A DNA stretch of 24,504 bases from a virus: the IMG/VR virus record IMGVR_UViG_3300012008_000029, positions 1-24,504 of that record; one strand, given 5' to 3'. Below the pieces are notes generated by a model, which was not told where the DNA came from, searched no databases, and saw only the letters and a list, made by a program, of their open reading frames with translations. A program made the translations under genes and the position numbers. Of this stretch, positions 1 to 24,504 are shown piece by piece. Within the stretch, counting starts at the first letter, position 1, and every line of letters begins with the position of its first letter.

Positions 1-35
1 GTACGTAATCGACCATCATGCAGGAGGCGTCAATC

Positions 36-1766
36 GTGGCAAGGACACGCACGATCGACGTCCTGGAGAAGGTGCGCGACGGGCGCTACCGCGTCTCCCG
101 TGACGGTGCGGCGCTCTGCGACCAGCTCGGTATCCCCGACCCGGTAGCGGCGCTAGAGGCTGCCTGGATTTCGCTCGGTGGACGCCCGAAGAACGGACGC
201 CCGGTAACGACGAGCGAGCACGAGAAGAAGCGCCAGCACACGTACAAGCGAACACGCGACAATACGGCGCATCATGAGCCGACGGCAGGGGAGGGCGGGG
301 AGGCGCTGCTCGCCGCGCTCGCCGAGGCTGGCGCGTCCGCGTCCGGCTATACGCCGCGACGTGAGCTTCAGTACGCGCTGCAAGGGCGCGAGGGCTTCGC
401 CGATCCCGGCGTGCGCTCGGACGGCGCGTGGTTCGCGCGCTTCTGCGAGTCGCAGCTCACACTCTTTGAGGGCGCGCAGTTCCGCGGGCTGCCGATGGTG
501 CTGGCGTCGCACTGGCGCTCGTTCTTCGACGAGCTGCTCAGCTTCGACGATCTCGGGCACCGGATCTATGAGACGGGCGTCGCGGAGATCCCGCGCAAGA
601 ACGCGAAGTCTCATACCTGCGCGGCGGGCGGCATCGCGTTTGGCTCACCGGCCGAGGGCGAAGGCGCACCGGACATCGTGCTCGCGTCGGGCACCGCCAA
701 ACAGGCGGGCGAGGTCTTCACTCCGGCGGTCACCTTCATTCGCAAGTCAGAGATCCTGGCGATGACCTTCAAGCCGTTCCTCTCGGCGATCACCTGTCCG
801 GCGAACGATGGCTCGATCTACCGGATCGCGGCCGACGGCGACACGCAGTACGGGCAGGGGCCGTACGTGACGCTCGCCGACGAGCTACACGTCTGGACGC
901 AGCCGAAGCAGGTCAGCCTGTGGGCGGCGTTGCGCTCGGCGCACGGCGCGCGCGAGGACTTCCTCGACATCGTGATCTCGACCGCGGGGTCTGACCCCGA
1001 GTCGATCCTCGGCGGCATGCGCAAGTACGCGAAGGAGCACCCGCTCTGCGAGAAGCGGCCCGACATGGGCGGCGGCGGATTCATCCTGCGCGACAAGCAG
1101 GCCAAGATCCTCTTCCACGCATACGAGGTCGCACCCGAAACACCGCTCGACGATCTACCGGCATGGAAGGCAGCGAACCCCGCTACGTGGCGCACGCCCG
1201 AGCGGATCGCAGCCGACCTTGCCGACCCGTATCTCGACGAGCCGTCGAAGCGAAGGCAGTACGGCGACGAGTGGACGTCGGCCGAGTCGCGCTGGATCAG
1301 CGTCGACCAGTGGCGCGACGCGCTCGACAAGCTCGCGCACCCGAGGCCCGACGGCACACCGGACGAGTTCATGCCGCGAGGCGTAGACATCCACGTCGGA
1401 GTCGACGCGGCGATCAGCCACGACTGCATCGCTGCCGCATGGGCGTGGCGCGCGCCAGATAGCTCGATCCACGTGCGCGTTCATGTGTGGTCTGTACGCC
1501 CGAACGTTTCTCACCACTCGTTCGTCCCTGGCGGGCGGATGATCGGCGAGGACACCGCAGAGCCGTTCGTGCGCGACGTACTCGCGAAGAACTACCGCGT
1601 GCGTAGCGTCGCATACGACCCGCGCTACTTCGAGACAGAGGCGACGCACCTTCGCTCGGGCCGGGCTACTCGTGGCGGATCTGCCGCAGGCGTCCGGCGC
1701 AATGCTGAACGCGCGCTCGCGCTGGTTCAACTCGATCGTCGAGCATCGCATCCGGCACGACGGTGA
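36..1766 (+). CDS. terL: Terminase large subunit, N-terminal and central part (frame breaks near 1651-1662)
   Basis: DNA-packaging motor: the ATPase pumps phage DNA into the prohead and the nuclease cuts the concatemer. I start it at GTG 36, 8 nt after AGGAGG (22-27), rather than at the upstream ATG 18, which has no ribosome site. Numbered from that GTG, the Walker A-like loop PRKNAKS is at residues 186-192, Walker B LADE at 280-283, and the coupling motif STAG at 315-318. The nuclease-domain acidic residues D457 (VDAA) and D528 (YDPRYF) are also visible. The first ~80 residues are basic and precede the ATPase; no small terminase lies inside the window. From about codon 540 the frame turns Arg/Gly-rich and stops at 1766, while the natural C-terminus continues in the next frame (1672-1935). 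Joined, the protein would be ~632 aa, normal for the family. Identity is secure from motifs and from the portal gene that follows. Confidence 0.93.
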   Translation: MARTRTIDVLEKVRDGRYRVSRDGAALCDQLGIPDPVAALEAAWISLGGRPKNGRPVTTSEHEKKRQHTYKRTRDNTAHHEPTAGEGGEALLAALAEAGASASGYTPRRELQYALQGREGFADPGVRSDGAWFARFCESQLTLFEGAQFRGLPMVLASHWRSFFDELLSFDDLGHRIYETGVAEIPRKNAKSHTCAAGGIAFGSPAEGEGAPDIVLASGTAKQAGEVFTPAVTFIRKSEILAMTFKPFLSAITCPANDGSIYRIAADGDTQYGQGPYVTLADELHVWTQPKQVSLWAALRSAHGAREDFLDIVISTAGSDPESILGGMRKYAKEHPLCEKRPDMGGGGFILRDKQAKILFHAYEVAPETPLDDLPAWKAANPATWRTPERIAADLADPYLDEPSKRRQYGDEWTSAESRWISVDQWRDALDKLAHPRPDGTPDEFMPRGVDIHVGVDAAISHDCIAAAWAWRAPDSSIHVRVHVWSVRPNVSHHSFVPGGRMIGEDTAEPFVRDVLAKNYRVRSVAYDPRYFETEATHLRSGRATRGGSAAGVRRNAERALALVQLDRRASHPARR

Positions 1767-1935
1767 CTCTGACCTCGCCGCGCATGTCGGCGCGGCGAAC
1801 GGTAAGAAACTCAAAAGCGGATGGGAAGTAAAGGCAGAGGGCGAGTCGCCGATCGACGGACTCGTGGCCGCACTCATGGCCACGTTCCGCGCGGCGGGCG
1901 CACCCGAAATCAAGCCCTGGTCATTCCGGGCGTAG
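1672..1935 (+). CDS. terL: Terminase large subunit, C-terminal part in the shifted frame
   Basis: This reading frame continues the nuclease domain of the terminase. It contains the GKKLKSGWEVKA stretch and the SPIDGLVAALMA helix that normally close large terminases (conserved late Asp in PIDG). No ribosome site precedes GTG 1672, so it is not a separate gene. The sensible fusion point is the G-rich stretch at 1657-1665, where dropping one G gives LRSAGLLVADLPQ. The portal gene starts 9 nt after its stop. Seen: two frames that complement each other. Inferred: they were one gene. Confidence 0.85.
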   Translation: MADLPQASGAMLNARSRWFNSIVEHRIRHDGDSDLAAHVGAANGKKLKSGWEVKAEGESPIDGLVAALMATFRAAGAPEIKPWSFRA

Positions 1936-1944
1936 GAGACACGA

Positions 1945-3234
1945 ATGGGACTTATGAACTGGCTCATCGGGCCTGCGCTTACGCCCGAGACAAACGCACC
2001 TGAGACGAAGTCGGAGCGGCCGTGGTGGATCGGCCTACCCTCGTCGGGCGCGACGACAGAGCAGGCTATCGGCCTGCCCGCGCTGCTCGGCGTGCTGCGA
2101 CTCTTGACGGGCGGCGCGATGATGATGCCGCTGAACGTCTACCGCGGCGAAGAGGATGCGCGCAAGCGCGCCCGCGACACCTGGCAGTGGGATCTACTGC
2201 ACAACCGGCCGACCCGCGGGATCGCAAATGCCAGCTCGGCGTTCCGCGCCGACTCCGTCGGATCGCTCGCTGCGAGCGGCAAGCTCTTCATCCGCAAGCT
2301 CAAGGCGCGTAACCGCGTTGGCGAGCTGATCGTGCTCGACCCGCGCGACGTCACGGTCGAGCGGAAGAACGGCCTGATCGTCTTCCACGACTCGACCGGC
2401 GGCAACCTCGTCGACCGCGACGAGTCCGAGATCATCTACATTCGCACGTTCGCGAGGGCGGGATCGCTCGACGGCGTCTCGCCGATCACCGCGGCGCGCG
2501 AAGCGTTCGAGGCGGCGGTCAAACGGCAACTGTTCGAGTTGAACTACTACAAGCACGACGGACGCCCCGGCATCGTCATCAAGTTCGGCGAGAACGTTCA
2601 GCAGGACATCGCCGAATCGTGGCTCGAACTATGGAACGAGGAGCACGAGGGCGTCGAGAACGCCTGGAAGGCATCGGTGCTCGGCGGTGGCGCAGAGCTG
2701 GAGACGATCCCCGTCTCGGCTAAGGACGCCATGTTCGTCGAGCAGACGCAGATGACCACCCTCCAGATCCTCACGATGTACCAGATTCCGCTCGCGTTCG
2801 GCGACAAGACGAACTCGCCGAGCGAGACCGATCGCTCGATGCTCGTCACGTTCGGCCTCGGGCCGTACATGCAGGCCATCGACGAGGGCCTCTCGTGTGA
2901 CCGCGACCTCTTCGAGCCGGTACGCGACGGCGGGCCGATGTCCTGCGCGCTGCACTCGGGCGCGCTACTGCGGCCCGACTTCGGATCGCGGATGACCGCG
3001 AAGAAGAACGCGATCCAGGGCGCGATCATGACACCGAACGAAGCCCGCGCGGACGAAGACGATCTGCCCCCGCACCCGGACGGTGATCGCCTGCAGTTCC
3101 CGGTTGTCGGCGGCGGGCCGAACGATCCCGCAGCAGGCGGCGCGAACCCCGCTGACCCGAACATCGGCAAGGCGCTCGACCTCGCGCTGGAGATGCTCGC
3201 GAAGTATTCCGAAGTTCCGAAGGAGACAGCATGA
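1945..3234 (+). CDS. Portal protein (HK97 family)
   Basis: Dodecameric ring at the unique head vertex through which DNA enters and leaves, and on which the terminase and neck dock. The 429-aa product has the HK97-type portal order: an N-terminal region ending in LLTGGAMMMPLNVYRG, a WDLLHNRPT segment, a wing with VLDPRDVTVERKNG, and a C-terminal part with IPLAFGDKTNSPSETDRSM where the family has its conserved clip/stem region. The ATG follows GGAG (1935-1938) at good spacing. It sits directly after the terminase, and its TGA overlaps the protease ATG (ATGA), so the two are translationally coupled. The C-terminal ~60 residues are Pro/Gly/Asp-rich and variable. Length is normal for the family. 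Confidence 0.95.
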   Translation: MGLMNWLIGPALTPETNAPETKSERPWWIGLPSSGATTEQAIGLPALLGVLRLLTGGAMMMPLNVYRGEEDARKRARDTWQWDLLHNRPTRGIANASSAFRADSVGSLAASGKLFIRKLKARNRVGELIVLDPRDVTVERKNGLIVFHDSTGGNLVDRDESEIIYIRTFARAGSLDGVSPITAAREAFEAAVKRQLFELNYYKHDGRPGIVIKFGENVQQDIAESWLELWNEEHEGVENAWKASVLGGGAELETIPVSAKDAMFVEQTQMTTLQILTMYQIPLAFGDKTNSPSETDRSMLVTFGLGPYMQAIDEGLSCDRDLFEPVRDGGPMSCALHSGALLRPDFGSRMTAKKNAIQGAIMTPNEARADEDDLPPHPDGDRLQFPVVGGGPNDPAAGGANPADPNIGKALDLALEMLAKYSEVPKETA

Positions 3235-4049
3235 ACCCTACGAACCTTGCCGCCCGGCGGCAGGCTTTTGAACGCATCGAGTTCAAGTCGCTCGCGTTCG
3301 AGTTGAAGGACGGCATCGCCGACGACGGCAGCTTCGAGGGTTACGCCGCGGTCTTCGGCAACCTCGACGGCAACGGCGACATCATCGAGAAGGGCGCGTT
3401 CAAGAAGACGCTGCGCGAACGTAAGACCGTTCCGATCCTCTGGCAGCACGACCCGTACGAGCCGATCGGCGTCTCGACCGCGATGGCCGAGGAAGACTTC
3501 GGCCTGGCCGTCAAGGGCCAGCTCGTGCTCGGCGTGTCGCGGGCGAACGAGGCGCGCGCGCTGATGCAGGCGAAGGCGCTCGGCGGTCTCTCGATCGGCT
3601 ACGAAGCACTCAAAGCCAAGTTCGGCGAGCGCGGCGACGAGTTCGCGCGCAAGCTGTTGGAGATCCGACTATGGGAATTCTCGCCGGTCACGTTTCCGGC
3701 GAACGATCTCGCCGCGATCACCGCGGTCAAGTCGTACCTGTCGCGCATCAGCGACGGCACGTTGACCGAGCAAGAGACGGCGGAAATCACCGAGGCGGGC
3801 GAGTCAGTGGAGCGGCTCGTGCTTGACCTCAAGGAAGGCCGCGTGCTCTCCGGCGCGAACCGTGCGCTACTCGCGCGCGTCGCGACCGGACTGGATGAGC
3901 ACAGCGGCTCTCTCAGGGCACTTCTCGTCGAGACCGACTTGTCCAAGTCGCTCGACGACGAAGCCGCCGAAACCAAGGTGCAGCCGGACGAGCCGACTAT
4001 CGAGTCACTCGCCACTGCGATCGATGCGCTCCGCGCAATCCGCAAGTAA
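3231..4049 (+). CDS. Prohead protease (HK97 family, peptidase S78/U35)
   Basis: Serine protease that matures the prohead by cutting the capsid delta domain and then itself. Seen in the 272-aa product: FEGYAAVFGNLDGNGDII near residues 36-52, the catalytic His in ILWQHDP (H73) and the catalytic Ser in GGLSIGYE (S121), followed by the EFSPVTFPAN strand that closes the family core. The C-terminal ~80 residues are Glu/Asp/Ser-rich and could act as scaffold, as in relatives where protease and scaffold are fused. No separate scaffold gene is present; the capsid N-terminal coiled coil probably does the rest. Start is the ATGA overlap with the portal stop, with AGGAG upstream. Order portal-protease-capsid is the standard HK97 arrangement. 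Confidence 0.95.
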   Translation: MNPTNLAARRQAFERIEFKSLAFELKDGIADDGSFEGYAAVFGNLDGNGDIIEKGAFKKTLRERKTVPILWQHDPYEPIGVSTAMAEEDFGLAVKGQLVLGVSRANEARALMQAKALGGLSIGYEALKAKFGERGDEFARKLLEIRLWEFSPVTFPANDLAAITAVKSYLSRISDGTLTEQETAEITEAGESVERLVLDLKEGRVLSGANRALLARVATGLDEHSGSLRALLVETDLSKSLDDEAAETKVQPDEPTIESLATAIDALRAIRK

Positions 4050-4061
4050 AAGGAAACAAGC

Positions 4062-5204
4062 ATGGAAACCAAAGAGCTGCTCGACTCGCTGAAGAGCGAG
4101 TGGGAGCAGTTCAAGTCCGTTGACGCAGAGCGTCTCGGGGAGATCGAACGGCTCGGCGGCGTGACCGTCGAGACCGAGACGAAGCTCGCCAAGATCGACG
4201 CTGCGATGACCGAGGTCGAGCTGCGCTTCGAGCGCCTCTCGCTGGAGTCGAAGCGGAACACCGATGGCCCCTCGCTTGAGCGCAAGGCGTTCGAGTCCTG
4301 GGTCTCGACAGGCACCGTCACACCTGACGAGCGCAAAGACCTGACAATCATCGGCGACGACTCGGCTGCCGTTCTGGCACCGCCCGAGATCGTCCTGGAG
4401 ATGGTTCAGGCCGCTCAGATGCGTGAGCCGCTGCTCAGCCTGGTGCGCACGCGCCAGACGAAGCAGAACTCGATCAGCTTCCCGACCCGCGCGACCCTCT
4501 CGAACGCAGTGTGGGACGCCGACCAGGGCGACTACACGGTCGAGACGACAGCTCCGGCATTCGACAAGTCGGACATCAACACGTACGGCTCGCATGCCGT
4601 CGTGGACATCGACGCAGTCTCGCTCGAAGACACGATCAACCTCAACCTCGAAGCCGACCTGATCGCCGACTGGGCACGCGCTTTCGCCGTCCTCGACGGC
4701 GTCGCCGTGGTGAGCGGCTCGGGCACAGGACGTCCCAAGGGCATCCTGACCGAGCTGACCGACGTGGTCGAGCGGACAACCGGCGCTGCCGGGGCATCTA
4801 TCACGTACGACAAGCTGAACGCGCTCGTCGACACGCTGAAGACGCCGTACCGCAGCAACGCGAGCTTCGTGGTCAACCGGCTGACGATGGGCATCCTTCG
4901 CGGCATCAAGGACACGGCAGGCGGCTACATCTGGCAGCCCGACGCTACTCGTGGCCTCGCAGGCTCGATCGTCGGCTATCCGTACGCCTTCTCGGAGAAC
5001 CTCGCTGTACCGGGAGCGAACGCGGAGTGCGCGATTTTCGGCGACTTCTACTCGGGCTACTGGCTCGTGAACAGGCTGTCCGTCGAAGTTCAGCGCGACC
5101 CGTACACGCAGTGGCCGCACGTGCGGTTCAAGGCGCGGCGTCGCGTAGGCGGCAAGGTCGTGCTCGGTGAAGCGCTCAAGGTCTACAAGTGCGCGGCCGC
5201 GTAA
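4062..5204 (+). CDS. Major capsid protein (HK97 fold)
   Basis: Main shell protein. The 380-aa product begins with a ~75-residue charged helical stretch typical of the delta domain removed by the prohead protease. The HK97-fold core follows, with LAPPEIVLEMVQAAQMREPLL entering it, the E-loop region with SISFPTRATLSNAVW, and the spine/P-domain with VLDGVAVVSGSGTGRPKGIL, a family hallmark. The C-terminus ends with KARRRVGGKVVLGEALKVYK. AAAGGAAA precedes the ATG. A strong stem-loop follows the stop, which may limit read-through or stabilise the mRNA 3' end of the most heavily expressed gene. Cross-linking residues cannot be judged from sequence alone. Confidence 0.95.
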   Translation: METKELLDSLKSEWEQFKSVDAERLGEIERLGGVTVETETKLAKIDAAMTEVELRFERLSLESKRNTDGPSLERKAFESWVSTGTVTPDERKDLTIIGDDSAAVLAPPEIVLEMVQAAQMREPLLSLVRTRQTKQNSISFPTRATLSNAVWDADQGDYTVETTAPAFDKSDINTYGSHAVVDIDAVSLEDTINLNLEADLIADWARAFAVLDGVAVVSGSGTGRPKGILTELTDVVERTTGAAGASITYDKLNALVDTLKTPYRSNASFVVNRLTMGILRGIKDTAGGYIWQPDATRGLAGSIVGYPYAFSENLAVPGANAECAIFGDFYSGYWLVNRLSVEVQRDPYTQWPHVRFKARRRVGGKVVLGEALKVYKCAAA

Positions 5205-5233
5205 GCCTGACGCACTAGACCGAGACAACGAAC

Positions 5234-5281
5234 AGGGGGCGGGCGTGCGGTGGGTCTAAGAGCCGCTGCGCCCGTCCCCCT
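5234..5281 (+). terminator. GC-rich hairpin after the capsid gene
   Basis: Long inverted repeat: 5234-5245 pairs with 5269-5281 (12 bp with one bulged T at 5275), and the inner arms 5247-5250 and 5263-5266 (GCGG/CCGC) extend it. No T-run follows, so it is not a textbook intrinsic terminator. It may attenuate transcription or protect the capsid mRNA. The next gene starts 20 nt later with its own ribosome site. Confidence 0.6.
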
Positions 5282-5301
5282 CGTCACACGAAGGGGCTGA
5301 T

Positions 5302-5457
5302 ATGGCAAACGTAGAAGTCACGAGCGAGCCTCGCGTCGAGTACGTGCGCGCGCGCATCATTCGCGCGGATGGAACGATCGAAGACGTCGGCGACATTCAG
5401 ATCGCCAGTCGGCCTTCTCTCGTACGACGGCTGCTCGGGAAGATCGGAAGGAAGTAA
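5302..5457 (+). CDS. Small protein of unknown function, 51 aa
   Basis: Short open frame with ATG 5302 preceded by AAGGGG (5291-5296). The product is MANVEVTSEPRVEYVRARII at its start, has RADGTIEDVGDIQI in the middle and a basic end (VRRLLGKIGRK). No signal peptide, membrane segment or known motif is seen. It lies between the capsid hairpin and the next virion-like gene, 3 nt before that gene's ATG, so the two are probably co-translated. The basic C-terminus and location would fit a small head-associated protein, but that is a guess. Confidence 0.65.
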   Translation: MANVEVTSEPRVEYVRARIIRADGTIEDVGDIQIASRPSLVRRLLGKIGRK

Positions 5458-5460
5458 GCA

Positions 5461-5844
5461 ATGGCAGCAATGGTTGTCAACGCAGGCAAGGCGATCCTCG
5501 CCGCGGCCTGCAAGTACACGGCCACCACGCAGTTGGAGCCGAAGTACTGCGACTGGGGCACGTCGGCAACGGCCGAGGCGATCACGCAGACCGGCCTTGT
5601 CGCCGTGGCGACCGAGGCGCGCACGTCGGGTACCTCGTCGCTCGTCACGACAACGGTCACGAACGACACCTACCAGGTGGTCGCACTGATCACATGCGCG
5701 GGCGCGGGCAAGACGATCCAGGAGGTCGGCCTGTTCGACGCAGCAACGGTGGGCAACATGCTCTGCCGCGCGGTACACGGTGCGCAGACCCTCGCGGTCG
5801 GCGACGCGATCGAGTACACGATCGGCGTGAAGATGGCGGGCTAA
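5461..5844 (+). CDS. Probable small virion protein (head decoration or fibre type)
   Basis: The 127-aa product is rich in Thr, Ala and Val with alternating beta-strand patterns. Its segment TIQEVGLFDAATVGNMLCRA, followed by a GDAIEYTIGVK strand, resembles a recurring phage structural pattern (EVGLFDA...ML.R.......GD...TYTI) seen in small tail- or head-associated proteins. It follows the capsid gene, where decoration proteins are commonly encoded. AAGGAAG precedes the ATG. A 10-bp hairpin follows the stop. I cannot decide between capsid decoration and a fibre-tip role. Confidence 0.55.
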   Translation: MAAMVVNAGKAILAAACKYTATTQLEPKYCDWGTSATAEAITQTGLVAVATEARTSGTSSLVTTTVTNDTYQVVALITCAGAGKTIQEVGLFDAATVGNMLCRAVHGAQTLAVGDAIEYTIGVKMAG

Positions 5845-5859
5845 CCCCCGCTGACAAGT

Positions 5860-5902
5860 CGGGCGAGCGGTCTGGGAAGTCATGACCCCTCGCGCTCGCC
5901 CG
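5860..5902 (+). terminator. 10-bp perfect GC hairpin before the TatA-like gene
   Basis: 5860-5869 (CGGGCGAGCG) is perfectly complementary to 5893-5902, with a 23-nt loop that can pair a little further (GGG 5874-5876 with CCC 5886-5888). No T-run follows. It sits between the small virion gene and the TatA-like gene, 20 nt before the latter's ATG and just upstream of its AAGGAG site. It may be a partial terminator or RNA processing element. Confidence 0.6.
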
Positions 5903-5922
5903 CAACCTTTGAAGGAGACGCT

Positions 5923-6075
5923 ATGCCGTTCAATATCGGCCCGGTCGAGCTGATTGCGCTGCTGCTCGTGGCGCTCCTGGTCTTCGGCCCGAAACGGCTA
6001 CCGGAGGTCGGACGCGGCCTCGGCCAGTCAATCCGCGAGTTCCGCGACACGATCAAGCACACGACAGAGGACTAA
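5923..6075 (+). CDS. TatA/MttA-like membrane protein encoded by the phage, 50 aa
   Basis: The whole product matches the minimal TatA/TatE/TatB plan. Residues 4-7 are NIGP, E9 is a polar residue at the start of the membrane helix, and the helix is VELIALLLVALLV (8-20). The hallmark hinge FGPKRLP lies at 21-27, then an amphipathic helix EVGRGLGQSIREFRDTI (28-44) and a short charged tail. In bacteria TatA oligomers form the variable translocation element that works with TatC to export folded proteins bearing twin-arginine signals. Cellular TatA is usually 60-90 aa; here the acidic tail is nearly absent. No TatC is in the window. ATG 5923 follows AAGGAG (5911-5916). The next gene starts 3 nt after the stop. 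Motif match is direct; a role in export, membrane permeabilisation or lysis is inference. Confidence 0.88.
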   Translation: MPFNIGPVELIALLLVALLVFGPKRLPEVGRGLGQSIREFRDTIKHTTED

Positions 6076-6078
6076 GAG

Positions 6079-6708
6079 ATGGCATCGACGTACCCAACTA
6101 CGCTTGACAGTTTCGCCACGACTCGTGCCGACGGCACGCCGCAGGCGACGACTCACCCGGGCGACCACGACAACGAGAACGACGCGATCAACAAGATTGA
6201 GGCGTTTATAGGACTCGCGGGCGTCTTGCCGGTCTTCGACCTCGTTAAGAAGTACGGTGTCGCGACGAGCGCCACCGCGACGGCGAACGCGGCAGCGATC
6301 CATGCGGCGTTTGCGGACGCTGCCACGATCGGCGGCGGTGTCTACCTACGCGGCAGCGCGTCGTTGTACCCATGTAACCCGTTGACTCTTCCGCGCGCGC
6401 CGATCAGATTCTTCGGCGACGGGCCGACATCGAGCGTTCTCGCCGCAGTCGCCGCCGGGCCAGCTGCGCCGATGCTCTCAGGCGACTCGGTCGGACAACC
6501 AACTTCGGGGCCGTTCACGCCGGTCGGAAGTAGCGCGCAGAATATGTACCAGATGAACCTGGACCGTCATCGACGGTCTCGGGTTCAACGGCTACAACAA
6601 TCAGGTCTCCGGCGTCAAGGGGATCTCGATCGTGAACCAGAGTGGCTTTCACCAGCAGTTCCTGCTCAACCGGCTCGCGGTCTTTGCTACATGGGGCACC
6701 GGGATTGA
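6079..6708 (+). CDS. Beta-helix spike/fibre protein, N-terminal part (frame breaks near 6555-6565)
   Basis: N-terminal part of a virion spike. Residues ~1-50 hold the phage fibre start pattern (YPTTLDSF...THPGDHDNENDAINKIEAFIG). A pectin-lyase-type entry follows: VKKYGVATSATATANAAAIHAAFADA, then GGGVYLRGSASLYP and PIRFFGDGPTSSVL, the usual first rungs of phage tailspikes. After QNMYQMNL the frame becomes Arg-rich nonsense and stops at 6708, while the natural continuation (TVIDGLGFNGYNNQVSGVKGI) is in the +1 frame from about 6563. The gene starts 3 nt after the TatA-like stop with only a weak GAGG site, so coupling is likely. Its place between capsid and neck genes may mean it is attached to the head rather than the tail. 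Confidence 0.8.
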   Translation: MASTYPTTLDSFATTRADGTPQATTHPGDHDNENDAINKIEAFIGLAGVLPVFDLVKKYGVATSATATANAAAIHAAFADAATIGGGVYLRGSASLYPCNPLTLPRAPIRFFGDGPTSSVLAAVAAGPAAPMLSGDSVGQPTSGPFTPVGSSAQNMYQMNLDRHRRSRVQRLQQSGLRRQGDLDREPEWLSPAVPAQPARGLCYMGHRD

Positions 6709-7669
6709 ACTGATCAACTCCGGCAACATCTGGGGCGAACTGATCCAACAGTGCATGGTCTGGAACACCACGGGCAGCGGATACGACCTCGGTTCGGACA
6801 TGATAATCGCCAACTGCCAAGCCGCCAATAACGGCTATGAGGGCTTCCGCTCAATCGGCTATGGCACGAGCCTGCAGATCGACAACTGCAAGTCGTACTC
6901 GAACGGAACCATCACCGCGTCACGAGGCGTCGGCTTCTACTTCGGCTCCAACGGTGCAGGGATCGCCTGCACGAACCTCGACGCCCAGGACAACTTCGCC
7001 GAGGGCGTTGTCGTTGAGGACTCGGGTGCTGGTGAGTCGCATAACATTACAATCAACGGGCTGATCTGCGATAGCAACTCCAGCGCCACCGGAACCTACT
7101 CCGGCCTGCGACTGAGTAGCTGCCACGACGTGCAGGTTAGGGGATACGTCGCGACCGATCGCTACTACGGAAGCGTGACATCTCAGACTCACGCTCTCAA
7201 AGTCACGAACCCCGCCGGGACGAACTACAGCAACTCCGTTCAGCTCGTCCAGAGTCCGACCGACGAAGGGCGCGGGTACCCGACGATGCTCGCCCCGATC
7301 GACCCGGCATCCGACCTGCTAGGGACAGACGTTCAGGTCGGCGCATCTGGTGGCGGTCAGATCGCCGTAACGGTCACGACCGGCGTGGTCGCGGCACTCG
7401 ACCCGTATAAGGGCGCGAACAAGAAGATCCCGGTGGCCGCGAACATCACGACGATACCGGCCCCATCAAACCTCCATCGTGGCTGTCGGATGCGGCTGAC
7501 GTTCACCGCGTCCGGGGCATTCACGGTCGGCGGCTGGAACGCTGTCTACAAGGGCACCGCCAGTCTCCCATCGGGGGCGGGCGCAAACGGCCAGTTCTTC
7601 GTCGCCGAGTTCGAGTGCGACGGCACCAACTGGTACCAGACGAACGGCACCGTGGCCTGGCGCGCGTAA
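6632..7669 (+). CDS. Beta-helix spike/fibre protein, main part in the shifted frame
   Basis: Continuation of the spike; the meaningful sequence starts upstream of the first possible start, at about 6563. It shows repeating beta-helix rungs rich in Asn, Gly and Ser (GIELINSGNIWGELIQQCMVWN, SDMIIANCQAANN, TSLQIDNCKSYSN, HNITINGLICDSN). A linker and a C-terminal domain follow (PYKGANKKIPVAANITTIPAPSN ... GQFFVAEFECDGTNWYQTNG) of the type that ends many phage fibres. Right-handed beta-helix spikes often bind or cleave surface polysaccharide; I see no assignable catalytic residues. No ribosome site lies at GTG 6632, so this is not an independent gene. Joined to the upstream part the protein would be ~529 aa. 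Confidence 0.8.
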   Translation: MNQSGFHQQFLLNRLAVFATWGTGIELINSGNIWGELIQQCMVWNTTGSGYDLGSDMIIANCQAANNGYEGFRSIGYGTSLQIDNCKSYSNGTITASRGVGFYFGSNGAGIACTNLDAQDNFAEGVVVEDSGAGESHNITINGLICDSNSSATGTYSGLRLSSCHDVQVRGYVATDRYYGSVTSQTHALKVTNPAGTNYSNSVQLVQSPTDEGRGYPTMLAPIDPASDLLGTDVQVGASGGGQIAVTVTTGVVAALDPYKGANKKIPVAANITTIPAPSNLHRGCRMRLTFTASGAFTVGGWNAVYKGTASLPSGAGANGQFFVAEFECDGTNWYQTNGTVAWRA

Positions 7670-7684
7670 AACGAAGGAGGGGCG

Positions 7685-7846
7685 ATGACACGCAAGCAGT
7701 TCGCAACGGCGGCAGCACTCGTCGTCATCGCCCCCTTCGCGTTCCTCTCGTCGGCGGACGGCAAAGGCAAGCCGCCGCCGAGGCAATCGCCTACGGGCAC
7801 ATACGGGGCGGGCACATACGGTTCCGGTAACTACGGGGGTGTGTAG
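7685..7846 (+). CDS. Small exported protein with a Tat-like signal peptide and Gly-Tyr tail, 53 aa
   Basis: ATG 7685 follows a strong AAGGAGG (7674-7680). The N-terminus TRKQF resembles the twin-arginine motif (S/T)RRxF with Lys in the second position. It is followed by an Ala/Val-rich moderately hydrophobic stretch and a plausible cleavage point after SSA (residue ~24). The mature part would be only ~29 residues: a Lys/Pro segment and a Gly-Tyr repeat tail (TYGAGTYGSGNYGG). The following fibre has a similar GTYGYGLYGDGTYGGG block. The gene lies 1.6 kb after the TatA-like gene in the same cassette. Export is likely; the Tat route is inference, since RK motifs are tolerated less than RR. Function unknown. 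Confidence 0.65.
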   Translation: MTRKQFATAAALVVIAPFAFLSSADGKGKPPPRQSPTGTYGAGTYGSGNYGGV

Positions 7847-7848
7847 GA

Positions 7849-9954
7849 ATGGCCGCTGCTACATTCCGCGCCGCTGGAGCTAAGTCAAACGGCACGACCG
7901 GCGCGGTGACCGTCGCTGCGCCTGCGGGCGTTGCGACCGGTGACCTCGAAGTTCTGATCGCGTCAACGATCGCGGCCGGATCGGTTGCGATCACGACCGC
8001 CGGCGGCTCGGCCTGGACGGCGGTCACTGGTTCCCCCCAGGACGTGGCGAGCGGCGAGAAGCTGTACGTCTGGTATCGCGTGCGCCAGGCGGGGGACGGT
8101 GACCCGATCGTCACCCCGGGCAGCGACCATTCCTGCTCAGCACGGCTCGCCTACACGGCGGGCACCTTCGATAGCACGACGCCGATCGAGATCCCGGCAG
8201 CCAGCTCCGAGACGACATCAGACACATCGTTCTCGTGGGCACCGGGCGGCTCGACCGCGGGTGTGGATAGGCTCGTGCTCTGCGTCGCATCGCAGGGCAC
8301 CGACTCGAACACCGCGTCGATCCCGGTGATGACGGACGCTAGCCTGACGGCGCTTGCCTCGCGCGTCGACTACTGCACGGTCTCAGGCGGGGGCGGCGGC
8401 TTCGGGGCTACGGAAGGGACACGCGCCGCGTCGGGCACGGTTGGCACGTTCGCCTGTACCTACGGCACCGCGTCAACGAAGGCATACATCAGCTTTGCTA
8501 TCCGCCCGCACGTCGCGACGACCTACCAGATCACGGTCGGCCCGATCTCTGCGAGCAACGCGATCGCGGCGAAGCGCAAGGGCAAGACGCGGCTCGCGAT
8601 CGCGACGACGAACGCCGTCATCGTGACGCCGGTCTACCAAGGGCAAACCCCCGGCACCTACGGGTACGGGCTGTACGGCGACGGCACCTATGGCGGCGGT
8701 GCGGCAGGCATGACCTACCCGATCACGGTTTCTCTCACCGCTACGAACACGCTCGCGCTCGTACGCAAGGGCAAGACGCACCCGGTTATCGCGACGACGA
8801 ACGCACTGACGCTCGCGCGCAAGGCGAAGCTCGCCCGCGCTATATCAGGCGCGCATGCGCTCGTGCTTCAGCGCAAGGCGAAGATCGCCCGCGTTATCGC
8901 GAGCGCGAACGCCGTCTCTGCGACGATCAAGAACGTCAAGCGTCTCGCCATCGCCTTCGTCACGACGAACGCCGTCTATCTCGGGCGCAAGGGCAAGACT
9001 CGACTAGTAGTCGCCACGGCGAACGCGGTCTCGTTACGGCGTAAGGCGAAGCTTCGCGCGGTTCTGCCGACGTCGAACGCTGTCGCGCTCGGCCGCAAAG
9101 CGAAGCTCCGCGCCGTGCTGGCGACTACCAACGTCGTCTCAGCGAGGCGCAAGGCGAAACTGCCGCGCCTACTCTCGGCCACGAACACCGTGACGGCGAC
9201 GCTCAAGCGGGTCGCACGGATCGCTATCGCGCTCGCGACCGCGAACACGATCGCCCTGAAACGTAAGGGCAAGATCAACCGGCAGGTTGCGAGTACGAAC
9301 GCTCTAGCGCTAGCACGCAAGACGAGGCTGCCGCGCATCATCGCGACAACGAACACGCTGGCGCTCAAACGCAAAGGCAAGCTCGTCAGTATTATCGCCA
9401 CTGCGAACGTCCTGACGGTTGCGCGCAAGGCGAAGATCCGGCGGGTGCTCGCAACCGCGAACACGCTGACGGTTACGCCGCGCGCCGTGATCGGTGCCGT
9501 CACCTATCACCTATCGGTCGCGCTCGCCACGGCGAACGCAGTCGCGGTGAGGCGGCGCGTACAGATCCGGCGCACAGTTACGACGGCGAACACGCTCGCG
9601 CTCGTACGCAAGGGCAAGACGCGGATCGCGCTCACGAACGCATCGCCGCTCACGGCGCTTAGGCGCACGGGCAAGGTGCGGAGCGCGATCAGTACGGCGC
9701 AGGCGATCACGGCCAGGCGTCGGAGCACGCAACGCGTCGCGGTCGAATCTAGCCAGGCCGTCACTATCCACCGCCGCGGACGCATTCATATCGCGCTCGC
9801 AAGTGCGGCAGGAGTCGTCGCGTCGATCTTCTACCGCGTCAGGCAGATGCGGCTCACGCACCCGTTCGATTCACCGAGGCCGAACCGTGGCCTTGACGCA
9901 CCGCACGCAACCGAGGCAGAACGTCTCGACGTGCCTGATCCTCATAAGGGGTAG
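7849..9954 (+). CDS. 701-aa repetitive basic fibre/adhesin-like protein
   Basis: Two-part protein. Residues 1-~222 form a beta-sandwich-like domain common in actinophage structural proteins (PAGVATGDLEVLIAS, VWYRVRQAGDGDPIV, TAGTFDSTTPIEIPA). From ~224 to ~660 come about 21 degenerate copies of an 18-residue repeat, roughly ATTNALALxRKxKLRRVI. They have a near-invariant Asn, alternating small/hydrophobic residues and a basic RKxK core, so the protein is extremely basic. Longer variant repeats recur about every fifth copy. A Gly-Tyr block (GTYGYGLYGDGTYGGG) interrupts the second repeat. The pattern predicts a beta-solenoid or strand-turn-strand rod. Role in cell-surface (teichoic acid, polysaccharide) or nucleic acid binding is speculation. 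It starts 3 nt after the previous stop and lies just before the neck genes. I recognise no named family for the repeat part. Confidence 0.82.
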   Translation: MAAATFRAAGAKSNGTTGAVTVAAPAGVATGDLEVLIASTIAAGSVAITTAGGSAWTAVTGSPQDVASGEKLYVWYRVRQAGDGDPIVTPGSDHSCSARLAYTAGTFDSTTPIEIPAASSETTSDTSFSWAPGGSTAGVDRLVLCVASQGTDSNTASIPVMTDASLTALASRVDYCTVSGGGGGFGATEGTRAASGTVGTFACTYGTASTKAYISFAIRPHVATTYQITVGPISASNAIAAKRKGKTRLAIATTNAVIVTPVYQGQTPGTYGYGLYGDGTYGGGAAGMTYPITVSLTATNTLALVRKGKTHPVIATTNALTLARKAKLARAISGAHALVLQRKAKIARVIASANAVSATIKNVKRLAIAFVTTNAVYLGRKGKTRLVVATANAVSLRRKAKLRAVLPTSNAVALGRKAKLRAVLATTNVVSARRKAKLPRLLSATNTVTATLKRVARIAIALATANTIALKRKGKINRQVASTNALALARKTRLPRIIATTNTLALKRKGKLVSIIATANVLTVARKAKIRRVLATANTLTVTPRAVIGAVTYHLSVALATANAVAVRRRVQIRRTVTTANTLALVRKGKTRIALTNASPLTALRRTGKVRSAISTAQAITARRRSTQRVAVESSQAVTIHRRGRIHIALASAAGVVASIFYRVRQMRLTHPFDSPRPNRGLDAPHATEAERLDVPDPHKG
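8518..9820 (+). repeat. Tandem degenerate 54-bp (18-codon) repeats inside the fibre gene
   Basis: About 21 protein-level repeats of 18 codons. The best conserved codons encode the Asn of the turn (usually AAC in gcgaacgc or acgaacgc contexts) and the cgcaagg(g/c)gaag core for RKxK. Longer copies (20-25 residues or more) break the register near 8614, 8914, 9180 and 9466, giving a super-period of about five repeats. Divergence between copies is too high for recent slippage. Confidence 0.85.
8519..8550 (+). repeat. 32-bp segment shared with 18180-18211 (copy 1)
   Basis: The 32 bases coding for TTYQITVGPIS in the repeat fibre match 18180-18211 in the minor tail frame with one mismatch. Both copies follow the end of a beta domain. 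Confidence 0.85.
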
Positions 9955-9957
9955 CGA

Positions 9958-10914
9958 ATGTTCGAGATCATCAAGGACGCACTCGCGCCCGCAGTTGAAG
10001 ACACGATCCGTATCGACGGTGACCCGGTCGCGCTGGATGCGGTGACGTTCCGCATGCGGCCCGAGTCCGGCTCGACGCTGGTCGTGGACTCGGTCGCTTC
10101 TCTCGTCGATGCTCCGACGGGCAGCGTGCGCTACGACTGGGCGGCGGGCGATACGGACACGCCCGGCGACTACCTCGCCTGGTGGCACGCCACGCCTACG
10201 GGCATGGAGCCGCAGGACACTGCCGAGTTCTCGGTGCGTGTTCTTGAGCACGCGCCGCAGGCATGGGCGCTCTGCTCGCTCGCCGATGTACGCGAGGCGC
10301 TTGAACTCGACGACGACGAGCGCACACGTGACGACCTGATCCGCACACGGATCGAGTCTGCGTCGGCGCTGATCGTCGGCGAGACCGGGCGCGAGTTCAC
10401 ATCGACCGGCATGCTCGGAGCCGAGGTCACGCGGCGCTTCCCGGTCGACGCCCAGAGCTACAGGAACCGCAAGGGCGGCTATCTCGTCAACTTCGGCGAC
10501 GCCTGCGAGTTGCGCGTCGCCAAGACGGTGACGCTCAATTCCGAGACTACATCGCCGACCGTGCTCGACCCGATCCAGTTCCAGCTCTGGCCCGCGCGCC
10601 TCCGTAACGGCAACGCGCTCGGCATCATCGTCCGCGGCGACGTCAACCTCGGCACGTCCACCACGATGCAGTGGTGGGGCTTCGCGAGCCTCGACATCGA
10701 GGGCGAGTGGGGCTTCGCGGCCGTACCTCCCGAGATCCGCGACCTCACCGTCGACACTGTCGGCTACTGGCTGCGCAGAGACATCGCGCAGATCGGCTAC
10801 GCCGAGGGCGGCGCAGAAGCAACGCAGTTCGCACCTCGCGGGCCGGGCGGCTTCGACCTCCCGCTGTTCGCGAAGCGGCGGCTGCTCCGCTGGCGTCGCT
10901 CGATGGGAGCGTGA
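9958..10914 (+). CDS. Head-tail adaptor with an N-terminal BppU-type Ig domain
   Basis: Residues 1-~97 look like the baseplate upper protein N-terminal (BppU_N) type of Ig-like domain: DAVTFRMRPESGSTLVVDS, TGSVRYDWAAGDTDTPGDYLAWW, ending in a strand EFSVRVL. From ~100 on comes a neck adaptor (gp6/phage_connect-like): LADVREALELDDDERTRDDLIRTRIESASALIVGETGREF, the helical entry of such proteins, followed by a beta-rich insertion and a helical tail (PPEIRDLTVDTVGYWLRR). Adaptors form the first ring below the portal. AAGGGG precedes the ATG. Finding both domains in one chain is odd, because BppU_N domains are normally in fibres or small separate proteins; it may display an Ig domain at the neck. 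The tail terminator gene follows 3 nt later. Confidence 0.75.
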   Translation: MFEIIKDALAPAVEDTIRIDGDPVALDAVTFRMRPESGSTLVVDSVASLVDAPTGSVRYDWAAGDTDTPGDYLAWWHATPTGMEPQDTAEFSVRVLEHAPQAWALCSLADVREALELDDDERTRDDLIRTRIESASALIVGETGREFTSTGMLGAEVTRRFPVDAQSYRNRKGGYLVNFGDACELRVAKTVTLNSETTSPTVLDPIQFQLWPARLRNGNALGIIVRGDVNLGTSTTMQWWGFASLDIEGEWGFAAVPPEIRDLTVDTVGYWLRRDIAQIGYAEGGAEATQFAPRGPGGFDLPLFAKRRLLRWRRSMGA

Positions 10915-10917
10915 CCG

Positions 10918-11349
10918 ATGGCCGTCTCGACCGTACCGGCGCTCAAGGGCGCGCTCAAGGCTGCGCTCGAAGCACGGACAGGACTGCACGACGTACTTAT
11001 CGCGTGGGGCTGGCCGCGATCGCCGCGACCCGAGATGATCCTCCTCGGCGACGTACCCGACTGCAAACAGGAACCGGCCGCGATGCGCGCGGGCGGGCAC
11101 ACACGCGAAGAGTCCTACGACCTGAGCGTGCTCATTAGGGTCGAGCGCAAGATACTCGACCAAACAACCGTCACGCAGCGCGCATACGCGATCGCCGCGG
11201 AGATCGAGTCGCTCCTACGGAGTGACGTCACGGTCGGCGGCACCGTTCGCGTTGCGCAGTTCGGCGCGGGCAAACTGGAAGAGCAGGCAAGTGACGAAGC
11301 GCGCGTCGCGCTGCTCGAAGTGCTCATCTACTGCGAAGCGCGCATCTAA
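10918..11349 (+). CDS. Tail terminator / tail completion protein
   Basis: The 143-aa product has the small alpha/beta layout of tail terminators: an N-terminal helix (VPALKGALKAALEAR), ILLGDVPDCKQEPAAM, a strand YDLSVLIRVERK, a long helix (QRAYAIAAEIESLLRSD) and two closing strands (VRVAQFGAGKLEE and ARVALLEVLIYCEAR). Its place between adaptor and major tail genes fits. The terminator ring caps the tail tube and joins it to the neck. No cysteine or catalytic signature is expected. A head-tail stopper is the main alternative. GGGAG precedes the ATG. Confidence 0.65.
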   Translation: MAVSTVPALKGALKAALEARTGLHDVLIAWGWPRSPRPEMILLGDVPDCKQEPAAMRAGGHTREESYDLSVLIRVERKILDQTTVTQRAYAIAAEIESLLRSDVTVGGTVRVAQFGAGKLEEQASDEARVALLEVLIYCEARI

Positions 11350-11362
11350 AAGGAGTAGCTCC

Positions 11363-11566
11363 ATGAAGCTTACCTACGTCGGCCCGCATGACGGCGTCGA
11401 CGTGCCGCTGCCTGACGGTTCCGAACCGACAGTGAAGCACGGCGAGTCGCGCGATTTCCCCGAGGAGATCGCAGCATCCCTGCTCGAACAGGGAGACAAC
11501 TGGAACGAGACCGCGTCCGAGAAGGCGCTGGACGCACCACCGACCAAGAAGGGCGGGGCTGAATAA
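11363..11566 (+). CDS. Small acidic protein between tail terminator and major tail genes, 67 aa
   Basis: ATG 11363 follows AGGAG (11351-11355). The product starts MKLTYVGPHDGVDVPLPDG, has an HGESRDFPEEIAASLLEQGDNW middle and a Lys/Gly end. This length, composition and position match a recurring small phage protein encoded next to the major tail gene (beta-strand start, DG turn, FP.E.A..LL.Q pattern). Its function is unknown to me. The TAA overlaps the ATG of the major tail gene by one base, implying coupling. Confidence 0.75.
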   Translation: MKLTYVGPHDGVDVPLPDGSEPTVKHGESRDFPEEIAASLLEQGDNWNETASEKALDAPPTKKGGAE

Positions 11567-12666
11567 TGGCCTACGCATCAGGACTCTCTGCGCAGATCGG
11601 CTACGGCGTCGAATCCGTCTACGGCACGCGCATCGTCCCAACCATCTTCCCCGAGTTCCTGAGCGAGTCGCTCAAGTGCAACGCGGGCAGGATCGAGTCG
11701 AAGGCGCTACGCGCCGGAACGCGCGTGCAGCGCACCGACCGCTGGGCAAAAGGCCCGCGCGACGTCGGCGGCACGACCGTCCACGAGCTGCAGAGCAAGG
11801 GCCTCGGCACGCTGCTGAAGCACGCGCTCGGCGCGAACGCAACATCGCAGCCCGCTGTAGGGACAGACCCGACGGTCTACGAGCACAAGAGCACGCTCGC
11901 GACGCCGACCGGACTCGGGATGACGATCCAGGTCGGACGCCCCGACAACGCGGGCACCGTGCGGCCGTGGGACTACCTCGGCTGCAAGGTCGCGAGCTTC
12001 AAACTCGCGGGCGAGGTCGGCGGCATCCCCACGCTCGAACTGACGTGGTTCGGTACCGACGAGTCCACCGCGCAGACACTCGCGACCGCGGGCTACGCGA
12101 CCGGCCTCGAAGTGCTGAACTGGACGGGCACGACTGTGACGATCGGCGGCACGGCGTACGTCTGCCAGAAGGTAACGGTCACCGGCACCCACGGCATGAA
12201 GACCGATCGCTTCAACCTCGGATCGACGAACCGTTCGGAGCCGATCGCTAACGCGTTCAGCGTCTTCGGCGTCGAGATCGAGTCCGAGTACCTCGACAAC
12301 ACCGCGTACGCGCACATCGCCGCGGGAGACACCGTCGCGATCGTCTCGAAGTTCACCGGCTCGATCATCTCGACCACGTACGCCTACGCGCTCGAAGTCA
12401 CGCTGCCCGCAGTACGCATCGACGGCGAAACGCCGAACGTCGCGGGCACGGATCTCGTCTCGCAGCCGATCAAGGGCACCGCGCTCGACAACAGCGGGGC
12501 CGACGGCGCGGTCAAGATGGTCTACCGCACGACCGACGCGACCGTCTTAAATGGCGGGGCCGCACATCGTACTCGAAGGTGTTCGGGAGTACGAGATGGC
12601 GATGGCTCGCGCGCGACTGAAAATCACGCGCGGGGCCGTCGCCACCGCACTGCGGCCGGTCGTTAG
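11566..12666 (+). CDS. Major tail protein (tube); true end probably 12550
   Basis: Builds the tail tube. N-terminus SAQIGYGVESVYGTRIVPTIFPEFLSESL and the following KALRAGTRVQRTDRW segment are typical of the actinophage tube family. A beta-rich body follows, with a repeated NxSxx/TTLELTWFGTDE-type strand layout. Through residue ~327 (VKMVYRTTDATV) it reads well. The last ~39 codons, from 12548, overlap the next gene by 116 nt and are Arg/Gly-rich like an out-of-frame shadow. Removing one T at 12546-12548 would give a TAA directly before ATG 12551, so the natural product is probably 327 aa. The long version cannot be excluded. Start is the TAATG overlap with the previous stop. Confidence 0.82.
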   Translation: MAYASGLSAQIGYGVESVYGTRIVPTIFPEFLSESLKCNAGRIESKALRAGTRVQRTDRWAKGPRDVGGTTVHELQSKGLGTLLKHALGANATSQPAVGTDPTVYEHKSTLATPTGLGMTIQVGRPDNAGTVRPWDYLGCKVASFKLAGEVGGIPTLELTWFGTDESTAQTLATAGYATGLEVLNWTGTTVTIGGTAYVCQKVTVTGTHGMKTDRFNLGSTNRSEPIANAFSVFGVEIESEYLDNTAYAHIAAGDTVAIVSKFTGSIISTTYAYALEVTLPAVRIDGETPNVAGTDLVSQPIKGTALDNSGADGAVKMVYRTTDATVLNGGAAHRTRRCSGVRDGDGSRATENHARGRRHRTAAGR

Positions 12667-13042
12667 GGACGCGAAGACGAGGGCGAAGGTGATCGCCATC
12701 CAGAAGGGCCTAAGCGACACGGGCAACCTAGTGCGCGGTATCGGATCCTTCGCGCGCGGCAACACGGCGGGCATTACCGAGAAGGCGAACAGGGACGGCT
12801 ATCCCTACCCAGGCATCTACGAGTACGCAGGCTCGACGAGCCGCTCCGACAAGAAGGGCGGCATGTCGGCGATCACGAACCGCTCCACGATCGGGGCGGC
12901 GCTGATCGCAAAGCACGGGCTTGGTAGCGGGACGCACGGCGCGCGAGCCTTCATGCAGCCAGCGATGGACGCCGAGACAGACACGGCGATAATTGCACTT
13001 GACGAGTTGGTCGGCCGTATCTGCGCCGACGCTGAAAGGTGA
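12551..13042 (+). CDS. HK97 gp10-like neck/tail-joining protein
   Basis: The 163-aa product starts with an IVLEGVREYEMAMARARLKI helix entry, then a long basic helix (VVRDAKTRAKVIAIQKGL) and SDTGNLVRGIGSFARGN, matching the gp10-like pattern (helix, then TG.L...I). It has YPGIYEYAGSTSRSDKK before a C-terminal ARAFMQPAMDAETDT motif, the family's usual RPF(L/M)xPA ending. These proteins take part in neck assembly or tail completion. It normally lies before the major tail gene; here it lies after it. No clear ribosome site precedes ATG 12551, which suggests coupling to the major tail stop. Confidence 0.75.
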   Translation: MAGPHIVLEGVREYEMAMARARLKITRGAVATALRPVVRDAKTRAKVIAIQKGLSDTGNLVRGIGSFARGNTAGITEKANRDGYPYPGIYEYAGSTSRSDKKGGMSAITNRSTIGAALIAKHGLGSGTHGARAFMQPAMDAETDTAIIALDELVGRICADAER

Positions 13043-13047
13043 GGCAC

Positions 13048-13410
13048 ATGGCTGAAGAGCCGAAAGTCAAAGAGATCAAGATCACGCTCGACGGGCGCAC
13101 ATACACGATGCAGCCCGGACGTTTCAGCTACCGCGAACTCGGCATCATCCGCGACGTTTCGGGACTCCGCGCAGGCGAGATCGTCGCCGCGGCGAAGGCG
13201 GGAGACGTGATGCTCGTCGTCGCGCTAGCGGCCGTTGCGATGCGTCGAGACGGCACCGAAGTCGATGTGGATAAGCTGCTCGACCGCGACACCACCGAGA
13301 TCGAGATCGAGCTAGTCAAAGAGGATTCCCCGGCGGCAAACCCTCCGGTGGTCGACGACGCCGAGGCCCCGGTGGTAACGCCGGAGCCGATACCGACGCC
13401 GACCCCCTAG
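13048..13410 (+). CDS. Tail assembly chaperone G (short product)
   Basis: I choose ATG 13048, which follows AAAGGTGAGG (13035-13044), over GTG 13039. The 120-aa product is acidic with KEIKITLDGRTYTMQPGRFSYRELGIIRDVSGL at its start and a Pro-rich end (PEPIPTPTP). Position directly before the tape measure, this size, and an overlapping second frame mark it as the G protein. Such chaperones bind the tape measure and recruit tube subunits, and are absent from the virion. The gene ends ACC CCC TAG; a -1 slip on the C run would extend it (next entry). Confidence 0.8.
   Translation: MAEEPKVKEIKITLDGRTYTMQPGRFSYRELGIIRDVSGLRAGEIVAAAKAGDVMLVVALAAVAMRRDGTEVDVDKLLDRDTTEIEIELVKEDSPAANPPVVDDAEAPVVTPEPIPTPTP
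13402..13410 (+). promoter_or_regulatory. Probable programmed -1 frameshift site (C5 run before UAG)
   Basis: The sequence is ACC CCC TAG in the G frame. Five consecutive C (13403-13407) let tRNA-Pro re-pair perfectly one base back. The stop codon in the waiting site should favour slippage. Upstream C-rich places (13327-13331, 13367-13370) fit a -1 slip less well. Confidence 0.6.
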
Positions 13411-13544
13411 ACGCGCGCGCGCGCTGGCACCCGAGCTATCTGACACTCGGGGTTAGACCCTGGGAAATGCCGGACTTCACGCCGGACGAACTGAACGCCC
13501 TAAACGTCTGGATCAAACAGGAGAACGAGAAGCATGGCGCGTAG
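13407..13544 (+). CDS. Tail assembly chaperone T extension, read by -1 frameshift from G
   Basis: In the -1 frame relative to G there is an open stretch with no start codon of its own near its beginning. It reads LDARARWHPSYLTLGVRPWE and then PDFTPDELNALNVWIKQENEKHGA, stopping with TAG at 13542-13544, 11 nt inside the tape measure gene. The W-rich RPWEMPDFTPDELNALNVWI segment is what T domains look like. A slip of the Pro codon CCC (13405-13407) back to 13404-13406, with the UAG next in line, gives a G-T fusion of 165 aa. Frameshift fusion at this locus is a conserved feature of siphophages; the exact slip point is inferred. Confidence 0.75.
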   Translation, partial: LDARARWHPSYLTLGVRPWEMPDFTPDELNALNVWIKQENEKHGA

Positions 13545-15639
13545 CATCGTAGTCAAGTTCGTCGGCGAAACCAGAGACCTTGAGGGTGCTTTCGCTAGGG
13601 CCGAGGGCCGCACTCACGCACTAGGCAAGGCGGTAGGCCTTGCGGGAGTAGCACTCGCTGGCGTTCTCGCCGTCGGCCTCGTGAAGTCTGTCGGGGCGGC
13701 TACCGCGTTCGAGTCATCGATGGAGCAGATTCAGACGCAGACGGGCGGCTCGACCGCCGAGGTCAAGAAGATGTCGGCTGCGCTGCTCGGCATGGCCGCG
13801 AGCGTTGGGAAAACCCCGGAGGAGCTGTCGAAGGGGCTGTACCATGTCGAGTCGGCTGGATTCCGCGGCGCGAAGGCTCTCGACATCCTCAAGCTCGCCG
13901 CCGAGGGCGCGGCGGTTGGACATTCCGACCTTGAGCAGACGACAACGGCGCTCGTCGCGGCTCAACGCTCCGGCATCGCCGGTCTCGGCGATATGTCGCA
14001 CGCGATGGGTTCGCTTAACGCGATCGTCGGCGCGGGCAACATGCGCATGGACGATCTGACCGCGGCGCTCGGCACCGGTGTCCTTCCCGCGGCGAAGGCG
14101 TTTGGGCTGAATATCTCTGACGTAGGCGCGGCGTTGGCAACGATGACGTCAAACGGTATCCCGGCGGTGAACGCGGCCACCGGGTTGCGGATGATGTTCA
14201 TGTCGATGGCGGCTCCAACATCGAAGGCGGCAGGTCTACTGAAAGACGTAGGGCTGTCCTCGACGGATCTTGCCGACACGATCCGCAACAAGGGTCTGTT
14301 CGCCGCGCTGACCGAGCTGAAGACGCACATGGAGACGGCTGGTTTGACGGCGACGGAGCAGGGCGCGCTGCTAGCGGGTGCGTTCGGCCGGAAGTCCTCG
14401 ACCGGGCTGCTCACCTTGATCGGGAACCTGAAAGATATGAAGGTGGCGCAGGATCAAGTCACGACCGGGGCGTCCACGTTCGGCGCGAACTGGGAGGAGA
14501 CGCAGAAGACCGCGGCGTTCGCGAGCGAGAGGCTCCATGCTGCTATCTCGGCGATCGGAGTTGAAATAGGGTCGGCGCTGCTACCGGCAGTCGCCACCGC
14601 CACGACGAAGGTTGCGGACTTCCTGGCCAAGCTCAGCGGCGCGCAAACGTTCCACGCAAAGCTTGTGGTCGTTTGGGAAGGCATCGCTGGCATCACAGCC
14701 AGCATCACGGCCGCGCTCGCGCAAGCATGGAACGGCACGGACGTCGGCACGATCATGTCCCGCAACACATCCGGCGCGGACATGAACAAAGGCATCAAGG
14801 GGATGCTCGACAAGATCGACTGGGCCGCGGTTGGGTCAGGCGTCGCAAAAGACATGGTCTCCGCGATCGGCCGCGGTATCTCGAAGGTGAGCTGGGGGTC
14901 TGTCCTAACTGCGATATCGAAAGCCTACGACGCGATCATCGGCGCGCTCGCGCAGGCGTTCCTGGGTGCGTCCTATGCGCTCGGGCTGGCGATCGAACAC
15001 GGGATCATCAAGGGTGTTTCCGGTCTCAGCTCGGCGATCGGCAGAGAACTCGGCAAGGTCATAGCCGCGATCTCGGGGCTGCCCGGCCGGATCCTGGCCG
15101 CACTCGGCAACCTCGGCAGCCTGCTCTACGGCGCGGGCCGGGCGCTGATCCAGGGGCTAATCGGCGGTATCAAGTCGATGGCGTCGAGTGCCGCGTCCGC
15201 AGCGGCCGACGTCGCGAAGAGTGCCTATCACGCCGTCACCGGCTTCCTCGGCATCCACTCACCGTCAACGCTGTTCCACCAGCTCGGCGTCCTTACGATG
15301 CTCGGCTATATCAACGGCATCAACGACATGGCGCCGAAGGCTCGGGCCGCGATGGGCTTCGTTGCCGCCGATGCTCGCCGCGGCATGGGCGAGGTGATCG
15401 TGACTATCGAGGGTGCCTGGGTGAAGGTCGCTCAGACACTATCGAACGATCACGGTGATGTCGGAGACGGCGAAGGCGCTGGCGTCCGGGATCGGCGTGT
15501 CCGGTTCGGGCGGGCAGTTGGACCAATGGTGGCTCGACCAGGCGGTTCAGAAGTCGTTGGCGGCGAACCCGGACGCGTCCACTGGAGGCGTCGGGCCTGG
15601 GATCGACTGGTCAGGACTACCTGCCGCCACCTACGATAG
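13534..15639 (+). CDS. Tail tape measure protein, main part (frame breaks near 15430-15455)
   Basis: Sets tail length and is threaded through the tube. Residues ~1-40 contain an Ala/Gly/Val-rich helix, and ~50-330 match the phage tape measure core: FESSMEQIQTQTGGSTAEVKKM, GKTPEELSKGLYHVESAGFRG, DLTAALGTGVLPAAKAFGLNISDVGAALATMTSNGIPA and TEQGALLAGAFGRKSSTGLLTL. Hydrophobic stretches follow (WEGIAGITASITAALAQAW; LPGRILAALGNLGSLLYGAGRALIQGLIGGI) and the late IHSPSTLFHQLG motif. After AWVKVAQTLS (~15439) the frame becomes nonsense. With the C-terminal piece it would be ~770 aa, a short tape measure, so a short tail is expected. Its ATG overlaps the end of the T frame. Confidence 0.92.
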   Translation: MARSIVVKFVGETRDLEGAFARAEGRTHALGKAVGLAGVALAGVLAVGLVKSVGAATAFESSMEQIQTQTGGSTAEVKKMSAALLGMAASVGKTPEELSKGLYHVESAGFRGAKALDILKLAAEGAAVGHSDLEQTTTALVAAQRSGIAGLGDMSHAMGSLNAIVGAGNMRMDDLTAALGTGVLPAAKAFGLNISDVGAALATMTSNGIPAVNAATGLRMMFMSMAAPTSKAAGLLKDVGLSSTDLADTIRNKGLFAALTELKTHMETAGLTATEQGALLAGAFGRKSSTGLLTLIGNLKDMKVAQDQVTTGASTFGANWEETQKTAAFASERLHAAISAIGVEIGSALLPAVATATTKVADFLAKLSGAQTFHAKLVVVWEGIAGITASITAALAQAWNGTDVGTIMSRNTSGADMNKGIKGMLDKIDWAAVGSGVAKDMVSAIGRGISKVSWGSVLTAISKAYDAIIGALAQAFLGASYALGLAIEHGIIKGVSGLSSAIGRELGKVIAAISGLPGRILAALGNLGSLLYGAGRALIQGLIGGIKSMASSAASAAADVAKSAYHAVTGFLGIHSPSTLFHQLGVLTMLGYINGINDMAPKARAAMGFVAADARRGMGEVIVTIEGAWVKVAQTLSNDHGDVGDGEGAGVRDRRVRFGRAVGPMVARPGGSEVVGGEPGRVHWRRRAWDRLVRTTCRHLR

Positions 15640-15847
15640 CGGCGGCTGGCTGATGCCAGGGACGACGCTCGCGACGAACGCGACCGGCAGCCCCGAGCGC
15701 GTCATAGCGCCACACGCGGGCGGCAGCCCCTCGATCGAGGTCAACGTCGCCGGTTCCGTCGTGAGCGAACGGCAGCTGATCGAAGTCGTGCGCAGTGCTC
15801 TCTACGAGCTTAAGCGCGCAAACGGCCCGCTCGGCTTCGCCAACTGA
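15455..15847 (+). CDS. Tape measure protein, C-terminal part in the shifted frame
   Basis: This frame carries the usual tape measure ending: AAATYDSGGWLMPGTTLATN-type sequence with SPERVIAPHAG, then a beta/helix end (IEVNVAGSVVSERQLIEVVRSALYELKRAN). There is no ribosome site before GTG 15455 or ATG 15458, so I read it as the tail of the preceding gene after a single extra base somewhere in 15421-15450. An independent small gene is possible but less likely. An alternating-hairpin leader follows the TGA. Confidence 0.8.
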   Translation: MMSETAKALASGIGVSGSGGQLDQWWLDQAVQKSLAANPDASTGGVGPGIDWSGLPAATYDSGGWLMPGTTLATNATGSPERVIAPHAGGSPSIEVNVAGSVVSERQLIEVVRSALYELKRANGPLGFAN

Positions 15848-15861
15848 GCCAACCTAAAAGT

Positions 15862-15918
15862 CGCGGGCCGTACCTCCACCGAAGGGTGCTGGCCCGCGCG
15901 AAACCCTTGGAGGTACGT
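15862..15918 (+). promoter_or_regulatory. Leader with two mutually exclusive hairpins; one hides the ribosome site
   Basis: Hairpin A: 15862-15869 (CGCGGGCC) pairs perfectly with 15891-15898. Hairpin B: GTACCTCC (15870-15877) pairs with GGAGGTAC (15909-15916), and AAGGGT (15882-15887) pairs with ACCCTT (15903-15908), with a 4-nt bulge. Hairpin B buries the GGAGG ribosome site of the next gene (ATG 15919). A and B interleave with no room for both, so they should exclude each other. This looks like a translational switch or an RNA thermosensor-type element. Confidence 0.6.
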
Positions 15919-18357
15919 ATGAGGCGCATCGCGCTGCTGGCCGTCGTCTTCGCGGCGCTGGCGATGGTTGGATTCGGAGCCGGAAGCGGTGACGCGAGGC
16001 TCCTGTGGGATGGGACGATGGGAGCGAACGCTTCCTGGTCGGACACCCGCTCGCATCCGCCGCATCCGCCGCACCCGACTACGACGACGACAACCTCGTC
16101 GACGACTACGACGGCCACCACGACGGCCCCGACGACAACTACCGGCGTGACTACCGCGCCCACGACTACCGCGGCCACCACGACGGCCCCGGTGACTACT
16201 ACCGCGCCCACGACGACGACGGTAGCGACCACCACGACCGCGCCGACTACGACGGCAGCGACGACGACGACGGCCACCACGACGGGAGGCAATATGGCAC
16301 TAGGAACATCACTGCCCGCGCGGCTGCCGTTCTCCTCGGGAGGCAACACGTACTACGTCGACCCGACGTCTGGTGGCGACGACGCGCGCTCGACTACGCA
16401 GGCGCAGGTGCGGACAACGCCGTGGCAGACGATCAACCACGCGCTCGGTGCCGTGCCGCTGAGCGGCTCGGTCATCAAGGTGCTCCCTGGCTCGTACACG
16501 TCGAGCGGGTACTCAAATATCCCGCTCAACTGGACGCGCGCGGGCGACGTCACCAACCCGGTCACGCTGATGGCGGAGACGGCGTTCACGGTCGACATCA
16601 TCGCCGGAACGGCGGGCGGTAACACGTTCGCGACCTGGGTTCACAGCGCGAGCGGGCTGCGCGTCACTGGCTTCAACATCTATGGGAACATTGTCGCCAA
16701 CTCGTCGATCTACGAGACCGCTCTCAACATCGAGGCATCCGACAAGATCGAGTTCAGCGGCAACACCTTCAACCAGATCGGCAGTTGCGCGGTCGGCGTC
16801 AAGGGTGGCCCGGCAGGATCGGGGATCACGTCCGACGACATCTGGATCTACGGCAACATCTTCCGCCCGAGCGGTACAAACCCGTTCGCGCAAGTCACCG
16901 GTCTCAACTTCCCCACCAACACCTACTTCGGCACGAAGGGGTCGCATTGGGTCTATATGGGGATGTGGGGCGGCAACCCGGCATCCGGCTGGAACGAGAA
17001 CAACGGCGCGAATCGCTTCGTCGTCGCCAACAACGTCTTCGTCGGCTCGGCCGCGGGTCGGCACGTCGAGCTTGGCCCGGAGGCCCGCAACGGCTTCGTC
17101 GTCAACAACACCTTCTACGGCAACCACATCTTCCAGTTGCTCGGGACAGGCTACCCGTCGCTCGACGCAACGGCGGAGTGGGCGGGCAGCGGCATGGAGT
17201 TCTTCGCGAACACGAGCCAGACTGCCTTCGCGACCGGTAACAACCAAGTCCATAACAACGTCTTCGTCGACCTCGACGGGCACGGCGCGTACGGCTCCGG
17301 GCCGACCGAGGCTGGCAACTACATCTTCACGAACCTCAGCTACAACCTCCGCAACGGCAGCGGATACCAGGGCGACAGGACGCAGGACTTCCTGGCGACA
17401 GACAGCAGCGGCGGAACGCTGTTCGCGGCTGGCTCGAACATCAAGGGCGACCCGAAGTTCGTCGCCCCCGGGACGTACGACTTCCACCTGCAAACCACAT
17501 CGCCCGCGGCGAGCGCGGCCGATCCAATCTATGCCCCCCCGCTCGACATCGAGGGGAACGCGCGCGACGCTAGCCCGTCGATGGGCGCATACGAGGGCAC
17601 GGGCGGCGGTACCGGCGGCGCACCTGCCGCGGGCACCTATACCCCGCCCGTCGTGGACGGTCGCGCGATGGGCACGGCTAGCGCGACGTATCCGCCCGTG
17701 TCGCCGGGCTACGACAACAGCGGCCCCTCGCTAGACATGATCCGCTGGCTCGATAGCGGACTCTTCGGCCTCTACGTCTCCGTGCTCGGCTTCGACACGT
17801 CGGCGATTCCCGACACCGCGACGATCAACAGCGCCACGTTGCAGCTCTACCTGACATCGAACGAGCACACAGACGGGCGCTATCTCGTCGGCGAGTATTT
17901 CGACTATGGCGCAGGGGTGGACGCTGCCGACTACTCGTCCACCGCGCCGGGATCTCCGATTCTCAGCAAGGCCCAAACCGCGCTGACGACGTCGGCCTAC
18001 AACGATCTCCCGATCAGCGACCTGAGCGGCGTCTCGAAGACCGGCACCACGAAGCTGCGGCTCACGCTCTCGGGCGGACAGCCGACGGGCCGCAACTGGG
18101 TGAGCGCGAACTCGTCGCGCGGCACCTACGCGCCCAAACTTCTTGTCGACTACCACGACGGCGGGTGCTCCGGGGAGCACGACCTACCAGATCACGATCG
18201 GCCCGATCTCTACGGCGACTGCGGTCTCGCGCACGGCGACAAACGTCCCCGTCCAGGCAGCTACCCCGACTCCGACCGTGACGACCAAGATCGCCTTCGC
18301 ATCGCGGCCGGGCGACACGCCGCAGGTCTACACCGACGTCTCGGCCTACACGCGTGA
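15919..18357 (+). CDS. Signal peptide / Thr-rich / beta-helix / DNRLRE-type surface or tail protein
   Basis: Start ATG 15919 follows TTGGAGG. Domains: an export-signal-like N-terminus (MRRIALLAVVFAALAMVGFG, residues 1-20), a His/Pro linker, and a Thr-rich tract (54-122, 46 of 69 Thr). A right-handed beta-helix follows (~135-560: YYVDPTSGGDDARS, PWQTINHAL, VIKVLPGSYTSSG, GLRVTGFNIYGN, NRFVVANNVFVGS, FVVNNTFYGN, ending GDPKFVAPGTYDFHLQ). Last is a DNRLRE-type carbohydrate-binding module (~590-745: DTATINSATLQLYLTSN, TKLRLTLSGG, YAPKLLVDY). After Y745 the frame becomes nonsense to 18357, while a minor tail sequence opens in the next frame, so the two may be one long protein. A second start, ATG 16294 with GGGAGG (16284-16289), would give a virion protein without signal or Thr tract. 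A signal peptide on a tail protein is odd; host-surface modification is an alternative role. Confidence 0.8.
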   Translation: MRRIALLAVVFAALAMVGFGAGSGDARLLWDGTMGANASWSDTRSHPPHPPHPTTTTTTSSTTTTATTTAPTTTTGVTTAPTTTAATTTAPVTTTAPTTTTVATTTTAPTTTAATTTTATTTGGNMALGTSLPARLPFSSGGNTYYVDPTSGGDDARSTTQAQVRTTPWQTINHALGAVPLSGSVIKVLPGSYTSSGYSNIPLNWTRAGDVTNPVTLMAETAFTVDIIAGTAGGNTFATWVHSASGLRVTGFNIYGNIVANSSIYETALNIEASDKIEFSGNTFNQIGSCAVGVKGGPAGSGITSDDIWIYGNIFRPSGTNPFAQVTGLNFPTNTYFGTKGSHWVYMGMWGGNPASGWNENNGANRFVVANNVFVGSAAGRHVELGPEARNGFVVNNTFYGNHIFQLLGTGYPSLDATAEWAGSGMEFFANTSQTAFATGNNQVHNNVFVDLDGHGAYGSGPTEAGNYIFTNLSYNLRNGSGYQGDRTQDFLATDSSGGTLFAAGSNIKGDPKFVAPGTYDFHLQTTSPAASAADPIYAPPLDIEGNARDASPSMGAYEGTGGGTGGAPAAGTYTPPVVDGRAMGTASATYPPVSPGYDNSGPSLDMIRWLDSGLFGLYVSVLGFDTSAIPDTATINSATLQLYLTSNEHTDGRYLVGEYFDYGAGVDAADYSSTAPGSPILSKAQTALTTSAYNDLPISDLSGVSKTGTTKLRLTLSGGQPTGRNWVSANSSRGTYAPKLLVDYHDGGCSGEHDLPDHDRPDLYGDCGLAHGDKRPRPGSYPDSDRDDQDRLRIAAGRHAAGLHRRLGLHA
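16078..16284 (+). repeat. Threonine-rich low-complexity tract (ACG/ACC/ACT codons)
   Basis: 69 codons, 46 of them Thr, in runs of two to six separated by Ala-Pro, Ala-Ala, Gly-Val or Val-Ala. It resembles the extended, often glycosylated stalks of actinobacterial exported proteins. The repetitive acgacgacg DNA is slippage-prone, so its length may vary between relatives. Confidence 0.9.
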
Positions 18358-19450
18358 GGCGCACGTTGCACAGTCGCGGCAGTACGAACTCGACCGGATG
18401 GAGTCCGCGGAGTGGTCAGGCCTCTTCGATAACTCGGATCGGCGCTTCGACCCGGCCTATGCCGGATCCCCGTATTCGCCGAACCTGAAGCGCGGGCGGC
18501 GCGTCCAGCAGACGATTACGGTGTCCGGCAGCACCTACTATCTGTTCACGGGCGAGATCGACGACTGGCCGATCGAGTGGCAGATGCCGGATTACTCGCA
18601 GGTGACGCTCAAGGCATTCGACTTCGGCGAGGCATTCCAAAACGACGCCTATACGGGCAGCGTGCCGGAGGAGTTGAGCGGCGCACGTATCAACCGCCTG
18701 CTCGACGACTGGGGCTGGCCCGCTGCCGATCGCGAGATCGACGCCGGGCAGGCAACGATCGCGGCGGCGCAGCTCGACGGCGTTACCTACATGCAGCACG
18801 CGCAGGATGTCGCCATGAGCGAGGTGGGCCTGTTCTTCTTCGACGGGCGAGGCTTCGCGGTCTTCCATGATCGTGTCCGGCGGCTTACCGCGCCATACAC
18901 GACTCCGCGGCTGACCTTCGGGGACGGCGAGGGCGAGGTGCCCTATGAGGACTGCAAAATCCGCAACGATCGCGCGCTGCTCAAGAACCATTGGGAAGTC
19001 ACCGCGACGGGCGGCGTGACGCAGGTCGCAGAGGACGCAACCTCGATCCTGGACAATAGGGTCAGGCGGGAGACGCGCAGCGTGATCGTGTCGAGCGACC
19101 CGCAGGCGCTCGCGCTCGCGCAGGCGCTCGTGATCCGGTTTGCGGATCCACCCCCGCGCTTCGAGATGATCGAGATCAACCCGGTCGCGGTCGCAGAGAG
19201 CTACCCCGGCCTATGGCGCGCGCTGTTCGAGCTGAACGTCTCCGACCGCGTCCGCGTCAAGAAGACGCCGCCCGGCGGCGGTGGCCCGTGGGCGTACGAC
19301 TGCAACATCGAGGGACGGCAGATCGACATCGGGCCAGGAAACGCCCTGATCATCCGCTTCATCCTCTCGCCTGCCGACACCGTCGGCTACTGGATGCTCG
19401 AAGTACCGGGGCATTCCGAACTCGACTCAACGACCGTATTGGGGTACTGA
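18143..19450 (+). CDS. Minor tail protein (possibly the C-terminal part of the preceding gene)
   Basis: Open frame from TTG 18143 with no ribosome site. Recognisable sequence begins about 18167 with PGSTTYQITIGPIS, a segment shared with the repeat fibre. After a Pro/Thr linker comes the actinophage minor tail pattern: VYTDVSAYTREAHVAQSRQYELDRMESAEW, LFDNSDRRFDPAYAGSPYSPNLKRGRRV, YYLFTGEIDDWPIEW and TLKAFDFGEAFQ. A later domain starts with LLDDWGWP and AGQATIAAAQ and ends with VRVKKTPPGG...YDCNIEGRQIDIG. This type of protein lies at the tail tip after the tape measure and links to receptor-binding parts. Either the true start is hidden or, more likely, it is fused to the DNRLRE protein and one base is inserted near 18150-18175. 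The next gene starts 1 nt after the TGA. Confidence 0.82.
   Translation: MSTTTTAGAPGSTTYQITIGPISTATAVSRTATNVPVQAATPTPTVTTKIAFASRPGDTPQVYTDVSAYTREAHVAQSRQYELDRMESAEWSGLFDNSDRRFDPAYAGSPYSPNLKRGRRVQQTITVSGSTYYLFTGEIDDWPIEWQMPDYSQVTLKAFDFGEAFQNDAYTGSVPEELSGARINRLLDDWGWPAADREIDAGQATIAAAQLDGVTYMQHAQDVAMSEVGLFFFDGRGFAVFHDRVRRLTAPYTTPRLTFGDGEGEVPYEDCKIRNDRALLKNHWEVTATGGVTQVAEDATSILDNRVRRETRSVIVSSDPQALALAQALVIRFADPPPRFEMIEINPVAVAESYPGLWRALFELNVSDRVRVKKTPPGGGGPWAYDCNIEGRQIDIGPGNALIIRFILSPADTVGYWMLEVPGHSELDSTTVLGY
18180..18211 (+). repeat. 32-bp segment shared with 8519-8550 (copy 2)
   Basis: Second copy, coding TTYQITIGPIS at the start of the minor tail frame. The single difference (G to A) changes Val to Ile. 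The match ends where the 18-residue repeats begin in copy 1, so it suggests exchange of linker modules between fibre genes. Confidence 0.85.
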
Positions 19451-19451
19451 G

Positions 19452-19811
19452 ATGGCATGGACTAATCCAAAAGACTGGGCGGTCGGCGAGTACGTAACTG
19501 CCGCGATGCAGAACGCGCACATCCGCGACAACCTCAAGTACCTCCTGCCCCTTACCGGGCGGGTCAACACGGACGGGACAATCGCCGCTGGAACCGGCTT
19601 TACGGTGTCCAAGACAACGGGCGTCTACACGATCACGTTCTCCGCCGCCTATGCGGAAACGCCCGTCGTGCTCGTCTCCCTCGTAGCCGGGGGTGACGAG
19701 ATCATCAAAACCTCGGGGCCGTCGATAACGGGCGTGATCGTGACTACGGCGACCGCCGGGGGCGTGCTTACGAATACGGCCTTTGCGTTTGCCGTATTCC
19801 CGACTCACTAA
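19452..19811 (+). CDS. Small tail protein with WTNPKDW...GE.VTAA..N..IRDNL start
   Basis: The 119-aa product opens with a pattern common in actinophage tail genes (W-NP-x-W-x-x-GE-x-V-T-A-A, then IRDNLKYL). A beta-rich C-terminal domain follows (TGVYTITFSAAYAETPVVLVS ... GVIVTTATAGGV), resembling small receptor-binding or tail-tip fibres. It lies directly after the minor tail gene and before the lysis genes. It is short for a full fibre; such proteins often act as tip or collar pieces. GGGG at 19440-19443 is the only ribosome-site candidate, so coupling to the upstream stop is likely. Confidence 0.75.
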   Translation: MAWTNPKDWAVGEYVTAAMQNAHIRDNLKYLLPLTGRVNTDGTIAAGTGFTVSKTTGVYTITFSAAYAETPVVLVSLVAGGDEIIKTSGPSITGVIVTTATAGGVLTNTAFAFAVFPTH

Positions 19812-19824
19812 AGGGGAGGTAACG

Positions 19825-20391
19825 ATGGCAGTTCTCGATCCAGTTTCGATCGTCGATGCGGCGAGCGCGGCGGGCTTCCGCTACGGCGGGGGCCTCGACA
19901 TAATCGTCGCGATCGGCAAGGTAGAGTCGGGCTTCGACGAGACGGCGATCTCGCCGGTCAACACCGACGGCTCGACCGACTACGGCTGGCCGCAGATCAA
20001 CTCGAACCACCTACCGGACGGCAAGTACCGGACGCTTGCGACGAACGTCGAAGCGCTCGCCTACGCGGAACGCGTACTCGGGCATCCGTGGACGAAGGAC
20101 GATCTGCTCGTCGCGATCCATGCGGCGACGGCGGCGTGGATCCTCTCGTCGCACGGTCACTCGTTCACGCCCTGGACGACCTACAACTCGGGCGCGTACA
20201 AGACGCACATACTGCTCGCGCAGGTGGCGCGCAGGCTGATGCAGGCGCAGGATGAGATCGGGTCGCTCGGCCTACACGTGACGACGCTGCAGGCGCAGCT
20301 CGACTCGACTAAGACGTCGCTGATCGTCGTCGCGATCGACCGAGACGCCGCGCTCGCGAAGATCGCAGCGGCGAAGCAAGCCCTCGCCTAA
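19825..20391 (+). CDS. Lysozyme/transglycosylase-like protein
   Basis: ATG 19825 follows GGGGAGG (19813-19819). The 188-aa product has a soluble lytic transglycosylase-type start: IIVAIGKVESGFDETAISP with catalytic-type Glu E34 in KVESGF, then DYGWPQIN (from residue 52) in place of the usual YGLFQIN. A helical ALAYAERVL segment and a WTTYNSGAYKTH motif of the same fold follow. The last ~55 residues form an Ala/Gln/Leu-rich coiled-coil-like helix. It would cut the glycan chain of peptidoglycan. No signal peptide is seen, so it is either a tail-associated enzyme used at entry or an endolysin needing a holin. A separate secreted endolysin follows, which favours a virion role. Confidence 0.75.
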   Translation: MAVLDPVSIVDAASAAGFRYGGGLDIIVAIGKVESGFDETAISPVNTDGSTDYGWPQINSNHLPDGKYRTLATNVEALAYAERVLGHPWTKDDLLVAIHAATAAWILSSHGHSFTPWTTYNSGAYKTHILLAQVARRLMQAQDEIGSLGLHVTTLQAQLDSTKTSLIVVAIDRDAALAKIAAAKQALA

Positions 20392-20395
20392 ACGC

Positions 20396-20421
20396 CTGCC
20401 CTCCCCGACGGGAGGAGGCAG
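20396..20421 (+). terminator. Hairpin after the lysozyme-like gene
   Basis: CTGCC (20396-20400), C20401 and TCCC (20402-20405) pair with GGGA (20410-20413), G20414 and GGCAG (20417-20421). This gives 10 bp with a 2-nt bulge and a CGAC loop. No T-run follows. It opens the 137-nt gap before the endolysin gene and may be a weak terminator or processing site. Confidence 0.55.
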
Positions 20422-20422
20422 A

Positions 20423-20505
20423 CAGGGTAGTCCCAGGGTAGTCGCCGACGGCCGTGTGCGACCTGCACACGCAGCTCACGACACCCGGTGTACCCCAAGT
20501 ACACC
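20423..20505 (+). promoter_or_regulatory. Endolysin leader with a tandem repeat and two inverted repeats
   Basis: The gap before the endolysin gene holds a 10-bp direct repeat CAGGGTAGTC (20423-20432 and 20434-20443, one helical turn apart). It also holds an inverted repeat CGTGTGC/GCACACG (20453-20459 and 20465-20471) and an inverted repeat GGTGTAC/GTACACC (20487-20493 and 20499-20505). These could be protein-binding sites or RNA hairpins that time lysis. I see no convincing -35/-10 pair. Confidence 0.5.
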
Positions 20506-20528
20506 GCCCCGTCTCGAAAGGAAACCTT

Positions 20529-21371
20529 ATGCGTAAGACACTCACCGCGCTCGCGGTGCTGCTCGCGTTCGTGCTCGCGCCGTCCGCGGGGGCGAAGACC
20601 GTGACGCTGCATCCCGGCTCGACCGGGCCGAGGGTGGCCGACCTCCAATGGCTTCTCTCCGGGCACCGGCCGAACGTCTTCACGAAGGTGAAGCCGACGC
20701 TCGTGCACTACACGCGCGGCACGTTCGGTACAGCGGCCGGGCGCACCGGTAGCGCGGTGTTCGCGTACAAGTACCGGCTCGGCTATCCGGCGAAATACAA
20801 CTCGAAGACGCACCCGATCGCAGGGCCGTACTTCTTTAACCTCCTACTCGGGCATACGCCCTGGAAAGTCTCCTGGGCGGCGCTCGCATCGACACGGCTG
20901 AAGGCTGTCGAGCCAGGCGCGACCGCGTGGGCCTTGAAGGTCAAGGCGTACGAGGTCACCCAGCTCGGCGTGATGGAGGTCGGCGACAATAGCGGGCGGC
21001 AGGTCAACATCTACCAGTCCGCGACAGGCGCGTACAACGCCGCCTGGTGCGCTTCGTTCCAGCAGTACGCCTTCCTGCACGTCGGGTACGGCACGATCGC
21101 CGACCGCTCCGCGGGCGTCTTCTACATCGAACGGTACGCCCGTGACCACCACTTGGTCAAAGGCCATCCGGGGAGCACCGCGGTCTGGGCCAAGCCGAAG
21201 GTCGGCAGGCTCGTAGCGTTCATGGACGGGCAGGGCCACATCGGCTACGTCGTGAAGGTCACCGCGTCGGGCTTCTCCTATATCGCGGGTAACGACGGCA
21301 ACGGCGTCCACGAACGGTTCCTGAACCTCGGTGCTCGGCCGACGGCATTCCTGAGCTGGCCCGGCTTCTGA
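20529..21371 (+). CDS. Secreted endolysin with peptidoglycan-binding and CHAP domains
   Basis: I start at ATG 20529, which follows AAAGGA (20518-20523). The 280-aa product has a clear Sec-type signal peptide (MRKTLTALAVLLAFVLAPSAGA, split here as MRKTLTALAVLL and AFVLAPSAGA). A peptidoglycan-binding-like part follows (LHPGSTGPRVADLQWLL; GTAAGRTGSAVFAYKYRLGY), then a second such turn (PGATAWALKVKAYEVTQLGV). The CHAP-type catalytic part has Cys174 in AAWCASFQQYAF and His237 in GQGHIGYVVKV, with GNDGNG as the likely third catalytic region. It would cut peptide or amide bonds of peptidoglycan. An exported endolysin can be secreted by the host and activated when the membrane is depolarised by a holin; the holin-like gene overlaps its stop by one base. 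Confidence 0.85.
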   Translation: MRKTLTALAVLLAFVLAPSAGAKTVTLHPGSTGPRVADLQWLLSGHRPNVFTKVKPTLVHYTRGTFGTAAGRTGSAVFAYKYRLGYPAKYNSKTHPIAGPYFFNLLLGHTPWKVSWAALASTRLKAVEPGATAWALKVKAYEVTQLGVMEVGDNSGRQVNIYQSATGAYNAAWCASFQQYAFLHVGYGTIADRSAGVFYIERYARDHHLVKGHPGSTAVWAKPKVGRLVAFMDGQGHIGYVVKVTASGFSYIAGNDGNGVHERFLNLGARPTAFLSWPGF

Positions 21372-21739
21372 TGGACAACCAGGAGACCGAGCGCGAGATT
21401 CTGGAGCGCGGGAAGCGCGAGGGGCGCATCGATGCGACCATCGAGAACCACACCGCACACCTCACGAGGATCAACGGATCCATCGACCGCTTCGCTACCG
21501 AACTCCGTACCGTCGTCACGGAGATTCGCTCGCTTAAGGAGGATGCGCGTCTCGCCTTCGAGCGCGTGAAGGTCGCAGCAGACACCCTCGCAACCGAGAC
21601 CGAACGCCGTCGTGAAGAACTCGCGCTGGCAACCGGGGCGTCCGAACGTGGCATCTCGAAGCGGGACAAGTTCATCGCGCTGGCAGTCACGGTCGTGATC
21701 GCCATCGTCGGGTTCGTCATCACTCTCTACTTCCGGTAA
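21371..21739 (+). CDS. Holin-like protein (coiled coil plus C-terminal membrane helix)
   Basis: The 122-aa product is charged and helical for residues 1-95 (heptad-like REGRIDATIENHTAHLTRI, IDRFATELRTVVTEIRSLK), then has a single membrane helix ALAVTVVIAIVGFVITLYF (about 102-120) ending near the C-terminus. This layout matches XhlA/hemolysin-type phage holin accessories. Overlap of its ATG with the endolysin stop (TGATG) supports a lysis role. A tail-length or membrane-anchor function is possible, since there is no family-defining catalytic or pore motif. A UUCG hairpin follows the gene. Confidence 0.7.
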   Translation: MDNQETEREILERGKREGRIDATIENHTAHLTRINGSIDRFATELRTVVTEIRSLKEDARLAFERVKVAADTLATETERRREELALATGASERGISKRDKFIALAVTVVIAIVGFVITLYFR

Positions 21740-21746
21740 CGCACGA

Positions 21747-21762
21747 GCGCGCTTCGGCGCGC
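21747..21762 (+). terminator. GCGCGC-TTCG-GCGCGC hairpin
   Basis: Six-base-pair perfect GC stem closed by a C(UUCG)G tetraloop, a very stable fold. No T-run follows. It lies between the holin-like gene and the ribosome site of the exonuclease gene and may reduce read-through at the end of the lysis module. Confidence 0.6.
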
Positions 21763-21778
21763 ACTCAGGAGGCCTTCA

Positions 21779-22696
21779 TTGAGTAAGACCCTCGACGGCC
21801 GTACACCGGCCGACGTACAGGCGTACGTCAACGAGCGCGGCTCGCTCGCCACCGCGTGGCCCGAGTACGCCGTGACGCGCAACGAGTTCCGCGCATTCTG
21901 CAAGGAGCACGGCATCCGCGTACGGAAGGAGATCCCCGAGGCGGTCTTCTCGCCGATGCGTATCCTCGCGATCGACATCGAGACGGCTCCTTCGCTCGCC
22001 TACATCTGGCGCATGTATGACGAGAACATCGGCGTCGACCAGCTCGTCAAGGCGTCCGAGATGATCTCGTGGGGCGCGAAGTGGCTCGGCGACGACGAGG
22101 TCGAGTTCCGCTCGGAGTTCCACGACGGCAAGCGTAAGATGGTGAAGCGCGTCTGGGAGCTACTCGACGAGGCAGACGTCGTGCTGCACTTCAACGGTCG
22201 GCGCTTCGACGTGCCGCACCTTCAGCGCGAGTTCCTTGAGATGAAGCTCCTGCCTCCGTCTCCGTACAAACAGATCGACCTGTACGCGACGGTGAAGCGG
22301 CAGTTTCGCTTCCAGTCGAATAAGCTCGCGCACGTCTCGAAGCAGCTCGGGTTCGCGGGCAAGGTCGAGCACGAGGGGTTCCCGCTCTGGCTCAAATGCA
22401 TGGCGGGAGACGAAGACGCCTGGGCGCGCATGTGCGACTACAACAGACAGGACGTCGTACTGCTCGAAGAGATGTACGACAGGCTGCGCCCGTGGATCGT
22501 CTCGCATCCGAGTGTCGGCGCGTTCCTCGGCGAAGACGTCTGCCCGAAGTGCGGCAGCCGTAAGCTCGTCGAGAGTGGCGTCGCCTTCATGAGCACCACG
22601 TCTTACCGGCGGTTCCGTTGCGGATCGTGCGGCTCCTGGTCGCGCTCGACGAAGCGCCTGGAGCGGACGACGGTCGCTCAGATCCCCAACTCCTAA
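21779..22696 (+). CDS. DEDDy 3'-5' exonuclease (DnaQ-like/RNase H-like) with zinc ribbon
   Basis: TTG start at 21779, 6 nt after AGGAGG (21767-21772); no ATG or GTG fits better. The 305-aa product has a ~60-residue N-terminal segment, then the exonuclease core. Motif I is ILAIDIETAP (D66, E68), motif II is VLHFNGRRFDVPHL (D144), and motif III is DYNRQDVVLLEE (Y221 xxx D225), giving a DEDDy set of metal ligands. A C-terminal four-Cys zinc ribbon follows (C255, C258, C281, C284; CPKCG and CGSCG). The enzyme would degrade ss/dsDNA or RNA 3'-5', for repair, recombination or host nucleotide scavenging. It is the last gene before a strong terminator, oddly attached to the lysis genes instead of a replication module. 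Confidence 0.88.
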   Translation: MSKTLDGRTPADVQAYVNERGSLATAWPEYAVTRNEFRAFCKEHGIRVRKEIPEAVFSPMRILAIDIETAPSLAYIWRMYDENIGVDQLVKASEMISWGAKWLGDDEVEFRSEFHDGKRKMVKRVWELLDEADVVLHFNGRRFDVPHLQREFLEMKLLPPSPYKQIDLYATVKRQFRFQSNKLAHVSKQLGFAGKVEHEGFPLWLKCMAGDEDAWARMCDYNRQDVVLLEEMYDRLRPWIVSHPSVGAFLGEDVCPKCGSRKLVESGVAFMSTTSYRRFRCGSCGSWSRSTKRLERTTVAQIPNS

Positions 22697-22703
22697 CGAA
22701 GAT

Positions 22704-22741
22704 GAAAACGCCCTCTATCCTTCGGGACAGAGGGCGTTTTC
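22704..22741 (+). terminator. Strong bidirectional intrinsic terminator
   Basis: GAAAACGCCCTCT (22704-22716) pairs with AGAGGGCGTTTTC (22729-22741), extended inside past one A/C mismatch by TCC/GGA to a C(TTCG)G tetraloop. A-run and T-run flank the stem, so it works on both strands. It lies between the exonuclease stop (+) and the stop of the - strand membrane gene, ending both converging transcripts. Confidence 0.93.
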
Positions 22742-22747
22742 CTTGCC

Positions 22748-22924
22748 TTACGTCAGGGCGCGTAGTGTGTGGCCGAGGGCGTCAAGTACGACGACGGCGA
22801 GCACGAGCGCGATGAAGATCGCGAGCAGTAGGTCATACACTCGGTAGTCGGGCGCGAAGCTCTCCTCTGTCACCCCGCCGAGCACGCAGAGGGGGCTGTG
22901 GCTGCTGTCGTGGTTCTCGGTCAC
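22748..22924 (-). CDS. Small membrane protein, 58 aa, - strand
   Basis: GTG start (complement of CAC 22922-22924), 5 nt after a near-perfect ribosome site AGGAGGTGA on the - strand. The product has a polar N-terminus (TENHDSSHSPLCVLGGVTEES) and a membrane helix LLLAIFIALVLAVVVL at about 32-47, then a short tail (DALGHTLRALT). It is the only convincing - strand phage gene here. It converges on the shared terminator and is read away from the divergent control region, so it may belong to a different expression class, for example lysogeny, exclusion or holin regulation. Function is unknown. Confidence 0.75.
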   Translation of the reverse strand: MTENHDSSHSPLCVLGGVTEESFAPDYRVYDLLLAIFIALVLAVVVLDALGHTLRALT

Positions 22925-22986
22925 TGACCTCACCTCCTGGGGTGAATAGCTTGATCCCTCATCGCCCGACACGGTAGCACGCGCCG

Positions 22987-23050
22987 GTCGTACGACAGAT
23001 CCGTAGTTTCTACGGATCCCGAACCGGTAGTTTGCCGAGGGTCGTACGAC
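22987..23050 (+). promoter_or_regulatory. Operator cluster: two GTCGTACGAC palindromes flanking an inverted repeat
   Basis: Perfect 10-bp palindromes GTCGTACGAC at 22987-22996 and 23041-23050, each preceded by G and followed by AG, lie exactly 54 bp apart (about five helical turns). Between them is a 9-bp inverted repeat GATCCGTAG-TTT-CTACGGATC (22998-23018), and CCGTAGTTT recurs as CCGGTAGTTT (23024-23033). The 175-nt gap between divergent genes with paired same-face sites is typical of repressor control. The bound protein is not identified in this window. Confidence 0.7.
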
Positions 23051-23061
23051 AGTCGTATGGT
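23032..23061 (+). promoter_or_regulatory. Candidate promoter for the early small-gene operon
   Basis: TTGCCG (23032-23037) and TATGGT (23056-23061) form a -35/-10 pair with an 18-bp spacer. The palindrome 23041-23050 lies in that spacer, so a bound protein would block polymerase. The first gene's ATG is 39 nt downstream of the -10. Sequence match is moderate. Confidence 0.45.
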
Positions 23062-23099
23062 ACGTTAGGCGTCGCATACGAACCCAACGGGAGGTACCG

Positions 23100-23219
23100 A
23101 TGGTCTACCGCAACGTGTTCACGGGCGCTCGCTTCATCGTCGAGCGGTACCGCAGCGGAGCAGAGAGGGATGCGGCTATCGAGCGCATGGACGCGCTCGC
23201 GTCCTGGGTGCGCGTATGA
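23100..23219 (+). CDS. Small early protein, 39 aa
   Basis: ATG 23100 follows GGGAGG (23089-23094), the best ribosome site of this cluster. The product starts MVYRNVFTGARFIVERYRSG and continues AERDAAIERMDALASWVRV. It is highly charged and probably helical in its second half. It is the first gene after the candidate promoter, and its TGA overlaps the next ATG (ATGA). No family is recognised. Small first genes of phage early operons often act on host processes, but nothing in this sequence shows a target. Confidence 0.65.
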   Translation: MVYRNVFTGARFIVERYRSGAERDAAIERMDALASWVRV

Positions 23220-23378
23220 AGATCCCGAGCACGGGGGATCCTCGCGCCACGCCTGTTCCGCGAGCTGCTCTGGCGACCGAAGACGGAGACCGATCGCGCG
23301 CAACGGCGCGCGGGCAGCCACGGGCACAAGCAGGCGCACTACCTCGCGCCGTCGATCAAGACGAGGAACGCGCGGTGA
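23216..23378 (+). pseudogene. Small basic protein, frame broken at a G5 run (23233-23237)
   Basis: ATG 23216 overlaps the previous stop. After MKIPSTG the given frame runs through Arg/Ala-rich nonsense into the next gene. If one G of the run 23233-23237 is removed, the frame reads ILAPRLFRELLWRPKTETDR, then AQRRAGSHGHKQAHYLAPSIKTRNAR and stops with TGA 23376-23378. The corrected product (53 aa) is Arg/Lys/His-rich. Its last 13 residues are identical to the last 13 of the next gene, and its stop overlaps that gene's GTG. This is strong support for the corrected frame. Function unknown. Confidence 0.6.
23336..23378 (+). repeat. 43-bp exact direct repeat, copy 1
   Basis: Identical to 23461-23503, 125 bp downstream. 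It codes HYLAPSIKTRNAR plus the stop, and provides the GTGA start overlap of the next gene. Confidence 0.95.
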
Positions 23379-23503
23379 TCGTCTTCTTCGTGCTCGTCTG
23401 CGTCGTCTGGTTCTTGAGCTGGACGCTCGTGCTCGTCGCGGTCATCCATTCGCTCACCATGCACTACCTCGCGCCGTCGATCAAGACGAGGAACGCGCGG
23501 TGA
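23375..23503 (+). CDS. Small membrane protein, 42 aa
   Basis: GTG 23375 overlaps the previous stop (GTGA). The product is a short hydrophobic helix (VIVFFVLVCVVWFLSWTLVL, then VAVIHSLTM) followed by the basic tail HYLAPSIKTRNAR that it shares exactly with the preceding gene. A single-span membrane topology with a cytoplasmic positive tail is likely. No ribosome site beyond the coupling. A gene caller could instead join it to ATG 23216 as a 95-aa product, but the upstream part of that frame looks non-coding. Confidence 0.65.
   Translation: MIVFFVLVCVVWFLSWTLVLVAVIHSLTMHYLAPSIKTRNAR
23461..23503 (+). repeat. 43-bp exact direct repeat, copy 2
   Basis: Second copy of 23336-23378, again ending in the GTGA that couples this gene to the next one (GTG 23500). 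Confidence 0.95.
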
Positions 23504-23661
23504 CTCTCATCGACGACCTAGCGACGCTGCGGGTGCCGGTCGCGATAGGAGACCCTGTGCGCGACTGGCCTGCCTTAGTGCGTGTCGTCAATGCCGTTCC
23601 TGCCCTGCTTGAGCAGCTCGACGATCTCCGACGCGAAGCGATCGAGAGGCCGTCCGAGTGA
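23500..23661 (+). CDS. Small protein, 53 aa, unknown function
   Basis: GTG 23500 in a GTGA overlap. The product starts VTLIDDLATLRVPVAIGDPV and ends with a helical, charged LLEQLDDLRREAIERPSE. No membrane segment or known motif is seen. The chain of GTGA couplings with neighbours indicates a single translated unit. Confidence 0.65.
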   Translation: MTLIDDLATLRVPVAIGDPVRDWPALVRVVNAVPALLEQLDDLRREAIERPSE

Positions 23662-23930
23662 TCGGCGTCGACGAACTAGCCGAGGCCGTCGACACGCAGT
23701 ACGACGAGGTCGAGAGCCTTCTCGGCCTAAACGACGGCGACCGGCCTAACGCAACACGCGACTGGCTCGCGCTGCAGGGGATCGACGTGGACGCGCTGGT
23801 CTGGCTCCGCGATCTCGTACTCGCACTCGCAACCGACAACGGACTCGCAACCGACGGGCGCGGTCTCTTCGAGACGGCGTTCGAGCTTGGCTGGGTCGCG
23901 CATCGCGACCGTCAACTACAGGAGGTCTGA
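23658..23930 (+). CDS. Acidic protein, 90 aa, unknown function
   Basis: GTG 23658 in a GTGA overlap with the preceding stop. The product is acidic and helical (VIGVDELAEAVDTQYDEVES, LALQGIDVDALVWLRDLVLALA, ending FELGWVAHRDRQLQEV). No known motif. Immediately after it, AGGAGG overlaps the end of the gene and serves the next ATG. A DNA-mimic or regulatory role would fit the acidic composition but is speculative. Confidence 0.7.
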   Translation: MIGVDELAEAVDTQYDEVESLLGLNDGDRPNATRDWLALQGIDVDALVWLRDLVLALATDNGLATDGRGLFETAFELGWVAHRDRQLQEV

Positions 23931-24329
23931 ATGGCACCTAGTACCGATCTCGAAGTTCGCGACGAGTACGGCAGCCTGCCGATCGTCCGCATGGAGCTGA
24001 GCGTGGATCAGCTCGCCGAGCGCGTCGAGATGATCGACAAGGTACGCGCACGGCTGATGAAGGACGACGTTCACTTCGGCGTCATCCCCGGTACGGGAGA
24101 CAAGGCGACGCTGCTCAAGGCGGGCGCAGAGATGCTGTGCGAGGCGTTCTTGCTCGCGCCGCACTTCCGCACCGAGAAGACGTGGCTCGACGACGGGCAT
24201 CTCGACGTCACGACCCTCGTGACGATTCACCACATTCCTACCGGCGCGATCATCGTGTTCGAGGCGGAACGGGGCTACCTGGGCGAGATGGTCTCGGATT
24301 CCATGCGGGCGGAGCGGCGTCCTTCGTAA
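23931..24329 (+). CDS. Phage protein with VHFGVIPGTGDKATLLKAGAE motif; 3' part probably replaced
   Basis: ATG 23931 follows AGGAGG (23919-23924). Residues ~20-105 match a widespread phage family of unknown biochemical role, often encoded beside recombination or single-strand annealing genes: MIDKVRARLMKDDVHFGVIPG, GDKATLLKAGAEMLCEAFLLAPHF and the strand LVTIHHIPTGAII. In relatives as I know them, a Gly-rich segment with a Ser/Thr-Met-Glu-x-Lys-Tyr pattern follows. Here, after about 24255, the sequence (VFEAERGYLGEM...) loses that pattern and runs antisense to a DUF2442 gene. The protein is therefore likely truncated by a junction. Function unknown. Confidence 0.7.
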   Translation: MAPSTDLEVRDEYGSLPIVRMELSVDQLAERVEMIDKVRARLMKDDVHFGVIPGTGDKATLLKAGAEMLCEAFLLAPHFRTEKTWLDDGHLDVTTLVTIHHIPTGAIIVFEAERGYLGEMVSDSMRAERRPS

Positions 24330-24504
24330 AGGACGTCGGGGGCCAGATCGGCGCCGCCCGGCCAGACGATCGTGCCGGCCTCGGGATCGACCCTCACGGC
24401 TGCGAATACGGAGGGATCGTCGTGGATCGCCGCGAAGACGGGCCCGTGCAGGTAGGGCTCGAGGTCAACGATCTTCTCCACGCCGTCGGCGAAGCGCAGC
24501 CTGA
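24275..24504 (-). CDS. DUF2442 family protein, N-terminus beyond the window
   Basis: On the - strand the frame reads RLRFADGVEKIVDLEPYLHG at the window edge, then PVFAAIHDDPSVFAAVRVDP, EAGTIVWPGGADLAPDVLYE and a short tail, stopping at 24275-24277. This is the DUF2442 core (small ~80-90 aa bacterial proteins, usually next to a DUF4160 partner in toxin-antitoxin-like pairs; the partner would lie beyond 24504). Its first ~15-20 residues are outside the window. Gene type and strand differ from all phage genes here, so it may be chromosomal DNA or cargo. Confidence 0.85.
   Translation of the reverse strand, partial: RLRFADGVEKIVDLEPYLHGPVFAAIHDDPSVFAAVRVDPEAGTIVWPGGADLAPDVLYEGRRSARMESETISPR

Follow-up and report, generated by a model that had tools for sequence, protein, structure and literature searches.

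The closest characterized counterpart of the assembly considered here is fibre I of the Ralstonia podophage GP4, in which an elongated rope protein reportedly joins gp80 dimers into a chain. The Gp80-family profile matches chain a of PDB entry 8JOU (E 1.2e-49), present in 10 copies in the model, and chain D of the same entry is the gp77-type adaptor, a protein of ~90 residues (Pfam Gp77 ‘GP4 fiber-tail adaptor’, PF23148). The profile also weakly matches chain K of 9c39 (E 0.0055) and chain I of 9mt4 (E 0.039), small ‘Phage protein’ chains in six copies, and more of the solved phages may have the bead fold.

Among isolates, a Gp80-type gene and a repeat gene adjoin a gp77-type adaptor gene in BcepIL02 (gp55-56-57), DC1, JC1, POI1126, PBC5 and Mycobacterium phages. 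A 20-residue periodicity (z 4.4-10.5) is found in the repeat proteins of BcepIL02 (gp56, z 7.6), DC1, JC1, POI1126 (POI1126_16, z 7.1), PBC5, C72C1, ctjtQ328, Aegeus and Archie. The gp56 protein of BcepIL02 (Lessievirus) is annotated as virion-associated and, counted by eye, contains about 11 units, a number near the 10 gp80 chains of 8JOU. Both POI1126_16 and PBC5 orf12 are basic, with Arg-Arg in most units, so that basic two-strand-like repeats already exist, unrecognized, in this slot of isolates. Virion mass spectrometry of phage JC1 found the bead gp53 and the adaptor gp55; the published protein list does not include the repeat protein gp54 (PMC9144972). In Agrobacterium phage Atu_ph08 (NC_070876, our locus L026), the rope gene (326-835, minus strand) is unannotated, and the annotation has in its place an ORF that overlaps it on the other strand.

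A basic 18-residue repeat between the capsid and adaptor genes

The DNA analysed here, which we call the window, is an entire IMG/VR contig of 24,504 bases carrying the gene set of a long-tailed phage: terminase, portal, protease, capsid, head-tail adaptor, tail completion and tail genes. The bead and repeat genes lie between the capsid and head-tail adaptor genes (Table 1), a position compatible with attachment near the head-tail vertex. One-base frame changes, which are probably sequencing or assembly indels, seem to split the terminase (18-1766/1672-1935), the beta-helix-like fibre (6079-6708/6632-7669), the tape measure (13534-15639/15455-15847) and a lyase-like/tail protein (15886-18357/18143-19450); the repeat-gene and capsid ORFs are unbroken.

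Table 1. Features of the window discussed in the text
Feature	Position	Strand	Remarks
Proposed bead, small virion protein	5461..5844	+	phrog_5417 E 2.6e-12; phrog_240 ‘head protein’ E 6e-5
Fibre gene, Asn/Gly/Ser-rich, right-handed beta-helix-like by eye	6079..7669	+	Frames 6079-6708, 6632-7669
Repeat (proposed rope) protein	7849..9954	+	701 aa: N-terminal domain, repeats, C-terminal tail
N-terminal ~220-residue domain, exchangeable	7849..8508	+	50-72% identity to L003-L011
Basic 18-residue unit, about 21 copies	8518..9820	+	Residues 224-657
Tyr-Gly-rich insert inside repeat array	8638..8709	+	Residues ~264-287, GQTPGTYGYGLYGDGTYGGG
Non-repeat C-terminal tail	9821..9951	+	Comparable Pro-rich tail in L033 (FNWPKPEGECDRDEPTGDFDRPNPRPTKGE)
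Head-tail adaptor	9958..10914	+	phrog_442 E 1.6e-10; extra ~110-residue N-terminal domain (phrog_33358)

The initial annotation had reported about 21 copies of an 18-residue repeat in a phage fibre protein, and the array is present at that place and in that number. Residue autocorrelation over residues 224-660, compared with composition shuffles, gave z = 14.9 at lag 18 and z = 11.7 at lag 36. Anchoring on the motif [TASG][NHQ][AVTL][VLI] located 20 copies (anchor residues 237-636) and one more near residue 600, shifted by 1 residue, making 21. The Tyr-Gly-rich insert, which had gone unmentioned, interrupts the array, and module breaks precede residues 289 and 552 (TY[PH]..). The unit spacing is 18 residues, with two units of 20.

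The 15 cleanly aligned units give the consensus T-[TA]-N-A-[LV]-A-L-x-R-K-[GA]-K-[LI]-R-R-V-[IL]-A, in which Arg-9 is present in every unit (15/15) and Asn-3 and Lys-10 in 12 units each. Mean amino acid identity among these units is 39%, against 10.3% (SD 0.8) in shuffled composition; mean DNA identity among units is only 55%, with the best DNA tandem pair at 78%, so that the repeat is old and has been conserved as protein sequence. The repeat region has a net charge of +77 over 437 residues (+17.6 per 100) and a pI of 12.0, whereas the N-terminal 223 residues are acidic (pI 4.8).

Two further features of the surrounding sequence were observed. YG motifs like that of the insert begin the repeat proteins of phiM5 (phiM5_18) and ctjtQ328, and a 54-aa ORF directly before the repeat gene (7685-7849) ends in GTYGAGTYGSGNYGGV, a similar YG motif. 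A stretch of 33 bases at the start of the array (8518-8550) is identical at 32/33 positions to 18179-18211, near the start of ORF 18143; it encodes TTYQIT[VI]GPIS and represents a sequence recently copied within the genome from one virion gene to another.

In line with the earlier remark that no named repeat family was recognized, its best Pfam match was the irrelevant LAT2 (E 0.6), its best PHROG match was the sub-threshold phrog_3684 (E 0.23), and the repeat region had no match among PDB sequences at E <= 10. The whole repeat protein had no tblastn match in GenBank phage genomes, and a search of IMG/VR with the repeat consensus gave no confirmed relative. Two IMG/VR matches of the DNA pattern for TN[AT]xLxxRK[GA]K were rejected, both being chance matches in a primase-like protein. 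Prophage searches with the N-terminal domain and with the capsid protein (one genome per species) returned none; capsid relatives below 60% identity are scattered over many hosts.

Coupling of the repeat gene to a putative bead gene

The small protein that we propose as the bead has a nearly invariant TVTNDTYQ motif in its family, and appears from its sequence to be a distant relative of GP4 Gp80. The similarity is weak (hhalign against the Gp80-family profile: probability 30%, E 5e-4); phrog_240, which it matches, is also matched by the Pfam-confirmed Gp80 of another locus, L008 (E 1.6e-20). The repeat gene is the second larger gene downstream of the bead gene, and the broken fibre gene and a small ORF intervene. 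The function of the fibre gene comes from inspection, its PHROG search having been empty, and its membership in a bead-repeat assembly is not proved.

With the small protein as query, 53 relatives were found in IMG/VR. We scanned 43 loci, 40 from the bead-family search and three found with the adaptor, for periodic ORFs (z > 6 at lags of 16-25 residues) within 3.5 kb downstream of the bead gene. Such ORFs made up 29/135 of those downstream, in 29/43 loci, against 0/198 of those upstream. The 29 loci should not be read as that many independent events, since some loci nearly duplicate one another and L061 seems to carry a repeat of another kind.

The same pairing was seen in loci ascertained independently, through the N-terminal domain of the repeat protein. 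Upstream sequence was read in seven such loci (L003-L008 and L010), and a gene for a small protein of 134-204 residues lay immediately upstream of the repeat gene in all seven. This protein is Pfam Gp80 ‘podophage GP4 fiber I protein’ in L008 (E 1.8e-34), matches Gp80 just under the cut-off in L003 (E 6.5e-6), which L010 resembles by inspection, and falls in phrog_644 in L005-L007 and phrog_26662 in L004. The repeat gene is thus conservedly coupled to a bead gene, and the window repeats belong to a widespread, unnamed group of short repeats often encoded near a bead-like virion protein.

Repeat number, whose variation the initial annotation had proposed to check, and period differ among related phages: in 23 bead-linked repeat regions, the estimated number of units runs from about 10 to more than 80. 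The longest rope seen is a 1596-residue ORF in L072 (7425-12215) that is almost all repeat, with ~87 units by length.

What precedes the repeats is exchangeable. The N-terminal domain of the window protein matches the ‘minor tail protein’ XM05_65 of Erythrobacter phage XM05 (hhalign E 7e-15), an isolate in which the domain occurs without such a repeat array. No homology was detected between it and the N-terminal domain of Archie gp24. In L003-L008 and L010, a window-type N-terminal domain is followed by very different repeats: 21-residue PAAINATSAVTG.. in L003 and L010, LTPVTETSSAV.. in L004, GVGSLTLTGFAPTV.. in L005 and L006, ATPDPIAATWSVPEPVVTVGGI in L007 and LAGTAAAxATTxGAL in L008. The periods of these repeats are 18-24 residues and their net charge ranges from +16 to -6 per 100. 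Comparison of the window units with them by a shuffled-column profile test (L008, 1/60; L003/L010, 3/60) is only suggestive of homology. In L004, a 1600-residue protein (4980-9779) has ETD-type repeats alternating with several globular domains, LamG-like by eye, which indicates that the repeats also act as inter-domain spacers.

Homology of the window units was clearest with the sister contig L033, in which the gene order is terminase, portal, protease, capsid, bead, repeat protein and adaptor. With permutation controls that keep the 18-residue periodicity, the window-unit profile scored 124 bits on L033 against at most 39 in 40 permutations, 63.5 bits on L037 (permutation maximum 31) and 28.6 bits on L073 (maximum 20). 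These three beat 40/40 permutations and L058 and L064 beat 39/40; most others do not exceed theirs. The L033 bead is 75% identical to that of the window, and its repeat protein (919 aa, ~22 units) has a different N-terminal domain; bead and rope therefore stay together while the N-terminal domain swaps. The basic podophage repeats of POI1126, PBC5 and Atu_ph08 have a similar register to the window units, at a score not above shuffled columns (12/60).

The N-terminal domain of the window adaptor sits near the slot that the GP4 gp77-type adaptor occupies in isolates. The gp77-type profile gave an hhalign E of 0.2 against window 9958-10320, and no such adaptor was found in L003, L006 or L008 either. 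It is possible that the extra domain is the fibre anchor. Extra N-terminal domains of ~110 residues also occur on head-tail adaptors in L003 (6944-7861), L004 (9776-10639) and L010 (6929-7837); those of the window and L033 resemble each other, and those of L003, L004 and L010 are fibronectin-like in appearance.

A candidate rope for a beads-on-a-rope fibre

The reading of the gene product as a virion fibre-type repeat protein is supported, and we consider it somewhat more probable than otherwise that the repeat region serves as the rope in a virion fibre built as beads on a rope and operating as fibre I does in GP4. Each 18-residue unit, we infer, would be an extended segment made up of a strand (NALAL), a basic turn (RKGK) and a second strand (LRRVIA), and would dock on one subunit of the bead protein encoded upstream. 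The number of units, ~21 docking units in the window rope, would in this proposal set the length of the fibre. The exchangeable N-terminal domain would be the distal end and is probably adhesive, and anchoring would fall to either the C-terminus or the adjacent domain that the head-tail adaptor carries, which would place the fibre at the neck or at a head vertex. By analogy, a pairing of one unit with one bead subunit would fit the counts of ~11 units in the Lessievirus repeat protein and 10 gp80 chains in 8JOU. A structure of the rope was sought by sequence and none was found, so docking itself was not seen.

The fold suggested for the unit would also suit a shaft that stands without beads. 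A homotrimeric beta-spiral or beta-solenoid-like rod bearing the N-terminal domain could be built from the basic turn and the pair of short strands in each unit, and the small/hydrophobic alternation at unit positions 4-7 and 13-17, the Gly/Ala in the turn, the high beta propensity at positions 5, 13, 16 and 17, and the Pro- and Thr-rich repeats behind window-type N-terminal domains in other loci all agree with it. An AlphaFold model of the whole protein from a mixed alignment likewise has short strands across the repeats, but at a pLDDT of only 40; the beta hydrophobic moment is not above chance, no solved structure is matched by sequence, and a beadless shaft gives no role to the tight genetic coupling with the bead gene. 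We regard such a shaft as unlikely. Adenovirus/reovirus-type triple beta-spiral shafts consist of short tandem two-strand units with a Gly/Pro turn; the window repeat has no sequence match to any solved chain and differs from those shafts in repeat length and charge. The initial annotation had suggested that the repeat could be a new rod, a beta-solenoid or a hairpin stack, and neither a stand-alone rod nor a beta-solenoid is supported: the gene has a Gp80-like bead gene as its partner, and structure prediction, the check then suggested, returned either low-confidence beta structure or a single long helix.

That helix was obtained for residues 371-541 (171 residues), where one helix of 168 residues had a mean pLDDT of 81.5 and a pTM of 0.30. 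Since 18 residues are exactly five alpha-helical turns, the array might form one long straight helix, perhaps in a coiled coil. The five models of the run span 38 to 82 pLDDT, however, on an alignment of only three rows, and AlphaFold favours long helices for Ala-rich sequence in low-depth alignments. Calculated at 100 degrees, the helical hydrophobic moment is 0.04, a value lower than in 97% of shuffles, leaving no amphipathic face; about 30% of residues are Thr, Val or Ile; and related repeats have periods of 19-24 residues, several with Pro in every unit. We treat the helix as an Ala-rich, low-depth artefact, given the missing amphipathic face and the Pro per unit of several related repeats, and a continuous helical rod appears very improbable. 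Neither AlphaFold model, beta or helical, is trustworthy.

The charge of the array bears on a third alternative. The initial annotation had called the repeat unusually basic, which is true by comparison with its own N-terminal domain but is not unique to it, as a net positive charge is found in each of the 23 bead-linked repeat regions examined (+3 to +14 per 100, median +8). A largely unstructured basic linker could keep the N-terminal domain near the cell surface by adhering to polysaccharide, humic matter, DNA or anionic polymers of the wall, and would account for this positive charge and for the +17.6 per 100 of the window repeat. Pure charge would not, however, require the observed conservation of unit length, Arg-9 and hydrophobic positions (39% against 10% identity), and neutral or acidic repeats occupy the same place in related N-terminal-domain proteins; we find such a tether quite unlikely.

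To return to the rope, its basic charge is conserved in bead-linked ropes and not across N-terminal-domain relatives. The acidic repeats of those relatives had suggested that the positive charge is incidental, an idea revised in view of the bead-linked ropes examined, every one of which is positive. In 20 systems, rope and bead net charges were uncorrelated (Spearman -0.14, P 0.54), which gives no indication that the two simply complement each other in charge; the basic residues may contact conserved bead surfaces or a surface polymer, and the binding to wall polymers or DNA suggested in the initial annotation may also take place.

Repeat proteins of low complexity beside phage capsid or tail genes are commonly annotated as ‘hypothetical’ or as tail fibres, and a link to a bead protein with a solved relative would give many uninterpretable repeat genes a place in a single type of assembly. 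As a tentative generalization, which we hold to be plausible but more doubtful than the rope itself, the unnamed, widespread repeats of 18-24 residues may be a length-coding rope, with one bead per unit, co-evolution of rope and bead, and Arg/Lys on a bead-docking or surface-binding face. The rope is perhaps ordered only when threaded through beads, which may explain the failure of AlphaFold on such spacers; the authors of the study of Alishewanella phage LSH1 noted a failure of this kind and offered no explanation for it (PMC13243795).

Comparison with known systems

In the same article, the fibril protein 8JOU_g is dimeric and is matched by gp35 of LSH1, gp34 has a lyase-like head followed by a badly predicted, possibly repetitive spacer, and the gp34-gp35-gp36 genes co-travel in LSH1-related IMG/VR genomes; the passages covered here do not describe a rope in this module (PMC13243795).

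The minor tail proteins of Mycobacterium cluster L phages (Archie gp24, Aegeus 25; phrog_9784) also have N-terminal globular domains followed by ~20-residue repeats, and their genes lie beside Gp80-like and gp77-like genes. They differ from the window in that their repeats are neutral to acidic, in the Gly-rich domain PF21722 of Archie gp24, and in lying in the tail rather than the head gene cluster.

A further counterpart is phrog_19041 ‘virion structural protein’ (BcepIL02 gp56 and relatives), in which ~20-residue two-strand-like repeats are likewise encoded beside a Gp80-type gene. Homology between podophage units and those of the window could not be established, as the profile comparison with the basic Arg-Arg-type podophage repeats did not surpass shuffled columns (12/60). 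These Lessievirus relatives (BcepIL02 gp55-56-57, JC1 and DC1) carry the same GP4-type gene group, from which the window differs in its unit of 18 rather than ~20 residues, its strongly basic composition and its siphovirus-type long-tail gene set.

With GP4 fibre I (gp80, PF23140; gp77, PF23148), the window shares the arrangement of a small bead gene near a tandem-repeat gene and an adaptor gene. Its bead is distant, and in the slot of the gp77-type adaptor, none being detectable, there is a domain fused to the head-tail adaptor. As it has no recognizable gp77-type adaptor, we file the window system outside the membership of GP4 fibre I, as one that would work in the same way.

Follow-up and report, generated by a model that had tools for sequence, protein, structure and literature searches.

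The tape-measure and tail genes of an unclassified phage pose a question of translational control. In the 24504-nt IMG/VR virus record analysed here over its whole length (the window; GC 65%), the tail gene starts 71 nt beyond the tape-measure stop codon, and the Shine–Dalgarno (SD) sequence from which it would be translated is complementary to the leader that precedes it. A preliminary description of the locus saw in this leader two interleaved, mutually exclusive hairpins with the layout of a translational switch, possibly responsive to temperature or to translation of the tape measure. The question is whether the leader ties the tail gene to its upstream neighbour, and by what means.

The tape-measure gene and its downstream neighbour

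PHROG matches reveal a siphovirus gene order in the window: terminase, portal, protease, HK97-type capsid, tail tube and tape measure. The tape-measure gene (13534–15847, plus strand) is split between an ORF at 13534–15639 and a second one at 15455–15847 in another frame. Both match PHROG tail length tape measure entries, and together with the C-terminal relatives and the reading frames this points to one gene with a single apparent indel near 15440–15455. Its stop codon is the TGA at 15845–15847 (plus strand). Beyond this codon the frame stays open as far as a TGA at 15920–15922, which overlaps the downstream ATG at 15919 as ATGA. Since 15847 lies close to the usual C-terminus in many relatives of the fibre set described below (SGPVFASA*), we judged the open frame to be due to chance and set readthrough of the tape-measure stop aside.

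Single apparent indels recur at about one per 5 kb, affecting the terminase, a fibre, the end of the tail tube, the tape measure and the beta-helix/fibre genes (regions 1600–1800, 6560–6760, 12480–12600, 15380–15520 and 18040–18230). Interruptions this frequent suggest that sequencing or assembly introduced errors or that the phage has decayed; the leader itself may therefore contain errors. Elsewhere in the window, a perfect inverted repeat (22704–22741; arms of at least 11 nt) lies directly 3′ of an exonuclease-like ORF ending at 22696 and is perhaps a terminator.

The downstream gene (15919–18357, plus strand) has a hydrophobic N-terminus that we read as signal-peptide-like, a Thr-rich linker, and weak NCBIfam matches to choice-of-anchor Q and DNRLRE (E 4.1e-4 and 1.7e-5, respectively, both under the curated cut-off). 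Around position 18140 the frame switches to that of a conserved tail-fibre part (18143–19450, plus strand; phrog_5313, E 3.4e-33; tblastn, E 2e-24), a homologue of the putative tail fibre of Pontimonas phage phiPsal1. This frame handover suggests one long protein with an indel, and the two ORFs probably represent a single interrupted protein of which 18143–19450 is the C-terminal part. A Thr-rich/beta-helix N-terminus appears to be an acquisition of this fibre and would have carried its start to the present distance from the end of the tape-measure gene. For a virion protein, it is odd that this apparent fibre fusion opens with a signal-peptide-like stretch and a Thr-rich linker. The motif YQIT(V/I)GPIS, with a repeat-like stretch after it, is found both in the ORF at 7849–9954, where it leads into many similar repeats, and at 18143–18250 in the ORF of the conserved fibre part.

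Scans of IMG/VR and of genomes yielded no relative close enough for the leader to be aligned: neither the genome scans nor single-protein IMG/VR scans with the tape measure, the beta-helix gene and the capsid confirmed a close relative, and capsid identity was at most 37% among the matches listed from IMG/VR and at most 31% among those listed from the phage collection. Two pattern searches of IMG/VR returned one match each, an unrelated AT-rich contig for the DNA pattern over the SD and, for the SD-stem pattern, a contig region that in our reading resembles tRNA genes; both were discarded. Distant kin were recovered by alignment scans of IMG/VR (26 fibre loci, at least 80 capsid loci and 44 tape-measure loci). 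Pontimonas phage phiPsal1 has a similar gene order, with its homologue of 18143–19450 directly after the tape measure and the stop and start codons overlapping.

The junction between the tape measure and the next gene was compared across these relatives. The fibre set, made up of the 26 loci and phiPsal1, contains one locus that starts inside the gene and is unreadable (L032); in all 26 readable junctions the stop and start overlap, by 1 nt in 25 and by 4 nt in one (L034). Three of the 44 loci in the tape-measure set run off the contig, and 40 of the 41 readable junctions overlap (1 nt in 35, 4 nt in five), the last one having a gap of +3 (L127). As one contig appears in both sets (as L119 and L034), the two together comprise 66 distinct contigs, of which 65 show an overlap of 1 or 4 nt, a tally of sequences with near-identical contigs unmerged and not of independent events. 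A leader of tens of nucleotides is found in none of the 66, and the window, where the stop ends at 15847 and the start is at 15919, is the exception. The consistency of the overlap suggests that relatives as a rule probably couple the two genes, and that the usual means of doing so, the stop–start arrangement of termination–reinitiation, has been lost in the window. A spacing of +71 nt exceeds the roughly 20 nt that reportedly suffice to suppress reinitiation almost completely (PMC10666635).

Two predicted hairpins at one ribosome-binding site

The SD of the 15919 gene is a GGAGG at 15909–15913 (plus strand), 5 nt 5′ of the ATG. An inverted-repeat search bore out the arms given in the preliminary description. 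Hairpin H1 (15862–15898, plus strand) has a perfect 8-nt core, CGCGGGCC at 15862–15869 and GGCCCGCG at 15891–15898, while hairpin H2 (15869–15917, plus strand) consists of 10 perfect pairs between CGTACCTCCA at 15869–15878 and TGGAGGTACG at 15908–15917, spanning the SD, to which a forced H2 fold adds an inner extension (15883–15887/15903–15907). The claim that H2 buries the ribosome site of the signal-peptide/Thr-rich gene stands as a prediction: the SD is paired in the predicted fold, which is the sequestering structure that coupling by RNA unfolding calls for. Mutual exclusion needed correction. No base is shared between the H1 core arms and those first drawn for H2 (15870–15877/15909–15916), which on paper makes them compatible with a pseudoknot; the two hairpins become mutually exclusive only upon folding, once H1 has extended to 14 pairs (15862–15875/15884–15898) and occupies 15870–15875 of the H2 arm.

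Folding with ViennaRNA predicted both states, in keeping with the switch layout proposed earlier. H1 is favoured in 15848–15935 (−36.6 versus −34.9 for H2) and H2 in 15800–15960 (−65.8 versus −64.4 for H1), a gap of 1–2 kcal/mol in either case. Which state prevails varies with the fragment ends: for a 3′ end of 15960, H1 and H2 are predicted at 0.11 and 0.88 when the 5′ end is at 15800, and at 0.88 and 0.11 when it is at 15832. Shifting the 5′ end from 15824 to 15828 is enough to flip H2 at 0.98 to H1 at 0.91.

H2 is unusual; the H1 arms by themselves are not. A complement of at least 10 nt covering the SD arose in five of 5000 dinucleotide shuffles of 15848–15904. By local energy, no shuffle out of 500 was as stable as H2 (15866–15920; z −3.17) and four of 500 were as stable as H1 (15858–15902; z −3.28). 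The number of perfect 8-nt inverted repeats in the whole window (57) is close to that in shuffles (44.0 ± 8.7), which makes the H1 arms alone ordinary. The stretch 15830–15940, whose folding had been proposed as a check, is unremarkable overall (z −0.96; 33 of 200 shuffles), in contrast to the local hairpins within it, and 131 of the contig's 1630 65-nt segments match or exceed the leader in folding stability.

We also surveyed how often SD-type starts carry a complement of this length. Among the 15 such starts in the window, the one at 15919 is the only one with at least 10 nt, and indeed the only one to exceed 5 nt. Across phage loci with a GC content of at least 0.60, a complement of at least 10 nt was found at two of 533 SD-type starts and one of at least 8 nt at nine, compared with at least 10 nt at 0 of 171 starts at GC 0.45–0.60 and 0 of 44 at lower GC, in a census of automatically picked ORFs of at least 100 aa on both strands that includes some starts that are not genes and excludes L001, L002 and L115. 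Control GGAGG sites anywhere in the same GC-rich loci have a complement of at least 10 nt in six of 1271 cases, so buried SDs of this type are not enriched at starts. Hairpins of the CCTCCCCC/GGGGGAGG type lie over the SD of an ORF start in the GC-rich phage loci L061 (3211), L105 (8187), L076 (3078) and L042 (8082).

Predicted response to ribosomes and to temperature

A further element, absent from the preliminary description, emerged from the inverted-repeat search and a masking scan. Region 1 (ACGGCCCGC; 15822–15830, plus strand) comprises the tape-measure codons for the C-terminal N-G-P-L and is complementary over 9 nt to 15863–15871. The masking scan combined four energy sets with eight fragments (32 conditions), and a change of at least 0.2 at the SD was scored as opening. 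Masks of 9 nt starting at 15817, 15821, 15825 and 15829 opened the SD in 18, 23, 22 and 14 of the 32 conditions, respectively, and the remaining fifteen in just 0–3. Masks of 30 nt at 15812–15836 did so in 24–27 conditions and the remaining eight in 0–4. A mask over 15830–15859, which approximates a ribosome on the stop codon, opened the SD in none of the 32. Given where the 30-nt masks act, opening of the SD would be a brief event confined to the reading of the last approximately 10 tape-measure codons, although a slightly larger ribosome footprint could give a different outcome. The earlier suggestion that ribosomes finishing the tape measure act as they approach the first arm of H1 is not what the scan predicts, but dependence on tape-measure translation is plausible by way of 15822–15830.

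This predicted response is sensitive to fragment ends. With the Turner 2004 energies, a 3′ end at 15980 and 5′ ends of 15750–15815, H2 persists at 0.93–0.99 even when region 1 is masked; with Langdon 2018, the switch is kept in some of the fragments ending at 15980 and lost in others. In the fragment 15780–15945, the SD is already open without a mask. Leader shuffles (n = 400) gave an equal or larger change in 2% of cases and a strict switch in 0.25%, and the cost of opening the SD is ordinary, 35% of leader shuffles being as high. When the last 21 tape-measure codons were redrawn synonymously (n = 150), 51 draws held a complement of at least 9 nt to 15862–15880, 14 passed the strict switch test and two gave a change at least as large. 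GC-rich codons for N-G-P often create region 1, which therefore speaks only weakly for selection and might have arisen incidentally through GC-rich coding.

Temperature, the other trigger proposed earlier, fared poorly. Known thermosensors hold the SD in a hairpin, as H2 would, and warming of such an element would free it. In 15800–15960, H2 is predicted at just 0.27 at 10°C, 0.88 at 37°C, 0.92 at 50°C and 0.89 at 60°C; it is lower at 10–20°C than between 37 and 60°C, where the mean unpaired value of the SD stays at 0.04–0.05. Release of the SD within physiological warming is not predicted, and an RNA thermosensor at this site is scarcely credible.

Coupling by RNA unfolding and its rivals

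The overlap in relatives, taken with the displacement of the start by 71 nt here, makes coupling through RNA structure our best reading, if a tentative one: the 71-nt leader would couple the translation of the two genes by RNA unfolding. When the last stretch of the tape-measure gene is free of ribosomes, 15822–15830 would pair with 15863–15871 and block H1, leaving 15869–15878 free to pair with the SD and hide it in H2. A ribosome on the last approximately 10 codons would cover 15822–15830 and let H1 form, H1 would take up the partner of the SD, and a new ribosome could start at ATG 15919. The tail gene would then probably be translated only while ribosomes finish the tape-measure gene, an established type of control at a new location. 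An SD opened while the end of the tape measure is read would restore coupling, and the tail protein would stay tied to tape-measure translation after the added N-terminus had parted the overlapping stop and start. Both the effect on translation and its selective reason are what we infer from these predictions. Alternatively, the spacer may have been acquired together with the N-terminus and do no more than fold. A more elaborate form of the coupling reading, in which a three-part sensor of ribosome position (15822–15830, 15863–15878 and 15884–15917) spans the gene border and replaced the stop–start overlap, preserving the ratio of tape measure to fibre, is in our view distinctly doubtful.

The E. 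coli rpmI–rplT pair involves RNA pairing and control by L20, and belongs to a ribosomal-protein operon, unlike the window, for which the folds are predicted only. It resembles the window in having a start tens of nucleotides past the stop (+52 nt) and an inhibitory SD structure that upstream ribosomes can undo (PMC12548453). That 2025 review describes the SD of the second gene as commonly structured in coupled pairs, and RNA unfolding as likelier where the spacing lets both ribosomes sit, as in MS2 coat/lysis and rpmI–rplT, with f1 VII/IX as further support (PMC12548453). In phage f1 VII/IX and MS2 coat/lysis, as proposed here, RNA structure keeps the start inaccessible until the preceding gene is translated; these are other phage types, with spacings of −4 and −50 nt, and in them coupling has been demonstrated experimentally (PMC12548453). 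Hairpins described in T4-type phages hide the SD of late or homing-endonuclease genes (I-TevI, segB, mobE, soc, e, 25 and 26), which recalls the buried SD of a late or added gene in the window (PMC2988022). For I-TevI and the like, shorter transcripts from late promoters free the SD (PMC2988022), whereas a promoter scan gave no site here.

Two serious rivals stand against coupling by RNA unfolding. H2, or a related fold, might be a static translational brake that always lowers initiation at 15919 and does not respond to upstream ribosomes. The fragments in which H2 dominates regardless of masking (3′ end 15980, Turner 2004) would fit such a brake, as would the buried SDs at other GC-rich phage starts; a mask over region 1 alone nevertheless opens the SD in most conditions, and the two genes overlap in relatives, so we think it somewhat unlikely. 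The other rival is chance, a short GC-rich spacer folding strongly around arms that have no function. The arms were chosen after the fact in DNA of high GC content, many other segments fold equally well, the H1 arms are ordinary, synonymous draws commonly produce a complement to region 1, and long complements are as frequent at control GGAGG sites as at starts. Against this, the SD complement is rare in shuffles, each hairpin has a z of about −3.2, and 15919 stands alone among the SD-type starts of the window, which leads us to regard pure chance as rather unlikely.

Other roles for the leader fit less well. H1, a strong 14-pair hairpin directly after the stop codon, might act on the transcript as a 3′-end, processing or attenuation hairpin, its overlap with the SD region being incidental. 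However, it is not followed by a U-run (the sequence 3′ of 15898 is CGAAACCC), a terminator scan of 13000–19000 on both strands returned nothing at H1, and neither the promoter scan nor Rfam lends support; we rejected an intrinsic terminator or attenuator on these grounds and consider a transcript role improbable. At the gathering score Rfam gave 0 matches in the window, and so no known riboswitch or leader, which also counts against a pseudoknot in which both core stems jointly enclose the SD, with a ligand or protein as a possible partner. The lack of shared bases would permit such a fold, but with 0 nt between the 5′ arms it would be sterically tight, and we hold it to be very improbable. 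A tRNA was excluded.

The original observation of two hairpins is confirmed with a correction, and its interpretation as a switch is partly supported. Were coupling through the leader not to hold, the locus would be just another GC-rich hairpin covering a ribosome-binding site. If it does hold, it would represent a natural swap from overlap coupling to RNA-unfolding coupling at one conserved phage gene border, allowing the two coupling models to be compared within one module, and would suggest that the ratio of tape measure to fibre matters enough to be kept.
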